From Solirubrobacter deserti (GTDB lineage Bacteria; Actinomycetota; Thermoleophilia; Solirubrobacterales; Solirubrobacteraceae), in assembly GCF_003344625.1 (NCBI RefSeq), contig NZ_QPKJ02000004.1, positions 124,001 through 188,000 of the forward strand: DNA of 64,000 nt, in the 5' to 3' direction. Within the stretch, counting starts at the first letter, position 1, and each line of letters begins with the position of its first letter. Positions 1 to 64,000 of the stretch are shown here, piece by piece. The notes below the pieces were generated by a model. That model saw only the letters and a list, made by a program, of their open reading frames with translations. It did not search any database and was not told the origin of the DNA. A program made the position numbers and the translations under genes.

Positions 1-1
1 G

Positions 2-49
2 GCGACCGCCCGCATGCGGCTCGTGCTCGATCTCGCGGGGGTCTGTTGA
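2..49 (+). CDS. C-terminal end of an upstream gene (partial)
   Basis: An open frame enters from the left edge and stops at TGA 47-49; only about 15 residues are visible (ending LVLDLAGVC), too few to assign a family. The stop overlaps the TTG start of the next gene in a four-base TTGA junction. The two genes are therefore probably cotranscribed and translationally coupled, so this is likely another enzyme of the sugar locus. Confidence 0.5.
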   Translation, partial: ATARMRLVLDLAGVC

Positions 50-834
50 GCCGCCTGTCGCTGAACTCGATGACCGCCGACCGGTGGTCGCTGGTCGAGG
101 TGATCGACGCGTGCGCCGAGTTCGGGATCGAGTGGATCGGGCCGTGGCGCCACAAGCTGGCGGAGATCGGCGTGGAGGAGGCGCGGCGCCGGATCGACGA
201 CGCCGGGCTGCGCGTGTCGAGCTTGTGCCGGGGCGGATTCTTCGCGGCCGGAGGGGCCGAGGAGGACAACCGGCGCGCGGTCGAGGAGGCCGCCGCGCTG
301 GGAACGGATGCCCTGGTCCTCGTCTGCGGGCCGCCGTCGGGCAAGGACCTGGCGGCGGCTCGCGACGTGATCGAGGCGGGCATCGAGCGGTTGCTCCCGT
401 ACGCCAACGAGCACGGCGTGCGGCTGGGGATCGAGCCGCTGCACCCGATGATGATCGGCGAGCGGTCGGCGATCAACACGCTCGGCAACGCGCTGGACAT
501 CTGCGAGCGCCTGGACGATCCGGGCGTCGGCGTCGTGATCGACGTCTACCACACCTTCTGGGACCCGGCCCTCGGCGACCAGATCGCGCGCGCCTCCGGC
601 CGCATCGTCGGCTACCACGTCAACGACTGGCTCGCCGCCACGCGCGACACGGTGTGGGAGCGCGCGATGATGGGCGACGGCATCATCGACCTGCCGGCCT
701 TCACGCGCATGATCGACGCGGCCGGCTACGACGGCCCGATCGAGGTCGAGATCCTCAACCCCGCGATCTGGGACCTGCCGCGCGAGGAGCTGATGCGCAC
801 GACCGTCGAGCGCTTCGAGCGATGCGTCTTCTAG
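46..834 (+). CDS. Sugar phosphate isomerase/epimerase-like TIM-barrel protein
   Basis: A 262-residue protein of the xylose-isomerase-like TIM-barrel family (AP endonuclease family 2 fold), cytoplasmic. The expected metal-binding residues lie at the ends of successive strands: Glu130 (GIEPLHP), Asp166 (VIDVYHTFWDP), His191 (GYHVNDW) and Glu235 (IEVEIL). Relatives isomerise or epimerise keto-sugars, dehydrate inosose or cleave 3-keto-glycosides; the exact substrate cannot be read here. The TTG start overlaps the preceding stop. The neighbouring GMC dehydrogenase, subunit-3-like protein and LacI regulator suggest catabolism of an oxidised sugar or glycoside. The TAG stop lies in the base of the long hairpin at 831-999. 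Confidence 0.85.
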   Translation: MSRLSLNSMTADRWSLVEVIDACAEFGIEWIGPWRHKLAEIGVEEARRRIDDAGLRVSSLCRGGFFAAGGAEEDNRRAVEEAAALGTDALVLVCGPPSGKDLAAARDVIEAGIERLLPYANEHGVRLGIEPLHPMMIGERSAINTLGNALDICERLDDPGVGVVIDVYHTFWDPALGDQIARASGRIVGYHVNDWLAATRDTVWERAMMGDGIIDLPAFTRMIDAAGYDGPIEVEILNPAIWDLPREELMRTTVERFERCVF

Positions 835-999
835 GGGTGCGTGGGAGCATGATCGGTGCGCCTGATGTGGTGCAGCCGCCAGTGCCTCGGGCCGCACGCG
901 ACAGTGATGCGTGCCTCTGGCACGTGAGCGTCGTGGGTGGCGCGAGGTGCCGCGGATGTGCCGCAGCAGGTGTGCCGGGATGCTCCCACGTGCCCCTAG
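831..999 (+). other. Long imperfect RNA hairpin between convergent genes
   Basis: The whole space between the isomerase and lacI folds back on itself. Segments pair as 831-850 with 980-999, 855-879 with 952-976, 882-893 with 939-950, 894-902 with 930-938 and 909-915 with 919-925, closed by a TCT loop. By hand count there are 56 Watson-Crick pairs, 13 G.U pairs and 4 mismatches, plus small internal loops. All 13 non-Watson-Crick pairs are wobbles only if the + strand is transcribed; on the - strand each would be an A.C clash. The stop codons of both flanking genes lie in the outermost stem. It could be a 3'-UTR stabiliser, a terminator, a small RNA or a decayed palindromic mobile element. There is no following T-run and no transposase. 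Confidence 0.75.
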
Positions 1000-1961
1000 C
1001 GGGTGGTGTTGCGGATCGCGAGCGCGTGCGGGAGCACGACGTCCTGCGCGCCGTTCTCGAGCACTGCCTGCGCCGCACGGCGGCCCATCTCGTGCAGCGG
1101 GACGGAGACCGTCGTCAGGCCGACGAAGTGCGCGGGGCGCAGATCGTCGATGCCGGCGACGGACACGTCCTCGGGCACCTTGACCCCGGCGTCGCGCAGG
1201 CGCGTGAGCACGCCGATCGCGACCTCGTCGTTGGCGGCGACGATCGCGTCGGGGAGCGTCCCGCTCGCGAGCAGCTGATTGGCCGCCGCGCAGCCGTCCT
1301 CGTAGGCGAAGCCGCCCGGAATCGTGTCGGTGCCGCCGGCGCGCAGGAAGCCGTTGCGGCGCTGGGCGCTCGTGTGCAGGCCCGCGGGGCCCTCGACGAA
1401 CGTGATGCGATCGTGCCCGCGGTCGCGCAGGTGCGCCGTGATGTCGTGCGCGGCGGCTTCGTTGTCGAACAGGATCGTGGGCGCCTCGAAGTCACGTTGG
1501 GCGAGCGCGAGCACCACCGAGCCGCGGTTGCGCGCGTCCTCGACGGCCGTCGCGAGCGCCTCGGCGCTCGGGTCGTCCACGCGCCCGCTGCCCGCGAAGA
1601 CGATCCCCGCCGCGTGGTAGTCGCGCAGCTGTCGCAGGTGGCCGAGCTCCGCCTCGCTGCCGAGCTCGGCGCTGCAGACCATCGTCAGGTAGCCGAGCTC
1701 CGCGCCGACGGCCTCAACGCCGCGCGCGATCTCGGCGAAGTAGGGATCGACGATGTCGCCGACGATCACGCCGATGATGCGCGAGCTGCGGGTGACCAGC
1801 GCGCGGGCGAGCGCGGAAGGCGCGTACCCGAGCTCCTCGGCGGCTTTCAGCACGCGCCGCCGTGTAGCTTCGGAGACCGGATGCGCGGAGCCGTTGAGGA
1901 CGCGCGAGCACGTGGCGATGGACACGCCCGCGTGACGGCTGATGTCGCTGAGCGACGCCAC
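996..1961 (-). CDS. LacI family transcriptional regulator
   Basis: A 321-residue repressor-type regulator. An N-terminal LacI helix-turn-helix covers about residues 3-25 (LSDISRHAGVSIATCSRVLNG) with the usual hinge helix after it. A periplasmic-binding-protein-like sensor domain follows and contains GVIVGDIVDPYFAEI and the late signature VSVAGIDDL. The GTG start at 1961 was chosen because it places the helix-turn-helix at the very N-terminus; a longer in-frame extension has no family resemblance and would run into the GMC gene. The gene is divergent from the GMC dehydrogenase, with only 31 bases between starts. It therefore probably controls the sugar-oxidation genes on both sides, with a sugar as inducer. 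Confidence 0.93.
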   Translation of the reverse strand: MASLSDISRHAGVSIATCSRVLNGSAHPVSEATRRRVLKAAEELGYAPSALARALVTRSSRIIGVIVGDIVDPYFAEIARGVEAVGAELGYLTMVCSAELGSEAELGHLRQLRDYHAAGIVFAGSGRVDDPSAEALATAVEDARNRGSVVLALAQRDFEAPTILFDNEAAAHDITAHLRDRGHDRITFVEGPAGLHTSAQRRNGFLRAGGTDTIPGGFAYEDGCAAANQLLASGTLPDAIVAANDEVAIGVLTRLRDAGVKVPEDVSVAGIDDLRPAHFVGLTTVSVPLHEMGRRAAQAVLENGAQDVVLPHALAIRNTTR

Positions 1962-1992
1962 GGTAGGACACGTTACGGAGGAGAGTGCGGGA

Positions 1993-3591
1993 ATGGAGCA
2001 TGACGTCCTGATCATCGGCGCCGGACCGACCGGCGCGATCGCCGCCAAGCGGCTCGCCGAGGACGGGTTCCGGGTGTTGGTGCTGGAGCAGGGCGACTGG
2101 CCCGACTACTCCAAGGCGACGGTCCACCGCGAGGACTTCCCGCTCACCGCGGGGCGCGACTGGGGCTGGGATCCGAACCTGCGTCAGGCGCCCGGTGACT
2201 ACCCGATCAACGACACCGAGTCCGACATCACGGCACTGATGTGGAACGGCGTCGGCGGCGGGACGGTCGTCTACGCGGCGCAGTGGCAGCGCAACATGCC
2301 GTCGGACTTCCGGGTGAAGACGCTGGACGGCGTCGCCGACGACTGGCCGATGACCTACGAGGACCTCGAGCCCTACTACGTGCGGGTGGAGCGCGACTTC
2401 GGGATCAGCGGGTTGGCGAACGACACCGCGTTCCCGCCGGGCGAGGGGCCGCCGCTCCCGCCTGTGCCGCTCGGGCCCGCGGGACGTCGGGTGGCGAAGG
2501 CGCACAACGAGCTCGGCTGGCACTGGTGGCCGGCGCCGCTGGCGATCGCGACGCGCAAGTACGGCGGGCTGAACCCGTGCCAGCAGGTCGGCACGTGCCT
2601 GCAGGCGTGCGCCTACGGCGCCAAGGGCACGGCGGACCTCACGCACTGGCCGCGGTGCCTGGAGCTGGGCGTGGAGCTGCGCACGCGGGCGACGGTGCGC
2701 GAGCTGATCGTGCGGCCGGACGGGCTGGTCGGCGGCGCGCTCTACGTGGACGCCGAAGGCAACGAGCACGAGGCGCGGGCCGACGTGGTGATCCTCGCCG
2801 CCAACGGCGTCGGGACGCCGCGGCTGCTGCTCAACTCGGGCGGCGGGGACGGGCTCGCCAACTCGTCCGGGATGGTCGGCAAGCGGCTGATGATGCACCC
2901 CTTCGGGACGGTCGTCGGCGTCTTCGACGAGGACTTCCGCGCGTGGCAGGGCCCGTGGGGCCAGTTCATCCACTCGCTCGAGTTCTACGAGACGGACGAG
3001 TCGCGCGGGTTCGTGCGCGGCGCCAAGTGGGGGCTGCAGCCGACGGGCGGGCCGTTCTCGATGACGAGCGCGTACCCGTGGGGCGCCGAGAACGAGATCT
3101 GGGGGCCCGGCTTCCAGGACGCGGTGCGCGGCCGGCTCGGGCACTCGACCATGTGGGGCATCATCGCCGAGGACCTGCCGGAGGAGTCCAACCGCGTCGT
3201 GCTGGACCCGGTCAACACGGACGAGTTCGGCGTGCCGGGCGCGAAGATCGAGTACCGGCTGAGCGAGAACTCCAAGCGGCTGGTGGAGTTCCACCAGGCC
3301 CGAGCGCAGGAGTCCCTGATCGCGGCGGGCGCGTACGAGACCGTCGTGGCGCCGTTCATCCGCGCGACGGGCTGGCACCTGCTCGGAACGACCGTGATGG
3401 GCGACGATCCGGCGACGACCGTCGTGGACGCCACGGGCCGCTGCCACGACGTCCCGAACCTGTACGTGTTCGACGGGTCCGTGTGGCCGACGTCCGCCGG
3501 CATGAACCCGACGGCGACGATCGCGGCGCTCGCGCTGCGCTTCACCGAGCAGTTGATCGCGTCCCGGCGAGAGCAGAAAGTGGCGGCCTGA
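1993..3591 (+). CDS. GMC family FAD-dependent oxidoreductase
   Basis: A 532-residue flavoprotein. The FAD dinucleotide motif GAGPTG is at residues 9-14. The C-terminal GMC region includes GTTVMGDDPATTVVD and the closing NLYVFDGSVWPTSAGMNPTA, carrying the Asn-Pro typical of the family. It should oxidise a sugar or polyol hydroxyl. With the next gene it resembles the two-part gluconate, sorbitol or glucoside-3-dehydrogenases (large flavin subunit plus subunit 3). No Tat or Sec signal is seen on either protein, so action in the cytoplasm is likely. The ATG at 1993 follows a purine-rich GGAGGAGAG. The next start is two bases after its stop. Confidence 0.92.
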   Translation: MEHDVLIIGAGPTGAIAAKRLAEDGFRVLVLEQGDWPDYSKATVHREDFPLTAGRDWGWDPNLRQAPGDYPINDTESDITALMWNGVGGGTVVYAAQWQRNMPSDFRVKTLDGVADDWPMTYEDLEPYYVRVERDFGISGLANDTAFPPGEGPPLPPVPLGPAGRRVAKAHNELGWHWWPAPLAIATRKYGGLNPCQQVGTCLQACAYGAKGTADLTHWPRCLELGVELRTRATVRELIVRPDGLVGGALYVDAEGNEHEARADVVILAANGVGTPRLLLNSGGGDGLANSSGMVGKRLMMHPFGTVVGVFDEDFRAWQGPWGQFIHSLEFYETDESRGFVRGAKWGLQPTGGPFSMTSAYPWGAENEIWGPGFQDAVRGRLGHSTMWGIIAEDLPEESNRVVLDPVNTDEFGVPGAKIEYRLSENSKRLVEFHQARAQESLIAAGAYETVVAPFIRATGWHLLGTTVMGDDPATTVVDATGRCHDVPNLYVFDGSVWPTSAGMNPTATIAALALRFTEQLIASRREQKVAA

Positions 3592-3593
3592 GC

Positions 3594-4013
3594 ATGGCTC
3601 TGACGGATTCCCAGCGCGCGGCCCTCGACGGCATCGCGGACGTGCTGATCCCCGCGGGCGGCGGCATGCCGAGCGCCAGCGAGGCGGGCGTGTCCGGCCA
3701 GTACCTGGATGAGGTGCTCACCTCGCTGCCCGACCTGAGGGACGCGCTGGAGACCACGCTGGCGTCCGTGGACGGGCTCTCGCCGGAGGAGGCGATCGCG
3801 GTCCTGCGCCAGGACCCGGCGGGCTGGGGCGTGCTGACGGCGGTCGTCCCGGGCGCCTACTTCGTGAACCCAGCGATCCGCGAGGCGATCGGATACCCCG
3901 GCCTTGAGCGGCGCCCGATCGACGAGACCGCCCCACCCGACTACAACCAGGACGGCCTGCTCGACAGCGTGATCGCGCGGGGTCCCGTCTATCGGCCGAC
4001 GCCGACTGATTGA
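3594..4013 (+). CDS. Gluconate 2-dehydrogenase subunit 3-like protein
   Basis: A 139-residue protein resembling the small subunit (Gluconate_2-dh3 family) that partners GMC-type flavin dehydrogenases. Visible features are the N-terminal ALTDSQRAALDGIADVLIPAGGGMPSA region, typical of the family, and a C-terminal proline-rich tail ending in a GPVYRPTP-like segment. Known members usually carry a Tat signal; this one has none, matching the absence of a signal on its GMC partner. It starts two bases after the GMC stop, so coupled synthesis and complex formation are likely. Confidence 0.8.
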   Translation: MALTDSQRAALDGIADVLIPAGGGMPSASEAGVSGQYLDEVLTSLPDLRDALETTLASVDGLSPEEAIAVLRQDPAGWGVLTAVVPGAYFVNPAIREAIGYPGLERRPIDETAPPDYNQDGLLDSVIARGPVYRPTPTD

Positions 4014-4022
4014 CTGCCGCCC

Positions 4023-4334
4023 ATGCCCATCCTGACTGAAGGCCGCATCCGACACGGCGTGGTGTTCACCCTCAAGCACGCCGAAGGCTCCCCCGAGGAA
4101 GCCGACTTCCTGAAGGCCAACGCCGAGCTCGCCTCGATCCCCGGCGTGGAGGCCTTCGAGCTCATGCGCGAGGTCAGCCCCAAGAACCCGTACCGGTTCG
4201 CGCTGACCATGGAGTTCGCCGACCGCGCGACCTACGACGCCTACAGCGCCCACCCGGACCACGAGTCCTTCGTCAACGAGCGCTGGGTCAACGAGGTCGC
4301 CGACTTCATGGAGATCGACTCCGAAGCGCTCTAA
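4023..4334 (+). CDS. Dabb (stress-responsive alpha/beta barrel) domain protein
   Basis: A 103-residue dimeric alpha-beta barrel protein of the Dabb/ferredoxin-like type. It shows the usual first strand IRHGVVFTLKH, the middle strands around YRFALTMEFADRATYDAYSAHPDHESFVNE and a short C-terminal helix. Family members are small enzymes or binding proteins, and many sit in sugar or aromatic catabolic operons without a known reaction. It lies nine bases downstream of the subunit-3-like gene and is most likely the last gene of the GMC operon. Confidence 0.85.
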   Translation: MPILTEGRIRHGVVFTLKHAEGSPEEADFLKANAELASIPGVEAFELMREVSPKNPYRFALTMEFADRATYDAYSAHPDHESFVNERWVNEVADFMEIDSEAL

Positions 4335-4350
4335 GCCGCGGTTTGGACCG

Positions 4351-4376
4351 GGGCAGGTGAGGAGACTCGCCTGCCC
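4351..4376 (+). promoter_or_regulatory. 11-bp hairpin with GAGA loop directly before a start codon
   Basis: Bases 4351-4361 pair with 4366-4376 (ten Watson-Crick pairs and one U.G) around a GAGA tetraloop of the stable GNRA class. The purine-rich GAGGAG at 4359-4364, the only ribosome-binding-like sequence for the next gene, lies in the stem and loop, and the stem ends one base before the ATG at 4377. It may block translation until opened, or it may be the terminator of the GMC operon. No T-run follows, which weakens the terminator reading. Confidence 0.55.
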
Positions 4377-4730
4377 ATGGTTGTCGCTGCGGCGCTGCTG
4401 TCCTTCGCGTTGGGCCTCGCGGCGTGCGCCAGGATGTTCCGCCGCGCGACGAGGGATCTGCGCCGCAGACGCCCGGGTGCGGCGTTCACCTGGCGCACGT
4501 GGCAGCGCGCCGATCCGGTCGGCGGAGTCTTCGCCCCCGTGGTCGCGGTCGGCTCGCTCGTCGCCGCGACGGTCGGGTTCTACGGCGGGATGTTCGGCTT
4601 CGTGGCGCCGGGCTGGCTGCGGGCCGCGCTGCTCGGGTTCCTTGCCGGCTTCTGCTTGCCGGCGTTCCTGTTCGGGGTGCACCTGAAGCTCAAGGACCTT
4701 CGGTCCGGCTCGCGCCCGACGAGCAGCTGA
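4377..4730 (+). CDS. Small membrane protein, function unknown
   Basis: A 117-residue protein with about three hydrophobic segments: residues 2-18, about 48-70 and about 78-98. A strongly basic loop (RRATRDLRRRRP) after the first suggests that loop is cytoplasmic. I do not recognise a family. The ATG at 4377 directly abuts a stable hairpin that contains the likely ribosome binding site. The gene ends 53 bases before the DUF4241 gene. Confidence 0.6.
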   Translation: MVVAAALLSFALGLAACARMFRRATRDLRRRRPGAAFTWRTWQRADPVGGVFAPVVAVGSLVAATVGFYGGMFGFVAPGWLRAALLGFLAGFCLPAFLFGVHLKLKDLRSGSRPTSS

Positions 4731-4783
4731 TCAACGTCCGGCTCGCCGTGGGTGCGCGGCGCGCGAGTAGCCTTCGGGCGACC

Positions 4784-5500
4784 GTGGGACTGCTCGACAA
4801 GCTCCGCAGACGCCGCCCACCGCCGCCCGAGGAGCAGGACGAGCCGTCGGCCGCGGCGACGCCGGAGCAGCTGCACGCCCTGTTCGGCCGTCCCGACGGG
4901 ACGGCGATCGTCGATGACGGGCGGTCGCTCACGCTCGAGCAGCTCAAGGTCGGGGAACTGGCCTTCCCGACGGGCCGGGTGGCGTTCTGCGACCCGCTGG
5001 TCGGGGACGGGAGCCTCTTCGTGACGGTCCCGCCGAACGCGGCCGGCCGCGCGAGCGCGCTCGCGGTCCGGCTCGCGCCCGACCACGTACGCGTCGCGGC
5101 GCTCGCCCTCGAACTGGACCCGAGCCCCGTCTCGGCATGGCGGATGCACGTTCCGGAGGGGGTGACGATCGAACCGGGCTCGATCTACGGGTTCGGCGTC
5201 GACGCGGGCGTGGCGTGCTTCGCCGACCCGACCGCGATCGAGGCGCTGCACGCACGGCAGGCGGCCTACTACGACCAGCCCGGACCGCTTTCCGGACCGG
5301 AGCCGGTGGTGGACGATATGTACGGCGGCGAGCAGGCGTTGGACGTCCTCCTCTACGAGGCCGAACCGGGCCTGCGGCTGGCGATCAGCCAGTCGGGCTG
5401 GGGCGACGGCCTCTACGCCACGTACCTGGGCACGGACGCCGAGGGCCGGCTCGTCCGCCTCATGATCTCGTTCGATCTCCTGAGCGCCGATCACCGCTGA
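4784..5500 (+). CDS. DUF4241 domain protein
   Basis: A 238-residue protein resembling the DUF4241 family: a central TGRVAFCDPLV segment, the GFGVDAGVACFADPTAIEAL block and the C-terminal SGWGDGLYATYLGTDAEGRLVRLMI, where family members carry a conserved Gly-Asp-Gly-Tyr. No catalytic role is established for the family. The GTG at 4784 was chosen because the family match begins soon after it. The 98-base spacer downstream contains a small perfect hairpin (5517-5522 with 5526-5531) that may help terminate transcription. Confidence 0.78.
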   Translation: MGLLDKLRRRRPPPPEEQDEPSAAATPEQLHALFGRPDGTAIVDDGRSLTLEQLKVGELAFPTGRVAFCDPLVGDGSLFVTVPPNAAGRASALAVRLAPDHVRVAALALELDPSPVSAWRMHVPEGVTIEPGSIYGFGVDAGVACFADPTAIEALHARQAAYYDQPGPLSGPEPVVDDMYGGEQALDVLLYEAEPGLRLAISQSGWGDGLYATYLGTDAEGRLVRLMISFDLLSADHR

Positions 5501-5598
5501 CGCGCGGCCCTGCGCGCGGGACATCGTCCCGGTATGGCGGGACGGGTGAGGTCGTCTTCAAGGGCGACATGCAGCACTCACCCAAGGAGAACCTTCTG

Positions 5599-6762
5599 AT
5601 GTTCAAGCATCGACAGCACCTGCTGCTCGGCGTGCTGGCGGCGGCCACTTTGACGGCCGCGCCGGCGCAGGCGCAGGTACCCAGCGCGACCGTCACGGCG
5701 AGCGACGCCGTCGGCATGCGCTACGTCGGCACCGACGCGGACAACAACGTGCGCATCACGCTCACGAACAGCCGCTTCACGATCGACGACGTCGTGCCGG
5801 TCACCGCCGGCATCGGCTGCAACGCCGTGGCCGGTGATCCGACGCAGGCCACGTGCTTCGCGCCCAAGGTCGGCGTGAAGTTCAAGGGCTTCGTGGCCTC
5901 GGCCGGAGCCGGCAACGACACGGTGGTCAACGCGACGTCCACGGCGACGGTCGAGGGTGCGCCCATGCAGGCCAACGGCTCGGTCGGCAACGACGTGTTG
6001 GTCGGCGACTCCAAGACCGACGACGTGCTGTCCGGGTCCACTGGCGACGACGAGTTGCGCGACGCGGGCGGCCGGAACGAGCTGACCGGCAGCAGCGGCA
6101 ACGACAAGCTGGTCGGCGGCTTCGGCCTCGACGAACTCGTCGGCGGCCCGGACAACGACGTCCTCGACGGTGCCCTGAACTCCGACAAGCTGTTCGGCGG
6201 CAGCGGCAACGATCAGCTCCAGGGCGGCGGCAGCGACGACCAGCTCGACGGCGGCCTGGGCGCGGACACGATCGACGGCGGTCAAACCGGGATCGCCGTC
6301 GGCGAACGGCATGACGTGGTGATCTACTCGAGCCGGACCACGCCGGTGCACGTGAACCTCAAGCGCACCGACGCCACCCAGGGCACGCCGGCCAACCCGG
6401 CGCTCGGCGTGCCGGCCGAGGGCGACACGATCGTCGACGTCGAGGACGTCAGCAGCGGCAACGGCAAGGACCTGCTGATCGGCAACGAGTTCGACAACAA
6501 CCTCTCCGGGGCGGGCGGCGACGACGTGCTGTCCGGCGATCGCGGGATGGACCGCCTGCTCGGCGGTGACGACAACGACAGCATCTTCCCGTCGCCCGCG
6601 CCGTCGATCCAGGTGCCGTTCGGTGCCGTGCGCGACTTCGTGTCGGACATCATCGACTGCGGCGGGCTGAGCGCCGGCGACGGTGACCCGGGCGACCAGG
6701 CGTTCCGCGTCGTCCTCGACCAGGACTTCGCCAACGACTGCGCGACCGTGATCCTCCAGTAG
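5599..6762 (+). CDS. Exported calcium-binding RTX (hemolysin-type) repeat protein
   Basis: A 387-residue protein. A Sec signal peptide ends near residue 26 (AAPAQAQ). An unassigned beta-rich N-terminal part follows, then glycine/aspartate nonapeptide repeats of the GGxGxDxLx type from about residue 130 to 325, for example GGSGNDQLQGGGSDDQLDGG. Such repeats bind calcium outside the cell and fold into a parallel beta-roll. Classic RTX proteins leave by type I secretion, but the signal peptide here argues for the Sec route. The ATG at 5599 has AAGGAGA upstream. The next gene begins two bases after the stop. Confidence 0.85.
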   Translation: MFKHRQHLLLGVLAAATLTAAPAQAQVPSATVTASDAVGMRYVGTDADNNVRITLTNSRFTIDDVVPVTAGIGCNAVAGDPTQATCFAPKVGVKFKGFVASAGAGNDTVVNATSTATVEGAPMQANGSVGNDVLVGDSKTDDVLSGSTGDDELRDAGGRNELTGSSGNDKLVGGFGLDELVGGPDNDVLDGALNSDKLFGGSGNDQLQGGGSDDQLDGGLGADTIDGGQTGIAVGERHDVVIYSSRTTPVHVNLKRTDATQGTPANPALGVPAEGDTIVDVEDVSSGNGKDLLIGNEFDNNLSGAGGDDVLSGDRGMDRLLGGDDNDSIFPSPAPSIQVPFGAVRDFVSDIIDCGGLSAGDGDPGDQAFRVVLDQDFANDCATVILQ

Positions 6763-6764
6763 CC

Positions 6765-7280
6765 ATGGGCCGCCGATTCCACCCCCGCCCGCGTCGGCTG
6801 CTGACGGGCCTGGCGGCCGCCGCGGCGGGCGCCGCGCTCGTCGCCTCCCCGGGCGGCGCCGCCACCGGCAAGACCGAGACGCTGCGCCTGTTCGAGAAGA
6901 CGCGCTCGATCCAGCTCACCAAGGCCGACGGTCGCGTGCTCGACCAGCTGCCGATCGCCGAGCCGCAGCCCGGCGACGTGCTCGACGCGGTGTTCGACCT
7001 CCACCCGGGTGACCACGCCAAGCACGGCAAGACGCGGCTCGGCAGCGACCACCTGCGCTGCGAGTTCGTCGCGGGCGGGCCGCCCAAGTGCGTCAGCCAC
7101 GCCACGATCGGGCGCTCGATGCTCGTCGTGGAGGGCACGCCGCCGCGCATCACGCTCGGCACGGGCCGTTACGCGGGCGCGACGGGCCGGGTGATCTCCG
7201 CCAAGGAGGTCAAGCAGGCGCCGCCGTCCGAGCTCGCGCACAACGACATCGACGTCGTGGCGAAGGTCACGCTCAAGTAG
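6765..7280 (+). CDS. Exported allene-oxide-cyclase-barrel-like protein
   Basis: A 171-residue protein with a signal peptide (RRLLTGLAAAAAGAALVASPGGAA) followed by a compact beta-rich domain. The pattern resembles the AOC-barrel/dirigent-like family: a DVLDAVFDLHPGD strand, an LRCEFVAGG strand, then ITLGTGRYAGATGRV. Bacterial members are uncharacterised exported lipocalin-like barrels. It starts two bases after the RTX gene and is probably cotranscribed with it. Its last eight bases overlap the end of the convergent LuxR-type regulator. Confidence 0.65.
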   Translation: MGRRFHPRPRRLLTGLAAAAAGAALVASPGGAATGKTETLRLFEKTRSIQLTKADGRVLDQLPIAEPQPGDVLDAVFDLHPGDHAKHGKTRLGSDHLRCEFVAGGPPKCVSHATIGRSMLVVEGTPPRITLGTGRYAGATGRVISAKEVKQAPPSELAHNDIDVVAKVTLK

Positions 7281-10105
7281 CGGGTTCCGGCTCGCCGTCG
7301 CGCTCGGCCAGCGCGGCGGCGAGCTCGGCGCGTCCCGGGACGCCGAGCTTGCGGTAGGTGCGGCTGAGGTGGGTCTCGACCGTCGCCATGGTGACGAACA
7401 GCTCCTGGGCGATCTCGCGGTTCGTGCGCCCGCGGCCCGCCAGCTCGGCGACCCGCCGCTCGCTGGGCGTGAGCGCGTCGTGACCGCTGAGGGCACGCCG
7501 TCGCGGCCGTGCGCCCGACGCGCGCAACTCCTCCGTGGCCTGCGTCGCGAGCACCTCCGCGCCGCACGCGTGCGCCTCGTCGAGCGCGCGGGCAAGCAGC
7601 TCCCGCGCAGCCCGCCGCTCCCCCACACGCCGCAGCGCCGCGCCCAGCTCGCAGCGCACCCGCGCGCGGTCCAGCCGCCACGGGCCGTCGGCGAGCCGCT
7701 GCTCGGCGCTCGTCAGCCCGGCGATCGTCTCGTCCGGATCGTTCGCGGCCAACGCGAGCGCCCGCTCGGCGCGCGCGATCGAGCGGGCCGTGGCCCACAC
7801 GCGCGCGAGCTCGAGCTCCGCGCGGGCGAGCTCCCGCGCCTCGGCACGCTCCCCGCGCGCCACGAGCGCGACGGCGAGGCTCGAGCGCCAGGGCGGACTC
7901 GGCCGTCGCAGCCCCCAGCGGGCGTGCCGGCGGCCGAGCTCGCGGAAGTCGGCGACCGCTTTGTCCACCCGGCGGGCCAGCAGGTGTGCGCTGGCGCGCG
8001 CGTGCAGCAGCGGGTTGAACACCATCTGCTCCGGCAACTCGCCGTCGAGACCGGCGTCGGCGAGCAGGGCTTCGGCCCGCTCGAACGCGCCGGCCTCGGC
8101 GTGCGCGATGACGGCGAACCCGACGATGCCGGCGATCACGGGCCGCGCGTCCTCCGTGCCCAGCCCGACGTCCTCGCGGATCTGCCCGGCTTGGTCGAAG
8201 TCCGAGATCGCGCCGCGCAGGTCGCCGACGTCGAGGGCCCGCCATCCCGCGCGCGGTGATCGCGTACGCATGCCGCATGGGCGACCCCTCGGCCTGTGCG
8301 GTCGCGACGAGCTCGCGCGCGAACGCCCCGGCCGCTTCCGGCGCGTCGGCGTGCAGCAGCATCGCCGCGTCGCCGATGCCGGAGGCAGGGAACGCCCACG
8401 GCCGCTCGGCGAGCAGCGCGATCGCCTGCTGGGTCGTCCGGACCAGGTCGGCGGCCGTGGGACCGGGCCGTTCGCTGGCCGACGTGGCGAGCACGGCGCG
8501 CTCGCCGAGCGTCGCGCCGCTCAACGGCGCCGCGACCGCGTGGATGCGGCCGCGCAGCTCGCCCTCCGTCGCCAGGTCGTAGCGGGCCACCATCGCGAGC
8601 AGCGCCTCCAGCTTGAGCCACGATTCGCGCAGCTCCGGGTCGTCGCGGATCTCGTCGATCACCGTCAGCGCGGTGCGCACGGCTTCGGTGGTGCGGCCGC
8701 CGTTGAAGTCCGCGACCGTGAGCTGCAGCGCGACCTCGGCGCGCGTCGCGGGCTCGCGGGTGGCGTCCAGCGCGGCCCGCAGATGCTCGGCGGCGCGCTC
8801 GTCGAACGCGGCCAGCTCCGCGTCCCCGAGCTCGCGCAGCAGCGCGGGCCGGACCTCCGGATCGGGCGGTTCCTCGAGCGCGCGGCGCAGCAGCGTCGCG
8901 GCGTGTGTGGGCACGCCCTGCGCGCGAGCGTCGCGCGCGGCGGCGCGCAGGTGGGCGACCGCCCGCGGGTCGCTGCGGCCGCCTCCGGCCGCCAGCAGAT
9001 GCGCGGCGATCCGGCCGCTCGGCGCGTGGCGGGCCGCGAGCAGCTCGGCCGCGCGGGCGTGCCGGGCGACGCGCTCGGGCTCGGGGATGGCCGCCTCCAC
9101 GACCGTTCGCAGCAGTGGATGGCGGAAGCGCAGCTGGCCGGCGTCGTCGAGCACGTCCGCGGCCACGAGCGCGGCGGCGGCCCGGGCCGCGCGCGGCTCG
9201 TCGAGGCCCGCGAACGCCGCGGCGAGCGGGAGGTCGGCGGCCGTTCCGAGCAGCGCGACCGCGTCCGCGAGCGCGCGGGCGGCGTCGTCCAGGCGGGCGA
9301 GCCGACGCCGGACGGACGCGCCCACGCGTCCCGGGACGAGCTGCGCCAGCGCGGGCACGTGCTCGGCGGTCGCGGCGAGCCCATCGGCGCGCAGCTCGGC
9401 GATCAGCTCCGCCAGCAGGAACGGGTTACCGCCGGTCTGCGCCAGGCAGGCCTCCGTGAACGCCGGGTCGGGGGCGCGACCGAGCGTGCGAGCCAGCACC
9501 ACGGCCACCTCCGTCGCGTCCAGCGGCGCGGGCGTGAGGTGGAGCGCCGGCTCCAGGGTGAGCAGCTCGTCGAGCGCGGCACGGTCGCTGTCGCTGCCCG
9601 TGCGGACGGTGGCGAGCAGGGAGATCGGCGCTCCCGTTACGCGCCGCGCGACGTAGGCGAGCCAGCGCAACGACGGCTCGTCGACCCACTGCAGATCGTC
9701 GACCGCGACGAGGACCGGCGCGGTCGCGCTGACGTTCACGAGCAGCCAGTAGAGGCCGTGGAGCGTGGCGTGGAGGTCCGGCTCCCCGGCCTGCTCGAGC
9801 CCGAGCACGGGCGCCGCGCGGCGGGCCGCGCCGGTCAGCAGCTCCGGCTCGCCGGCGACGGGCTCGAACAGCCGGCGGGCGACGCCGAAGGCGAACTCGC
9901 GCTCGAGCTCGCTCGCGTCGGCGACGAGGGTCGCGATCCCGGCGGCACGGGCACCGTCGAGCGCGTGCGCGAGCAGCGTCGACTTGCCGATGCCGGGCGG
10001 CCCGGTCACGAGCAGCAGCGAGCCGTCACCCGCGGCCGTCGCGTCGAGGAGGGCGTCGATCCGGCCGAGGTCGTCCGAGCGCCCGACGAGCACGGGCTCG
10101 ATCAT
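7273..10105 (-). pseudogene. LuxR family ATPase regulator (MalT-like), frameshifted
   Basis: The coding region spans two frames. The 5' part carries an AAA/STAND ATPase with Walker A GPPGIGKSTL at about residue 30 and a Walker B-like VLVAVDDLQWVDE. The 3' part continues the TPR-like helical region and ends in a LuxR helix-turn-helix (LTPSERRVAELAGRGRTNREIAQ). The frames join near 8245, where one extra base beside a CCC run breaks ARG-WRALDVGDL. Removing one base restores 943 codons, a normal length for a large LuxR ATPase. It is either a recent mutation or a sequencing error in GC-rich DNA. The start is ATG 10105. Confidence 0.85.
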
Positions 10106-10184
10106 GCCAGCGATCGTGGGCGGCGCGCAACGAGCCGGGCGCTCGTCCCGGGGCGCCGCACACGGGTCCGTCGTCTTGCCGGGT

Positions 10185-10949
10185 ATGAGCCAAGCTGAAC
10201 ACCGCGTGCCCGACGACTGGTTCGTCGGCTTCCACACCGGCCTCGTCGCCCGCTTCTGGCGCGCGGCCGGCGCGACGATGGCCGACCGCGACGCGGAGCT
10301 CGTCGCCGCGCTGCTCGACCTGCCCGCGGGCGCCTCGATCATCGATGTCCCGTGCGCCGACGGGCGCATCGCGCTGCGGCTGTCCGCCGCCGGGTACGCC
10401 GTGACGGGCATCGAGATCGCGGCCGCGGAGGTCGAGCACGCGCGTGCGGCCGCCACAGCGGCTGGACTCGACGCGACGTTCCTGACGGGCGACCTGCGCG
10501 CGCTGCCCGCCCTCGGGCCCGCGGACGCGCTGGTGAGCTGGGGCAACTCCTTCGGGTACCTCCCGCATGCCGACACGGTGCGGTCGCTCGCGGGCATGCA
10601 CCGGCTGCTGCGACCGGGCGGGCGGCTGCTGCTCGAGAGCATGACCGTCGCCGAGTCGCTGCTCACGGGGGAGATCGCGCCGCACTCGGAGACCGAGTTC
10701 GGCGGCATCGTGATGCGGCGGCGCAACCGCTACAACGCCGCCGAGAGCCGGCTGGAGACCGACTACGAGCTCTCGAACGGGTCGGGGGTCGTCGAGCGCG
10801 CCCGCGCGGCGCATCACGTCTACACCGCGGCCGAGGTCGGGCGGCTGCTCGCGGCCGCCGGCTTCAGCGCGATCCGGCTGCTGGGGGAGGACGGGGAGCG
10901 GCCGTACACGCTGGGGTCGTCGCGGCTGATCGCCGTCGCCACGGCCTGA
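10185..10949 (+). CDS. Class I SAM-dependent methyltransferase
   Basis: A 254-residue methyltransferase. Motif I is IIDVPCADGRIALRL (residues about 49-63), the acidic end of strand 2 is VTGIEIAAAEVEHA, and motif II/III lies around LTGDLRALPALGPADALVSWGNSFGYLP. The Gly-rich motif I reads PCADG rather than the usual GxGxG. The substrate is unknown. The ATG at 10185 is divergent from the LuxR-type regulator with a 79-base spacer, so the two genes may share a control region. Confidence 0.87.
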   Translation: MSQAEHRVPDDWFVGFHTGLVARFWRAAGATMADRDAELVAALLDLPAGASIIDVPCADGRIALRLSAAGYAVTGIEIAAAEVEHARAAATAAGLDATFLTGDLRALPALGPADALVSWGNSFGYLPHADTVRSLAGMHRLLRPGGRLLLESMTVAESLLTGEIAPHSETEFGGIVMRRRNRYNAAESRLETDYELSNGSGVVERARAAHHVYTAAEVGRLLAAAGFSAIRLLGEDGERPYTLGSSRLIAVATA

Positions 10950-10982
10950 CCGCTCGGGGTGCGGGCGCGCAAACATCCGGGT

Positions 10983-11026
10983 GCGTCAGGGACGCGACGG
11001 CGCGGGGTGCGGGGCGATCATCGCCC
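10983..11026 (+). promoter_or_regulatory. Two palindromes before the sigma/GNAT/LuxR operon
   Basis: Within 84 bases of spacer two perfect inverted repeats stand out: GCGTC-AGG-GACGC at 10983-10995 and GGGCGAT-C-ATCGCCC at 11012-11026, the second ending six bases before the sigma-factor ATG. They look like operators for a dimeric regulator, and the two LuxR-type proteins of the same operon are the obvious candidates. GC-rich DNA gives short palindromes by chance, so this is a suggestion only. Confidence 0.4.
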
Positions 11027-11032
11027 ACGACG

Positions 11033-11620
11033 ATGCTTGCCTCCCCAGCTCCAGAAGTCACCGTTCGCCCGCGGCCGCTCCGGCCCGAGGCGATCGTCCG
11101 CCACCTCGACCGCCTGCACCATGTCGCGCGCGCCCTGTGCCGCTCGCCGCACGAGGCCGAGGATCTCGTCCAGGACACCTGCCTCCAGCTGCTGCGCACG
11201 CGCCGCGAGCTCCGGCGCGCCGACGAGCTCCCGTACCTGCTGACCGCGTTGCGGCGCACGCACGTCACGCGCCGCCGGGCGGCTGCGCGACGGCCCCGGA
11301 CCGTCGATCTCGGCGACGCCCCGGAACACGCGCTCGCCGGGCGCTCGCCCGGGCTCCTCGACCAGGTCGGCGAGCGGGAGGTCCTGCGTTGGATCTCCGC
11401 GCTGCCCCGAGAGAGCCGGATCGCGGTCGTGGCGGTCGACGTCGCCGGTCTTTCGCGCGCCGACGCGGCGCGCGTGCTCGGCGTCCGCGAGCGCCGCCTG
11501 TCCGAGCAGCTGTCGCGCGGGCGCGCCGGCCTCGCGGCCCGGCTCGCGCCCGAGCCAAAAGATCAGGGGGGATCATGGACGCCGTCGCCGCGGGCGGGCG
11601 CGAGCATGGCTCGACCATGA
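11033..11620 (+). CDS. Sigma-70 family (ECF-like) RNA polymerase sigma factor
   Basis: A 195-residue protein. Region 2 is visible as AIVRHLDRLHHVARALCRSPHEAEDLVQDTCLQLLRTRREL (residues about 20-60). A degenerate region 4 near residues 118-165 holds ALPRESRIAVVAVDVAGLSRADAARVLGVRERRLSEQLSRGRAGL, the usual helix-turn-helix layout. No anti-sigma gene lies nearby; three genes follow in four-base overlaps instead. The C-terminal 20 residues overlap a plausible upstream start of the GNAT gene and look non-conserved. Confidence 0.8.
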   Translation: MLASPAPEVTVRPRPLRPEAIVRHLDRLHHVARALCRSPHEAEDLVQDTCLQLLRTRRELRRADELPYLLTALRRTHVTRRRAAARRPRTVDLGDAPEHALAGRSPGLLDQVGEREVLRWISALPRESRIAVVAVDVAGLSRADAARVLGVRERRLSEQLSRGRAGLAARLAPEPKDQGGSWTPSPRAGASMARP

Positions 11621-12219
11621 CGACGACACAGACCTCCACCATCCTCGGCGTGCGACCCATGCAGTCGGGCGAAGCGCCCGCGGTCGCCCGCGTGCTCGCC
11701 ACCGCGCTCGCCGACGACCCGTTCATCCGCTGGATCGCCGGCACCGACCACGACCGCGCGACCGTGTGGATGCTCGCCGGGCTCCGGATGGCCGAGCGCC
11801 ACGGGCTCGTGCTGGTCGACGAGTCGCTCGATGGCGCCGCGCTGCTGATGCCGCCCGGCAGCCTGCCGCTGCCCGCGCGTGAGAACCTCGTGCTGGCGCC
11901 CGCGCTCGTGCGCGCGGTCGGCGTCCGGCGCGTCCCGGGCGTCCTGCGCGCGCTCGCGGCCCTCGACCGCGCGCACCCTGAGACGCCGCACTGGACCGGG
12001 CTGGTCCTCGGCGTCCATCCCCGCGCGCAGGGACGCGGCCTCGGCCGGCGGATCATCGCCGCCGCGCTCGCGGCCGTCGGCGACGACGCGGCCTACCTCG
12101 AGGTCTGCGAAGGCGGTCCGGCCGAGTTGTACGCCCGGTTCGGCTTCGAGGCGCACGCGCGCGTCTCGCCCGGCCACGGCGCGCCGGTGATGGCGACAAT
12201 GTGGCGCGAGGGCTCGTGA
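11617..12219 (+). CDS. GNAT family N-acetyltransferase
   Basis: A 200-residue acetyl-CoA-dependent acetyltransferase. The N-terminal strand reads LGVRPMQSGEAPAVARVLATALADDPF, and the acetyl-CoA loop is in LVLGVHPRAQGRGLGRRIIAAAL (QGRGLG at about residues 136-141). The C-terminal strand ends YARFGFEAHARV, a common GNAT ending. The substrate is unknown. The ATG at 11617 overlaps the sigma stop (ATGA). An in-frame ATG at 11575 is preceded by a strong AGGGGGGAT and would add 14 residues. In this operon it may modify a protein or a small signal molecule. Confidence 0.82.
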   Translation: MTTTQTSTILGVRPMQSGEAPAVARVLATALADDPFIRWIAGTDHDRATVWMLAGLRMAERHGLVLVDESLDGAALLMPPGSLPLPARENLVLAPALVRAVGVRRVPGVLRALAALDRAHPETPHWTGLVLGVHPRAQGRGLGRRIIAAALAAVGDDAAYLEVCEGGPAELYARFGFEAHARVSPGHGAPVMATMWREGS

Positions 12220-12794
12220 CGAGCGCCGGCGTGGTCCTCGCCGACCACACGGGCACGGTGCGGTGGCCGGCCGCGGGGCCCGCCGTCGATGCCGGCGGCG
12301 CCGTGCGCGCCGTGCGCGGGGGGCGCGCGGACGCCGCGTTCGTGCACGCCGAGCTGCCGCCGGAGGGCGGCGTGGCGGCGGCCCGGCGGCTCGCGGCGCA
12401 GGGCGCCGCGGTCGTGCTGGTCGGCGCGGCCGCGGACCCGTCCGTGCTGGCGGCGGCGCTGCGCGCCGGGGCGCGGGCGGTGACCCACGAGGTGCGGGGC
12501 GAGGTGCTGGAGCTCGCGCTGGCGGCCGCGCGCGAGGGCGAGCTGCTGGTCACGCCGGCGTCGACCCTGCGCGCGCTGTTGTCGGGCGACGCCGAGCCGT
12601 TCCCGACGCTCACGCCGCGTGAGCGCGACGTGCTCGCGCAGCTGGCGGCGGGCGCCGATCCGCCGCGCATCGCCGGCCGCCTCGGGCTCGCGTCCAAGAC
12701 GGTCCGGCGCCACGTCCGCGTGCTGCTCGCCAAGCTCGATGTGCCCGACGCCGACAGCGCGGGACGCCTGGCCCGCGCGGCCGGACTCGGATGA
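12216..12794 (+). CDS. LuxR-type regulator with degenerate receiver (first copy)
   Basis: A 192-residue protein that starts in a GTGA overlap with the GNAT stop. The N-terminal 120 residues have the alternating strand/helix pattern of a response-regulator receiver (DAAFVHAELPPEGGVAAARRLAAQGAAVVLVGAAAD) but lack the acidic pocket and the clear phospho-acceptor Asp. The C-terminal LuxR helix-turn-helix is complete: LTPRERDVLAQLAAGADPPRIAGRLGLASKTVRRHVRVLLAKL. It is probably phosphorylation-independent. It is paralogous to the next gene, with which it may form a heterodimer. Confidence 0.78.
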   Translation: MTSAGVVLADHTGTVRWPAAGPAVDAGGAVRAVRGGRADAAFVHAELPPEGGVAAARRLAAQGAAVVLVGAAADPSVLAAALRAGARAVTHEVRGEVLELALAAAREGELLVTPASTLRALLSGDAEPFPTLTPRERDVLAQLAAGADPPRIAGRLGLASKTVRRHVRVLLAKLDVPDADSAGRLARAAGLG

Positions 12795-13342
12795 TGCACC
12801 GGGTCCTGGTCCTTGACCCGTACCCGCTCGTCCGCGAAGCGCTCGAACGGATCGTCGCCGAGCACCCGGCGCTGCGCGTCGCCGCCGTGGAGGCCGAGGC
12901 CGACGTAACCGTCGTCGGCCTGGCTGACGCCGCCGCGGTGCCGGCGCGGCTCCCGGTGCTCGCGCTGGTCGACGATCCGGGCGAAGCCGCCGCCGAGCGG
13001 ATGCTGCGCGCCGGGGCGGCGGGCGTCCTGCACCGGGGCGCCGACGCGGCCACGGTCACACGTGCACTGCTCGCCGTCGCGTTGGGCGCGGGCGTCGCGG
13101 GGCCCGGCGTCGCGCAGCGGCTGGTGCGTCCGCGCGACCCCGCGTTCGCGACGCTCACCCCGCGCGAGCGCGATGTGCTCGAGCACCTGGCGTCGGGCGC
13201 GACCAACGGCCAGATCGCGCTCGCGCTCGGCCTGTCGACGAAGACGGTCCGCAACCACATGTCGAGCGTCTGCACGAAGCTGCGGGTGCTCGACCGCGCG
13301 CAGGCGGCGATCGCCGCCCGCGACGCCGGCCTCGGCGCCTAG
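12791..13342 (+). CDS. LuxR-type regulator with degenerate receiver (second copy)
   Basis: A 183-residue protein that starts in an ATGA overlap with the first copy. Its receiver-like half begins VLVLDPYPLVREALERIVAEHP, so one acidic residue remains. The phospho-acceptor strand reads VTVVGLADAA without the usual Asp at its end, followed by LVDDPGEAAAERMLRAGAAGVLHRG. The C-terminal LuxR helix-turn-helix is LTPRERDVLEHLASGATNGQIALALGLSTKTVRNHMSSVCTKL. No histidine kinase is adjacent. It is the last gene of the sigma/GNAT/LuxR chain. Confidence 0.8.
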   Translation: MMHRVLVLDPYPLVREALERIVAEHPALRVAAVEAEADVTVVGLADAAAVPARLPVLALVDDPGEAAAERMLRAGAAGVLHRGADAATVTRALLAVALGAGVAGPGVAQRLVRPRDPAFATLTPRERDVLEHLASGATNGQIALALGLSTKTVRNHMSSVCTKLRVLDRAQAAIAARDAGLGA

Positions 13343-13476
13343 CCGCGCGGGGTGGCGAGAGGCCGCGCGCATGGCGGCGCCGGCCACGCACGGCGGCGCG
13401 CGGCTCGCGGCTCGCGGCTCGCGGGGCGGGCGGTCTCGGCCCCGCGCGACTCGCGGCCGCGCCCTGCCCGCGGCGG
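13343..13476. terminator. Structured GC-rich convergent spacer, possible bidirectional terminator
   Basis: The 134 bases between two convergent genes hold inverted repeats CGCGCGGGG (13344-13352) with CCCCGCGCG (13440-13448), extended inward by CGAGA/TCTCG. An inner pair CCGCGCGC (13363-13370) / GCGCGCGG (13396-13403) and about three tandem GGCTCGC heptamers near 13402-13425 are also present. It could terminate from both sides, but there are no T-runs and the extreme GC content makes chance pairing likely. Confidence 0.3.
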
Positions 13477-14841
13477 TCACGCCTCGGCCAGGGCCGCCTC
13501 CGCGTGGCGGTCGCTCGTCCACAGGCCGACCGGGATGCCGTCGGGCCGGGTCATGATCGCCCCGCGGCCCGTGAGGCCGAGGGCGCGCGCCGCATCGGCG
13601 GGCAACGCCCGGACGCGCACGGGCGCGCCCGGGGCGTGCGGCGCGAGCGCAGCCCAGGCGCTGCGGTCCGGGCCGGTGAACAGCGTGCGGCCCAGGCCCA
13701 CCAGGTCGACGGTCGACTCGCCCGGCGCGACCCAGGCGTGCGCGATCCGGCCGCCGACGTCGAGGCGCCACTGCTGCTCGGCCAGCTGCTCGGAGCCGTT
13801 GCGGCGGGCCGAGCGCGCGATGTTGTGGGCCGCGATCGGGCGGCGCTCGCGTTCGTAGGCGTCGAGCAGCTCGGGCGAAGCCCAGCCGCGCAGCACCCAG
13901 GCCAGGCGCCACGCCACCGCCTCGCCGCCGATGAGCGCCATGCTCATGCCGGTCGCGCCGCGCGGCGTGACGCGGTGCGCCGCGTCGCCGGCCAGGAACA
14001 CCCGACCGGCGCCAAAGGCACGCGCGAGCGCAGTGGCGTACCGCAGCTCGATCACGCGGTCGACATCCACGGGCAGGTCCGGCGCGCCGGCCGCGGCGCG
14101 CACCAGCCCCGCGAGCGCCGGCGCGGTCGCTTCCACGCCGGGCCCACGCTCGGTGGCGTAGATCCAGCGATCGCCACCGACCGGGATCAGCGTTCCGGCC
14201 GCGGTCGCGTAGAGCCCGAACCGGCGGTCCCGGGGAATCAGCTCCCACAGCGGCGCGCGCAGCTGGGCGCCGACGGAGTCGCTCAGGGCGCCGGACGTCT
14301 CGATCTCGACGCCCGCGGCCGCGCGGACGGCGCTGCGCAGCCCGTCGGCGCCGATCACGTACGCTGCGCGCACCGTCCGCTCACCCAACCGCACGGTGAC
14401 GCCGTTCGGATCCTGCTCCAACCCGGTGAACGTCGTCCCGAGCGCCACCTGCGCCGCCGGCAGCGTCCGCAGATGCTCCTCCAGCAGCGGCTCCAGCCGG
14501 TCCTGGCTGAGGCAGGTCGGACGGGCCGGGCTCACCACCCGGGCCTGCGCGGGGGTGAGCATCCCGAGCTCGAACGCGGCGCCGTCCTCGATCCGCCGCA
14601 GCGAGGGCGCGCGCCAGCCGCGCATCTCGACGTCGAGCGCCTGCTCCTCCGCGCGCTCGTGGATCCCCCAGCGCCGCAGGCGCTCCATGGCGCCGGCGCT
14701 GACGACGGTCGCGCGCGCCGCCCCCGAGCGCGAGCGCAGCGAGTCGACGACGAGGCACGGGATCTCCAGGCGCGCCAGGGTGATCGCCGCGGCCAGGCCC
14801 GCGGGCCCGGCGCCGACGATCACCACGGACGTGGTCTCCAT
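13477..14841 (-). CDS. FAD-dependent monooxygenase (aromatic hydroxylase type)
   Basis: A 454-residue flavoprotein hydroxylase of the PheA/TfdB/UbiH class. The N-terminal FAD motif is VVIVGAGPAGLAAAITLARL (residues 6-25), and the second FAD motif is GRVFLAGDAAHRVTPRGATGMSMAL (GDAAH). The middle DG-type motif is ViGADGLRSAVR. It probably hydroxylates an aromatic compound using NAD(P)H and oxygen. Its ATG overlaps the last base of the upstream peptidase stop (TGATG), an odd pairing of an oxygenase with an exported peptidase. Confidence 0.88.
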   Translation of the reverse strand: METTSVVIVGAGPAGLAAAITLARLEIPCLVVDSLRSRSGAARATVVSAGAMERLRRWGIHERAEEQALDVEMRGWRAPSLRRIEDGAAFELGMLTPAQARVVSPARPTCLSQDRLEPLLEEHLRTLPAAQVALGTTFTGLEQDPNGVTVRLGERTVRAAYVIGADGLRSAVRAAAGVEIETSGALSDSVGAQLRAPLWELIPRDRRFGLYATAAGTLIPVGGDRWIYATERGPGVEATAPALAGLVRAAAGAPDLPVDVDRVIELRYATALARAFGAGRVFLAGDAAHRVTPRGATGMSMALIGGEAVAWRLAWVLRGWASPELLDAYERERRPIAAHNIARSARRNGSEQLAEQQWRLDVGGRIAHAWVAPGESTVDLVGLGRTLFTGPDRSAWAALAPHAPGAPVRVRALPADAARALGLTGRGAIMTRPDGIPVGLWTSDRHAEAALAEA

Positions 14842-16649
14842 CAGCGTGCGCAGACGCGGTACTCGCGGCTCTGCACCAGCTCGCGGCCGCCCACCCGAGC
14901 GCGGACGCGCAGCACGACCGGGTCGCGGCCCGCGGCCCGCGCGTCGACCAGCAGCAGCCGGCCCGCCACGACCCTGACCTTCCCGGCGCTCACCGTCGCC
15001 TCGACGACGTGCCCGCGCACCGGCTCGACGAACCACCGCGCGCCGTCACACGCGTCCGGGCGGCGCAGCAGGACGCCCCCGCCGAGCTCGACCGCGGCGT
15101 AGCCCTCGGCAATGAACGCCGGAGTGTCCGCGGTGGCGGTGATCCGCGCCTCACCGGCGTCGGTCGCGCCGGCCGGGACGACGAACCGATAGCGGCCACC
15201 GCCGAGCTCGGTCGCGACGCCCTCGTGGCGCGCCCAGTGGTCGTTCTGGTCGACGAGCACACGGACGGGCGCTCCCAGCACCGGCGCCCCCGTCGGCGAG
15301 CGCAGCTCGACCTCGACTGCGAGCTCGGCACCGGCCTCGGCACGCTCCGGCGCCCGCACCGTCACGCTCGGGACGTCGCGCACGGCGAGCTCCTCCGGCG
15401 CCACCGACTGGAGCCCGAGCAGGGCGTCCCACAGATACGCGCTCGCCCGGCTCAGAGAGGCCGCGTCGACCCGCTCCGGCACGTCCTGGGGCGTGTGGTA
15501 GAAGGGCGTCGAGGTGAACGTCGAGAAGCCCTGGACGCCGGCGCTGTAGAACGGCTGGATGTCGGTCGGCAGGATGCCGCCGCTGATCTGGCGGACCACC
15601 GTCGCGGGCAGGTCCGTCGCCACGTAGCCGTTCGCGGCCGCCGCCTGCTGGACGACCTGCGTCAGCTTCGGGGCGCTCGTGCCGAAGCGCAGGGCCGGAG
15701 CGCCCGTTTCGGCCGCGGTCATCTCAAGGTTGATGTTCGCCACCACGTCGCCCAGCCGGTCCGCGTGCCGCGCCACCCAGTCATAGGACCCGGTGAGGCC
15801 GACCTCTTCGGCGTCCCAGCCGGCGAGCACGACCGTGTACGCCAGCGGCACGCCGCGCACCGCGTCCGCGATCGAGAGCAGCGAGCCGACCCCGGTGCAG
15901 TTGTCGATCGCGCCCGCGTGCCAGGAGTCGTAGTGCGCACCGACGACGATCACCTTGCCGGGATGCGTCGTGCCTCGCCGGACGCCGATCACGTTCGCGG
16001 CCACCGCGTCCTCCCGGCTGGCCTCGACCTCGAGCGCGACCTCCGCGCCCGGGTTCGCCGCGAGCGTCGCGCGTAGCGCCGCGCCGTCCTGCGCGCCGAC
16101 CGACACGGCCGGTACCGGCGCCGGCGGCAGCTGCGCGAACCGCACCGTTCCTTCCTGAATGAGGTTGTCGGGCGAGCCGGAGACGTACAGCATCGCCGCT
16201 CCGCCGCGCGCGATCACCTGCGCGAGCTGCGACGTCCGGTGGAACGCCTCGTCACGGTCGACGAGCACGATCTTGCCGGTCACGTCCTTGCCCGCGTAGT
16301 CCGCCGACCGCCCGACGCCGACGTCCACGATCCCCGCGCGCACGCGCCCCGTCCCGCCGTACGCGAAGCTCTCGGCCGGCACGGACGCGCCCGCCACGGT
16401 CAGCTGCGTGCGCTCTTCCTGGAACAGCGGCACGTGGAAGCGCTCGCGCGCGGTGGTGAAGCCGGCGGCGTGGAAGCCGCGCTCGAGCCGGCGCGCCTGC
16501 TCGTGGCCGGCGGCGCTCCCGGGCGGCTTGGCTCCGAGCTGCGCGCAGGCGCGCATCTCCTCGTAGGCGACGTCGGCTTGCGCGGGCGCGGCGGACAGCG
16601 CGAGCGCGGCCGCGAGCGCCGCGCAGCGCCCGATCGTGGTGAGGTTCAT
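14841..16649 (-). CDS. Exported M28 family zinc aminopeptidase with PA domain
   Basis: A 602-residue protein. The signal peptide reads MNLTTIGRCAALAAALALSA; an upstream in-frame ATG at 16691 would bury it, so 16649 was chosen. A protease-associated domain covers about residues 105-200. The M28 catalytic core has zinc ligands in VGAHYDSW (His), GAIDNCTG (Asp), WDAEEVGLTGS (Glu), INLEM (Glu where Asp is common) and FYHTPQDVPE (His). The last 160 residues form beta-rich domains of unknown role. It should trim peptides outside the cell. It is translationally coupled to the monooxygenase. Confidence 0.88.
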   Translation of the reverse strand: MNLTTIGRCAALAAALALSAAPAQADVAYEEMRACAQLGAKPPGSAAGHEQARRLERGFHAAGFTTARERFHVPLFQEERTQLTVAGASVPAESFAYGGTGRVRAGIVDVGVGRSADYAGKDVTGKIVLVDRDEAFHRTSQLAQVIARGGAAMLYVSGSPDNLIQEGTVRFAQLPPAPVPAVSVGAQDGAALRATLAANPGAEVALEVEASREDAVAANVIGVRRGTTHPGKVIVVGAHYDSWHAGAIDNCTGVGSLLSIADAVRGVPLAYTVVLAGWDAEEVGLTGSYDWVARHADRLGDVVANINLEMTAAETGAPALRFGTSAPKLTQVVQQAAAANGYVATDLPATVVRQISGGILPTDIQPFYSAGVQGFSTFTSTPFYHTPQDVPERVDAASLSRASAYLWDALLGLQSVAPEELAVRDVPSVTVRAPERAEAGAELAVEVELRSPTGAPVLGAPVRVLVDQNDHWARHEGVATELGGGRYRFVVPAGATDAGEARITATADTPAFIAEGYAAVELGGGVLLRRPDACDGARWFVEPVRGHVVEATVSAGKVRVVAGRLLLVDARAAGRDPVVLRVRARVGGRELVQSREYRVCAR

Positions 16650-16719
16650 GTCCTGCAGGACGTCGAGATGCGCTCCGCCCTTCCAGGACATGCGCCCGGG
16701 GCGCGGCCCTTAAACACGA

Positions 16720-16751
16720 CGGGGCCGCGACGCCGAAGCGCCGCGGCCCCG
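16720..16751 (-). terminator. Intrinsic terminator of the ThuA/propeller gene
   Basis: A perfect 10-bp GC stem joins 16720-16729 (CGGGGCCGCG) and 16742-16751 (CGCGGCCCCG) with a 12-base loop. Read on the - strand it begins 15 bases after the stop codon of the giant ThuA gene and is followed by a T-rich stretch (TCGTGTTT), the layout of a Rho-independent terminator. It also separates that gene from the downstream peptidase gene on the same strand. Confidence 0.8.
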
Positions 16752-16766
16752 AAGGGAGCTACCTGA

Positions 16767-19700
16767 CTACGGCGTCGTGGTCGACAGCGTGAACGTCAGG
16801 GTCTTGCTGTAGGTCCCGCGACGGAGCGCGTCCGTCTCGAGGATCGACTGCTTGAACGTCAGCGGCACGCTCTCGCCGCCGACCGGCGCGTTCCAGCTCT
16901 TGAGCAGCGTCGGCGTACCCGCCAGCGGCTTCTCGTTGATCTGGAGCGGCTGGGTCAGGGCGTAGGCGCCGTTGACCAGCTTGCCCGTGTTGGTCGAGCT
17001 CGGATCGACGACCGTGAGGGTCGCGTCACCCGCCGTGGAGGTCACCTTCGCCGTGGCACCGACGGAGTAGTCCTTCGTGACGCCCGGGGTGAACGAGCCG
17101 AGGCTCTCCGGGGTGTTGATGGTGAGCGCGAGCACGCCCGGGACCTCGCCGCCGACGACGACGGGGACCTCGGTGCTGTTGCTGCGGACCTTGATCGCGA
17201 CGGACTTCTCCGCCTCGACCAGGCCGGCCTGGTCGGTCGAGCGGAAGCGGATCGTGTGCTCGCCCGCCGGCGCCGCGAACGGCGCCGTGTAGGTCTGCCA
17301 CTCGCCGCCGTCGATCGCGTACTGCGTGCTCGCCACGCCGGAGCCGCCCGTACCGTCGGCACCCGCCAACGTGATGGTCGGCGCCGTCGCGTACCAACCG
17401 TCCTGACCGGGCTGGGCCGAAGCCGTCGCCGTGGTGGTCGGGGCGGCCTTGTCGAGCTTGACCGTGACGGTCTTCTCCGCCTCGACGTTGCCCGCGGCGT
17501 CCTTGGAGCGGTAGGTCACCGTGATGGTGCCCGCGCCGTCCAGGGCGACCGGAGCGGTGTACGCCTGGTAGGCACCGTTGCCGATCTTGTACTCGGTCGT
17601 CGCGCCGGCCTCACTCGCGAGGGTGAGGGTCGGAGCCGACGTGTACCAGCCGTTGGCCCCGTTCGCCGCCGCCGGGTTCAGCGTCGACGTGGTGGTCGGG
17701 GCCTCGGTGTCGCCCGAACCGATGCGGAAGTAGTCGAAGTCCACATTGATCGGGGCGGCCTGCGAGGGCCCGAAGGCCATGAGGCCGATCGCCGGGTTGG
17801 TCAGGTTGACGGTGATCGAACCGGGCGACTTGACCCAGGTCGTGCCGTCCGCGCTGATCTCGCCGGTGTAGGTGTTGCCCTTCTTGATCAGGCGCAGCCA
17901 CCACGTGTCCGTGGCGGACGCCGGCGGCTCGATGTCCTGAGCGCCGGTCGGACCGTAGGCGTTGCCGCCGTTCTCGGCCCGCAGCTCGACGCGGCGCGCC
18001 TTCGCGGCACCCGGCTCGTTGTCGGCCACCACGTCGTACTTGACGTAGTGATCGACGTCGCTGTAGAGCAGGAAGCCCGCCAGCTGCCAGGCGTCGCCGA
18101 GCGGCGCCGTCATCTTCGTCTCAGCCACCCAGTCACCGGCGGGCGGCGTCTGGAGGATGAGGTTCTCCACCGGGTTGTTGTTGGACCCGCTGAAGTCGCC
18201 GTCGAACGTCGTGACCCGCAGCTTGCCGTCCACGAGCTTGGCCCGGTTGGAGTTCCAGCTGTTGATCTTGTCCCAGCGGCAGCCGTCGAGCTCGGTGCCG
18301 TCGAACTCGTCGTTCGCGGCCGGCTTCGGCTTCGCCTCGTCCGGGGTGACCCGGAACCAGTCGAACGCCGCGGTCTTGTTCTGGGCGTCGAGGTCACCCG
18401 CGGCCAGCAGGCCGATGGTGCCGTTGGCCTTCAGCGGCGCGGTGCCGCCCATGTTGGTCCAGTCCGTGCCGTTCGTCGAGTAGGCGCCCGTGAGGGTGCC
18501 GTTCGCGTTCGTCAGGCGCAGATGGATCGTGGCCGGATGGTCGGACGCGACGAACGCGTTGTTGCCGTGGCCCGTGCGCGACCCGTTGGTCTCGCTCCAG
18601 AACTCCACGAAGCGCCGCCCGTCCGTGTGCCGGGTGAAGGAGAGCTTCGTGTAGTTGTTGTCGTCCACGTGGATCACGAGGCCCGCGTACTGCCAGGCGT
18701 TGTCGTGCGAGAGCGTGACCTTGGTGGACGCCTGCCAGTTGCCCGTGGGGGTCTTCTGGCCGACGTGGGAGACGGGCGCCGTGTTGGCGCCGTCGATGTC
18801 GCCGTTGATCACGGCGAGGTTGAGCGCGCCGCCGGTGGTGGCGGGCAGGCTCGCGGCGGGGCCGCGGGCGATCGTCCAACGGGAGCGATTGAGCGCCCCG
18901 TCGAACTCATCCGACAGGGTGGGCGTGCAGCCCGGCGTCGGCGTGGACGGCTCCTCCGGCTCCTCCGGAACCTCGGGATCGGTGTCGAGCGACCAGTTGG
19001 TGAACTTGGCCGTGGCGCGCGTCCCGCTGATGTGCGAGACGACGAATAGGCCGATGTCCTGAACGGTGGTCGCGGCGTTGATGGTGGTCGTGATGCCCAC
19101 CTGGGTCCACGCGACACCGTCACGCGAGCAGTAGACCGAGAACTTCTTGCCGAACTTCTCGACCTTCAGCCACGTCGGGGCGCTGCCGGTGCCACAGCCG
19201 GTGGCCACGGGCTCACCGTTGTCATTGACCTGGCCGTTGCCGCCGGCGTCGTGCATGAACTCGGCCTCGCCGTTGCCCTTCTCGGAGAAGACGAGGTAGC
19301 CCTTGTTGTCGTTGCCGCCACCCTGCGGGATCTGGTTGCGGACGATGATGCCCGCCTTGCCGCTCGCGTGGGTGCCGTCGTAGGAGGCGACCTTCACCGT
19401 GGCGATGAAGTTCTCGCCCACGCCGCCCGGCAGGTAGACCGCGCCGAACTCGTTGGCGGCCTGCCACAGGTCCGCGCCGGCGGCGCTGACCGTGAACTCG
19501 TCGCCGACCTTGTCGAAGGCCGCGTCGACGTTGGCGAACGTCTCCCACGGCGGGCGGATGCCCGTCTCACCGACCGAGAAGCGCACCTTGCGCGAGTCGT
19601 TGGTGAGGTTCTTCGAGTTGGTGGCGACCGCGTGGACGGCGTAGAACTTCTCCGTCGTCTGCGTCCAGTTGACGCTGTACGGCGCCGTGGTGTCCTCGCC

Positions 19701-22700
19701 GATCTTGGTGCCGTCGACGAAGAACTCGACCTTGGTGATCGTGTTCTCGGCGTCGGTCGCGTCAGCGGTGAACGTGACCTGGCCGGCGTCGACCGCGTCG
19801 TTCTCCGCCGGAGCGGTGATCTTCACCGTCGGACGGGTCTCGGGCGCGATGCCCTTGCCGTTGACCTCGAAGAAGTTCAGGCGGAAGTTCGCGGCGCCCT
19901 TGAACACCAGGAACAGGCCCATCGAGGACTTGTCGGCCGGGGCCGGGATGGTGACGTCCTGCCAGCGGTTCAGGCTGCCCGTGTTCGGCACGTTGGCCGT
20001 GCCGAGCAGGTCGCCCGTCGGGCTGTCCTTGCGCAGCTCGATCTGCCCGCCCGCGATCGCCGAGGCGACACGGAAGGTGATCGAGTCGATGCCGGTGAAG
20101 TTGACCGGGTCGTAGGAGGCCCAGTCGCCCGTGTTGAGGCCGGTCAGCGCCGAGGTGGCCTCGGCGTCGCCGGAGGCCTCGGCGGTGTCCACGCCCAGGC
20201 GGCCGTCAGCGTGCTCGGCCTCCTTGCGCTTGGGCTGGATGATCACCGTGTCGGTGCCCGTGAGCGACGGCACCTCGCCGGCGCCGTTGTCGGAGTAGCG
20301 GGCGTCCAGGACGAAGAACACCTTCATGTCCTCCGAGTGGCCCGTGCCGAGGTCGGTCACGACCTCGCCCGTCTTGCCCGTGTTCTCGAGCAGCGGGTGC
20401 GCGTGATCGTCGTGGCCGAGGGCCGGCTGGACGATCAGCTTGTTGTAGTCGACGGTGTCCTCGGCGTCCGTGACCGTGACGTCCCAGCTGACCTTGTCGC
20501 CCCACTCGACGAAGCCGCCGTCGACGGGGCCGTTGAACTTGACCGTCGGCTTGGTGTTGCCGACCGTGACCGGGAGCACCGTGGTGCCGGTCTTGCCGGC
20601 CGGGTCGGTCACGGTCAGGCGGGCCTGGTAGACGCCGCCCGTCGTGTACGTGTGCGTCGGGTTGGCTTCGGTCGAGTCCGTCGAGCCGTTGCCGTCGAAG
20701 TCCCACGCGTACGTGAGCGCGCCGCCCTCGGGGTCGGTCGAGCCGGCGCTGGAGAACGTCACCTGCAGCGGCGTCTTGCCGTTGTCCGGCGTGGCGGAGC
20801 CACTCGCCCGCGGCGAGCGCGAGCCGTTGATGTAGTCGATGCGGTAGATGCCCGAGTTCGGGTTGTCACGGCCGTAGCCGCCGCCCCACTCGAGCGCGTA
20901 CAGCGAGCCGTCGGGCCCGAACGCCAGCGACTGCGGCGCCAGGAACGACGTGTTCGGCATGAACGGGTTGACCTTCTCGACCTTGCCCGTCTCGTCGTTG
21001 AGCTGGACGGTCCAGACGCGGTTCTTCGCCCAGTCGTAGTAGAAGGCCTTGCCGTCGTAGGAGGCCGGGAACTTCGTGTCGGACTCGAGGTTGGCGTCGT
21101 ACTTGTAGAACGGGCCGCCCATCGGGGCCAGGCCGCCGCCGGCGGGGATCGCGCCGACCGAGGTCGTGCGGTAGCCGTACCACATGTCCGGCGCCTTGGC
21201 CGGGGGCAGCTCACGCAGACCCGTGTTCTTGATCGAGTCGTTGATCGGCTTGGCGCAGTCGAAGTACGCGCCGACGGTGACCGGCGTCGTCATGTAGTCG
21301 ACGTCGCGGAACGCCTGCTGGTTGCCCATGCAGAACGGCCAGCCGTAGTTGCCGGCTTCCTTGATGATGTTGTACTCGACGATGCCCGCCGGACCACGGT
21401 TCGGGTTGTCGTTGGAGTTGTCGGGCGCGTAGTCGGCCACGCCGACCCAACCCGTGGTCGGATCCACGGAGAACTTCCACGGGTTGCGGAAGCCCATCGC
21501 GTAGATCTCGGGACGCGTCTTCTCGGTGCCGACCGGGAACAGGTTGCCCGCCGGGATGTCGTAGCCGCCTTCAGCCTTCGGCTTGACGCGGAGGATCTTG
21601 CCGCGCAGGTCGTTGGTGTTGCCCGAGGTCTCGCGGGCGTCCCACATGCGGTCCGCGCGCTCGTTGAGCGGGGCGTAGCCGCCGGAGGGCTCCGAGTGCG
21701 GGTTGACGTCGTCGCCGACGCCGAGCAGCAGGTTGCCCTGGAGGTCGAAGTCCAGGTTGCCGCCGGTGTGGCCGGGCTCGTCCGGCTCACGCGAGGCGGG
21801 GACCTCGATGATCAGCTTCGCCGACGCCGGGTCGATGTCGCTGTTGGCGTCGACCGTGAAGCGCGTGACGCGGCTCTTGAAGTTGGCCGGATCGCTGTTG
21901 TTGGAGGAGTTCGGGGCGTGGTAGACGTAGACCCAGCCGTTCTCGGAGAACTTCGGGTCGACGACGATGCCCATGAGGCCGTCCTCGCCGCCGGAGTACA
22001 CCGGAAGCGTGATGGCGGTCTTGACGTTCTGCGTCTTCGGGTCGTACACGCGGATCTGGCCACGGACGAGCTCGGTGAAGAAGACGCGGCCGTCGGGTGC
22101 GACGTCGAGCGCGAACGGGGCGCTCGTGTTCTCGTCCAGCGCGACCTTCTCGAAGTTCGAGTTGATCGTGCCGCCGCAGTCGCCGGTCTCGACGCCCGCG
22201 GCCCACTTGACGCCGCCGATGATGTGGTCGAGCAGCGCCTTCTCCTGGAAGTGGGCGCCGAAGTGACCCATCGCGGTGACCCAGGCGCGGCCGCCGTCGT
22301 ACGGCTTGCACCACGAGATCGGATGGTCGTAGCCCATCCGGTTGCCGCCGGCGTCGTAGGTCGACTCGTCCATCGAGAGCAGCACGTGGGCGCTGCCGCG
22401 GACGTTGGTCGAGAAGTTGTACCACTCGTCGTTGCGCGTCCAGCGGTCAGCCAGGTGCTTGGTCGACGGGTGCGCCTTGTCCTCGTTGATGACCTGCGCG
22501 GTGAGGCCGCCGACGCCGGAGTTCCACGGCGGCGGGTCGTCGGCCGGAGGCGTCGAGCCGGTGGCGGCGTGACCCGGCATCAGCGAGCCGATCAGGTCGT
22601 CCCACCACTTGTAGTTGCCGCGCATGTCCGTGGCGTTGTGGATGGCGACGATGCCGCCGCCCGCCTTCTGGTACTTCTCCATCGCCGCCTTCTCGGCGGC

Positions 22701-23114
22701 GGTCCAGGGATCACCGGACGTCTGGAACATCACCAGCGCGTCGAAGCGCGCCAGGTCGGTGTCGTTGAAGATGGACGAGTCCTCGGAGAGCTCCGAGGTG
22801 ATGCCGGCCTCCGTGAACGCTGCGCGCAGCAGCGGAGTGCCCTTCTCGATCGCGTCCGTGTGCCGGAACGCGGCGGTCTCACTGAAGATGAGGACGTGCG
22901 CGGGCGCGGCGGGCGCCTCGAGCTTCGACAGCGGCGCCGTCGACGTCCAACCCGGCGTCTGCGCTCCCATGAGCGCCGCGGCGTTCACTTCCGGCGCGTA
23001 ATCGTGGGAATGCGGGGCGCCCGTGTAGTGCGCCGTCGCGGGGGCAGCCAGCAGTCCTGCGCCGGCGGCCGCCAACGCTGCGCTCTTAAGCGCGCGTTTC
23101 CTGAAGCCTCTCAA
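16767..23114 (-). CDS. Giant exported ThuA / sugar-dehydrogenase propeller / PKD / carbohydrate-binding mosaic
   Basis: A 2,115-residue exported protein. Approximate order: signal peptide 1-28; ThuA-like domain 72-305 (HVLIFSETAAFRHTDAIEKG, IVAIHNATD); PQQ-type sugar-dehydrogenase beta-propeller 310-760 (GLMGIVVDPKFSENGWVYVY, PEIYAMGFRNPWKFS); PKD 765-850 (YAWDFDGNGS); beta domain 855-960; CBM6-like 966-1088; Ig-like 1090-1185; concanavalin-like 1190-1375; Pro/Glu linker; two more paralogous concanavalin-like domains (DEFDG starts) 1400-1595 and 1598-1800; two Ig-like repeats 1805-1990; beta tail. It probably binds and oxidises cell-wall or plant sugars; catalysis is unproven. TTG start 23114 has GGAGGAGAAG upstream. 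The 160-base divergent spacer to the next gene holds two direct GTCAGAT copies (23189, 23231). Confidence 0.88.
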   Translation of the reverse strand: MRGFRKRALKSAALAAAGAGLLAAPATAHYTGAPHSHDYAPEVNAAALMGAQTPGWTSTAPLSKLEAPAAPAHVLIFSETAAFRHTDAIEKGTPLLRAAFTEAGITSELSEDSSIFNDTDLARFDALVMFQTSGDPWTAAEKAAMEKYQKAGGGIVAIHNATDMRGNYKWWDDLIGSLMPGHAATGSTPPADDPPPWNSGVGGLTAQVINEDKAHPSTKHLADRWTRNDEWYNFSTNVRGSAHVLLSMDESTYDAGGNRMGYDHPISWCKPYDGGRAWVTAMGHFGAHFQEKALLDHIIGGVKWAAGVETGDCGGTINSNFEKVALDENTSAPFALDVAPDGRVFFTELVRGQIRVYDPKTQNVKTAITLPVYSGGEDGLMGIVVDPKFSENGWVYVYHAPNSSNNSDPANFKSRVTRFTVDANSDIDPASAKLIIEVPASREPDEPGHTGGNLDFDLQGNLLLGVGDDVNPHSEPSGGYAPLNERADRMWDARETSGNTNDLRGKILRVKPKAEGGYDIPAGNLFPVGTEKTRPEIYAMGFRNPWKFSVDPTTGWVGVADYAPDNSNDNPNRGPAGIVEYNIIKEAGNYGWPFCMGNQQAFRDVDYMTTPVTVGAYFDCAKPINDSIKNTGLRELPPAKAPDMWYGYRTTSVGAIPAGGGLAPMGGPFYKYDANLESDTKFPASYDGKAFYYDWAKNRVWTVQLNDETGKVEKVNPFMPNTSFLAPQSLAFGPDGSLYALEWGGGYGRDNPNSGIYRIDYINGSRSPRASGSATPDNGKTPLQVTFSSAGSTDPEGGALTYAWDFDGNGSTDSTEANPTHTYTTGGVYQARLTVTDPAGKTGTTVLPVTVGNTKPTVKFNGPVDGGFVEWGDKVSWDVTVTDAEDTVDYNKLIVQPALGHDDHAHPLLENTGKTGEVVTDLGTGHSEDMKVFFVLDARYSDNGAGEVPSLTGTDTVIIQPKRKEAEHADGRLGVDTAEASGDAEATSALTGLNTGDWASYDPVNFTGIDSITFRVASAIAGGQIELRKDSPTGDLLGTANVPNTGSLNRWQDVTIPAPADKSSMGLFLVFKGAANFRLNFFEVNGKGIAPETRPTVKITAPAENDAVDAGQVTFTADATDAENTITKVEFFVDGTKIGEDTTAPYSVNWTQTTEKFYAVHAVATNSKNLTNDSRKVRFSVGETGIRPPWETFANVDAAFDKVGDEFTVSAAGADLWQAANEFGAVYLPGGVGENFIATVKVASYDGTHASGKAGIIVRNQIPQGGGNDNKGYLVFSEKGNGEAEFMHDAGGNGQVNDNGEPVATGCGTGSAPTWLKVEKFGKKFSVYCSRDGVAWTQVGITTTINAATTVQDIGLFVVSHISGTRATAKFTNWSLDTDPEVPEEPEEPSTPTPGCTPTLSDEFDGALNRSRWTIARGPAASLPATTGGALNLAVINGDIDGANTAPVSHVGQKTPTGNWQASTKVTLSHDNAWQYAGLVIHVDDNNYTKLSFTRHTDGRRFVEFWSETNGSRTGHGNNAFVASDHPATIHLRLTNANGTLTGAYSTNGTDWTNMGGTAPLKANGTIGLLAAGDLDAQNKTAAFDWFRVTPDEAKPKPAANDEFDGTELDGCRWDKINSWNSNRAKLVDGKLRVTTFDGDFSGSNNNPVENLILQTPPAGDWVAETKMTAPLGDAWQLAGFLLYSDVDHYVKYDVVADNEPGAAKARRVELRAENGGNAYGPTGAQDIEPPASATDTWWLRLIKKGNTYTGEISADGTTWVKSPGSITVNLTNPAIGLMAFGPSQAAPINVDFDYFRIGSGDTEAPTTTSTLNPAAANGANGWYTSAPTLTLASEAGATTEYKIGNGAYQAYTAPVALDGAGTITVTYRSKDAAGNVEAEKTVTVKLDKAAPTTTATASAQPGQDGWYATAPTITLAGADGTGGSGVASTQYAIDGGEWQTYTAPFAAPAGEHTIRFRSTDQAGLVEAEKSVAIKVRSNSTEVPVVVGGEVPGVLALTINTPESLGSFTPGVTKDYSVGATAKVTSTAGDATLTVVDPSSTNTGKLVNGAYALTQPLQINEKPLAGTPTLLKSWNAPVGGESVPLTFKQSILETDALRRGTYSKTLTFTLSTTTP

Positions 23115-23273
23115 ACTTCTCCTCCTCGCCCTCCCCGGGCGACGGTACGAGCATCGTGCTCAAGCTTGCTGAAACGCGGCCAAAGGCTGTCAGATAAGTT
23201 CGCGACCGTCAAGGCTTTTGCCCGCCGAGCGTCAGATGGCTTATCCCCCTCGGACATCGGATATTTGTCCGGC

Positions 23274-24143
23274 ATGCTCTTCAAGCGCCGCCGCTCCGGG
23301 CCGCCCGACTGGGCCTTGTACTTCAGTGAAGCCGAGTGGCGTGAGTTCGAACGGGTTGTGCGGGCGGAGATCACGCCGCGCGGGATCAGCGGCAGCATCC
23401 ACGACGGGCAGCTGACCTACGGCAAGGCGCGCTACGGCCTCGGCAACCTCGCACAGATGTGCCACGGCGAGCCGTTGGCGCTGTGGCCGGACATCGTCGC
23501 GCGCCACTTCGCGATCACGTCGGACATCCCGGAGGAGCTCGAAGGCATCCCGAAGGCGCGGCTGATCGACGACGGCTACTTGGCGCGCCTCCCGGACGAC
23601 CGCGTGACGCGGCGCGTGGCGGAGGACCTCCAGCTCGTGCTGAGCTGGGACCAGCCCGACCGGGTGGCGACGCCGCACCGCGACGAGGTGTTCGCGCGCG
23701 GGGAGCCCGACGACCTGTTCGCGGAGGCGATCGAGAACGCGCGTGCGGAGGAGGAGCTGGAGCTCGAGCGCCACGAGATCCCCGTGGGCGACGACGTCGT
23801 GGAGCTGTTCGCGCTCACGGGCGCCTCGCACTTCACCGCCACGCACGCGCTGTGGGCCGACGAGTTCGACCCGCCGGGTTCAGAGCACGGGACGCTCGTC
23901 GCCGTTCCCAACCGGCACACCGTGCTCGCGCATCCCATCCGCGCCATGTCGATGGTCGGCTCGCTCGGCGTGATGCTGGACCTGGCGCGGCGGATGGAGC
24001 AGGAGGGCCCGGGCTCGATCAGCCCGCACCTGTACTGGCTGCGGGAGGGCCGGCTCGAGCGCCTGGACGCGCGCATCACCGACGCGGGCATCGAGTTCGC
24101 GCCGAGCGCCGAGTTCGGGGCGATGATGGCGCGCCTCGCGTAG
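23274..24143 (+). CDS. Uncharacterised protein, DUF1444-like
   Basis: A 289-residue cytoplasmic protein. I see a mixed alpha/beta layout: LTYGKARYGLGNLAQMC, then a long region with DLQLVLSWDQPDRVATPHRDEV, and a late ALTGASHFTATHALWADEF and VAVPNRHTVLAHPI. The pattern recalls DUF1444-type proteins, whose function is unknown; the match is weak. The ATG at 23274 was chosen because upstream frame extensions are antisense to the giant gene. It ends ten bases before the fused kinase/lyase gene and may be cotranscribed with it. Confidence 0.6.
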   Translation: MLFKRRRSGPPDWALYFSEAEWREFERVVRAEITPRGISGSIHDGQLTYGKARYGLGNLAQMCHGEPLALWPDIVARHFAITSDIPEELEGIPKARLIDDGYLARLPDDRVTRRVAEDLQLVLSWDQPDRVATPHRDEVFARGEPDDLFAEAIENARAEEELELERHEIPVGDDVVELFALTGASHFTATHALWADEFDPPGSEHGTLVAVPNRHTVLAHPIRAMSMVGSLGVMLDLARRMEQEGPGSISPHLYWLREGRLERLDARITDAGIEFAPSAEFGAMMARLA

Positions 24144-24153
24144 CCTGCTGTGC

Positions 24154-26370
24154 GTGGACCCCGTGCTGACCGGCGCGACGCCGCGCCTCACCGCCGAGGA
24201 CGCGATCGAGATCGGCGCGGCGCTGTTCGGCGTGCGCGCGCCGGAGGCCCGCGACCTCGGTAGCGAGCGCGACCGCACGTTCCGGCTCGGCTCCGAGGCG
24301 ATCCTGAAGGTCTCCAACGCGGCCGAGGATCCGGACGTGCTAGACATGGAGGCGGCCGCGGCGCTGCACGTGACCGCGGTCGATCCGGAGCTGCGCGTCG
24401 CGCTGCCGTGGCGGCCGGTCGCGGGCGGTGATCCGGGCACAGCGCGCCCGGGGGACGATCCGGCGGCGCTGCGGGCGCGCTGGGGCGAGCACTGGGTGCG
24501 GCTCTATGACGTGCTGCCCGGCAGCAGCCGGATCGAGGCCCGCGCGCTGTCGGACGCGGCGCTGGCGGGATGGGGCGAGACGACGGCGCGGCTCGGGCAA
24601 GCGCTGCGGGCGTTCACGCACCCGTGCGCGACGCGGACGATGGCGTGGGACGTCCAGCACGCGCTCGCCGCGCGCGAGCTGCTCGGCGACATCCGTGACG
24701 CTCACGCGCGCGCGTGCGTGGAACGGGTGCTGGACGCGTTCGCGGTGCGCGTGGCGCCGGCGTGGCCGCGGCTACGGGCGCAGGTCGTCCACACCGACCT
24801 GACCGTCGACAACACGCTCACCGACGAGCACGGGCGGATCACGGGGGTCATCGACTTCGGGGACATGAGCCACTCGGCGCTCGTGAGCGACCTGGCGTCG
24901 GTGCTGGACTCCGTGTGCGGCGGGCGCGACGGGGACGAGCTGCTGCGCGCGGCGCGGCTCGTGCTCGACGGCTACCAGCGGCGGGTGTGGCTGGAGGAGC
25001 TCGAGCTGGAGGTGCTCGGCGTGGCGTGGGCCGCGCGGGCCGCGGTGACGGTCGCGATCAGCTCCTGGCGGGTGGCGCAGGGGCTCGAGGAGGCGGCGTT
25101 CGCCGAGCGCTACAACGCGATCGCGCTGCGGACGATCGAGAGCCTGGAGGCGTACGGGTGGGACGGCGTCGCGCGGGCGCTCGGTGCGGCCGGCGCGCGC
25201 CGCCCGGACCCGTCGCTGGCCGCGCGCCGGGCGGCGGCGTTCGGGCCGGCGATCGACCCGCTGTTCTACGCGTCGCCGATCGAGGTCTCCCACGCCGAGG
25301 GCGTCTGGCTCCATGACACCGAGGGCCGCGCGCTGCTGGACGCGTACAACAACGTGCCGTGCGTGGGGCACGCGCACCCGCGCGTGACGGCCGCGGTCGC
25401 GCGCCAGAGCGCGCTGGTCAACACGCACACGCGCTACCTGCACCCGAACGCGATCGAGCTCGCGGAGCGGCTGACCGCGACGTGCCCGCCCGAGCTGGAC
25501 ACGGTGATGCTGGTCAACTCGGGCTCGGAGGCCAACGACCTCGCGTGGCGGATGGCGACCATGGCGACCGGCAACCGGGGCGGGCTGTGCACGACGTTCG
25601 CCTACCACGGCATCACCGAGGCGATCGCCGCCCTGTCTCCCGAGGGCTGGTTCGACGAGCCCAAGCCGGCCCACGTCGAGACCTGGGACCCGTTCGACGC
25701 CGGCGCGTTCAGCGCCGCCGTCGCCCGGCTCGACACGCCGCCGGCGGCCGCCATCCTCGACGGGATCGTCACCAGCGACGGCATCGCGGAGCTCGATCCC
25801 GCGACCGTGCGGGGCTGGGTGGACGCGACCCGCGCCGCCGGCGGGCTGTGGATCGCCGACGAGGTCCAGTCCGGCCACGGCCGCACCGGCGAGGCGCTGT
25901 GGTGCTTCGAGCGCTTCGGGGTCGTCCCGGACTTCGTCACGCTCGGCAAGCCGATGGGCAACGGCCATCCGGTCGCGGCGGTCATCACACGCCGCGCGAT
26001 CGTCGAGGCGCTGGTCGGCCGCGCGACGCTGTTCAGCACGTTCGGCGGCAACCCGGTGAGCGCCGCGGCCGCGCTGGCCGTGCTCGACGTGATCGAGGAC
26101 GAGCGGGTGCTCGAGCGCGTGCGGCGCACGGGCGCCGCGCTCGGTGAGGCGCTGCGCGCGGTGGCGCCGGCCGACGTGCGCGGCGTCGGGCTCGCGTGGG
26201 GTGTCGACCTGCCCGACGCCCGCGCGGTGCGCGACCGCATGCGCGAGCTCGGCGTGCTCGTCGGCACCACCGGCCGCGACGGCAACACGCTCAAGATCCG
26301 CCCGCCGCTGGCGTTCGAGGAGACCCACGTCACACAGCTCGCCGAGGCGCTGAGCCGCGCGCTAGGGTGA
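24154..26370 (+). CDS. Fused aminoglycoside-phosphotransferase-like kinase and class III PLP phospho-lyase/aminotransferase
   Basis: A 738-residue bifunctional protein. Residues 1 to about 330 are a choline-kinase/APH-like kinase with the catalytic loop HTDLTVDN (His213, Asp215) and the metal loop VIDFGD. Residues about 345-738 are a fold-type I class III PLP enzyme with LWIADEVQSGHGRTGE and PLP Lys599 in LGKPMGNGHP. In animals separate members phosphorylate 5-hydroxylysine (HYKK) and eliminate phosphate from phospho-hydroxylysine or phosphoethanolamine (PHYKPL, ETNPPL). A fusion implies substrate channelling: phosphorylate an amino-alcohol, then eliminate. Many bacterial fusions carry an M23 domain between the two halves; it is absent here. 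GTG start; substrate unknown. Confidence 0.87.
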   Translation: MDPVLTGATPRLTAEDAIEIGAALFGVRAPEARDLGSERDRTFRLGSEAILKVSNAAEDPDVLDMEAAAALHVTAVDPELRVALPWRPVAGGDPGTARPGDDPAALRARWGEHWVRLYDVLPGSSRIEARALSDAALAGWGETTARLGQALRAFTHPCATRTMAWDVQHALAARELLGDIRDAHARACVERVLDAFAVRVAPAWPRLRAQVVHTDLTVDNTLTDEHGRITGVIDFGDMSHSALVSDLASVLDSVCGGRDGDELLRAARLVLDGYQRRVWLEELELEVLGVAWAARAAVTVAISSWRVAQGLEEAAFAERYNAIALRTIESLEAYGWDGVARALGAAGARRPDPSLAARRAAAFGPAIDPLFYASPIEVSHAEGVWLHDTEGRALLDAYNNVPCVGHAHPRVTAAVARQSALVNTHTRYLHPNAIELAERLTATCPPELDTVMLVNSGSEANDLAWRMATMATGNRGGLCTTFAYHGITEAIAALSPEGWFDEPKPAHVETWDPFDAGAFSAAVARLDTPPAAAILDGIVTSDGIAELDPATVRGWVDATRAAGGLWIADEVQSGHGRTGEALWCFERFGVVPDFVTLGKPMGNGHPVAAVITRRAIVEALVGRATLFSTFGGNPVSAAAALAVLDVIEDERVLERVRRTGAALGEALRAVAPADVRGVGLAWGVDLPDARAVRDRMRELGVLVGTTGRDGNTLKIRPPLAFEETHVTQLAEALSRALG

Positions 26371-26376
26371 AGCCAC

Positions 26377-26447
26377 CCGGACGAGACGCGCGCCGTACCC
26401 GGTAAGCCAAGACGACGCGCACCCTTTCACTCGTCATGGAGGTGCGT
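26377..26447 (+). promoter_or_regulatory. Guanidine-III riboswitch and expression platform
   Basis: The aptamer core at 26377-26420 carries the three conserved blocks of the guanidine-III (ykkC-III/PRF) class: CCGGACGAG (26377-26385), GCCGTACCCGGT (26392-26403) and AAGACG (26409-26414). CCGG 26377-26380 can pair with CCGG 26399-26402. The pseudoknot pairs 26388-26396 with 26412-26420, with one C.A mismatch. The platform is visible: CGCACC 26418-26423, partly in the pseudoknot, can instead pair with GGTGCG 26441-26446, covering the GGAGG ribosome site (26438-26442). Guanidine should favour the pseudoknot and free the site, a translational ON switch. Confidence 0.88.
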
Positions 26448-26451
26448 ACCG

Positions 26452-26769
26452 ATGGCCTGGATTCTCCTCGTCGTCGCCGGTCTGCTGGAAACCGTGTGGG
26501 CGCTCGCGCTCAAGGAGTCCGACGGCTTCTCGAAGCTCGGCCCGACGCTGGTCTTCGGCGTCGCGATCGTCGCGAGCATGGTCCTGCTCGCGCTGGCCCT
26601 GCGTGAGCTGCCCGTCGGCACGGGCTACGCCGTGTGGACCGGCATCGGCGCCGTCGGCGCCGCGATCGCCGGCATGGTCTTCCTCGGCGAGGCGGCCGTC
26701 CTCGGCCGGATCCTCCCGATCGCACTGATCGCGGTCGGGATCGTGTGGCTGGCGCTGAGCCACGAGTAG
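26452..26769 (+). CDS. sugE: SMR-family guanidinium exporter (SugE/Gdx)
   Basis: A 105-residue, four-helix small multidrug resistance protein. The essential membrane glutamate is Glu13 in LVVAGLLETVWALALK, followed by the SugE-type KESDGFSKLGPT segment and helix 3 with GTGYAVWTGIGAVGAA. Gdx/SugE members form antiparallel dimers that exchange guanidinium for two protons. The guanidine-III riboswitch directly upstream fixes the substrate class far better than sequence alone. The ATG at 26452 has GGAGG nine bases before it. The VOC gene follows two bases after the stop. Confidence 0.93.
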   Translation: MAWILLVVAGLLETVWALALKESDGFSKLGPTLVFGVAIVASMVLLALALRELPVGTGYAVWTGIGAVGAAIAGMVFLGEAAVLGRILPIALIAVGIVWLALSHE

Positions 26770-26771
26770 CG

Positions 26772-27215
26772 ATGAGTTCCGGAGCGCCCGGCGGTCTCAG
26801 CCGCATGTCCGACTACCCGTCCGCGGCGGTGGCGCTGCCGATCGCCGATCGCCGCCGCGCGCATGACTTCTACACGCAGGGCCTCGGGCTGGAGGCCGTC
26901 GGGCCGTTGGCCGACGACGGCCTGCCCGAGCCGCTGATGCTGGTCGTCAACGCCGGGCTGCGGCTCGTCCTCGTCCCCACCGGCGGCTTCAACTGGGTGC
27001 TCGGCGAAGGCCACGAGGTCGCCGGCGAGCGGGTCGTCGAGTGCCTGCTGCAGCTCGGCCGCGACAGCGAGGACGCCGTACGCGAAACGGTGGAGCGGGC
27101 GCAGGCGGCCGGCGCGACCGTCGTGCGCGCGCCCGAGCGGCAGCCGTGGGGGTTCGAGGCGCTGTTCGCGGATCCTGACGGCCATCTGTGGGTCGCCGCG
27201 GTCACCGAGGACTAG
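26772..27215 (+). CDS. VOC (glyoxalase/bleomycin resistance) domain protein
   Basis: A 147-residue VOC-fold protein with two beta-alpha-beta-beta-beta units: AVALPIADRRRAHDFYTQGLGLEAVG and later GATVVRAPERQPWGFEALFADPDGHLWVAA, where the closing DPDGHLW is the usual ligand strand. The substrate is unknown. It begins two bases after sugE, so it may be made under the same riboswitch-controlled transcript. The ATG at 26805 is an alternative start that leaves only the VOC core. Confidence 0.8.
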   Translation: MSSGAPGGLSRMSDYPSAAVALPIADRRRAHDFYTQGLGLEAVGPLADDGLPEPLMLVVNAGLRLVLVPTGGFNWVLGEGHEVAGERVVECLLQLGRDSEDAVRETVERAQAAGATVVRAPERQPWGFEALFADPDGHLWVAAVTED

Positions 27216-27300
27216 TGCACGGGCGTCGTCCTCGCGGAGGAGGCGGGCACACCAATTGCGTACAGACACGGCGCCGGGCCGCCGGTAGCTTCGCGCCGCC

Positions 27301-28029
27301 ATGAACGAAGATCTCTCAGGACGGACCGCGCTCGTCACCGGCGCCACCTCCGGCATCGGGCGCGCGGTCGCCGTCCGGCTCGCCGCTGCCGGCGCGGACG
27401 TGATCGCGGTCGGCCGCAGCCACGAGCGCGGCGAGGACGTCGTCGCCGAGATCGCCGACGCCGGCGGCAGCGCGCGCTTCGTCGCCGCCGACGTCAGCGA
27501 CCCGGACGGCATCCGGGCGCTCGTCGAGGCCGTCGGCGCGGTCGACGTCCTCGTCAACAACGCCGGACTCGCGTTGTGGGGCCCGACCGAGGCGCTCGCC
27601 GTCGAGGACTTCGACGCGCTGTTCGCGACCAACGTGCGCGGCCCGTACTTCCTCGTCGCCGCGTTCGCGCCGGGGATGGCCGAGCGCGGCGAGGGCAGCA
27701 TCGTCAACATCGGCAGCATGGCCGGCAGCGTCGGCTTGCCCGGCTCGGCCGCCTACGGCGCGACCAAGGCCGCGCTGGAGTCGATGACCCGCGCGTGGGC
27801 GACCGAGTACAGCCCGCGCGGCGTGCGCGTGAACAGCGTCGCGCCCGGCCCGACCTACACGGCCGCGGGCACGCGCGAGGAGCTGGAGGCGTGGGCGCCG
27901 TCGTTGCCGCTCAACCGCGTCGCCGACCCGCGCGAGATCGCCGAGCTGGTGGTGTTCCTGGCGTCGGCGCGCGGGAGCTTCGCCACGGGCGGGACGTTCC
28001 CGGTCGACGGCGGGCGCACGGCGGTCTGA
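27301..28029 (+). CDS. SDR family NAD(P)-dependent oxidoreductase
   Basis: A 242-residue classical short-chain dehydrogenase. The cofactor motif is ALVTGATSGIGRAVA (TGxxxGIG at about residues 14-21). The structural motif is VDVLVNNAGLALWG. The catalytic Ser-Tyr-Lys lies in NIGSMAGSVGLPGSAAYGATKAAL, and RVNSVAPGPT is the usual late motif. It oxidises or reduces a hydroxyl/keto group of unknown substrate. The upstream 85 bases contain a small TCCTC-GCG-GAGGA hairpin at about 27230-27242 that may end the sugE/VOC transcript. Confidence 0.9.
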   Translation: MNEDLSGRTALVTGATSGIGRAVAVRLAAAGADVIAVGRSHERGEDVVAEIADAGGSARFVAADVSDPDGIRALVEAVGAVDVLVNNAGLALWGPTEALAVEDFDALFATNVRGPYFLVAAFAPGMAERGEGSIVNIGSMAGSVGLPGSAAYGATKAALESMTRAWATEYSPRGVRVNSVAPGPTYTAAGTREELEAWAPSLPLNRVADPREIAELVVFLASARGSFATGGTFPVDGGRTAV

Positions 28030-28515
28030 TCAGAGCGCTCGCGCGGCGTCGAGCGCGAGCTGCGGGTCGAACGCGCCGAGCCAGCGCTGGCGCTCGCGGC
28101 CGTCGCGGTCCAGCAGGATCGCGCCCGGCTGGCCGGGGATGCGGTAGTGCTCCCACACCTGCATCGTCTCGTCGAACAGGAGGGTGGGCGTCGTGAGGCC
28201 GTGGCGCTCGACGAAGGCGGGTGCGTTGGCGAGCTCGTCACGCCCGCCGATCGCCACCACGGACAGGCCGTCCTGGGCGAGCCGCTCGATCTTCGGCGCC
28301 TCGCCGTTGCAGACCGTGCACCACGGGGCCCAGAACCACAGCAGCGTCGGCGCCTCGGCGTCCGCGAGCTGCGAGAGCTGGTACTCGCCGTCCCCGTCCA
28401 TGCGGGTGACGGCGAGCGCGGGCACGACGCCCGGCTCGTCGCCGCCGCGCAGGGTCACGATCAGGGCGGTCGCGACGATGGCGGCGAAGGCGAGGGCGGC
28501 GAGCAGGCGTCTCAT
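28030..28515 (-). CDS. TlpA-like thioredoxin-fold protein, membrane anchored
   Basis: A 161-residue protein: an N-terminal hydrophobic anchor or signal (MRRLLAALAFAAIVATALIV), then a thioredoxin fold with the CxxC active site in WFWAPWCTVCNGEAPKIERL and a cis-proline loop near IPGQPGAILLDRDGRE. It should act outside the membrane as a disulfide reductase or isomerase. The ATG overlaps the histidine-kinase stop (ATGA), so it belongs to the two-component operon. It may serve the folding of exported proteins under that regulator's control. Confidence 0.87.
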   Translation of the reverse strand: MRRLLAALAFAAIVATALIVTLRGGDEPGVVPALAVTRMDGDGEYQLSQLADAEAPTLLWFWAPWCTVCNGEAPKIERLAQDGLSVVAIGGRDELANAPAFVERHGLTTPTLLFDETMQVWEHYRIPGQPGAILLDRDGRERQRWLGAFDPQLALDAARAL

Positions 28516-29693
28516 GGCTGTGCCGGGAGCCGGAAGCGGACCCGTGTGCCGACCGTAGCGTCTTCGAGCCAGATCGAGCCGCCGTGGGCCTCCACGATGG
28601 CGCGCGAGATCGCCAGCCCGAGCCCGGCACCGGGCGACCGGCGGGAGGCGTCGCCGCGGAAGAACGGCTCGAACACGCGCTCGCGCTGCTCGGCCGCGAT
28701 GCCCGCGCCGGTGTCGGCGACCTCGACCTCGACGCCCTGCTCGCGGTCTTCCACGAACACGGTCACGCTCCCGTCCGGCGGCGTGTGATGAATGGCGTTC
28801 TGTATCAGGTTGAACAGCACGCGGCTGAGCTGCTCGGGGTTGCCGTGGGAGCACGCGACGGAGCCGTTGAGGTCGGCGTGGACGTCGACCGCCTCGGCGG
28901 CCGCGGCGGGCCGCATCGCCTCCACCGCGTCGCTCACCAGGTCATGGACGGCGACGCGCTCCATCGTCCAGGTGAGCTCGCGCGCCTCCAGCCGCGTGAG
29001 GTCGAACAGGTCGTCGATCAGCGCCGCGAGCTGGCGCACGTGCGTGTTCATCCGGCCCGCGTACTCGCGCCGGGTCGCCTCGTCCCCGATCGCGTCGTCG
29101 ATCGCGGTGGCGAGCAGGCCGAGTGACGTGATCGGCGTGCGCAGGTCGTGCGAGACCGCCGCGAACAGCTCGCGGCGCATCCGCTCCTCGCGGTCCAGCC
29201 GCACGATCATCTCGTCCACCTGTTGCCCGACGCGCGTGATCTCGTCATCCCCGCGCGGCGCGACCCGCACGTCGCGGCGCCCTTCGCCGACGGCCGCGAG
29301 GGTCGTGCACACCGCGTCGAGGTCGTCCAGCGCGCGCGCACCCAGCCGGTGCGTCACCCACAGCACGAGCGCCGCCGCGTAGATCGCCAGCAGCACGGTC
29401 AGGACCGCGTCGTGGCTGGACAGGAACATCAGCCAGACGAACAGCGCGACGCCCGCGGCCAGCGCGAGTGCTCCGAGGCCCGCCACGAGCGCGAATTGCC
29501 GGCGCAGCCCGCCGGGGCGGCGGCGCGCGATCCACTCGCCCGCGAGCACGGTGAGGACCGACAGCGGCGCGACGATCTCCAGCGTGACCCACGCGCCGGG
29601 CGCGTCGTCGTAGCCCAGCCAGACGACCGCCGGCAGCGCGAGGGAGAGCGCGAGCGCGAGCGCTAGGCCGCGAAGCGGTAGCCGACGCCCCAT
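28512..29693 (-). CDS. Sensor histidine kinase
   Basis: A 393-residue membrane kinase. Four hydrophobic segments at about 10-27, 35-52, 68-90 and 97-115 are followed by a HAMP region to about 167. The H-box is AAVSHDLRTPITSLG with phospho-acceptor His182. The catalytic domain has NLIQNAIHHTP (N-box), VADTGAGIA (G1) and GAGLGLAISRAIVEAHGG (G2). There is almost no extracytoplasmic sensor domain, so the signal is probably within the membrane. The ATG at 29693 overlaps the response-regulator gene by 31 bases; no later start precedes the first membrane helix. Confidence 0.93.
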   Translation of the reverse strand: MGRRLPLRGLALALALSLALPAVVWLGYDDAPGAWVTLEIVAPLSVLTVLAGEWIARRRPGGLRRQFALVAGLGALALAAGVALFVWLMFLSSHDAVLTVLLAIYAAALVLWVTHRLGARALDDLDAVCTTLAAVGEGRRDVRVAPRGDDEITRVGQQVDEMIVRLDREERMRRELFAAVSHDLRTPITSLGLLATAIDDAIGDEATRREYAGRMNTHVRQLAALIDDLFDLTRLEARELTWTMERVAVHDLVSDAVEAMRPAAAAEAVDVHADLNGSVACSHGNPEQLSRVLFNLIQNAIHHTPPDGSVTVFVEDREQGVEVEVADTGAGIAAEQRERVFEPFFRGDASRRSPGAGLGLAISRAIVEAHGGSIWLEDATVGTRVRFRLPAQP

Positions 29694-30355
29694 ACCGTCT
29701 CGATCCACCGCGGGTGCTCCGGGTCCGGCTCCAGCTTCGTGCGCAGGCGCCGGATGTGCACGGTCACGGTGGAGGTGTCCGAGTAGAACGCGTACTGCCA
29801 CACGTGGTCCATCAGCTCCTCGCGCGTGAACGCCCGGCCCGGGTGGCGGGCGAGGAACGCCAGCAGGTCGAACTCGCGCGTGGTGAGCGCGACCAGTTCG
29901 CCGTCGCAGCGCACCTGGCGGGCGGACGGGTCGATCTCCAGCGCGCCGAAGCGCAGTGGCGCCTCGTCGGGGCGCACGGTGTCGAAGCGGCGCAGCACCG
30001 CGTCGACGCGGGCGACCAGCTCCGCCGGCGAGAACGGCTTGACGACGTAGTCGTCGGCGCCGAGCCGCAGACCGGTGACGCGGTCGGACTCGCCGCCCTT
30101 CGCGGTGAGCAGGATGATCGCGCTGGAGCGGTCCGTGCGCTCGCGCACCCGGCGCATCACCTCGAGCCCGTCGGTGCCCGGCAGCATCAGGTCGAGCACG
30201 ATCAGGTCGGGCGCGCGCTCGGCGACGGCGGCCAGCGCCGCGTCCCCGTCGGGCGCCACGCGCGTGTCGTAGCCCGCCCGGCGCAGGTAGGCCGCGACGA
30301 CCTCGCTGATCGTCGGCTCGTCGTCGACCACGAGGATGGACCCGCGAACGTGCAC
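29663..30355 (-). CDS. OmpR/PhoB-type response regulator
   Basis: A 230-residue regulator. The receiver carries DDEP (residues 11-14), phospho-acceptor Asp55 in LIVLDLMLPGTDG, the Thr/Lys switch around ILLTAKGGES and KPFSPAELVARV. The C-terminal winged helix spans about 130-228 (LTTREFDLLAFLARHPGRAFTREELMDHVW, TVTVHIRRLRTKLE). It is first in an operon with the sensor kinase and TlpA-like protein. It is divergent from an ECF sigma gene 79 bases away. Confidence 0.95.
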   Translation of the reverse strand: MHVRGSILVVDDEPTISEVVAAYLRRAGYDTRVAPDGDAALAAVAERAPDLIVLDLMLPGTDGLEVMRRVRERTDRSSAIILLTAKGGESDRVTGLRLGADDYVVKPFSPAELVARVDAVLRRFDTVRPDEAPLRFGALEIDPSARQVRCDGELVALTTREFDLLAFLARHPGRAFTREELMDHVWQYAFYSDTSTVTVHIRRLRTKLEPDPEHPRWIETVWGVGYRFAA

Positions 30356-30434
30356 GTGCCCATTGTCACAGCGCTGCAGGGCGGTGCACGCGAGTTCAGA
30401 GAATGTTCATCACGTCCCCGGCTACGTTCGAGCC

Positions 30435-30968
30435 GTGGCCACGGACGAGGAACTGCTGCACCGGATCGCCGTCCGCGACGAGCGCGCCTTCACGGAGCTG
30501 TACCGCCGGCACGCGGTGGCCGCGTCTGCGACGGCGCGCCGCGTGTGCCGCGAGCCGGAGGACGTCCTGCAGGACGCGTTCTTCGCACTGTGGCGTGACG
30601 CGGCCGCGTTCCGGCCGCGGCCCGGCGGCGCGGCCGGGTGGCTGCACACGATCGTGCGCCACCGCGGCATCGACCACGTGCGCCAGGCCGCGGTACGCGA
30701 GCGCCGCTGCGTGCTCGACGAGCGGCCACTGACGGGCGCCGTGTGCGAGCGGCCCGCGCCCGACGAGGTCGTCACGGCGCGCGAGGAGCGTGCGCGGTTG
30801 CGGGGCGCGATCGCTGCCTTGCCCGCCGAGCAGCGCGAGGTGATCGTGCTCGCCTACGGCGAGGAGTTGACGCAGCGCGAGATCGCCGCGCGGCTGTGTG
30901 TCGCGCTCGGCACCGTGAAGGGCCGCACGCGCCTCGCGCTGCGCCGGTTGCGGCTGGAGCTCAGCTAG
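30435..30968 (+). CDS. ECF RNA polymerase sigma factor
   Basis: A 177-residue ECF sigma factor. Region 2 covers about residues 8-80, with FTELYRRHAVAASATARRVCREPEDVLQDAFFALWR and GGAAGWLHTIVRHRGIDHVR. Region 4 covers about 115-172, with ALPAEQREVIVLAYGEELTQREIAARLCVALGTVKGRTRLALRRLR. No anti-sigma gene is adjacent. The GTG at 30435 was chosen because region 2 begins right after it. The gene ends overlapping the convergent yceI gene by eight bases. Confidence 0.9.
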   Translation: MATDEELLHRIAVRDERAFTELYRRHAVAASATARRVCREPEDVLQDAFFALWRDAAAFRPRPGGAAGWLHTIVRHRGIDHVRQAAVRERRCVLDERPLTGAVCERPAPDEVVTAREERARLRGAIAALPAEQREVIVLAYGEELTQREIAARLCVALGTVKGRTRLALRRLRLELS

Positions 30969-31503
30969 CGACGAGCTCGAGCGCGACGACGATCTCGACG
31001 TCGGTGCCGAGGGCGTCGCCGCCGCGCGGGAGCGGCAGGTTCCAGGTCATCCCATAGTCGCGGCGGTCGATCACGGCGCGCAGGGCGAGCGCCGCGCGGG
31101 TGGCGCCGAACGGGTCCTCGACGACACCGGACCAGGTGCCAGTGGCGGTGATGGGACGGGTGACGTTGCGGATCGTCAGCTCGCCCGGCAGCGCGATCGT
31201 GCCGTCGACGGCGGGCTGGGCGGGTGCGGACGCGAACGCGATCCGCGGGTGCTGGACGGCGTCGAAGAAGTCGGGTCCGAGCAGGTGGGTGCGCAGGTCG
31301 GCGGGCGAGGTGACGCTGATCGACTCGACGGCCGCGCTGCCGACGACGACGAGCGCGCCATCGTCGTGCTGGGTGACGGTGGCCTCGACGTCGGCGAACG
31401 TCCCGCGGAACGTGTTGATGCTCATGTGCTTGACGGCGAAGCCGAACGACGAGTGGTCACGGTCGCCGGCGAACGTGCGGGCGAGGGTGGGAGCGGTGGA
31501 CAT
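30961..31503 (-). CDS. YceI family protein
   Basis: A 180-residue lipocalin-like YceI protein. It has the N-terminal FAGDRDHSSFGFAVKHMSINTFRGTFADVEATV, the central DLRTHLLGPDFFDAVQHPRIAF (family signature before a beta strand) and the C-terminal RRDYGMTWNLPLPRGGDALGTDVEI. Members bind isoprenoids or other hydrophobic ligands. No signal peptide is seen, so this one is cytoplasmic. It lies 16 bases downstream of the second RTX gene on the same strand and is likely cotranscribed with it. Confidence 0.92.
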   Translation of the reverse strand: MSTAPTLARTFAGDRDHSSFGFAVKHMSINTFRGTFADVEATVTQHDDGALVVVGSAAVESISVTSPADLRTHLLGPDFFDAVQHPRIAFASAPAQPAVDGTIALPGELTIRNVTRPITATGTWSGVVEDPFGATRAALALRAVIDRRDYGMTWNLPLPRGGDALGTDVEIVVALELVAS

Positions 31504-31519
31504 GGCTGAGGCCTTTCGG

Positions 31520-32947
31520 TTAGCGGAGGGTGGTCTTGACGGTGCGCGGGGCGAGCCCGGGCGCGGTGACGGTGAGTTGCAGGGACGCGCGGCGCGGCAG
31601 CGTCTTCTTCAGCCGCAGAGCCGCGGTGACGGCGCGCCCGGGTTTGGTCTTGACGGTGCCGCGGGCGACGATGCGGCCCTTGTGGCGGGCGACGAGCTGC
31701 ACCTTCACCGCCGTGGGCGTGGTGACGCGCACGCGCAGGCCGGAGCGGCGCGAGGCGCGCAGGATCTTGACCGTGGCCTTCGCCAGCGCGGGCTCGGCGT
31801 TCGGCGGTGCTGAGCCGTTGCCCGACGTGGCCCGATCGACCGACTCGCACGCGTCGGCCACATCGTTGGAATCCAGCACGGCGACGTCCGCGCCGATGCC
31901 ACAGCCGATCTGGTCGAGCTCGCCGTCGCGCGCGGTGATCGTGTCGTTGCCGGCGGCGAACCCGTCGTCGGCCTGGCGGTCGGCGTCGACCGTGTCGGTT
32001 CCGGGGCCCGGGTCGAGCACGTCGTCGCCGAAGCCGCCGGTGAGACGGTCGCGGCCGGGGCCGCCCTCGAGCGTCTCGCCGTAGTCGGAGCCGATCAGCG
32101 TGTCGTCGCCACCAAGGCCGCGCAGGGTGACGGCGGCGCCGCCGGAGAGCAGTGCGTTCGGGCCGTCGTTGCCGGTGAGGACCGAGCCCGCGACGGACGC
32201 CGCGAGCACTTCGACGTCGGCGCCCACGTGGTCGCCCTCGGGCGAGTCGCCGGGTTGGCCGTCCAGGTTCGCGTCGACGCGGTTGTGCGGGAACTCGACG
32301 CGGTCGGTGCCGTCGCCCCCGTTGAACGTCTCGCGCGCGGGCGTGCCGAGCAGCAGGTCGTCGCCCGGGCCGCCGCTGTAGGTGCCCGGCCCGAAGGTGG
32401 CGCCGTTGAACGTGCCCACGCGGTCGTCACCGGGGCCGAGGTCGGCCTCGACGCCCGCGCTCGTCCCGACGTAGAGGATGTCGTTGCCGGTCCCCAGCTG
32501 CGCGACGGTGTCGCCGTCGCGGCAGGTGACGATCACGTCGTTGCCGTCGCCGCCGTCGATCAGCAGCGGCAGCGGGCACGCGCGCTGGACCCGGTCGAGG
32601 TTCGGGACCGACTGCACGTCGTTTCCATCGCCGAGCGAGAGCACCGCCAGCTGCACGCCGTCGGTCGCGCAGCGCGCGTCCCGCGAGCCGGCCGTGATCA
32701 CCGGCTGGCAGCCGTCACCGGCGTCCACGCCGCCGGCGAGCGTGTCGGTCACCGTGACCGCGCCGGCCTCGTAGTAGAGCTCGGTGCTGTTGGTCTCACC
32801 GGGCGCGGCCACGAACAGCAGCGCGCGCACGCCGGAGGGCAGATCGACCACGCCGGCCGTCCCGGCGTGGGCGAGGTTCGGTCCGAGCGCCATCGAGACG
32901 GCCAGGAGCGACAGGACGCCGGCGAGGCGCCTGAGAGTGTGTGACAT
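31520..32947 (-). CDS. Exported calcium-binding RTX repeat protein (second)
   Basis: A 475-residue protein with a Sec signal peptide (LSLLAVSMALGPNLAHA) and RTX-type nonapeptides scattered from about residue 130 to 335, for example GGPGRDRLTGGFGDDVLDPG, less regular than in the first RTX protein. The last 100 residues are a Lys/Arg-rich beta domain (KATVKILRASRRSGLRVRV) that may bind the wall. It resembles the RTX protein at 5599 in layout: N-terminal beta domain, repeats, then a tail. No type I secretion genes are nearby. Confidence 0.83.
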   Translation of the reverse strand: MSHTLRRLAGVLSLLAVSMALGPNLAHAGTAGVVDLPSGVRALLFVAAPGETNSTELYYEAGAVTVTDTLAGGVDAGDGCQPVITAGSRDARCATDGVQLAVLSLGDGNDVQSVPNLDRVQRACPLPLLIDGGDGNDVIVTCRDGDTVAQLGTGNDILYVGTSAGVEADLGPGDDRVGTFNGATFGPGTYSGGPGDDLLLGTPARETFNGGDGTDRVEFPHNRVDANLDGQPGDSPEGDHVGADVEVLAASVAGSVLTGNDGPNALLSGGAAVTLRGLGGDDTLIGSDYGETLEGGPGRDRLTGGFGDDVLDPGPGTDTVDADRQADDGFAAGNDTITARDGELDQIGCGIGADVAVLDSNDVADACESVDRATSGNGSAPPNAEPALAKATVKILRASRRSGLRVRVTTPTAVKVQLVARHKGRIVARGTVKTKPGRAVTAALRLKKTLPRRASLQLTVTAPGLAPRTVKTTLR

Positions 32948-33046
32948 GGAAAGGGTCCTTGGGGAGGGGACGGGGTTGCTCCTCCACTGTGCGCGAGCGC
33001 CGCCCGCGCGTCCAATACCGCTTCCGTGTGGAGCGATACTTTGGCT

Positions 33047-33949
33047 CTAGGGCGCGGCCCAGGCCTGCTCCGCACGCACCTCGCGCGCGACCCGCAGCAC
33101 CGCGTCGAGCGCGCCCGACCGCTTGTCCGCCCGCCACAGCAGGTCGAACGGCAGCGTCACCCGCGGCTCGATCGGCACGAACGCCGAGCCCTCCACCTGC
33201 TCGGCGAAGGCACTGCGCGCGTACACGACCACGCCCAAGCCCTCGCGGATCGCCTGCACACCGAGGTCCGGGTACGGATCGGGCACGGTCCGGGGCTCGA
33301 AGCCGGCGTCGCGGCAGAGCTGGACGACGGCGGCCGTATAGCCGGGGGAGTCGGGGCCGCCGGCGACGATGATCGGCTCGTCGCGCAGTTCGCCCAGCGC
33401 GACCGACGCGCGCTGCGCGAGCGGGTGGTCGGCGTTGACGTGCAGCACCGCGGGCGCGTCGCGCAGCCGCTCGCGCTCGAGCGCCGGATCGTCCTCCGCG
33501 CAGAAGCCGAGGACGAGGTCGAGCCGGCCCGCGCGCAGGTCGTGCAGCAGCGCGCCGGTGGTGTCCTCGCGCGGGTAGAGCATCACGCCCGGCGCGCGCG
33601 TCGCGCACGCGGCGAGGACCGCGGGCGCGAGCTCGAAGCGCGCCGTCGGCGCGACACCCAGCGTCAACTTGCCGGTCGGTGCGCTCTCGAGCTCGCGCAC
33701 CTCGGCGAACACCGCCTCGGCGTGCGAGAGCAGCTCGCGCCCGCGCTCGAGCAGCAGCGCGCCCGCGGCGGTCAGCTCCACCTGCCGGCTCGAGCGGTGC
33801 AGCAGCGTCACGCCGAGCTGCTCCTCCAGCTGCCGGATGGCGGCGCTCAGCGGCGGCTGGGCGATGTGCAGGCGCGCGGCCGCGCGCGTGAAGTTGAGCT
33901 CCTCCGCGACCGCGAGGAAGTAGCGCAGCTGGCGAAGGTCCGGCGTCAT
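33047..33949 (-). CDS. LysR family transcriptional regulator
   Basis: A 300-residue LysR regulator. The N-terminal helix-turn-helix is DLRQLRYFLAVAEELNFTRAAARLHIAQPPLSAAIRQLEEQLG (residues about 3-45). The effector-binding domain follows from about 90, with GKLTLGVAPTARFELAPAVLAA. The ATG at 33949 was chosen because it starts just before the helix-turn-helix. It is divergent from the substrate-binding lipoprotein gene, 117 bases away. It is probably an activator or repressor of that gene responding to its ligand. Confidence 0.92.
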   Translation of the reverse strand: MTPDLRQLRYFLAVAEELNFTRAAARLHIAQPPLSAAIRQLEEQLGVTLLHRSSRQVELTAAGALLLERGRELLSHAEAVFAEVRELESAPTGKLTLGVAPTARFELAPAVLAACATRAPGVMLYPREDTTGALLHDLRAGRLDLVLGFCAEDDPALERERLRDAPAVLHVNADHPLAQRASVALGELRDEPIIVAGGPDSPGYTAAVVQLCRDAGFEPRTVPDPYPDLGVQAIREGLGVVVYARSAFAEQVEGSAFVPIEPRVTLPFDLLWRADKRSGALDAVLRVAREVRAEQAWAAP

Positions 33950-34066
33950 CTCAGGGCTCGGCAGCGTACCGGCCACAGGCGCTGCTTTCGGGCCCCCCAA
34001 GCAACTGGCTCTAGCCCGGGATCGTCATCCAGCCGACCATGGGCGCTCCTAGAGCGAGGAGGAACC

Positions 34067-35314
34067 ATGCGTTCGGTGAAGGTGCTGGCGGCCGCTTTGG
34101 CGCTGGGCGTCGCTGCCTGCGGCAGCGACGAGCCCGGCGGCGAGGCGGCGCAGTCGTCCAGCGAGGGGAAGACCCTCAAGATCTATTCGTCGGTGCCGCT
34201 GCAGGGCGCGTCGCGCACGCAGGCGGAGGCGATCGTGGACGGCGCGACGCTCGCGCTCGAGCAGGCCGGCGGCAAGGCGGGCCCGCACACGATCGAGTAC
34301 GAGTCGCTGGACGACTCGACCGCGCAGGCCGGCGCGTGGACGCCGGAGGCCGAGTCGGCCAACGCGCTCAAGGCCGCGCAGGATGACGCGACCGCGGTCT
34401 ACCTCGGCACGCTCAACTCGGGCGCGGCGAAGGTCTCGATCCCGATCCTCAACGAGGCGGGCATCCCGATGATCTCGCCCGCGAACACGTACGTCGGCCT
34501 CACGTCGGACGAGCCGGGCTCCGAGCCCGGTGAGCCGGGCAAGTACTACCCGACCGGCGCGCGCACGTACGCCCGCGTGGCGCCCCTCGACGTCAAGCAG
34601 GGCTCGGCGCTGGTGACGCTGATGAAGGAGGACGGCTGCACGAAGGTCGCGATGACCAACGACAAGGAGGTCTACGGCGCCGGCCTCGCGCGCGTGATCG
34701 AGATGGCCGCGAAGGCGCAGGGCCTGACGCTGACCGCCAACGACGCGATCGACAAGAACGCCTCCAACTACCGCGGCCTCGCCACCCGGGCCAAGAGCGA
34801 CGGCGCCGACTGCTACGTCTACTCCGGCATCACGGCCAACAACGCGGTCCAGCAGTTCAAGGACTTCGCCGCCGCGCTCGGCCTGGACGGCAAGCTCTAC
34901 GGCCCGGACGGCATCTGCGACGGGCTGTTCGCGAGCGAGGAGGAAGGCGGCATCCCCGCTTCGCTGGCGCCGCAGTTCAAGTGCACGGTGCCGACGCTGT
35001 CACCCGACGCGTACCCGCCGGCCGGCCAGGAGTTCTTCAAGACCTACAAGGCCAAGTTCGGCAAGACCGCGGACCCGTACGCGATCTACGGCTACGAGGC
35101 GATGTCGCTCGCGCTGGACGCCATCGAGCGCTCCAAGACCGGCGAGCGCGCGGACATCCTGGAGGCGATCTTCGCCACCAAGAATCGCGAGAGCGTCCTC
35201 GGCACCTACTCGATCAACGAGAACGGTGACACCTCGCTCGCCGACTACGGCGCCTACACCGTCCAGGACGGCGCCCTGAAGTTCGACCAGACGGTCAAGC
35301 CCGCGGCCAGCTAG
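34067..35314 (+). CDS. ABC-type substrate-binding lipoprotein (branched-chain amino acid type)
   Basis: A 415-residue periplasmic-binding-protein (Peripla_BP_6 fold) with a lipobox ending LGVAAC (Cys18), so it is membrane-anchored. The fold begins KIYSSVPLQGASRTQAEAIVDGATLALEQAGG. A mid hinge region holds AYLGTLNSGAAKVSIPILNEAGIPMISP, and later parts include YGYEAMSLALDAIE. Relatives bind branched-chain amino acids, amides, urea or polyamines. No permease or ATPase genes are here, so it must pair with components elsewhere. The ATG at 34067 has GAGGAGG. It overlaps the convergent LysR gene by four bases. Confidence 0.85.
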   Translation: MRSVKVLAAALALGVAACGSDEPGGEAAQSSSEGKTLKIYSSVPLQGASRTQAEAIVDGATLALEQAGGKAGPHTIEYESLDDSTAQAGAWTPEAESANALKAAQDDATAVYLGTLNSGAAKVSIPILNEAGIPMISPANTYVGLTSDEPGSEPGEPGKYYPTGARTYARVAPLDVKQGSALVTLMKEDGCTKVAMTNDKEVYGAGLARVIEMAAKAQGLTLTANDAIDKNASNYRGLATRAKSDGADCYVYSGITANNAVQQFKDFAAALGLDGKLYGPDGICDGLFASEEEGGIPASLAPQFKCTVPTLSPDAYPPAGQEFFKTYKAKFGKTADPYAIYGYEAMSLALDAIERSKTGERADILEAIFATKNRESVLGTYSINENGDTSLADYGAYTVQDGALKFDQTVKPAAS

Positions 35315-36228
35315 CGGGCGCGGTCAAAGGCGGCGGCGACGGCGCGCATGTGCGCCTCGACCGCCGCCAGCAGCTCGCGGACGCCCGGTGAGAGCCGGGC
35401 TCCCGCGCGCGTCACGATCGCGAACGTGTCGTACAGCGCCGGAGCGAACGACGCCGTGTGCAGGCCGGCGGGGAAGTACGGCGCGTGAACGAACGCGCTC
35501 GGCAGGTAGGTGTCGCCGATGCCGTCGGCGACCAGCCGCAGCGCGATGTCCTTGAGCTCGACCTCGACCTTGGGCGCGAGCCGCAGGCCCTGCGACTGCG
35601 CCCGCTCGGCGAGCTGGCGGCGGATCGGGTCGCTGTCGGCGGACTCGGCGTCGTAGAAGATCAGCGGCGTCGCCGCCAGGCGCTCGATCGTCGCCGGTCC
35701 ACGCGTGCGCTCGGGGTCCGCGCTCACGTAGACGACCTCGTCGCGCACGATCGGGCGCACCTCCAGCTTCTCGTCGTCGATCGGCAGCACGATCACGCCG
35801 GCCTCGAGCTCGCCGCGCCGGATGCGGTCGGCGAGCACGGACGAGTTCTGGCCGATCAGCCGCACCGACACGTTCGGGTGCCGGCGCAGGAACTCCACCA
35901 CGAGCTCGTCGAAGCGCCACGCCTGCGGGCCGCCGAACACGCCCAGCTCGACCGTCCCGGTCCGCAGCGCGTTGAGCTCGCTGACGCTGTCGGCCGCGTC
36001 TTCCACCGCGCGCAGGCTGCGCGCCGCGTGCTCGGCGAACGCGCGGCCCGCCTCGGTGGCGACGACGCCGCGGCCGGCGCGCACGAACAGGTTCGTGCCC
36101 AGCGCCTGCTCGAGCTTGCGGATCTGCTCGGCCACAGCCGGCTGGGACACGCGCAGCGCCTCGGCGGCGGCGGTGAAGGAGCCGAGCTCGAGCGCGGCGC
36201 AGAAGCAGCGGATCTGCTGCAGCGACAA
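35311..36228 (-). CDS. LysR family transcriptional regulator of the amine locus
   Basis: A 305-residue LysR protein. The helix-turn-helix is LQQIRCFCAALELGSFTAAAEALRVSQPAVAEQIRKLEQALG. The effector domain has GTVELGVFGGPQAWRFDELVVEFLRRHP and LIGQNSSVLADRIRRGELEAGVI. The TTG at 36228 was chosen over TTG 36252 because it starts next to the helix-turn-helix and leaves a LysR-type site (36238-36253) outside the gene. It is divergent from the aminotransferase, so it probably controls the amine catabolic operon. Confidence 0.87.
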   Translation of the reverse strand: MSLQQIRCFCAALELGSFTAAAEALRVSQPAVAEQIRKLEQALGTNLFVRAGRGVVATEAGRAFAEHAARSLRAVEDAADSVSELNALRTGTVELGVFGGPQAWRFDELVVEFLRRHPNVSVRLIGQNSSVLADRIRRGELEAGVIVLPIDDEKLEVRPIVRDEVVYVSADPERTRGPATIERLAATPLIFYDAESADSDPIRRQLAERAQSQGLRLAPKVEVELKDIALRLVADGIGDTYLPSAFVHAPYFPAGLHTASFAPALYDTFAIVTRAGARLSPGVRELLAAVEAHMRAVAAAFDRAR

Positions 36229-36237
36229 AAGCTCTGC

Positions 36238-36253
36238 CTTTGACTGCTCCAAG
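36238..36253 (+). promoter_or_regulatory. LysR-type binding site candidate
   Basis: The imperfect dyad CTTTGA-CTGC-TCCAAG contains a T-N11-A core, the usual LysR box shape. It sits in the 70-base spacer between the divergent LysR and aminotransferase genes, ten bases from the chosen LysR start. Autoregulation and control of the catabolic operon from one site would be the common LysR arrangement. Confidence 0.4.
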
Positions 36254-36298
36254 CAAGCAACCCTACCTTCGGTGTCCAGCGCGCTCGAAGATGCCGGC

Positions 36299-37615
36299 AT
36301 GAGCCACCTGCTCCTGCACTTCTCCAAGTCGGCGGTCGACGAGTTGCTCGTGCTCGAGCGCGGTGAGGGCCCGTACGTCTTCGACACCGACGGCCGGCGC
36401 TACATCGACGCGCTGTCGAGCCTGTTCTGCGCACAGATCGGCTACAGCTACGGCGAGGAGATGGCCGCCGCGGCCACGCGTCAGCTGACGACGCTCGCGT
36501 TCAATACGAACTGGGGCACGGCGCACCCGGCGGCGCTGGAGCTGGCCGAGCGGCTCGCCGACCTCGCGCCGGGGGACCTGAACCAGGTGTTCTTCACCAG
36601 CGGTGGCTCGGAGGCGGTCGAGGCGGCGTGGAAGCTCGCCCGCGAGTACCACGTTGCGAACGGCCAGCCGCAACGCACGAAGGCGATCGCGCGCGACCGC
36701 GCCTACCACGGCGTGACGCTCGGCGCGCTCTCCTTCACCGGCGTCGACCGCTTCAAGGCGCCGTTCGGGCGCGCGCCGATCGACGTCACGCACGTGGCCA
36801 ACACCAACGCGTTCCGGGACACCGGTGACCCGGCGACGTTCTGCGCGCGGCTGCTGCGTGAGGTCGAGGACGCGATCCTCGCCGCCGGCCCCGACGAGGT
36901 GGCGCTGATCATCGCGGAGCCCGTGCAGAACTCGGGCGGCTGCCTGGTCGCGCCGGACGGCTACTGGAGGGGCCTGCGTGAGCTGGCCGACCGTTACGGC
37001 GCGCTGCTGATGGCCGACGAGGTCATCACGGGCTGCGGCCGGCTCGGTGAGTGGTTCGGCGTGCAGCGCGAGGGCGTCGTGCCGGACCTCGTCTCGCTGG
37101 CCAAGGGCCTGACGTCCGCGTATGCGCCGATGGGTGCCGTCGTCGTGCGCGAGCACGTCGCGCCGCTGGGCGTCTTCCGCCACGGCATCACGTTCGGCGG
37201 CCATCCGCTCTGCGCCGCGATCGCGCTCACGAACATCGACATCTTCGAGCGCGACGGCGTGCTCGAGAACGTGCGCGCGCTGGAGCCGCACCTGGAGGCC
37301 GAGCTGGCCACGCTGCGGGAGTTGCCGATCGTCGGCGACACGCGCGGCGCCGGCTTCTTCTGGGCGATCGAGCTCGTGCGCGACGAGGCCGACACGCGCT
37401 TCGACCAGGCCGAGCGCGACGAGCTGCTGCGCGGCTTCCTGCCACGGCGGCTGCGCGAGGCCGGGCTGATCGCGCGCGCCGACGACCGCGGCGACAGCGT
37501 GCTGCAGATCGCGCCGCCGCTGATCAGCGACGCGGCGCTGCTGGATGAGATCGTCGACCGGCTCGGTGCGGTGCTGGTCGAGGCCGGAGACCATATGACC
37601 GCGGGAGTGGCGTGA
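36299..37615 (+). CDS. Class III PLP-dependent aminotransferase
   Basis: A 438-residue omega-amino-acid-type transaminase. It has [43 protein letters not shown] Lys269 in [18 protein letters not shown], and [16 protein letters not shown]. Relatives use putrescine, beta-alanine, taurine or GABA as amino donor. With MmsA next, beta-alanine to malonate semialdehyde is a natural reaction, but the donor cannot be read. Its stop overlaps the next ATG by one base (TGATG). Confidence 0.9.
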
Positions 37616-39051
37616 TGCTTGTCGACCTTGGAGTGCGCACGGCGCCGGTGTACGACCCGGCGACGGGCGAGGTGCAGCGAGAGCTCGTGCTGGCCGGGCC
37701 GGCGGATGTGGATGCCGCCGTGGCGAAGGCCAAGCGCGCGTTCGAGCACTGGAGCGACGTGTCGGTCACGCGCCGCGCGCGCGTGATGTTCAAGTTCCGC
37801 GCGCTGCTGGACCAGCACACCGACGAGCTCGCGCGGATCATCTCCTCCGAGCACGGCAAGACGCTCGACGACGCGCGCGGCGAGGTCGTGCGCGGCATGG
37901 AGGTCGTGGAGTACGCGTGCGGGATCGCCGAGCTGACCAAGGGCGAGTTCTCCGACCAGGTCTCCACCGGCGTCGACCTGCACTCGATCCGCCAGCCGCT
38001 CGGCGTGTGCGCGGGGATCACGCCGTTCAACTTCCCGATCATGGTGCCGCTGTGGATGCACCCGATCGCGATCGCGACCGGCAACACGTTCGTGCTCAAG
38101 CCGTCCGAGCGCGATCCCTCCGTGAGCGACCGCATCGCCGAGCTGTACGCCGAAGCCGGCCTCCCGGACGGCGTGTTCAACGTCGTGCACGGCGACAAGG
38201 TCGCGGTCGACGCGCTGCTCGATCACCCGGACGTGGCGGCGATCAGCTTCGTCGGCTCCACGCCGATCGCCCGCTCCATCCACCAGCGCGCGAGCGAGAA
38301 CGGCAAGCGCGTGCAGGCGCTCGGCGGCGCGAAGAACCATGCCGTGGTGCTGCCGGACGCCGACCTCGAGTTCGCCGCCGACCAGCTGATCGCCGCGGGC
38401 TACGGGTCCGCCGGCCAGCGCTGCATGGCGATCAGCGTCGCGGTGGCCGTGGGCGACGTCGCCGACCAGCTGGTCGAGACGCTGCGTGAGAAGGCGCTGG
38501 CGATCAGGGTCGGCCCCGGTCTGGACCCGGACTCCGAGATGGGCCCCGTCATCACCGCGGCAGCGCGCGACCGCATCGTCGGCTACATCGACCGCACCGA
38601 CGCGACCGTCGTCGTCGACGGCCGCGGCCACGAAGGCGACGGGTTCTTCGTCGGCCCGACGCTGCTCGACGACGTCACGCCGGAGATGGAGGCCTATACG
38701 GACGAGATCTTCGGCCCGGTGCTGGCGGTCCTGCGCGTGGAGACGCTCGACGCGGCGATCGACCTGATCAACGCCAACCCGTTCGCCAACGGGACGGCGA
38801 TCTTCACCGCGAGCGGCCAGGCCGCGCGCACGTTCCAGCGCCGCGTCCAGGTCGGCATGATCGGCGTCAACGTGCCGATCCCGGTCCCGATGGCGTTCTA
38901 CAGCTTCGGCGGGTGGAAGGACTCGCTGTTCGGCGACCACCACATCCACGGCCCGGAGGGCGTCCGGTTCTACACGCGAGCCAAGGCGATCACGACGCGC
39001 TGGCCCGACGCGCCGGAGCGCGCCCATCTCAACTTCCCGACGGCGCGATGA
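37615..39051 (+). CDS. mmsA: CoA-acylating methylmalonate/malonate-semialdehyde dehydrogenase
   Basis: A 478-residue aldehyde dehydrogenase of the MmsA type. It has [19 protein letters not shown], the catalytic Cys270 in [14 protein letters not shown], and the C-terminal [21 protein letters not shown] and [24 protein letters not shown], which mark the MmsA branch. It converts methylmalonate or malonate semialdehyde with NAD and CoA to propionyl- or acetyl-CoA and CO2. An upstream GTG at 37612 would add one residue. The stop overlaps the next start in ATGA. Confidence 0.93.
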
Positions 39052-40361
39052 CGCGCGACGTCGTCATCGTCGGGGGCGGGATCGCGGGGCTGTCGGCCGC
39101 ATGGCACCTGCGTCACCGTGACGTGCTGCTGCTGGAGGCCGGCGACCGGCTCGGCGGCCGCATGCGCTCCGACGAGCGCGGCGACTACTGGCTCAACTAC
39201 GGCGCGCACCTGTTCCCGGCGCCCGGGACGCTCGTCGACCGGATCACGGCCGAGTGCGAGCTGGAGACCGTGCCCGTCACCGGCGGGATGATGGGGCTCG
39301 CCGTCGGCGACGCGATCCTCGACGGCGGGCGCGTGGAGTCGTATCCGTTCCGGCTGCCGCTGTCGGTGCGCGAGCGGATCGCGTTCGCCCGCGCCGGCGT
39401 GAAGGTCCAGCTCGCCGTCCGCCGCTACCACGCCGCCGCCAACCGCTACGACTTCGAGAACGACCGTTCGTTCGCGGACTTCCTCGGGCCGCTGCCGCCG
39501 AAGGTGCACGCCATTTTCTCCTGCGCCGCGCACCGCGCGACGGGCGAGCTGGACGAGCTCGCGGCGGGTGCCGGGATCGGCCTGTTCGCGCTCGTGTGGG
39601 CGGGCAAGGGCTCACTGATCGCGCGCAACCTGCGCGGCGGGACGGGGCAGCTGCCCGCGGCGATGGGCCGCGAGCTGGGGGACCGTGCCCGCACCCACGC
39701 CCGGGTCGAGGCGGTGCGGGCCGACGGCGACGAGCTGGCGGTGAGCGTGAACGGCGAGGAGGTCCGCGCGCGCCACGTGATCATGGCCGCCAACGCGCCG
39801 TACGCGTCCCCGCTCGTCGGCCCGGTCGCGCCGCAGGCCGCGGACGCGCTGGCCAAGCTCACCTACGGCGCGTTCCTGAGCGTCGCGGTCGAGACGCGCG
39901 AGACGACCGCGATGCCCTACGACGGCGTCTACGCGATCGCCACGCCCGGCCGCGTGTTCGACATGTTCACCAACCAGGCGCACGCGCTGCGCGTCGGCCC
40001 GCGCACGCCGGGGGGCAGCCTGATGCTCTTCACCGGCGCGCAGCAGGCCGCGGCGCTGATGCGCGAGAGCGACGAGGTGATCGTCGAGCGCTTCCTCGCC
40101 GACCTCCACGCGATGTACCCGCAGACGCGCGGGGTCATCGCGAACGCGACCGTCCAGCGCTGGGAGCTGGGCAACGTGTACGCGAGCCCGGGCCGCGGCG
40201 CGCTGCAGCCCGCGCTGGAGGGCGCGCTCGGCACCCACGAGAACCTGCACCTGGCCGGCGACTACTTCGCCGAGCTGGGCACGATGGAGGCCGCCGCCCA
40301 GACCGGGCTCGCCGCGGCCGAACGAGTCGATTCACGAATCCGAGAGGCCGTCAATGTCTGA
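39048..40361 (+). CDS. FAD-dependent amine oxidase/protoporphyrinogen-oxidase-like protein
   Basis: A 437-residue flavoprotein. The N-terminal motif is [17 protein letters not shown] with Glu in [17 protein letters not shown] (the GG-doublet motif of amine oxidases). The C-terminal FAD motif is [27 protein letters not shown]. The family includes polyamine and monoamine oxidases and protoporphyrinogen oxidase. In this operon an amine or polyamine oxidase feeding aldehydes to the dehydrogenases fits best. Its ATG overlaps the mmsA stop; its last eight bases overlap the next gene. Confidence 0.82.
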
Positions 40362-41235
40362 CTTTCACGGGGTCCTGCCTGCGCTGCTCACGCCCTTCAC
40401 CGAAGACGGGTCCGCGATCGACACCGAGGCGCTGACGGCCAACGTCGAACGCCTGATCGCGGCCGGCGTCGGCGGCCTCGTGCCGGGCGGCAGCACCGGC
40501 GAGTTCACGACGCTCACCAACGCCGAGCGCAGGCTGCTCGTCGAGACGGTCGTGAAGGCCGCCGATGGGCACGTGCCCGTCGTCGCCGGCACGGCGGCGC
40601 TCTCGACGCGCGAGACGGTCGAGCTGAGCGTGCACGCCGAGCAGGCCGGCGCGGCCGCGGTGATGATCATCCCGCCCTTCTACGACGCCCCGTCCTGGCG
40701 CGAGCTGAAGGCACATTTCCAGGCCGTCGCGGACGCGATCTCGATCCCGGTCATGTACTACAACATGCCCGGCGTCTCGGGCACCACGCTCACCGCCGAG
40801 CAGCTCGCCGAGCTCCCCGGCGTCACGTGTCTGAAGGACACCGGCGGCGACGCGACGTACGCGCAGGCGCTGATCCACGGCGACGGCCCGACGCTGCTCA
40901 ACGGCTTCGACACGCACACGTTCCATGCGCTGGCCGCGGGCGTGGAGGCGGTCGTGTGGGGCACCGCGTCCGTGCTGCCGGAACAGTGCGTCGAGCTGCA
41001 CCGCCTGCTCATCGACGACATCGACCTGCCCGCCGCGCGCGAGCTGTGGGCACGCCTCTGGGCGGTCTGCGACGTGCTCGAGAGCGTGGCCTACACCGCG
41101 GGCGTGAAGGCGGGCGCGCGCCTCACAGGCTTCACCACCGGGCCGGTGCGCGGGCCGCTGCTGGAGCTCGAGGACGCCGACCGGGTGCGCCTCGCGGCCG
41201 CCATCGAGGCCGCGACGGTTTCGTCGGTTCGATGA
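40354..41235 (+). CDS. DapA/NanA family aldolase or dehydratase
   Basis: A 293-residue class I aldolase of the dihydrodipicolinate synthase/N-acetylneuraminate lyase superfamily. It has GLVPGGSTGEFTTLT, Tyr135/Tyr136 in VMYYNMPG, and Schiff-base Lys161 in CLKDTGGD. Housekeeping DapA usually sits with lysine-synthesis genes; here it lies inside a catabolic operon, so a keto-acid or sugar-acid aldolase/dehydratase role is more likely. It starts inside the FAD gene (8-base overlap) and ends in an ATGA overlap with the next gene. Confidence 0.87.
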   Translation: MSDFHGVLPALLTPFTEDGSAIDTEALTANVERLIAAGVGGLVPGGSTGEFTTLTNAERRLLVETVVKAADGHVPVVAGTAALSTRETVELSVHAEQAGAAAVMIIPPFYDAPSWRELKAHFQAVADAISIPVMYYNMPGVSGTTLTAEQLAELPGVTCLKDTGGDATYAQALIHGDGPTLLNGFDTHTFHALAAGVEAVVWGTASVLPEQCVELHRLLIDDIDLPAARELWARLWAVCDVLESVAYTAGVKAGARLTGFTTGPVRGPLLELEDADRVRLAAAIEAATVSSVR

Positions 41236-42680
41236 GTAGCCTCGTCGCGGTGCACGAGCTCCGCAACCTCGTGGGCGGCGAGCTGGTCGACGCGGTCGAC
41301 GGCGCCACCCGCGAGATCCTCAACCCCGCCAACGGCGACGTCATCGGGCGCGTGCCCGAGGGCACCGAAGCCGACGTCGAGCGTGCGATGGCCGCCGCCC
41401 GCAACGCGCGCATCGGCTGGCGCGACACGACGCCCGCCCAGCGTCAGGAGGCGCTCCTCGCGCTCGCCGACGCCGTCGACCGCCACGCTGGCGAGCTCGC
41501 CGCGCTGGAGATCGCCAACGTCGGCAAGCCGCGCTCGCTCGCGGACGAGGAGCTGCCGATCTGCAGCGACGAGCTGCGCTTCTTCGCGGGCGCCGCGCGC
41601 GTTCAGAATGCTCCCGCAGCGGGCGAGTACAGCCCCACGCACACGTCGTTCATCCGCCGCGAGCCGGTCGGCATCGTCGGCCAGATCGCGCCGTGGAACT
41701 ACCCGCTGATGATGGCGATCTGGAAGATCGCGCCCGCGCTCGCGACCGGCAACGTGGTCGTCCTCAAGCCGTCGGAGATCACGCCGCTCAGCACGTTGAA
41801 GCTGGCCGAGCTGGCCGCGGAGATCTTCCCGCCCGGCGTGCTCAACGTCATCACGGGCGAGGGCGATCCGGTGGGCCGCGGCATCGTCACCCACCGCGAC
41901 GTCGCGCTCGTCTCGCTCACCGGCAGCGTGCCCACCGGCAAGTGGATCGCAAAGGCGGCGGCGGACAGCCTCAAGCGCGTGCACCTCGAGCTCGGCGGCA
42001 AGGCGCCGGTCGTGGTGCTTGACGACGCCGACCCGGCCAAGGTCGCGGCCGGCCTGCGCGTCGCGAGCTTCTGCAACTCGGGGCAGGACTGCACGGCCGC
42101 GGCCCGCGTGCTGGCCACACCCTCGATCTACGACGCGCTGCTCGAGGCGCTCGTGCCCGCGGCCGCCTCCCTCACGGTGGGCGATCCCGCCGAGGGCGAC
42201 GCCATCGAGATGGGCCCGGTCGTCAGCGCCGCCCAGCAGCAGCGCGTGCTCGGCTTCCTCGACCGTGCCGTCGACGGCGGGGCCAACCTCCTGCTCGGCG
42301 GCTCCACCGGCCGCGACGGCGGGTACTTCGTGGAGCCGACCGTCGTCACCGGCGTCGGCCAGGACGCGGAGATCGTCCAGCAGGAGATCTTCGGGCCGGT
42401 CGTCACCGTCCAGCGCGTCGCGGACGAGGACGAGGCGATCCGCTTCGCCAACGACGTCCCGTACGGCCTCGCCGCCTCGATCTGGACGCGCGACGTCGGC
42501 AAGGCGCTCAACGGCGTGCGCGCGCTCGACTTCGGCTGCGTGTGGGTCAACGACCACCTGCCGTTCCTGTCCGAGATGCCGCACGGCGGCTTCAAGGAGT
42601 CCGGCTACGGCAAGGACCTGTCGACCTACGCGCTCGACGACTACACGCGCATCAAGCACGCGATGATCAGCCTCGACTGA
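41232..42680 (+). CDS. Aminobutyraldehyde-type aldehyde dehydrogenase
   Basis: A 482-residue NAD-dependent aldehyde dehydrogenase. It has IAPWNYPLMMAIWKIAPALATGN, the general-base Glu in ELGGKAPVVVLDDAD, and catalytic Cys286 in CNSGQDCTAAARV. The C-terminal HLPFLSEMPHGGFKESGYGKDLSTYALDDYTRIKH is typical of gamma-aminobutyraldehyde (PatD) and betaine-aldehyde dehydrogenases. Substrate 4-aminobutanal or 3-aminopropanal would join it to the aminotransferase and amine oxidase. It is last in the five-gene operon and ends one base before the convergent PPOX gene. Confidence 0.88.
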   Translation: MSSLVAVHELRNLVGGELVDAVDGATREILNPANGDVIGRVPEGTEADVERAMAAARNARIGWRDTTPAQRQEALLALADAVDRHAGELAALEIANVGKPRSLADEELPICSDELRFFAGAARVQNAPAAGEYSPTHTSFIRREPVGIVGQIAPWNYPLMMAIWKIAPALATGNVVVLKPSEITPLSTLKLAELAAEIFPPGVLNVITGEGDPVGRGIVTHRDVALVSLTGSVPTGKWIAKAAADSLKRVHLELGGKAPVVVLDDADPAKVAAGLRVASFCNSGQDCTAAARVLATPSIYDALLEALVPAAASLTVGDPAEGDAIEMGPVVSAAQQQRVLGFLDRAVDGGANLLLGGSTGRDGGYFVEPTVVTGVGQDAEIVQQEIFGPVVTVQRVADEDEAIRFANDVPYGLAASIWTRDVGKALNGVRALDFGCVWVNDHLPFLSEMPHGGFKESGYGKDLSTYALDDYTRIKHAMISLD

Positions 42681-43067
42681 TCACCCGAACGAGCCGGCTC
42701 GCGCGTGGTCGACCGCGACGCGGAAGACCACGCGCTCCTCGTCGCGCGGGTACGGGCCGCCGAGGTACTTGTGCGAGAGGCGGTCGATGATCGTCCACGC
42801 CTCATCGCCCTCGACGCGCTCGGCGACGTGGCCGCGCAGATAGGCCATGTGGAACGGGTTGTGGGCCGCGGTCAGCGACAGCGCCACGCGCTCGTCGCCC
42901 GCCAGGTTACGCGCCTTGCGGGAGCCGGGGCCGGTGAGGAACACCACGTGGTCGCCGTCCGTGCCGACCCAGACCGGCACGGTGTGCGGCCCGCCGTCGG
43001 GCAGCACGGTGGCGACGTGGGCGACGTTGGTGGCGTCCAGCAGGGCGCGGAGGTCGTCGGAGATCAT
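42681..43067 (-). CDS. PPOX-class (pyridoxamine-5'-phosphate-oxidase-like) flavin/F420 protein
   Basis: A 128-residue split-barrel protein. The early strands are ATVLPDGGPHTVPVWVGTDGDHVVFLTGPGSRKARNL, where the GPHTVPVW pattern and the RKARNL loop are typical of the actinobacterial FMN/F420-binding PPOX group. The ATG at 43067 is the first start before the fold. The cofactor and reaction are not readable. It lies 36 bases downstream of the aldehyde dehydrogenase on the same strand. Confidence 0.88.
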   Translation of the reverse strand: MISDDLRALLDATNVAHVATVLPDGGPHTVPVWVGTDGDHVVFLTGPGSRKARNLAGDERVALSLTAAHNPFHMAYLRGHVAERVEGDEAWTIIDRLSHKYLGGPYPRDEERVVFRVAVDHARAGSFG

Positions 43068-43103
43068 GCCCCTACAACGACCCCCCGGGCCGGAACTCAT
43101 CGG

Positions 43104-44585
43104 TCACCCGAGCGTGAACGGGTCCCGCGTCGCGCCCGAGGTCTCGATCCAGATGGAGCGCGTCTCGGTGTACTCGCGCAGCACGTCGTAGCCGTTCTCG
43201 CGCCCGATGCCGGACGCGCCGAAGCCACCGAACGGGACGTTCGGGCCGACGACGCGGTACGCGTTGATCCACACCGTGCCGGCGCGCAGGCGCTGAGCGA
43301 CGCGCATCGCGCGGCGCACGTCGAGCGTCCACACCGAGCCGGCAAGCCCGTACTCGGTGGCGTTGGCCAGCGCCACCGCCTCGTCCTCCTCGGTGAACGT
43401 CATCGCCGCGGTGACGGGGCCGAAGATCTCCTCGCGCACGGCGGGAGAGTCGGGAGTCACGTTGGTCAACAGCGTGGGCTGGACAAAGTAGCCGCCGAGC
43501 TCGGTCGCGGCGCCGCCGCCGCACGCTGCCTTCGCGCCCTGCGCCAGCGCCGCCTCCAGGATGCCCGTGACCTTCTCGAACTGCCGGGCGTTGGCCAGCG
43601 GGCCCATCTCGGTCGTCTCCTCGAGCGGGTTGCCGAGGACGATCTCGTTCGCGCGGGCGACGACGCGCTCGACCAGCTCGTCGTGCACGTCCTCGTGCAC
43701 GACCAGCCGCGAGCCCGCCATGCACGTCTGGCCCGTCGCGGCGAACACGCCCGCGATCACGCCGTTGGCGGCGGCCTCGAGGTCGGCGTCCGGGAAGATC
43801 ACCTGCGCCGACTTGCCGCCGAGCTCGAGCGTCACCCTGGCGAGGTGGGAGGTCGCGCCTTCCGCGACGTCGATGCCGGTCTTGGTCGAGCCCGTGAACG
43901 CGACCTTGTCGACGCCCGGGTGGCGGACGAGCGCGCGGCCCACCGCCGGGCCGTTGCCGGTGATGACGTTGAACACGCCGTCCGGGATGCCGGCCTCGGT
44001 CACGAGCCGCGCCAGCTCGAGCGCGGTCACCGGTGTGTGGTCGGACGGCTTGACGACCATCGTGCAGCCGGTCGCGAGCGCGGGCGCGAGCTTCCACGTC
44101 AGCAGCAGCAGCGGCGAGTTCCACGGCACGACCGCCGCCACCACGCCCACCGGCACGCGCTGCGTGAACGCGACGAAGTTCGGCTTGTCCGACGGGATCG
44201 ACTCGCCCGCGAGCTTGTCCGCCCAGCCCGCGAAGTACCGGTACCAGGACGGCAGCAGCCGCATCTGGCCGCTGAACTCGCGCAGGAGCTTGCCGCTGTC
44301 GCGCGACTCGAGCTCGGCGAGCCGGTCCGCGTCGCGCTCGATCAGGTCCGCGAGCCGGTGCATGAGCCGCGAGCGCTCGAACCCCGTCCTCGCGCCCCAC
44401 TCGCCCTCGAACGCGGCGCGCGCGGCGGCGACGGCGCGGTCGACGTCCGCGTCGCCGGCGTCCGGCACGCGCGCCCACGCCTCACCCGTGTAGGGGTCGA
44501 CGGTGTCGTAGAAGCGTCCCTCGGCGGGCGGCACGCGCTCCCCGGCGACGTAGAGCTCGTACTGGGGAAGGTCCACGGTGGCCAT
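43104..44585 (-). CDS. NAD(P)-dependent aldehyde dehydrogenase
   Basis: A 493-residue aldehyde dehydrogenase. It has VVPWNSPLLLLTWKLAPALATGC, VTLELGGKSAQVIFPDAD, catalytic Cys in ATGQTCMAGSRLVV and the usual end EYTETRSIWIE. The substrate is unknown; the closest pattern is the broad betaine/aromatic aldehyde group. The start at 44585 overlaps the stop of the upstream unknown gene by one base. It is therefore translated from the TetR-headed operon, an unusual setting for an aldehyde dehydrogenase. Confidence 0.9.
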   Translation of the reverse strand: MATVDLPQYELYVAGERVPPAEGRFYDTVDPYTGEAWARVPDAGDADVDRAVAAARAAFEGEWGARTGFERSRLMHRLADLIERDADRLAELESRDSGKLLREFSGQMRLLPSWYRYFAGWADKLAGESIPSDKPNFVAFTQRVPVGVVAAVVPWNSPLLLLTWKLAPALATGCTMVVKPSDHTPVTALELARLVTEAGIPDGVFNVITGNGPAVGRALVRHPGVDKVAFTGSTKTGIDVAEGATSHLARVTLELGGKSAQVIFPDADLEAAANGVIAGVFAATGQTCMAGSRLVVHEDVHDELVERVVARANEIVLGNPLEETTEMGPLANARQFEKVTGILEAALAQGAKAACGGGAATELGGYFVQPTLLTNVTPDSPAVREEIFGPVTAAMTFTEEDEAVALANATEYGLAGSVWTLDVRRAMRVAQRLRAGTVWINAYRVVGPNVPFGGFGASGIGRENGYDVLREYTETRSIWIETSGATRDPFTLG

Positions 44586-45493
44586 CACGTCTCCCTCGCT
44601 CGACACGTGGAGGATAAGCCCGCGGCGTGGACCTCGAACGTCGCCGCCGCATCGGGCGCTGGTGGCTGATAACGCCAAGTGCCCGTGATGACGCGTGGCC
44701 GCTCGGGGTCGGGCGTCCCAGCCGTCCCGCCACCGCCCACCGGCCGTGGAGCGACGGGCTCGTAACGCGTGCCCTGATCGTCGTGCAGCGCCGGCGGCAC
44801 CAGCGCGTCGAGCGCCGCCTCGAACGCGTCCAGCGCGGCGAGCCCGTGATCGGTGCCCTGCTCACCGCCGACGTGGTGGAACAGCACCTCGGTCGACTCG
44901 GTACGGGTGACGACGGCCACGACCGCGAGGCCGTCGTGCCGTTCCACGCGCTCGGGCACGTGAACGGTCCGCACGTGGCCCCGGCGTGCGAGCACCTCGA
45001 GCTCCTCCACGGGAGCGGCGTCCGCGGCTTCCTCCTCCGCCGTCGCCGGCGGGATGGCGACCGCGTGGATGCCCGTTGCGGCGAGGAGCTGCAGCCGCTC
45101 CTCGTCCTCGAGCCACGGCGTGGCCACCGCGAGCCGCCGAGCGCGCCATTCGGCTTCTACGTCGTCGCCCAGCACCCCGGCGCGGTGGAGCGCGGTCAGC
45201 GCGGCGTCGAAGCGGCGGCCGGCCCGCACCGCCTCGGGCCGAGGATTGCGGGACAGCGGGCGCACGTCGTCCAGCAGGCGCTCGAGGTGCCGGTGCGCCG
45301 CGGCGCCGGAGCCCGGCGCCGCCGGTGGCGGCTCGCCGGCGAGCACCCGCCGCCACTGAACGATCTCGTCCGCGCTGAACAGCGCCGAGTGCTCGGCCGC
45401 GGCCGCGAGGCCGTCGGCGTAGGAAGCGTCGTCGGCGCCGATCCCGGCCCATGTCCACAGCCATGCCTGGGCCTCGAACCGCGCGTCGGTCAC
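44585..45493 (-). CDS. Uncharacterised protein, paralogue of its upstream neighbour
   Basis: A 302-residue protein I cannot place in a family. The N-terminal 120 residues are helical (ADGLAAAAEHSALFSADEIVQWRRVLAGEP, then HLERLLDDVRPLS and RFDAALTALHRAGVLGDDVEAEWRARRLAVATPW). They follow the same order and spacing as the neighbour at 45490. A beta-rich C-terminal half follows, with a late FHHVGGEQGTDHG. There is no signal or membrane helix. It begins in a GTGA overlap with that neighbour and its stop overlaps the aldehyde dehydrogenase start, so all three are tightly coupled. Confidence 0.65.
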   Translation of the reverse strand: MTDARFEAQAWLWTWAGIGADDASYADGLAAAAEHSALFSADEIVQWRRVLAGEPPPAAPGSGAAAHRHLERLLDDVRPLSRNPRPEAVRAGRRFDAALTALHRAGVLGDDVEAEWRARRLAVATPWLEDEERLQLLAATGIHAVAIPPATAEEEAADAAPVEELEVLARRGHVRTVHVPERVERHDGLAVVAVVTRTESTEVLFHHVGGEQGTDHGLAALDAFEAALDALVPPALHDDQGTRYEPVAPRPVGGGGTAGTPDPERPRVITGTWRYQPPAPDAAATFEVHAAGLSSTCRARET

Positions 45494-46182
45494 AGGTCGA
45501 CCCGGAACGTGACGTCGTCGTGACCATCCAGCGACAGATCGAGCCGGCGGGCGGTCGCCGGCGGCGCGCCGTAAAACGACGCGTGAGAGCTGTGGGCGTC
45601 GCCGCCGAATCCGCTGACGCGGTACGTCGTTCGGGCGTCGTCGGTCAAGGTCCACTCAGGCCAATCGTCGTCTGACTCGCCTTCGACGAGGACCGAGATG
45701 CCGTCCGCGAACCGCAGGACGAGCAACAGGCGGTGACCGCCGCGAACGTCCGGCGGCCCGGGTACGACCGCGAGCAAGTCGACCTCCGTCGCGCCCGCAT
45801 TCAGCTCGCGTTCGAGCGCCCGCTCCTCTGCGGCACTCGGCCACCCGGCACGCGCGCGCAACGCCGTGTCCCACGCGCGCGCATCGGCGGCTCCGGCCGC
45901 GGCGAGCAGCCCGAGGGCGCCCTGGAAGCGCCGAACGGCCGGCTCGTCGCCGCGCGCGCTCACGGGCACGCTGTCCAGCCAGGTCGCGAGCAGCCGCTGA
46001 GCCCGCTCACTCGCGTCCGCGACCGGTTGCGGTTCAGCCGAGCCCACGAACCGTTCCCGCCAGCGCGCCGCCTCGGCGACGGTCACCGCGCCCGCGGCCT
46101 CGAGCGCCTCGAGTGCATCCAGCCCGCCCTCTGCCGTCCCGTCGCGCAGCTCGCAGTGCAGCCATTGGTCGGCACGGTCCAC
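45490..46182 (-). CDS. Uncharacterised protein, paralogue of its downstream neighbour
   Basis: A 230-residue protein of unknown family. Its helical N-terminal region (LDALEALEAAGAVTVAEAARWRERFVGSAEP, RFQGALGLLAAAGAADARAWDTALRARAGWP) mirrors that of the next gene. The C-terminal beta half is HRLLLVLRFADGISVLVEGESDDDWPEW and later SSHASFYGAPPATARRLDLSLDGHDDVTF. The GTG start has AGGAG upstream, ten bases after the TetR stop. The pair looks like an internal duplication; their role beside a TetR regulator and an aldehyde dehydrogenase is unknown. Confidence 0.65.
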   Translation of the reverse strand: MDRADQWLHCELRDGTAEGGLDALEALEAAGAVTVAEAARWRERFVGSAEPQPVADASERAQRLLATWLDSVPVSARGDEPAVRRFQGALGLLAAAGAADARAWDTALRARAGWPSAAEERALERELNAGATEVDLLAVVPGPPDVRGGHRLLLVLRFADGISVLVEGESDDDWPEWTLTDDARTTYRVSGFGGDAHSSHASFYGAPPATARRLDLSLDGHDDVTFRVDL

Positions 46183-46192
46183 GGGCGGAACG

Positions 46193-46786
46193 CTACTCCT
46201 GAGCGATCGCGGACATCCCGGCCTGGGCGAACGCCACCGCGTCCGCGAGCAGCCGGTCGACGTCCGCCCGTGGGACCGTGCCGCCGTGCTCGGCGGCGGT
46301 GTGCTCGATGACCTCCATCGCCGCCGTCAGCGAAGCCGCGGCGAGCGTCGCCGGCACGCGCCGGTCGGGCCCGAACTGCTCGACGAGCGCGTCGGCGATC
46401 ACGCGCGCGAACTCCTGGTGGAGCGCAAGCCGGCGTGCGGCGACCGTCGGCGCCTCTTCGGCGAGCCGCTGCTGGAGCACGAGCTCGGGCTCGATCCATC
46501 CGCCGAGCTCCACCAGCGCGAGCAGCCAGTCCCGGAACGTCGTGAGGGCTTCGTCCCCCGCGGCCAGTGCCTCGCGGAGCGCCTCGGCGGCCGCGGGCGC
46601 GTCGCCGAAGACGATGTCCTCCTTGGTCCCGAAGTAATTCAGGACGGTCGCGCGCGAGACCTCGGCCCCGGCGGCGATCTGGTCGATCGTCGTCGCCGCG
46701 AACCCCTGCTCGTCGAACAGCGCCATGGCGGCCTGGCGGATCGCCGCGCGCGTCGCCTGCTTCTTGCGCTCCCGGAGCCCAGCCAC
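46193..46786 (-). CDS. TetR family transcriptional regulator
   Basis: A 197-residue TetR regulator. The helix-turn-helix spans about residues 8-52 (RKKQATRAAIRQAAMALFDEQGFAATTIDQIAAGAEVSRATVLNYFGTKEDIV). The ligand-binding helical domain has a MAAA-type C-terminal dimer helix near ASLTAAMEVIEHTAAEHGG. It is divergent from the MMPL transporter with a 73-base spacer that holds a clear inverted repeat, and it heads an operon with two unknown proteins and an aldehyde dehydrogenase. It probably represses the transporter and itself. Confidence 0.92.
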   Translation of the reverse strand: MAGLRERKKQATRAAIRQAAMALFDEQGFAATTIDQIAAGAEVSRATVLNYFGTKEDIVFGDAPAAAEALREALAAGDEALTTFRDWLLALVELGGWIEPELVLQQRLAEEAPTVAARRLALHQEFARVIADALVEQFGPDRRVPATLAAASLTAAMEVIEHTAAEHGGTVPRADVDRLLADAVAFAQAGMSAIAQE

Positions 46787-46800
46787 GGAAACAACCTAGC

Positions 46801-46852
46801 ACTGAGACCAAATATAAACTCAGTTGAAACTTAGACTGCGTATATGTATCTT
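46801..46852 (+). promoter_or_regulatory. TetR operator and possible leaderless MMPL promoter
   Basis: In the TetR/MMPL spacer, ACTGAG (46801-46806) and CTCAGT (46819-46824) form a perfect inverted repeat with a 12-base AT-rich centre, about two helical turns. Downstream, TTGAAA (46824-46829) and TATCTT (46847-46852) lie 17 bases apart as -35/-10-like boxes. The expected transcription start falls at or one base before the MMPL ATG at 46860, so that mRNA may be leaderless. A bound repressor would overlap the -35 box. Confidence 0.6.
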
Positions 46853-46859
46853 GTTCGCC

Positions 46860-48899
46860 ATGACCTCCCTGCTCTCCTGGCTCGCCAACGTCATGGGTCG
46901 CCGCCCCCGGATCGCGACCCTCGCCGTCCTCGCCACCGTCGTCGCCGTCATCGGCGGCGGCATGGCCGTGGGCGGCACCTTCAAGGACGACTTCACGGTC
47001 CCCGGCATCGAGTCGCAGACCGCGCAGGACCTGCTCGCCGAGCGCTTCCCGCAGCAGTCCGGCACCAGCGCCGCCGTCGTCTTCAGCGGCGACCTCTCGG
47101 CGCAGGCGCTCGCGCCGACGCTCGAGGCCATCGACCGCCAGCCGCACGTCGTCGGCGTCGCCGAGCTCCAGACGTCGGAGGACGGCAAGACCGCCTTCAC
47201 CACCGTCAGCTACGACCAGGACGCGACCGACCTCGGCGCGGACGCGCGCGAGCGGCTCGAGGCCGCGGTCGCGAAGGCGCCGAAGGGCGTCTCGGTCGCC
47301 ATGTCCGGCGAGCCGATCGACGGCGCCGCCACGGGCGGCTTTCCGATCGGCGAGCTCGCGGGCCTGCTGATCGCGGTCGCGCTGCTGGTGATCGTCCTGC
47401 GCAGCGCCCGCGCCGCGCGCAACGCGCTCGGGACCGCGCTCGTCGGCGTGGCCGCCGGCTTCGGCGTGCTGCTGTGGGTCGCGTCGCTCACCGACGTGCC
47501 CGGGCTCGCGCCGACGCTCGGCGGCATGCTCGGCCTCGGCGCGGGCATCGACTACGCGCTGCTGCTCACCGCCCGCCAGCAGGAGGAGCTGCGCGCGGGG
47601 CGTGAACCGCTCGAGGCCGCCCGCCGCGCCAACCGCAGCGCCGGCGAGTCCGCGCTGACCGCCGCCGGGATCGTGCTGGTCTCGATCTCCGGCCTGCTCG
47701 TGACCGGCATCCCGTTCGTCGGCCGCGCGGGTGTCGCCGCCGGCCTGGTGGTGCTCGTCTGCGCGATCGTCTGCGTCACGCTGCTTCCCGCGCGGTTCGC
47801 GAAGTCCGGGGAGAAGCTGTTGCCCAAGCGGGAGCGTCGCGGCGCCGCGAAGCCGGTCAAGGCGCCGTGGGCGACCAAGCGGCCCGTGTTCGCGCTGCTC
47901 GCCGCCGGCCTGGTCACCGCCGCGCTGGCCGCTCCCGCCGCCGGCCTGCAGCTCGGCCAGCCCGACGATCGCAACCTCGGAACCGACGCCACGCAGCGCC
48001 AGGCGTACGACCGGCTCGCGGCCGGGTTCGGCGCGGGCGTCAACGGGCCGCTGGTGCTCGCCGTCGCCAACCCGGACGCGGCGGGCCTGAAGCAGCTGGA
48101 AGCCGGGCTCGCGGCCGATCGCGAGGTCGCGCGGCTCGAGCCGGCCGTGGTGAACGAGGCCGGCGACGCGGCCGTGATCACCGTCATCCCCAAGCACGGC
48201 CCGCAGGAAGAGGCCACGCGGGAGCTCGTCGAGCGCATCCGCGAGTCGGTGGTTCCCGCATCCGGCACCCGCGCCTACGTCGGTGGCCGCACCGCCCGCT
48301 ACGGCGACGAGGCGAGCAAGATCGCGTCGCGCATCCCGGTGTTCGCGGTGACCGTGGTCGGGCTCTCGCTGCTGTTGCTGCTGATCGCGTTCCGCTCGTG
48401 GCGGATCTCGGTCATGTCCGCGGTGTTCAACCTGGCGTCGATCGCGGCCGCCTACGGCGTCATCACGCTCGCGTTCCAGACGTCGACGGGCGCCTCGCTG
48501 CTGGGCGTCGAGCAGCAGCCGGTCGTCCCGTACGTGCCGCTGTTCATGTTCGCGATCCTGTTCGGGCTCTCCACGGACTACAACGTGTTCCTGCTCTCGC
48601 GGGTGCGTGAGGAGTGGGGCCGCCACGCCGACCACCGCGCGGCGATCGCGACCGCGTGCGCCGGCACCAAGCGCATCATCACCGCCGCCGGCGCAATCAT
48701 GATCGCGGTCTTCATGGGCTTCGCCACTGACCACGATCCCGTGATCAAGATGACCGGCATCGGGCTTGCCAGCGCCGTCCTGGTGGACGTCACGCTGGTC
48801 CGGCTGTTCATGGCCCCGGCGGCGCTGACGCTCCTCGGGAATCGGCTGTGGCCGGAGCGTCGCCGCGCCGGCGCGCCCGTCTTCGTCCGCGCGCAATAA
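46860..48899 (+). CDS. MMPL family (RND superfamily) transporter
   Basis: A 679-residue membrane exporter with two halves. Each has an N-terminal transmembrane helix, an extracytoplasmic domain and five further helices. The RND-type GLGAGIDYALLLTARQQEELRAG and its counterpart GLSTDYNVFLLSRVREEWG are the usual Asp-Tyr motifs of helix 4 and helix 10. Actinobacterial MMPL proteins export lipids, siderophores or drugs. It is divergent from a TetR regulator, the common drug-efflux layout. Its last 92 bases overlap the convergent DedA-like gene. Confidence 0.92.
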   Translation: MTSLLSWLANVMGRRPRIATLAVLATVVAVIGGGMAVGGTFKDDFTVPGIESQTAQDLLAERFPQQSGTSAAVVFSGDLSAQALAPTLEAIDRQPHVVGVAELQTSEDGKTAFTTVSYDQDATDLGADARERLEAAVAKAPKGVSVAMSGEPIDGAATGGFPIGELAGLLIAVALLVIVLRSARAARNALGTALVGVAAGFGVLLWVASLTDVPGLAPTLGGMLGLGAGIDYALLLTARQQEELRAGREPLEAARRANRSAGESALTAAGIVLVSISGLLVTGIPFVGRAGVAAGLVVLVCAIVCVTLLPARFAKSGEKLLPKRERRGAAKPVKAPWATKRPVFALLAAGLVTAALAAPAAGLQLGQPDDRNLGTDATQRQAYDRLAAGFGAGVNGPLVLAVANPDAAGLKQLEAGLAADREVARLEPAVVNEAGDAAVITVIPKHGPQEEATRELVERIRESVVPASGTRAYVGGRTARYGDEASKIASRIPVFAVTVVGLSLLLLLIAFRSWRISVMSAVFNLASIAAAYGVITLAFQTSTGASLLGVEQQPVVPYVPLFMFAILFGLSTDYNVFLLSRVREEWGRHADHRAAIATACAGTKRIITAAGAIMIAVFMGFATDHDPVIKMTGIGLASAVLVDVTLVRLFMAPAALTLLGNRLWPERRRAGAPVFVRAQ

Positions 48900-49536
48900 G
48901 CGCGACGGCGAGCACGAGCAGGACGATCAGCGCTACGCGACTGACGGTGTCCCCGACCTCGTCGAAGGACTCCGCGGCCGCGTAGCCGAGCGTGACGAAC
49001 GTGGCGCTCCAGATGACGGCGCTCGCGACGCTGTAGGGAACGATCCGGCGGACGGTGACGCCGGACGTTCCCGCCACGAATGGCAGCGTCGAACGGAACA
49101 GGCCCGTGAAGCGGCCGAGGAACAGCGCCTTGCCGCCGTGGCGGGCGAAGAACCCGTCGACTGCGGCCGCCGCCCGGGGGAGGCGGCGTTCCAGGAACGG
49201 CCGGCCGAGCACCCGGCCGGCCGTCACGCTGACGAGGTCGCCGGCGACGGCGGCGGTCGCGACGAGCGCGATCATCAGGCCGAGCGCGGCGACGCCCTGG
49301 TCGGCGATCACGACGCCGCCGGTGAGCAGCGCCAGCTCACCGTGCACGAGCCAGCCGGCGAACGCGGTGGTCTCGAGGAAGATCAGCGCCGGCACCGCGA
49401 GATAGACCCACGCGCCAACGGTCCCGAGCACGTCCGCGAGCTCGCCCGCGAGCAGCACGCCCGCGGCCAGCACGCAGACCGAGACCAGCGCAGCAGTCAC
49501 CCCCGCGGGACGCACGACGTACGGCGACCCTCTCAC
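48808..49536 (-). CDS. DedA/SNARE-associated family membrane protein
   Basis: A 242-residue membrane protein of the DedA superfamily. It has the family loop ALIFLETTAFAGWLVHGELAL and FARHGGKALFLGRFTGLFRSTLPFVAGTSGV, where the GRFTGLFR stretch matches the conserved membrane re-entrant motif of lipid scramblases. Three or more helices follow. The GTG at 49536 was chosen; the tail is Arg/Ala rich. The last 92 bases are antisense to the MMPL C-terminus, so one of the two C-termini may be shorter in reality. Confidence 0.87.
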   Translation of the reverse strand: MRGSPYVVRPAGVTAALVSVCVLAAGVLLAGELADVLGTVGAWVYLAVPALIFLETTAFAGWLVHGELALLTGGVVIADQGVAALGLMIALVATAAVAGDLVSVTAGRVLGRPFLERRLPRAAAAVDGFFARHGGKALFLGRFTGLFRSTLPFVAGTSGVTVRRIVPYSVASAVIWSATFVTLGYAAAESFDEVGDTVSRVALIVLLVLAVALIARGRRRARRRGDAPATADSRGASAPPGP

Positions 49537-49558
49537 ACGGGTCGCGCCGGCGCAACGC

Positions 49559-50524
49559 TCAAAGCACCGACGGCCGGAACGGGTCGGTCCAGGCGATGCC
49601 CTCCTCCTCGAAGCGCCGTTCGAGCGCCTCGACGCCGTGGGCGGCCTTGAAGTCGCGTTCGGCCTCGGAGATGGGCTGGACGGCGAGGATGCGGATGTGC
49701 CCGCCGTCGAACGCGCAGCGCTCGAGCTGCGGCCCGAACGCGTAGGGGAGCGAGATGAGCTCGTGCGTGAGGTGCGAGCCCGGCAGCCACGGCTCGCCGA
49801 TCGGCACGGTGTGGCCCCAGTCCATCCGCTGGGACGCGGGGCCCGCGTGGTAGTGGGCCAGCATCGTCAGCAGCTCGACGTGGCGGTCGCCGTCGGTCGC
49901 CGCGCTGAGGACGAACTCGAGCCCGTGGCCCTGCCGGTCGTGGAGCGCGTCCCAGCAGCCGGTGGTGACGTAGGTCCACGCGCTGGTCAGGCGTGGGCCC
50001 GGTGCGACCGCGTAGACGCCGAACGCGGGGACGCGCCGGAGGATGGGGCCGAGCGGCCAGTCGCGCAGCTCGATCCGGTGGCCGGCGAAGAAGCCGGTCA
50101 GGTGGGCGCGCAGGGCCTTGCCGGCGACGGACGCGCCGGGCGCGAACCCCGGGGCGCCGCCGTGGCGCAGCAGCTCCACGGCGCCTTCGCTCTCGAGGTC
50201 CTCGCCGCGTTCGGCCGCGTGCACGGCGTGCGGCGCGAGGTTCCCGTCGCCGCCGGTGAAGTACAGGAGGTGATCGGAGGCGTCGTCGTCGCCGAGCGCG
50301 ATGGCGCGGAAGATGAGGCGCGCGCCGGCCTCGTCGCCGCGGGCGATCAGCGCGTGAGCGGCGGCCTGGATCGGCGCCGTGTCCTCGCTGTCGGTGAGCA
50401 GGCGCAGGAGCGCCTGGCGCGCGACTTCATCGTCGTACGCGGCCAGGCGCTCGGCCGCTTGGCAGCGGTCCTCCCAGCGCGGGGAGGATGCGAGCGCGAC
50501 CAGCTCTGGCGGCGTGGCGTCCAC
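49559..50524 (-). CDS. HEAT-like and suppressor-of-fused (SUFU) domain protein
   Basis: A 321-residue protein. The N-terminal 90 residues look like HEAT-type helical repeats (LVALASSPRWEDRCQAAERLAAYDDEVARQALLRLLTD). From about 130 to 321 it matches SUFU: WTYVTTGCWDALHDRQGHGLEFVLSA, HVELLTMLAHYHA, GHTVPIGEPWLPGS, LISLPYAFGPQLE, GHIRILAVQPISEAERDFKAAHGVEALE. Bacterial SUFU proteins include immunity proteins against polymorphic toxins; no toxin gene is next to it. GTG start; it ends 22 bases from the DedA gene start. Confidence 0.85.
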   Translation of the reverse strand: MDATPPELVALASSPRWEDRCQAAERLAAYDDEVARQALLRLLTDSEDTAPIQAAAHALIARGDEAGARLIFRAIALGDDDASDHLLYFTGGDGNLAPHAVHAAERGEDLESEGAVELLRHGGAPGFAPGASVAGKALRAHLTGFFAGHRIELRDWPLGPILRRVPAFGVYAVAPGPRLTSAWTYVTTGCWDALHDRQGHGLEFVLSAATDGDRHVELLTMLAHYHAGPASQRMDWGHTVPIGEPWLPGSHLTHELISLPYAFGPQLERCAFDGGHIRILAVQPISEAERDFKAAHGVEALERRFEEEGIAWTDPFRPSVL

Positions 50525-50540
50525 GCCGCCAGTCTTGCGA

Positions 50541-51662
50541 TCAGCGCAGCGGGATGCGCAGGATCTCGCCGGCGCCCGCCTGGTCGCCCTTGTTGGAGAC
50601 GTAGGCGTAGTGGCCGTCGACGGCCAGGCCCGTCGGGGACTGCAGCGTGCCCGGGGCGAGCTCGGTGCGCGGGCCGCGCTTCGGGACGCGGATCAGCTTG
50701 CCGGGGGTGGGCGGCCCGATCAGGGTCGCGCTGGTCATCTGCAGCACGTAGAGCGTGCCGTCCTTGCCGAACGCGAGGTCGTTGATGGTGGTGAAGCCGG
50801 TGGCGTACTCGGTCGGCGCCTGCCCGGGGACGATCCGCCACACGCTGGCGCCGCCCGTCGGGAACGGGAAGCCGGTGAGCTGGCCGACGTAGTAGGCGCC
50901 GTCCGGGCCGCGGACGATCGAGGTCGGGACGGACTGGGTCGGGACCGGCGTGCCCGGCGGGATCGGGATCTCCGGGAGCCCTTCCGGCATCGGCGACATC
51001 TTGAACGGGATCACGCGGAGCGTCTCCGGGCCGCGGAAGCCGTAGCGGATGAGGCTGTTGCCGCCGGCGTCGGCGACGGTCACGTGCAGGCCGCTGGCGT
51101 CGACCGAGTTCGGGTTGGAGTCGACCTCGGCCGTCGGCTGGTCGGCGTCCGGGTTGTGCGCGGCCTCGTAGCCGGCCGGGTCACCGGCGACGCCCGCGAC
51201 GTGGCCGGTCGGCAGCAGGCGGTAGAGCTTGCCCATGCCGGCCGTCTGCGGGTACTGCTCGCGCTGGGCGGGGTTCGCGCCGAGGCCGACGGTGAAGTAG
51301 CCGAGCAGGCCGCCGAGCGTGAAGGAGATGTCGGACGGGCCGGTCGCCTCGCCGCCGGTCGCCGACGCCACCGAGGGCAGGTTGGAGACGACCCGCTTCT
51401 TGTTGCCGCGCTTGTCGATCTTCGTGATCGCGCCGGTCTTGCCGAAGCAGCCCGCGCCGCCCTCGGGGTTCTCGAGCGTGCAGTCGCTGCCGCCGCGGCC
51501 GGACTCGGCGACGTACAGCTCCCCGCCGAAGCCGAAGTCGAGTCCGCGGGGGTTGTCCAGGCCGCTGGCGATCACCTGCGGGCCGGTCGCCGCGGCCGGA
51601 GCCGCGCCGATGGCCAGCACACCCGCCGCGAGGACGAGGCTCTTGCGCAAGTCGATGGTCAT
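50541..51662 (-). CDS. ScyD/ScyE family exported beta-propeller protein
   Basis: A 373-residue exported propeller with a signal peptide (LRKSLVLAAGVLAIGAAPAAA). The ScyD/ScyE start NPRGLDFGFGGELYVAESGRGGSDC is followed by repeated blades such as HVTVADAGGNSLIRY and GPDGAYYVGQLTGFPF. Founding members are scytonemin-cluster proteins of cyanobacteria; in heterotrophic bacteria the function is unknown, and a secreted lactonase or dehydrogenase-like role is possible. It lies 16 bases upstream of the HEAT-SUFU gene on the same strand. Confidence 0.85.
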   Translation of the reverse strand: MTIDLRKSLVLAAGVLAIGAAPAAATGPQVIASGLDNPRGLDFGFGGELYVAESGRGGSDCTLENPEGGAGCFGKTGAITKIDKRGNKKRVVSNLPSVASATGGEATGPSDISFTLGGLLGYFTVGLGANPAQREQYPQTAGMGKLYRLLPTGHVAGVAGDPAGYEAAHNPDADQPTAEVDSNPNSVDASGLHVTVADAGGNSLIRYGFRGPETLRVIPFKMSPMPEGLPEIPIPPGTPVPTQSVPTSIVRGPDGAYYVGQLTGFPFPTGGASVWRIVPGQAPTEYATGFTTINDLAFGKDGTLYVLQMTSATLIGPPTPGKLIRVPKRGPRTELAPGTLQSPTGLAVDGHYAYVSNKGDQAGAGEILRIPLR

Positions 51663-51710
51663 GCCCGGCGAAGGTACGGACGCGGCCGCGCGGGTTGATC
51701 AGGGAGATCC

Positions 51711-53633
51711 CTAGTCGAGGTAGTCGGCGACGGGGCCGAGCGTGAGCACGCCGCTGCCCGCCGCGTGCTCGTCCCGCGCCGGCTCGAGGTGGGCGCGGGC
51801 GCGCCGCAGCGTGTGCTCGTCGCCGACTGCGGCGGCGGCTTTCGCCGTCAGGCACCAGAGCGCCTCCAGCAGCAGGTCGGCCGGAGGATCCGGCAGCGCG
51901 CGGACGGCCGCGGCGGCCCGGCCGCGTTCGCCGCGCGCGAGCAGCACGTGCGGCCGCGCCCACGGCCCGTAGGGCCCGAAGTCGCCGTCGAGGTTCCAGG
52001 TGGCGAGGGCGAGAAGCCCGCGCTCCACCCCGGGCATGCCCGCGTCGGGGAGCAGCGCCGCGGCGTCGCGATAGTCGCCGGTGCGCATCGCTCGGTACAG
52101 CGACGTGAAGACGGCGACGAGTGGGCGCTCGTGCCGGGCGTCGAGCCGGTCGGCCGCCGCGGCATGCCCGTCGGCGCCGGCGAAGTCGCCGAGCGCGCCG
52201 CGCGCCTGCATGCGGATCAGGTGGCCGAGCACCTCGACCGACGCCAGCTCGTGGCGCGTGGCGAGCGCGACGAGCTCGGCGCCGATCGCGTCGCGCCGCG
52301 GAGCGAGCCCGCAGCGCTCGAAGGACTGCATCCACACGCCGTTGAGCGCGAAGGCGAGCAGCGCGGGATCGTCGAGCTCGCGCGCGAGCCGCTCCGCCTC
52401 GCGCGCGGCGTCGGCCGCCGCGCGTGTGCCGGCGCCGCGCGACTCGAGCGCGATCGTCGCCAGCAGCGGCGCGCGCGACGCATCCGGCAGGTCGGCGTCG
52501 AGCGCGCGGCGGGCGGCCGCGACGATCGTGGCGGCGTGCTCGGGATCGTCGGAGCGTGTCCAGATCGCGGGGACGTCGTAGGCGCCGATCACGCGCGCGG
52601 TCAGGAGCGGGTCGTCGAGCTCCTCGGCGGCGGCGATCGCGGCCAGCCGGTGCGTGCGCGCCTCGGTGAGCCCGCCGCCGCCCGTCACGGCGAGCCCGCG
52701 CAGCAGGCCGACCGTCGACTCGAGCCGCACGCGAGCGCGCGCGCCGACCTCGCGGTCGTAGGCCGCGGCGGCGCGGGCCCATACCGCGTCCACGCCGGAC
52801 GCGGGTGCGTCCGCGCCGTGCAGGAGGTCGCGCTGCAGGGCACGCAGCGGCTCGCCCGGCTCGATCCCGAGCTGCTCGCCGAGCTGGACGTGCGCGCGCC
52901 GGAGCACTTCGAGCGCGTCGCCGCGCCGTCCGCCGCTCGCCAGTGCGAGCGCCAGCAGCCGCCAGCCCTCCTCGCGCCACGGGTGCGCGGCGACGTGCGC
53001 GTCGAGGTCCGCGACCGCCTCGGCGGCTCGCCCGATCCGAACGCGCGCGTCGGCCACGGCCTCCACCGCGTGCAGGCGCAGCTCGGCCAGCCGCCGCCGC
53101 TCGCCGAGCGCCCAGTCCTGGTCGTCGAGGTCCGCGAACGCCGGCCCGCGCCACCAGCCGAGCGCCTCGAGCAGCCGCCCCAGCCGCGCCTCGCTCGCGA
53201 GGGTGGCCGCCGCCTCGACCGCCGCCTCGAACCGCCACGCGTCGACGCCGAACGCCACGACGCCCGCGTCCGTAGCCGCCGCGTCCGTCGCCGCCGCGTC
53301 CGTCGCGCCGCCCGCGCTCGTCGCCGCACCACTCGCGGGCGCGCCGCCCGGGCCCGCCGTGCGCAGCGCGTACCCGGGGCCCTCGGTCACGACCAGCCCC
53401 CGGGCCGGGCCGAGCGCGCGGCGCAGGTCGCTCACGAACGTGCGGACCGAGCCGACGGCGCGCGGCGGCGGGGCGACCGGCCACAGGTCGTCGACCAGGC
53501 GCTCGAGGGGCACGACGGCGCCCCGCGCGACGATCAAGCGCGCGAGCACGGCGCGGTGGCGGGGCCCGCGCAGCGCCACGCGCGAGCCTGCTTCGTCCCA
53601 CGCCACGACGGGCCCTAGCACTCCGAACTCCAC
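51711..53633 (-). CDS. SARP/BTAD family transcriptional regulator
   Basis: A 640-residue regulator. The N-terminal winged helix is VEFGVLGPVVAWDEAGSRVALRGPRHRAVLARLIVARGAVVPLERLVDDLWP (residues about 1-90). A low-complexity Ala/Thr linker follows. BTAD spans about 120-260 (RRLAELRLHAVEAVADARVRIGRAAEAVADLDAHVAAHPWREEGWRLLALALA) and a long TPR-like region runs to the end. There is no NB-ARC domain. SARPs activate secondary-metabolite or catabolic genes. The linker is built on three 15-base repeats (53266-53310). GTG start 53633; divergent from the hydrolase gene 54 bases away. Confidence 0.9.
   Translation of the reverse strand: MEFGVLGPVVAWDEAGSRVALRGPRHRAVLARLIVARGAVVPLERLVDDLWPVAPPPRAVGSVRTFVSDLRRALGPARGLVVTEGPGYALRTAGPGGAPASGAATSAGGATDAAATDAAATDAGVVAFGVDAWRFEAAVEAAATLASEARLGRLLEALGWWRGPAFADLDDQDWALGERRRLAELRLHAVEAVADARVRIGRAAEAVADLDAHVAAHPWREEGWRLLALALASGGRRGDALEVLRRAHVQLGEQLGIEPGEPLRALQRDLLHGADAPASGVDAVWARAAAAYDREVGARARVRLESTVGLLRGLAVTGGGGLTEARTHRLAAIAAAEELDDPLLTARVIGAYDVPAIWTRSDDPEHAATIVAAARRALDADLPDASRAPLLATIALESRGAGTRAAADAAREAERLARELDDPALLAFALNGVWMQSFERCGLAPRRDAIGAELVALATRHELASVEVLGHLIRMQARGALGDFAGADGHAAAADRLDARHERPLVAVFTSLYRAMRTGDYRDAAALLPDAGMPGVERGLLALATWNLDGDFGPYGPWARPHVLLARGERGRAAAAVRALPDPPADLLLEALWCLTAKAAAAVGDEHTLRRARAHLEPARDEHAAGSGVLTLGPVADYLD
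53266..53310 (-). repeat. Three tandem 15-base repeats in the SARP linker
   Basis: Units of GCGTCCGT[A/C]GCCGCC at 53266-53280 and 53281-53295, with a diverged third to 53310, encode TDAAATDAAATDA in the regulator's linker. The repeat number can change by slippage without breaking the frame, so linker length may vary between strains. Confidence 0.6.
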
Positions 53634-53687
53634 GGCGACCCAGTCTTGCTGATCGGTTGCTGATCGCCCCGAGCGAGCCTGCGGCGC

Positions 53688-54542
53688 ATGCAGATCGAAG
53701 GCTTTGAGTACCGCGACGTGAAGGTCGCCGAAGACGTCTCCCTCCACACCGCGATCGCGGGGAGCGGCCCGGCGATCGTGCTCCTGCACGGGTTCCCGCA
53801 GACGCACCTGATGTGGCGCCACGTCGCCCCCCGCCTCGCCGCCACGCACACCGTCATCTGCCCCGACCTGCGCGGCTACGGTGCGTCGTCCAAGCCGGCG
53901 GACGGCTACGCCAAGCGTACGATGGCGCAGGACGTCGTCAACCTGGCGGACGCGCTCGGCTTCGAGCGGTTCGCGCTCGCCGGCCACGACCGCGGCGCGC
54001 TCGTCGCGTTCCGCGCCGGCCTCGACCATCCCGACCGCATCACCGACCTCACGATCCTCGACGTCCTCCCGACGCTGGACATGTGGGAGGTGCTGCACGG
54101 CGTCGACGCGACGGTCGCGTTCCACCTGTATCTCATGGCGCAGCCACGCCCGTTGCCCGAGCAGCTGATCGCGGGCGCGCCCGACGCGTTCTTCGGCTTC
54201 TTCCTCGACCTCTGGGGCATCACGCCGTTCGACCCGGAGATCAAGGCGGCCTACCTGCAGGCCTCGCGCGAGGCGATTCCTTCGATCGTCGCCGACTACC
54301 GCGCGTCGGCCTCGACCGACATCGATCACGACCGCGCAGACCGCGCCGCCAGCCGCACGCTCGCCATGCCGACGACCGTCGTCCAGCAGGACTGGGGTGC
54401 CGCGCTCGGGTTCGACGCCGCGGCGCTGTGGCGTCCGTGGGCGCCCGCCCTCACCCACCGCACGGTCACCTCCGGCCACTTCATGGCGGAGGACGATCCG
54501 GAGCTGATCACCGAAGTTCTGCTCGCGGTTAGTCGAAACTGA
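53688..54542 (+). CDS. Alpha/beta hydrolase, epoxide-hydrolase/haloacetate-dehalogenase type
   Basis: A 284-residue hydrolase. The oxyanion motif is HGFPQTHLMW (from His34). The nucleophile elbow GHDRGA has Asp101 as nucleophile, which marks epoxide hydrolases and haloalkane/haloacetate dehalogenases rather than esterases. The catalytic His264 is in TSGHFMAEDDPE. The cap region is about 130-215. It probably opens an epoxide or removes a halogen. It is divergent from SARP; 50 bases separate it from the rhamnosidase gene downstream. Confidence 0.9.
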   Translation: MQIEGFEYRDVKVAEDVSLHTAIAGSGPAIVLLHGFPQTHLMWRHVAPRLAATHTVICPDLRGYGASSKPADGYAKRTMAQDVVNLADALGFERFALAGHDRGALVAFRAGLDHPDRITDLTILDVLPTLDMWEVLHGVDATVAFHLYLMAQPRPLPEQLIAGAPDAFFGFFLDLWGITPFDPEIKAAYLQASREAIPSIVADYRASASTDIDHDRADRAASRTLAMPTTVVQQDWGAALGFDAAALWRPWAPALTHRTVTSGHFMAEDDPELITEVLLAVSRN

Positions 54543-54592
54543 TGATACGTTCCGAGCGGTAGTGGTCGTTTGACCGGCTAGAGGGGGAGAGA

Positions 54593-57500
54593 GTGCACAG
54601 GTACGTCCTCGCGGCGGTGGCTGCGATGTTGTTGCTGGCCGCGCCCGCAGGCGCGCAGAACGGCGTGAGCGTGACCGACCTGCGGGTCGAGCGCAAGGCG
54701 CAGCCCGTCGGGATCGACGTCGACAAGCCACGCTTCTCGTGGGTGATCGACTCGCGCGTGCGCGACCTCGAGCAGAAGGCGTACCGGGTGCAGGTGGTCG
54801 GGCCGGGCCCCCGCCTCGTGTGGGACTCCGGCACCGTCCGCTCGGCGCAGTCGTTCGACGTCGAGTACACGGGCCCCAAGCTCGCGCCGGCGACCAGCTA
54901 CGACTGGCACGTCGACGTGCAGACCCAGCGCGGCTGGGCGAGCGCCCGCTCGAACTTCCGCACCGGCCTCTACACCGACGCGGACTGGGCGGGCAGCAAG
55001 TGGATCGGCAACTCCCGGCCGGGTGCGCCGCCGTCGTTCGACGGCTCCGCCTGGATCTGGACGCCTGAAGCCACCACGCCCACCGCGCCCGCCGAGCCGC
55101 GCGCGTTCCGCAAGACGCTCACGCACAGCAAGCCCGCGGTGAGCGCCGAGATCGCGATCACCGCCGATGACCTCTACACGCTGTGGGTCAACGGCAAGGA
55201 GCTCGGCGCCACGTCCGGCGCCAACAACGAGTGGCAGCAGGCCCGCCGCTTCGTCACCAACCTCGACCCGGCGCGCAACGTAATCGCGGTGCGCACCAAC
55301 AACGGCCCGAACTCCCCCGCGGGCCTGCTCGCCGTGGTCCGCGTCACCTACGCCGACGGCACGACCGAGACCTTCCGCTCCGACGCCACCTGGAAGGCCG
55401 CGAAGACGTTCCCGGCCGACTTCGCGCGCCCTGACCTCGAAGACGCCGCCTGGACCAACGCCGTGGTCCAGGCTGCGTACGGCTCCGGCCCGTGGGGCCG
55501 CAACGTCCGCACCCCGCGTGACGCCGCCCGGCCCGCGCCGCTGCTCAGGCGCGCGTTCAGCGTCGACGGCCGCGTCCGCAACGCGACGCTCTTCTACGCG
55601 GCCGGTGGCTACGCGGACTTCAAGCTCAACGGCCGGCCCGCCAGCGCGGACGTGCTGAGCCCTGGCTTCACCGACTACGACGACACCGTCCAGTACACGA
55701 CCGCCGACCTCACGCGCGACCTGCGCGCCGGCGAGAACACGCTCGGCGCCGAGCTCGGCCGCGGCTTCTACGCCATGACCGGCGGCAACGTGTGGCGCTG
55801 GGAGGCGCCGCCGTGGCGCGACGAGCCGGTCGTGCGCGCGCGCCTGCGCATCGAGTACGACGACGGCCGCGTGCAGGACGTGATCACCGACTCGAGCTGG
55901 CAGATCGCCGACGGCCCGACCGTCTTCGACGACCTCTACGCGGGCGAGACCTACGACGCGCGCCTGACCACGCCGGCGAGCTGGCACGCGGCGAGCGAGG
56001 TGAACGGGCCGAAGGGCGTGCTCGTCAACCAGCGCCAGCAGCCGATCCGCGTCACCGAGTCGCTGCCGGCGACCGAGATCACCGAGCCGGCGGACGGCGT
56101 CTACGTCGTCAAGTTCCCGCGCGTGCTCGCCGGTTGGGTCGAGTACGCCGTCCAGGGTCCCGCGGGTACGACGATCCGCGCCCAGGCCGGCGAGAAGCTG
56201 CTCGCCAACGGCCGCGTGAACTTCTCCAACAACGGCGGCTTCCAGGCCGGCTTCCAGACCGACCGCTTCATTCTCGCCGGCACCGGCCGGATCGAGCGCT
56301 GGGCGCCGCGCTTCTCCTACAAGGGCTTCCAGTACATCGAGGTCACGGGCTGGCCGGGCGACAGCGCTCCGCCGCTGTCGGCGTTCACCGCCAAGGCCGT
56401 GCACACCGACATCGCGGCCAACGGCTCGTTCGAGAGCTCGAGCGAGATCATGAACCGCACGCACCGCGCGGTCGTCGACACGATGCGCAACAACCTGCAC
56501 GGCATCCCGACCGACACGCCGATGTTCGAGAAGAACGGCTGGACGGGCGACGCGGCGGTCGGCGCCGAGATGTTCATGCTCAACCTCGACACGCACGAGC
56601 TGTTCGCCAAGTGGATGCGCGACGTCCACGAGACGCGCGAGGCCAACGGCCGCCCGCTGGTGATCGCGCCGTCGAGCGGCGACTGGGGCGTGTGGGGCAT
56701 CGCGCCGCCGTGGCACTCGGCGTACGTGATGATCCCGCGCTGGCTGCTCCAGTACGGCGGCGACAAGCGCCCGCTCAGCGAGCTCTACGACGGCATGAAG
56801 AAGTACGTCGACCTCGAGTTCGACACCAGCACGGGCGGGATCGTCAACAACGCGCGGCTCGGCGATTGGGTGAGCCCCGAGGCCAGCCCGGCCGGTGGCA
56901 ACGCGCCCGAGGACCTGCGCGTGTCGGCGACCGCGTACCTGTACGCGATGCTCAGGTCGATGGAGGGCAGCGCGCGGCTGCTCGACAGGCCGCAGGACGC
57001 CGCGCACTTCGCCGCCCGCGCCGACACGGTGCGCGCCGCGTTCAACGCGCGCTTCCTCGTCGACGGCTTCTACCAGGGCTCCGGCGACCGCGGGTACCGG
57101 CAGACGCACAACGTGCTCGCCGTCGCCTTCGGCCTCGTGCCGGAGACGGCCAAGCAGGGCGTGGTGGACAGCATCGCCGCCGACGTGCGCGCGAAGGGCG
57201 ACACGCTCAACACCGGCGTGCTCGGCACCAAGTACCTGCTGCCGGTACTCACGCAGAACGGCTACGCCGACCTCGCCTACACGCTCGCGACGCAGACCAA
57301 GTACCCGAGCTGGGGCTACATGATCTCCAGCGGCGCGACCTCGATGTGGGAGCACTGGTCGACCGACGCCCGCTCGTACGGGCACTACTTCCTGGGCACC
57401 GTCGACGACTGGTTCTTCCACCACGTCGGCGGCATCCAGGCGTCGGAGACGACTGGGTATCGCGACCTGACGATCGCCCCCGCCGTGACCGGCTCGATGG

Positions 57501-59038
57501 AGTGGGCGCGGGCGACCACCCGCACGCCGTACGGCCCGGTCACGAGCGACTGGCGCAACCGCGGCCGCACCCTGGAGCTGCGCGTGGACGTGCCGGTGGG
57601 CGCGCGGGCGACGGTGCTCGTGCCCGCGGAGAACGTGCACGCGGTGACCGAGGGCGGCGAGCCGGTCGACGGCGTCGACGTCGGGGACGCCGTGCGGGTG
57701 ACGGTCGGCTCCGGCCGCTACACGTTCGTCGCCGATGAGCAGATGGCGCTCGTCGGCACGGCGATCGAGCGCATCGACGCCGCCGTGGTCGAGCCGGACG
57801 AGCGGCCCGTGCTCGCGTCGGCGCGTGAGCAGGCGCTGAAGGCGCTCAAGCAGCTGCGGTCGGGGAACGTCGAGGCCGCGGCGAAGGCGCTGGCCCGCGC
57901 GGACCGCGACCTCTCGCAGGGCGTGGACTCCCCCGTCCACGCCATCGACGACGCGCTCGGCGCGGCGGTGTCCGACCTGCTCGACCTGCAGCTCACCGGC
58001 GCGTTCACTCCGGCGCCCGCGCGGCCCGGCGACCCGCTCACCGGGACCGTCTCGCTGGTGAACGGCGCCCGGGCGACGGTGGACAACGTGGTCGGATGGT
58101 TCGGCGGCGTGGACGGCTGGGGCGTGGAGCCACCGGACGGCGCCACGCTGTCCCGCTCGCTGCGTCCGCGCGGCAGCGCTTCGGCGCGCTTCGCGCTGAC
58201 CGTGCCCGCGGACCAGCCGCCGGGCGCGGTCGCCGCGAGCGCGCACGTGTCCTACACCTACGCCGGTGCCGACCTGCACTTCCGCGTGCCGGTGAAGCTG
58301 CAGGTCGTCTCGGCGCTGTCGGTGGTGTCGATGACCGCCGCGCCCGTGCGGCCGGGGCAGGACGCGACGGTCACGACGGTCTTGCGCAACGAGGGCCGCA
58401 CGGCGGCGACCGACGCGCTGACGATCGGCGTCCCGAGCGGCTGGACCGCACCCGCCGCGCAGACGGTCACGGTCCCCGCGGGCGGCGAGCTGACGGTGAC
58501 CACGACCGTCGCCGTCCCGCGCGACGCTGAGCAGGCGGCGAGCGACGTCCCGCTGACGAGCACGTTCCGGGGCGCGGCCGGCTCGACGACGCTGCGGGTC
58601 GAGCTCGCGCCGCTCCCGGCCGCGTTCGACCGCATCGACCTCGGCAACAGCGTGTCCGAGCAGGCACACGGGCTCACCGCCGCGCCGTCCTCGGGCACGA
58701 ACACCGAGGCCGGGCTCACGCGCCGCTACGCCGGTCACCTGACCCCGTTCTCGTGGTTCGAGTTCGACCTCGCGGTCACCCCGGGCAGCGCGTTCGTGGT
58801 GCGCGTGACCGAGACCTACGACCGCGCGCAGACCAAGCGCTACAAGGTCTACGTCGACGGCCAGCAGGTCAAGCTGCGCCAGTTCTCCAAGGGCGGCGCC
58901 GGCACGGAGACCTACGAGTTCGTCGTCCCCGCCTCGCTCGCCTCCGACGACCGCGTCCGGGTCAAGTTCGAGAACCAGGACGACCCGGCGTTCTACGACC
59001 CGTCGATCGCCGACGTGTGGAGCTATGCCCTCGGGTGA
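54593..59038 (+). CDS. Giant exported alpha-L-rhamnosidase (GH78)
   Basis: A 1,481-residue exported enzyme with signal peptide AAVAAMLLLAAPAGA. N-terminal beta domains cover about 25-600, including the Fn3-like start TDLRVERKAQPVGIDVDKPRFSWV. The (alpha/alpha)6 catalytic domain covers about 600-945 (IPTDTPMFEKNGWTGDAAVGAEMFMLN, the family's acid-bearing DxPxxEKxGWxGD). The C-terminal rhamnosidase domain is about 946-1050 (DLTIAPAVTGSMEWARATTRTPYGPV). Two NEW3-type beta domains lie at about 1140-1340 and a C-terminal beta domain at about 1350-1481. It releases rhamnose from plant or bacterial polysaccharides. GTG start with GAGGGGGAGAG upstream. Confidence 0.92.
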   Translation: MHRYVLAAVAAMLLLAAPAGAQNGVSVTDLRVERKAQPVGIDVDKPRFSWVIDSRVRDLEQKAYRVQVVGPGPRLVWDSGTVRSAQSFDVEYTGPKLAPATSYDWHVDVQTQRGWASARSNFRTGLYTDADWAGSKWIGNSRPGAPPSFDGSAWIWTPEATTPTAPAEPRAFRKTLTHSKPAVSAEIAITADDLYTLWVNGKELGATSGANNEWQQARRFVTNLDPARNVIAVRTNNGPNSPAGLLAVVRVTYADGTTETFRSDATWKAAKTFPADFARPDLEDAAWTNAVVQAAYGSGPWGRNVRTPRDAARPAPLLRRAFSVDGRVRNATLFYAAGGYADFKLNGRPASADVLSPGFTDYDDTVQYTTADLTRDLRAGENTLGAELGRGFYAMTGGNVWRWEAPPWRDEPVVRARLRIEYDDGRVQDVITDSSWQIADGPTVFDDLYAGETYDARLTTPASWHAASEVNGPKGVLVNQRQQPIRVTESLPATEITEPADGVYVVKFPRVLAGWVEYAVQGPAGTTIRAQAGEKLLANGRVNFSNNGGFQAGFQTDRFILAGTGRIERWAPRFSYKGFQYIEVTGWPGDSAPPLSAFTAKAVHTDIAANGSFESSSEIMNRTHRAVVDTMRNNLHGIPTDTPMFEKNGWTGDAAVGAEMFMLNLDTHELFAKWMRDVHETREANGRPLVIAPSSGDWGVWGIAPPWHSAYVMIPRWLLQYGGDKRPLSELYDGMKKYVDLEFDTSTGGIVNNARLGDWVSPEASPAGGNAPEDLRVSATAYLYAMLRSMEGSARLLDRPQDAAHFAARADTVRAAFNARFLVDGFYQGSGDRGYRQTHNVLAVAFGLVPETAKQGVVDSIAADVRAKGDTLNTGVLGTKYLLPVLTQNGYADLAYTLATQTKYPSWGYMISSGATSMWEHWSTDARSYGHYFLGTVDDWFFHHVGGIQASETTGYRDLTIAPAVTGSMEWARATTRTPYGPVTSDWRNRGRTLELRVDVPVGARATVLVPAENVHAVTEGGEPVDGVDVGDAVRVTVGSGRYTFVADEQMALVGTAIERIDAAVVEPDERPVLASAREQALKALKQLRSGNVEAAAKALARADRDLSQGVDSPVHAIDDALGAAVSDLLDLQLTGAFTPAPARPGDPLTGTVSLVNGARATVDNVVGWFGGVDGWGVEPPDGATLSRSLRPRGSASARFALTVPADQPPGAVAASAHVSYTYAGADLHFRVPVKLQVVSALSVVSMTAAPVRPGQDATVTTVLRNEGRTAATDALTIGVPSGWTAPAAQTVTVPAGGELTVTTTVAVPRDAEQAASDVPLTSTFRGAAGSTTLRVELAPLPAAFDRIDLGNSVSEQAHGLTAAPSSGTNTEAGLTRRYAGHLTPFSWFEFDLAVTPGSAFVVRVTETYDRAQTKRYKVYVDGQQVKLRQFSKGGAGTETYEFVVPASLASDDRVRVKFENQDDPAFYDPSIADVWSYALG

Positions 59039-60813
59039 ACCACGGTGAAGTCGAGACGCTTCGTCGCGCCGCGGTGACCTGCGGCGTCGACGGGCGTCGC
59101 GACGAGGCGGTAGCGGCCGGCGGTGAGCCGCCGGCCGAGGCCGCCGCGGAAGCGCACCGCCGACGTCCCGGCGGGCAGGTCCAGCGACCGCGAGCCGGGC
59201 GCGGCGACCCAGCGCTTGCCCCGCTTGCGCTCGAGCCGCAGCGTGACCCGCGCGGGTTCGGACAGCGTGAGCCGCAGCTCGCCGCCGGCCGCGCGCGCTG
59301 GCTTGGTCGTGCTCGGCGTGAAGCGGCGCTTGGCCACCTTCAGCTTCGTGAGCGCGGGCTTGGTCGTGTCCGCCGGCGGCCCGGAGGGACCGGTCGGCGT
59401 GCCGCCGGCGTCCGGAAGCGGCGTCGGGACCGGCGCGGGCGCGGCCACGTCGACCACCGCAGATGCCGTGGCCGTGCGCCCGCCCGCGTCGGTGACGGTC
59501 ACCGTGACGAGCTGCGTGCCCGCGGCGAAGGCGTGCGTCGTGGTCGCGCCGGTGGCCCCGAACGACCACGCGTACTCGAGCGGGTCACCGTCGGGATCGC
59601 TCGCCGTGGCCGCGAGCGCGACGGGCTGGCCGGCGAGCGCCGTCGCGGGCGCCTGCAGCGTCACCACCGGCGCGAGCCGCCGGTACTCGAATGCGCCCAT
59701 GTCGGTGTGGGCCTCGCCGTCGCCGTCGCCGTCGACCGTGCGCGCGAAGCCGCCGAGCTCCAGCGCCGTGATGCCGGTCAGCATGCCGCGGTCGACCTGC
59801 GCCGCGTCCCCGCGTAGGCGGAAGTCGCCGGCGCCGACGAAGCCGCTCTCGGCGTCCACGTTGCCCGGCCCGAGCTCGCTGACGCCGCCGCTCGTCCCTG
59901 GCACGTCGACGACGCGGTCGAACGCGTAGCTGGAGCGCCGTACGAACAGGTCGGTGGTCCCGACCGGGTCGTTGCTCGCCTCCCGCTTCAGGCTCACGGG
60001 GAAGCCGCTGACGATCGAGCTCTCGAGCGTGATCGTGGCTCCCGGCGCGGCGTGCACGCCGGGCGTCCCGGGCGCGGCGCCGCCGCGGTGCACGACCGTG
60101 ACGTGGTCGGCGTCGATCGCGCCGTTGCCGAGGCGCAGCCCGGGTTCCTGCGGCCCGTCGACCGCGATCAGCACGTTGCGCAGGGTGACGCTCGCGGAGG
60201 GGCCGCCGCCGTCGATCCCGTCGCGTTCCACGCGCGTGTCGACCATCGTGAGATCCTCGTCGGCCGTGTAGACGCCGCCGACGATGCGGGAGCGGCGGAT
60301 CGTCGGCGTGCCGCCGTTGACGCGCAGCGCGGTGCCGGCGCGCGTGTCGATCTCGACCTCGCTGAGCGTCCCGCCGCCCGCCACGAGCACCGCACGCTGG
60401 CCGCCCTCCACGCGGACGCGCTCGAGCGTGCCGCCGGCCAGGTTCACGCCGGTGGATGCGGCGGCGTCGGACGCGCGCACGGTGAGGTCGCGCACCGTCA
60501 CGGCCGTGCCGATGCCGCCGAGGACCTGGTTGGTGGTGCTGTCGAGCACGGTCGTCCCGATGCCCTCGCCCACGAGCGTGAGCGCGCCACCGCCGCCGTA
60601 GCTGAACGGGCCGGTGTGCGTCCCGGGCCCGACGCGCACGGTGTCGTCCCCGGGCAGAGCCTCGGCGGCGTCCAGCGCGGCGGCCAGCGTCGCGGCGTTG
60701 TGGACCGGGCAGGGCGTCGTGGTGGCCACGCACACCTCGGCGGCGGCCGCGGGCGCGGCCAGGACAAGTGGGGAACACAGGAGCACAGGTACAAGCAGAC
60801 GGCGCAGGAGCAT
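59023..60813 (-). CDS. Exported parallel beta-helix protein with PKD domain
   Basis: A 596-residue exported protein with signal peptide LLVPVLLCSPLVLAAPAAAA. A right-handed beta-helix of pectin-lyase-like turns covers about 25-350 (GTAVTVRDLTVRASDAAAS, TIRRSRIVGGVY, ITLESSIVSGFP). PKD follows at about 395-470 (ATASDPDGDPLEYAWSFGATGATTTHAF), then a Lys/Arg-rich beta tail. No pectin-lyase catalytic residues are evident, so it may only bind polysaccharide. The ATG at 60813 gives the clean signal; it overlaps the rhamnosidase gene by 16 bases at the 3' ends. Confidence 0.85.
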   Translation of the reverse strand: MLLRRLLVPVLLCSPLVLAAPAAAAEVCVATTTPCPVHNAATLAAALDAAEALPGDDTVRVGPGTHTGPFSYGGGGALTLVGEGIGTTVLDSTTNQVLGGIGTAVTVRDLTVRASDAAASTGVNLAGGTLERVRVEGGQRAVLVAGGGTLSEVEIDTRAGTALRVNGGTPTIRRSRIVGGVYTADEDLTMVDTRVERDGIDGGGPSASVTLRNVLIAVDGPQEPGLRLGNGAIDADHVTVVHRGGAAPGTPGVHAAPGATITLESSIVSGFPVSLKREASNDPVGTTDLFVRRSSYAFDRVVDVPGTSGGVSELGPGNVDAESGFVGAGDFRLRGDAAQVDRGMLTGITALELGGFARTVDGDGDGEAHTDMGAFEYRRLAPVVTLQAPATALAGQPVALAATASDPDGDPLEYAWSFGATGATTTHAFAAGTQLVTVTVTDAGGRTATASAVVDVAAPAPVPTPLPDAGGTPTGPSGPPADTTKPALTKLKVAKRRFTPSTTKPARAAGGELRLTLSEPARVTLRLERKRGKRWVAAPGSRSLDLPAGTSAVRFRGGLGRRLTAGRYRLVATPVDAAGHRGATKRLDFTVVHPRA

Positions 60814-60876
60814 GTCTCGCAGCCTCCCGCAGCCCTGCGCCGTTGCCATCAGGGTGCTCCCTGAGCCGGACCCCGA

Positions 60877-61347
60877 TCAGCAGTCGGGCGACTCGGTACA
60901 GGCCGCTTCGAGGTTCGCCGCCTGGCGCAGCAACTCGTAGAGCTGCTCGCGTTGCGCCGCGTCGAGCGCGGACAGCACGTGATCCTCGATCGCCGCGAGC
61001 GCGAAGTCGATGCGGCTGAGCAGCTCGCCACCCGCGGCCGTCAGCTCGACCAGGTGGCGCCTGCGGTCCTCGGGTGAGCGCCGGCGCTCGACCCAGCCCT
61101 CGGTCTCCAGCTCGTTGAGGAGCCCGACGAGGTTCGTGCGGTCCATCTGCAGCAGACCGGCGAGGTCGGCCTGCGAGCTGCCGCCCGTATCGCGCAGCAC
61201 GGTGAGCGCGAGCACATGCCGTGGCCGCACGCCGAGCGTCTCCAGCGCGGGCACCGAGTGCTGGCGCAGCTGGCGATTCACGTGCTCGAGCAGCGCTCCG
61301 ACGCGACGGGCGGGCTGGTCGATGACGGGCAGTGCGCTGATGAGCAC
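60877..61347 (-). CDS. MarR family transcriptional regulator
   Basis: A 156-residue MarR regulator. The winged helix has LETLGVRPRHVLALTVLRDTGGSSQADLAGLLQMDRTNLVGLLNELETEGWVERRRSPEDRRRHLVELT. C-terminal dimer helices end near QLYELLRQAANLEAACTESPDC, which contains two Cys (a possible redox sensor). GTG 61347 was used; GTG 61371 would add eight residues. It is divergent from the azoreductase gene with an inverted repeat between them, so it probably represses that gene in response to quinones or oxidants. Confidence 0.88.
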   Translation of the reverse strand: MLISALPVIDQPARRVGALLEHVNRQLRQHSVPALETLGVRPRHVLALTVLRDTGGSSQADLAGLLQMDRTNLVGLLNELETEGWVERRRSPEDRRRHLVELTAAGGELLSRIDFALAAIEDHVLSALDAAQREQLYELLRQAANLEAACTESPDC

Positions 61348-61380
61348 AAGTCTAGGCGCGGAAGACGACACGTGGTACAA

Positions 61381-61413
61381 CGTAGATGATTGACGTAACA
61401 CAAACGATCTACG
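61381..61413 (+). promoter_or_regulatory. MarR-type operator candidate
   Basis: CGTAGAT at 61381-61387 and ATCTACG at 61407-61413 form a perfect 7-bp inverted repeat with a 19-base centre, placed between the MarR and azoreductase starts (the latter at 61426). The spacing suits a MarR dimer covering the azoreductase promoter; TTGACG at 61390 may be a -35-like box inside it. Confidence 0.5.
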
Positions 61414-61425
61414 GAGAGTCAATCC

Positions 61426-62025
61426 ATGCACCTGCTCCACATCGACTCGTCCATCCAGGGCGAGCAGTCGGTCAGCCGCGCCCTGAGTGCTCGCGCCGCA
61501 CAGCGCTGGCGCGCCGCACATCCCGAAGGGACGGTCACGTACCGCGACTTGGCCGAGACCCCGCCGCCCCACCGGCTGAGCTTCGCCGTCACCGACCTTT
61601 GCCACGAGCTGCTGGACGAGATCAAGGCCGCCGACACGATCGTGTTCGGCCTGCCGCTGTACAACTTCGGCGCGCCTAGCCACGTCAAGGCCTGGGTCGA
61701 TCACCTGATCGTTCCGGGCATCGCGTTCGACGCCGACACGCGCGAGCCGTTCCTCACGGGCAAGGACTTCGTCGTCACCGCCTCCCGCGGCGGCGGCTAC
61801 GGCAAGGGCACGCCGCGCGAAGGCTGGGACCACGCGGAGGCGTGGCTGCCGCACGGCATCGGGCTGACCGGGCTCGAGCCGCGCTTCATCACCGCCGAGC
61901 TGACGCTCGCCCACAGCACGCCGGCGATGGCCGAGCTGATCCCGCTCGCCCACCAGAGCCGCGCCGAGGCCGAAGCCGCGATCGACGCCCTGTGGACGGC
62001 ACGGGCGGTGGCGCAAGCCGCCTGA
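61426..62025 (+). CDS. azoR: FMN-dependent NADH:quinone/azo reductase
   Basis: A 199-residue flavodoxin-like reductase of the AzoR family. It has LLHIDSSIQGEQSVSRALSARAAQRW (phosphate-binding start), TIVFGLPLYNFGAPSHVKAWVDHLIVPGIAFD and VVTASRGGGYGKGTPREGWDH near the FMN/substrate site. It reduces azo dyes and quinones with NADH by two electrons. The divergent MarR and their shared operator suggest induction by quinone-type stress. It ends 58 bases before a sigma factor gene. Confidence 0.91.
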   Translation: MHLLHIDSSIQGEQSVSRALSARAAQRWRAAHPEGTVTYRDLAETPPPHRLSFAVTDLCHELLDEIKAADTIVFGLPLYNFGAPSHVKAWVDHLIVPGIAFDADTREPFLTGKDFVVTASRGGGYGKGTPREGWDHAEAWLPHGIGLTGLEPRFITAELTLAHSTPAMAELIPLAHQSRAEAEAAIDALWTARAVAQAA

Positions 62026-62083
62026 CCGGCCGCGACCGACGCCGCTCGTGCGGCGGAGTCCGCCCGCCGTACCATCGACAGCC

Positions 62084-62947
62084 GTGGTCTCCGCCGCCGA
62101 CATCGACGTGTTCGAGGCGGCGAGGCCGCGGCTGTTCGGCATCGCGTACCGGATGCTCGGCAGCCGGCAGGAGGCCCAGGAGCTCGTGCAGGAGGCGTGG
62201 CTGCGCTGGCAGGGCACGGACCGCAGCGCCGTGCGCGAGCCGGCGGCGTTTCTGGCCACGACGGTCACGCGGCTGGCGATCAACGAGGCGCAGTCGGCGC
62301 GGGCGCGGCGCGAGACGTACATCGGGCCGTGGCTGCCCGAGCCCGTGGACACGAGCGCCGATCCTGCGCTGGGCGCGCTCAACGGCGAGGCGCTCGAGGT
62401 CGGCGTGCTGATGCTGCTGGAGAAGCTGTCGCCGGCCGAGCGGGCGAGCTACGTGCTGCACGAGGCCTTCGACTACTCCTACCGGGAGATCGCGGACACG
62501 TTGCAACTGACCGAGGCGAACGCGCGCCAGCTCGCCGCGCGGGCGCGCAAGAAGCTCGCGGGCGGGCGCCGGGCCAAGGCGGACGCGGCCACGCACCGGC
62601 GGCTGCTGAACGCGATCGTCGCCGCCGCGCAGGCCGGCGACGTCGCCGCGCTCGAGCGGCTGCTGGCCGAGGACGTCGTCACGTACGCCGACGGCGGCGG
62701 GCTCGTCAACGCGGCGCGCAAGCCGATCATGGGCCGCGAACGCGTCGCGAAGGCGCTCGTCGGGCTGGCGGGCAAGTTCTGGGTCGGCGCGAGCTTCGAC
62801 GGGCTCGACGCGAACGGCCGGCCCGCGCTGTACGTCCACCGCGACGGCGAGCCGATCGTGGTGGCGTCGATCAACCCGTCGGAGGACGGCGGCGTGGCCC
62901 AGATCTTCTTCCAGGCGAACCCGGAGAAACTCCCTGTCACGCGCTGA
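62084..62947 (+). CDS. SigJ-type ECF sigma factor with C-terminal SnoaL-like domain
   Basis: A 287-residue sigma factor of the ECF41/SigJ type. Region 2 is FEAARPRLFGIAYRMLGSRQEAQELVQEAWLRW (residues 8-40), region 4 has LSPAERASYVLHEAFDYSYREIADTLQLTEANARQLAARARKKL (about 115-160), and a SnoaL-like NTF2-fold tail starts near 175 (FWVGASFDGLDANGRPALYVHRDGEP). In this group the tail replaces an anti-sigma factor and modulates activity. The GTG at 62084 was chosen. Such sigmas usually transcribe an oxidoreductase gene next to them, here the NmrA-like gene. Confidence 0.92.
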   Translation: MVSAADIDVFEAARPRLFGIAYRMLGSRQEAQELVQEAWLRWQGTDRSAVREPAAFLATTVTRLAINEAQSARARRETYIGPWLPEPVDTSADPALGALNGEALEVGVLMLLEKLSPAERASYVLHEAFDYSYREIADTLQLTEANARQLAARARKKLAGGRRAKADAATHRRLLNAIVAAAQAGDVAALERLLAEDVVTYADGGGLVNAARKPIMGRERVAKALVGLAGKFWVGASFDGLDANGRPALYVHRDGEPIVVASINPSEDGGVAQIFFQANPEKLPVTR

Positions 62948-62970
62948 CCGGGTCCCCGGTCTGAGCTGAC

Positions 62971-63711
62971 ATGAAGATCGTGATCATCGGTGGTACGGGG
63001 CAGATCGGCTCCAAGGTCGTCGCCCGCCTGAGCGAGCAGGGCCACGAGGCCGTCGCGGCGTCGCCGCGGACCGGCGTGAACACCCTCACCGGCGAGGGAT
63101 TGCGCGAGGTGCTGGTCGGCGCGGACGTCGTCGTCGACGTCACCAACGCGCCCGACTGGGAGGACCAGGCGTCCCTGGACTTCTTCACCACCTCGACGCG
63201 CAACCAGCTCGCGGCGGAGGTCGAGCTGGGCGTCAAGCATCACGTCGCGCTTTCGGTCGTCGGCTCGCGCGAGATGCCCGGCAGCGGCTACATGCGGGCG
63301 AAGGTCGCCCAGGAGGACTTGATCGTCGCGAGCGGGGTCCGGTACTCGATCCTGCACGCGACCCAGTTCTTCGAGTTCGTGCCGTGGATCGCCGACGCGT
63401 CCAAGGGCGAGGACGGCAAGGTGCACGTCAGCCCCGCGCACTTCCAGCCGATCGCGGCCGACGACGTGGCGGACTTCGTCACGCGCGTCGCGGTGGGCGA
63501 GCCGGTCGGGGCGGTCGAGATCGCCGGGCCGGACAGGCTCGGCCTCGACGAGGCCGTGCGGATGGCGGTGCCGGACGCCGACGTGGTGTCCGACCCGGCC
63601 GTCGGCTACTTCGGCGCGGACGTCGACGACACGACGCTCACCGCGGGCGAGAACGCGTGGCTCGGCGAGCAGCGCTTCGCCGATTGGGTGGGTGTAGCGT
63701 TGCGCGGGTGA
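62971..63711 (+). CDS. NmrA-like/SDR NAD(P)-binding protein, partner of SigJ-type sigma
   Basis: A 246-residue Rossmann protein with MKIVIIGGTGQIGSKVVARLSEQGHEA (GGTGxxG at residues 7-13) and later ARDFFT-like positions replaced by VTNAPDWEDQASLDFFTTSTRNQL. It resembles NmrA/atypical SDR proteins that sense or reduce NAD(P) and quinones. It lies 23 bases after the SigJ-type gene, a pairing seen often in actinobacteria. Its stop overlaps the next start in GTGA. Confidence 0.88.
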   Translation: MKIVIIGGTGQIGSKVVARLSEQGHEAVAASPRTGVNTLTGEGLREVLVGADVVVDVTNAPDWEDQASLDFFTTSTRNQLAAEVELGVKHHVALSVVGSREMPGSGYMRAKVAQEDLIVASGVRYSILHATQFFEFVPWIADASKGEDGKVHVSPAHFQPIAADDVADFVTRVAVGEPVGAVEIAGPDRLGLDEAVRMAVPDADVVSDPAVGYFGADVDDTTLTAGENAWLGEQRFADWVGVALRG

Positions 63712-64000
63712 GGAGAGCGGCGGCGCTCGCGGCCTTGATCGTGTGCGTGTGCGTCGCGCCGGCGAACGGCGCGACGGACCGTTACGCGTACGCGGGCGGG
63801 TGCTACGCCGTCGCCGGGCTCGCGGGCGCCGAGCAGGTGCGCATGCAGGCCACCGCGCTCGGTCGCTACCTGCTCTACCGGCCGGACGGCACCTACGTCA
63901 CGCCGTCCGGCATCAGCGCCGCACCCGCCGACTGGGAGCTGACCGACGAGCTGGCGGCGCGCATAGCGCCCGCAACCGGCTGCGCGGACTTCCCCGAGGC
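63708..64000 (+). CDS. Exported protein, cut by the window edge
   Basis: Ninety-seven residues are visible. A signal peptide (RRAAALAALIVCVCVAPANG) is followed by YAYAGGCYAVAGLAGAEQVRMQATALGRYLLYRPDGTYV. The frame runs off the right edge with no stop. The GTG overlaps the NmrA-like stop (GTGA). I cannot assign a family from this part. Confidence 0.6.
   Translation, partial: MRRAAALAALIVCVCVAPANGATDRYAYAGGCYAVAGLAGAEQVRMQATALGRYLLYRPDGTYVTPSGISAAPADWELTDELAARIAPATGCADFPE

Follow-up and report, generated by a model that had tools for sequence, protein, structure and literature searches.

A dispersed hairpin repeat with one-sided wobble pairs, probably a MITE-like mobile element, at gene stop codons of Solirubrobacter

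A long hairpin between two convergent genes

The 64,000-nt stretch of Solirubrobacter deserti DNA analyzed here (hereafter, the window), which matched an S. deserti CPCC 204708 contig at 100% identity across 4008 bases, includes near its start two convergent genes, coding for a xylose-isomerase-like TIM barrel protein and for a LacI-family regulator, with a long palindrome spanning the spacer between them (Table 1). The palindrome folds as a single unbranched hairpin of 74 pairs with a 3-nt loop, comprising 58 Watson-Crick and 16 G.U pairs and eight small interruptions on the + strand, close to the approximately 56, 13 and 4 (mismatches) counted in an earlier, sequence-only reading. The MFE of the + strand RNA was -133.9 kcal/mol (z -13.9), compared with -89.0 kcal/mol (z -5.5) for the - strand, and none of 200 shuffled sequences was equally stable in either case. 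The 169-base hairpin proposed by that reading is therefore real, being more stable than shuffled sequence, and its two strands fold unequally. The same asymmetry was obtained with DNA parameters (-68.6 for the + strand vs. -49.1 for the - strand). All departures between the arms had been said to favor the + strand, which is correct overall, with a possible exception at the interruption 880-881 (CA) opposite 951 (C), where an A may face a C. The stop codons of the two opposing genes do lie in the outermost stem, as had been noted.

Table 1. Features of the hairpin locus, with positions as in the window.
Feature	Position	Strand	Evidence
Full extent of the aligned hairpin element, CTAG target at either end included	831..999	+	Fold; blastn and covariance model family; empty sites
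Left CTAG; the TAG within (832-834) is the stop of the + strand gene	831..834	.	Single CTAG at the G004 empty site
Right CTAG; the - strand lacI-type gene stops here (TAG, read from CTA at 996-998)	996..999	.	
Hairpin left arm	835..915	+	Fold
Hairpin right arm	919..995	+	Fold
Apical stem-loop, loop 916-918	908..926	+	Fold; near-identical apical sequence in copies of a second genus (G008)
Left side of wobble pairs 868-963, 871-960 and 872-959	868..872	+	Wobble in 53/54, 53/54 and 49/54 copies
Left side of wobble pairs 894-938 and 898-934	894..898	+	Wobble in 53/54 and 42/54 copies
Flanking xylose-isomerase-like TIM barrel gene, stop in left CTAG	46..834	+	Pfam PF01261
Flanking LacI-family regulator gene, stop in right CTAG	996..1961	-	Pfam PF00356/PF13377
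Element terminal repeat, CTAGGRGTYYGTTGA-type ends			

A repeat family with conserved pairing

The hairpin is one copy of an interspersed repeat, usually of about 165-171 nt and judged to be non-coding from its size and structure. In a blastn search with the spacer, covering its own genome and 40 relatives and scoring up to about 20 candidates in each, more copies were found in the former, and matches in all five other Solirubrobacter genomes, the one in G002 being weak (60 nt). A covariance model built from 54 copies detected the element in 9 of 41 genomes, including the six Solirubrobacter genomes. The resulting set consisted of 97 copies, distributed as 10 in the S. deserti genome (G000; two of them short), 4 in G001, 7 in G002, 15 in G003, 12 in G004, 44 in G005, 2 in G008, 2 in G010 and 1 in G012, which corresponds to 4 to 44 copies per Solirubrobacter genome among those examined. 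Further matches in G008 and G010 lie outside this set, and the loci around them were fetched. Most copies (86) measured 160-180 nt and the rest 78-153 nt. In a sample of the class searched with stricter filters, which missed the match in G012, the element was present in 13 of 299 genomes and 6 of 114 genera, one distant family included; diverged copies thus occur in other genera of the class. Short palindromes of approximately 50-100 nt with similar ends, lacking the core, were found in G002 and G005, and short forms of the element also in G000, G001, G004 and G005. Loci L140-L144, retrieved by word matches, had no significant score against the covariance model, and a further model (R2, from the mixed alignment A2) was discarded, given its poor consensus of 23 pairs. 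Among the titles listed by searches of open-access literature, none describes the element.

Two loci from G005 showed particular arrangements: L063 carries two hairpin copies 927 nt apart in the same orientation, and at L087 (1872-2086) the hairpin measures 215 nt and has an additional internal segment.

Over the 54 aligned copies, standard pairs made up 96.9% of cells (88.1% when shuffled), changes on both sides were seen at 34 of 56 pairs, and cells with double changes amounted to 256, compared with 68.6 in shuffles. When the partner column was shifted by one to three positions, pairing fell to 29-50%, a comparison in which the actual structure has the advantage of being derived from the same 54 sequences. 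The outer stem, formed by the terminal inverted repeats (17 pairs), was paired in 95.0% of cells, and was less conserved than the inner stem and several wobble pairs. Wobbles (U.G or G.U) were near invariant at columns 39-136, 42-133 and 66-111 (53 of 54 copies each), and frequent at 43-132 (49/54) and 9-167 (46/54). Certain mismatches are conserved along with the pairing and these wobbles, and the wobbles favor one strand.

The strand bias was evident at several levels. Counts over the family (74 copies, two alignments) gave 790 G.U cells vs. 11 A.C cells which, although the cells are not independent, replace the odds of 1 in 8192 that the sequence-only reading had attached to the arm differences. 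Among changes from Watson-Crick pairs restricted to a single copy, which may predate insertion, 25 led to G.U and 7 to A.C (p = 0.002), indicating that the wobble bias also holds for recent changes; a further 37 led to another Watson-Crick pair and 34 to other mismatches. The better fold was on the same (+) strand in all 97 copies, the + strand of divergent copies being assigned by the covariance model, which itself prefers that strand. Diverged copies (G002, G008, G010, G012 and the distant family) had 8-18 G.U pairs in the better fold, compared with 0-4 for the opposite strand, with the exception of the partial matches L133 (5 vs. 3) and L226 (5 vs. 2); at L223, the better-folding strand was opposite to the matched one. 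These one-sided, near-invariant wobbles provide comparative evidence that it is one folded strand of a mobile element on which selection acts, and the many natural copies are a resource for testing the role of that strand.

Empty sites, target duplication and stop codons

Four sites (the window site, L014, L010 and L028) were each compared with five genomes by the positions of their flanks, and in the 15 assessable of the 20 site-by-genome comparisons the element was absent (as judged by coordinates, with sequences inspected for most). The window site was empty in all five sister species, its two flanks being contiguous or at most 35 nt from each other, and L014, located between same-direction genes, was likewise empty in all five (sequences inspected for four at each of these sites), while L010 was empty in three genomes and L028 in two, the others being not assessable (two and three, respectively). 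Both flanks were shared between species in one pair only (L024 and L083) of the 97 copies, based on blastn of 800-nt flanks. The element is therefore dispersed, and it was lacking wherever the orthologous position was assessable. Its absence from the window gene pair in five of five sister species, and its presence beside other genes, do not support a role specific to the isomerase and lacI genes, and two functions that had been suggested for it, namely a 3'-end stabilizer or terminator of the isomerase mRNA and a small regulatory RNA antisense to the end of lacI, lack support on these grounds. A third suggestion, a decayed palindromic mobile element, held in part: the palindrome appears to be mobile, but it is not decayed, since pairing is kept by compensatory changes over dozens of copies. 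Likewise, spacers without pairing do exist in relatives, where the whole element is missing, whereas the element family itself keeps its pairing.

At the window site, G004 has a single CTAG within which the two convergent stop codons overlap, and this tetranucleotide is the one found on both sides of the element in the window. The other sister genomes inspected have CTAG or CTAA at the stop of the first gene, with no overlap of stops. Considering 95 copies, the two ends carried an identical NTAN 4-mer in 20, against a mean of 11.3 after shuffling and a count not reached in any of 2000 shuffles; in 5 of these the matching 4-mer was other than CTAG (0.86 in shuffles). CTAG was present at both ends of the six full-length G002 copies, and TA adjoined both ends in 34/95 copies and neither end in 13/95. 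These sequence comparisons favor a putative 4-bp duplication of the CTAG/TTAG/GTAA type over a 2-bp TA duplication; with identical 4-mers in just 20 of 95, the ends of most copies have drifted. The element is thus short and dispersed, has terminal inverted repeats, and shows the target duplication and empty sites expected of a MITE. We consider it very probable that it is a non-autonomous mobile element, MITE-like and built like ERIC, with its whole body forming one hairpin.

A neighboring gene ends inside the element in 85 of the 97 copies, 12 copies having no gene end inside. Out of 136 genes converging on the element as aligned (target copies included), 120 stop inside and 16 outside; the former comprise 86 with an overlap of 2-6 nt, 28 ending at the TGA of nt 13-15, and 6 reaching deeper. 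Whether they arrive from the left or the right, most genes reaching a copy end in the outer stem, either with a TAG at the junction or with that TGA. The 86 short-overlap stops were mostly TAG (65, compared with 11 TGA and 10 TAA), in contrast with 250 of 728 control genes using TAG in the window and 39 G005 regions, which are centered on copies and hence not element-free (Fisher p about 2e-13). Reading frames of the genes entering the element were also unevenly represented (61:44:15; p about 1e-6). At L014, the first gene is two codons longer than in G003 and then uses the TGA of the element as its stop. CTAG is a rare word: the 64 kb contain 18, whereas base composition predicts 154. Those not belonging to the element (16) fall on stop codons (5), inside genes (8) or between genes (3), and a CTAG common to both genes was found in 14 of 117 convergent pairs. 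The position on stop codons would fit a combination of rare CTAG targets and the harm of insertions elsewhere. It suggests a nearly invisible mode of insertion, in which the ends hit a rare CTAG and a stop codon is left on both strands.

Candidate enzymes and the role of the folded strand

Several transposase families were searched as possible partners, and no autonomous partner with matching ends was found in Solirubrobacter in these non-exhaustive searches. IS630-type genes (PF13358) had no match in the six Solirubrobacter genomes, and were present in G008 and G010. The ends of two IS630 elements from G008 start with CTAGTG, as do several G010 hairpin copies; the likeness was otherwise weak (best p = 0.002 of 60 comparisons), and was considered unconvincing after that number of comparisons. 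Y1_Tnp genes, found in five of the six Solirubrobacter genomes, showed neither consistent co-occurrence with the element (no match in the carriers G002, G008, G010 and G012) nor adjacency to it (of 14 matches, 12 loci were fetched and all lacked the element), and the flanking arrangement of REP/RAYT systems was not seen. PF01609 transposases were detected in six of eight genomes, G001 and G003 having none. None of 18 such loci held a pair of matching element ends: exact words from the ends occurred as single, unpaired matches in four (L271, L276, L278 and L282, all from G008 or G010), and the bracketing inverted repeats listed for each locus (up to four) did not match the ends of the element. 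Two loci of one family, L277 (G010) and L279 (G008), lie at CTAG with a different repeat. Searches with the terminal repeat yielded, among the matches listed, short palindromes, single ends and near-control matches, and inverted partners searched for within about 3.5 kb of nine single ends did not exceed control level.

The two G008 elements (L183, 1322-2514, and L185, 1306-2499) are assigned to the IS630 family (NCBIfam), measure approximately 1190 bp and have CTAG at both ends. A further insertion sequence (PF01609, L279) adjoins L185, starting at the CTAG they share.

For the MITE-like element, a putative transposase would act in trans on the terminal inverted repeats, the target being suggestive of a CTAG/YTAR- or TA-specific DDE enzyme. 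Rare CTAG/YTAG sites would be the targets of insertion, a sizeable share of them stop codons, where copies may persist because insertion is nearly silent for proteins. Selection would act on the + strand in its folded, single-stranded form, most likely RNA arising from transcription through the element and acting on transcripts, by analogy with ERIC and NEMIS. According to a systematic survey (PMC2267715), both strands of such repeats normally fold unless G.U pairing is essential. The element would add a widely spread family of mobile hairpins to a little-studied class of Actinobacteriota.

Among known systems, the closest in build is ERIC (IRU, RU-1), a 127-bp enterobacterial repeat that is also small and dispersed, with one long stem-loop and TA ends. 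The comparison was one of architecture and strand asymmetry, based on a single E. coli copy, whose wobbles were likewise one-sided (-56.5 kcal/mol with 5 G.U vs. -40.0 with none). The review PMC2229807 reports orientation-dependent effects of ERIC on mRNA stability. This one-sided wobble, together with the mRNA effects reported for ERIC and NEMIS, places the element tentatively beside ERIC in mechanism, as an element of MITE kind with a putative partner enzyme. Unlike ERIC, it is GC-rich, 165-171 nt long, with CTAG-type ends that hold fixed gene stops, and it belongs to another phylum. In the NEMIS/Correia elements of Neisseria mainly the terminal repeats pair, whereas in Solirubrobacter the whole body does. 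These elements, about 107 or 155 bp long, are similar in their TA ends and target duplication, and an effect of their RNA on neighboring mRNAs via RNase III has been proposed (PMC2229807). The same source describes RUP of Streptococcus pneumoniae as a 107-bp repeat inserted at TA, for which mobilization in trans by IS630-Spn1 is assumed; the lack of an IS630-family match in the six Solirubrobacter genomes sets the present element apart. REPs are likewise short hairpin repeats with a tetranucleotide tag. They differ in their length of 20-40 bp (PMC3733652), and no link of our element to Y1 genes was found.

Other readings of the folded strand were considered. There is some small likelihood that the folded + strand itself drives the spread, as a bacterial SINE-like structured RNA or single-stranded DNA hairpin whose conserved wobbles, bulges and apical loop would be recognized by a trans-acting enzyme leading to insertion at stop codons. 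A similarly small chance is given to selection on DNA, with the top strand folding while single-stranded, during replication or transfer, and its hairpin recognized by an enzyme such as a Y1/RAYT transposase, as in IS200/IS605 and REP. The much better DNA fold of the + strand, the resemblance of the conserved mismatches to recognition features and the Y1_Tnp genes of five Solirubrobacter genomes are consistent with this, but the carriers without such genes and the Y1 loci without the element argue against it, as does the apparent duplication of the target, given that Y1 enzymes are not known to produce one. Orientation relative to replication in G005 was 17 vs. 13, with no usable GC skew.

It is improbable that the pairing is kept by a mutational process, namely template switching between the arms, in place of selection on RNA. 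Template switching in RNA hairpins is described in PMC8794818, and the 37 single-copy changes between Watson-Crick pairs do alter both sides together, some pairs switching by transversion without a G.U intermediate. However, this process would erase wobbles, several of which show almost no variation and are confined to one strand; it may contribute alongside selection.

Equally doubtful is a main function as 3'-end stabilizer or terminator of the upstream gene's mRNA. The extreme stability of the fold and the location at gene 3' ends (47 of 97 copies between convergent genes, compared with 117 of 724 gene pairs in the copy-holding control regions) would suit such a role. Nevertheless, copies occur in both orientations, with 61 converging genes on the left and 75 on the right (p = 0.26), and in tandem spacers 27 of 41 copies were antisense and 14 sense (p = 0.06), so that the strong fold is not preferentially in the mRNA of the upstream gene. 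These orientation counts make a simple mRNA terminator unlikely. In addition, the window copy lacks the T-run of an intrinsic terminator after 999, where the sequence reads CGGGTGGTGTTGCGG, sister species have the same gene pair without the element, and termination alone would not require a near-invariant inner stem. A terminator or stabilizer of the isomerase mRNA as main function was rejected on the orientation counts, the missing T-run and the empty sites.

An independent, trans-acting small RNA gene spread by copying is the least probable reading: the conservation of the inner stem and of several wobbles above that of the outer stem would agree with it, but no Rfam family reached the gathering threshold in the element (best MIR918, 30.9 bits vs. 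a threshold of 268), the examined copies number 4 to 44 per Solirubrobacter genome, and forms with inner deletions, devoid of the core, exist.

Elsewhere in the window, a large gene on the - strand (16767-23075) codes for a 2102-residue protein with ThuA, glucose/sorbosone dehydrogenase, CBM6, PKD and GH43_C2 domains. A Guanidine-III riboswitch (Rfam RF01763, 45.3 bits) was identified at 26361-26421 on the + strand, followed by a gene of the small multidrug resistance family (26452-26769; PF00893) that plausibly codes for a guanidine exporter.
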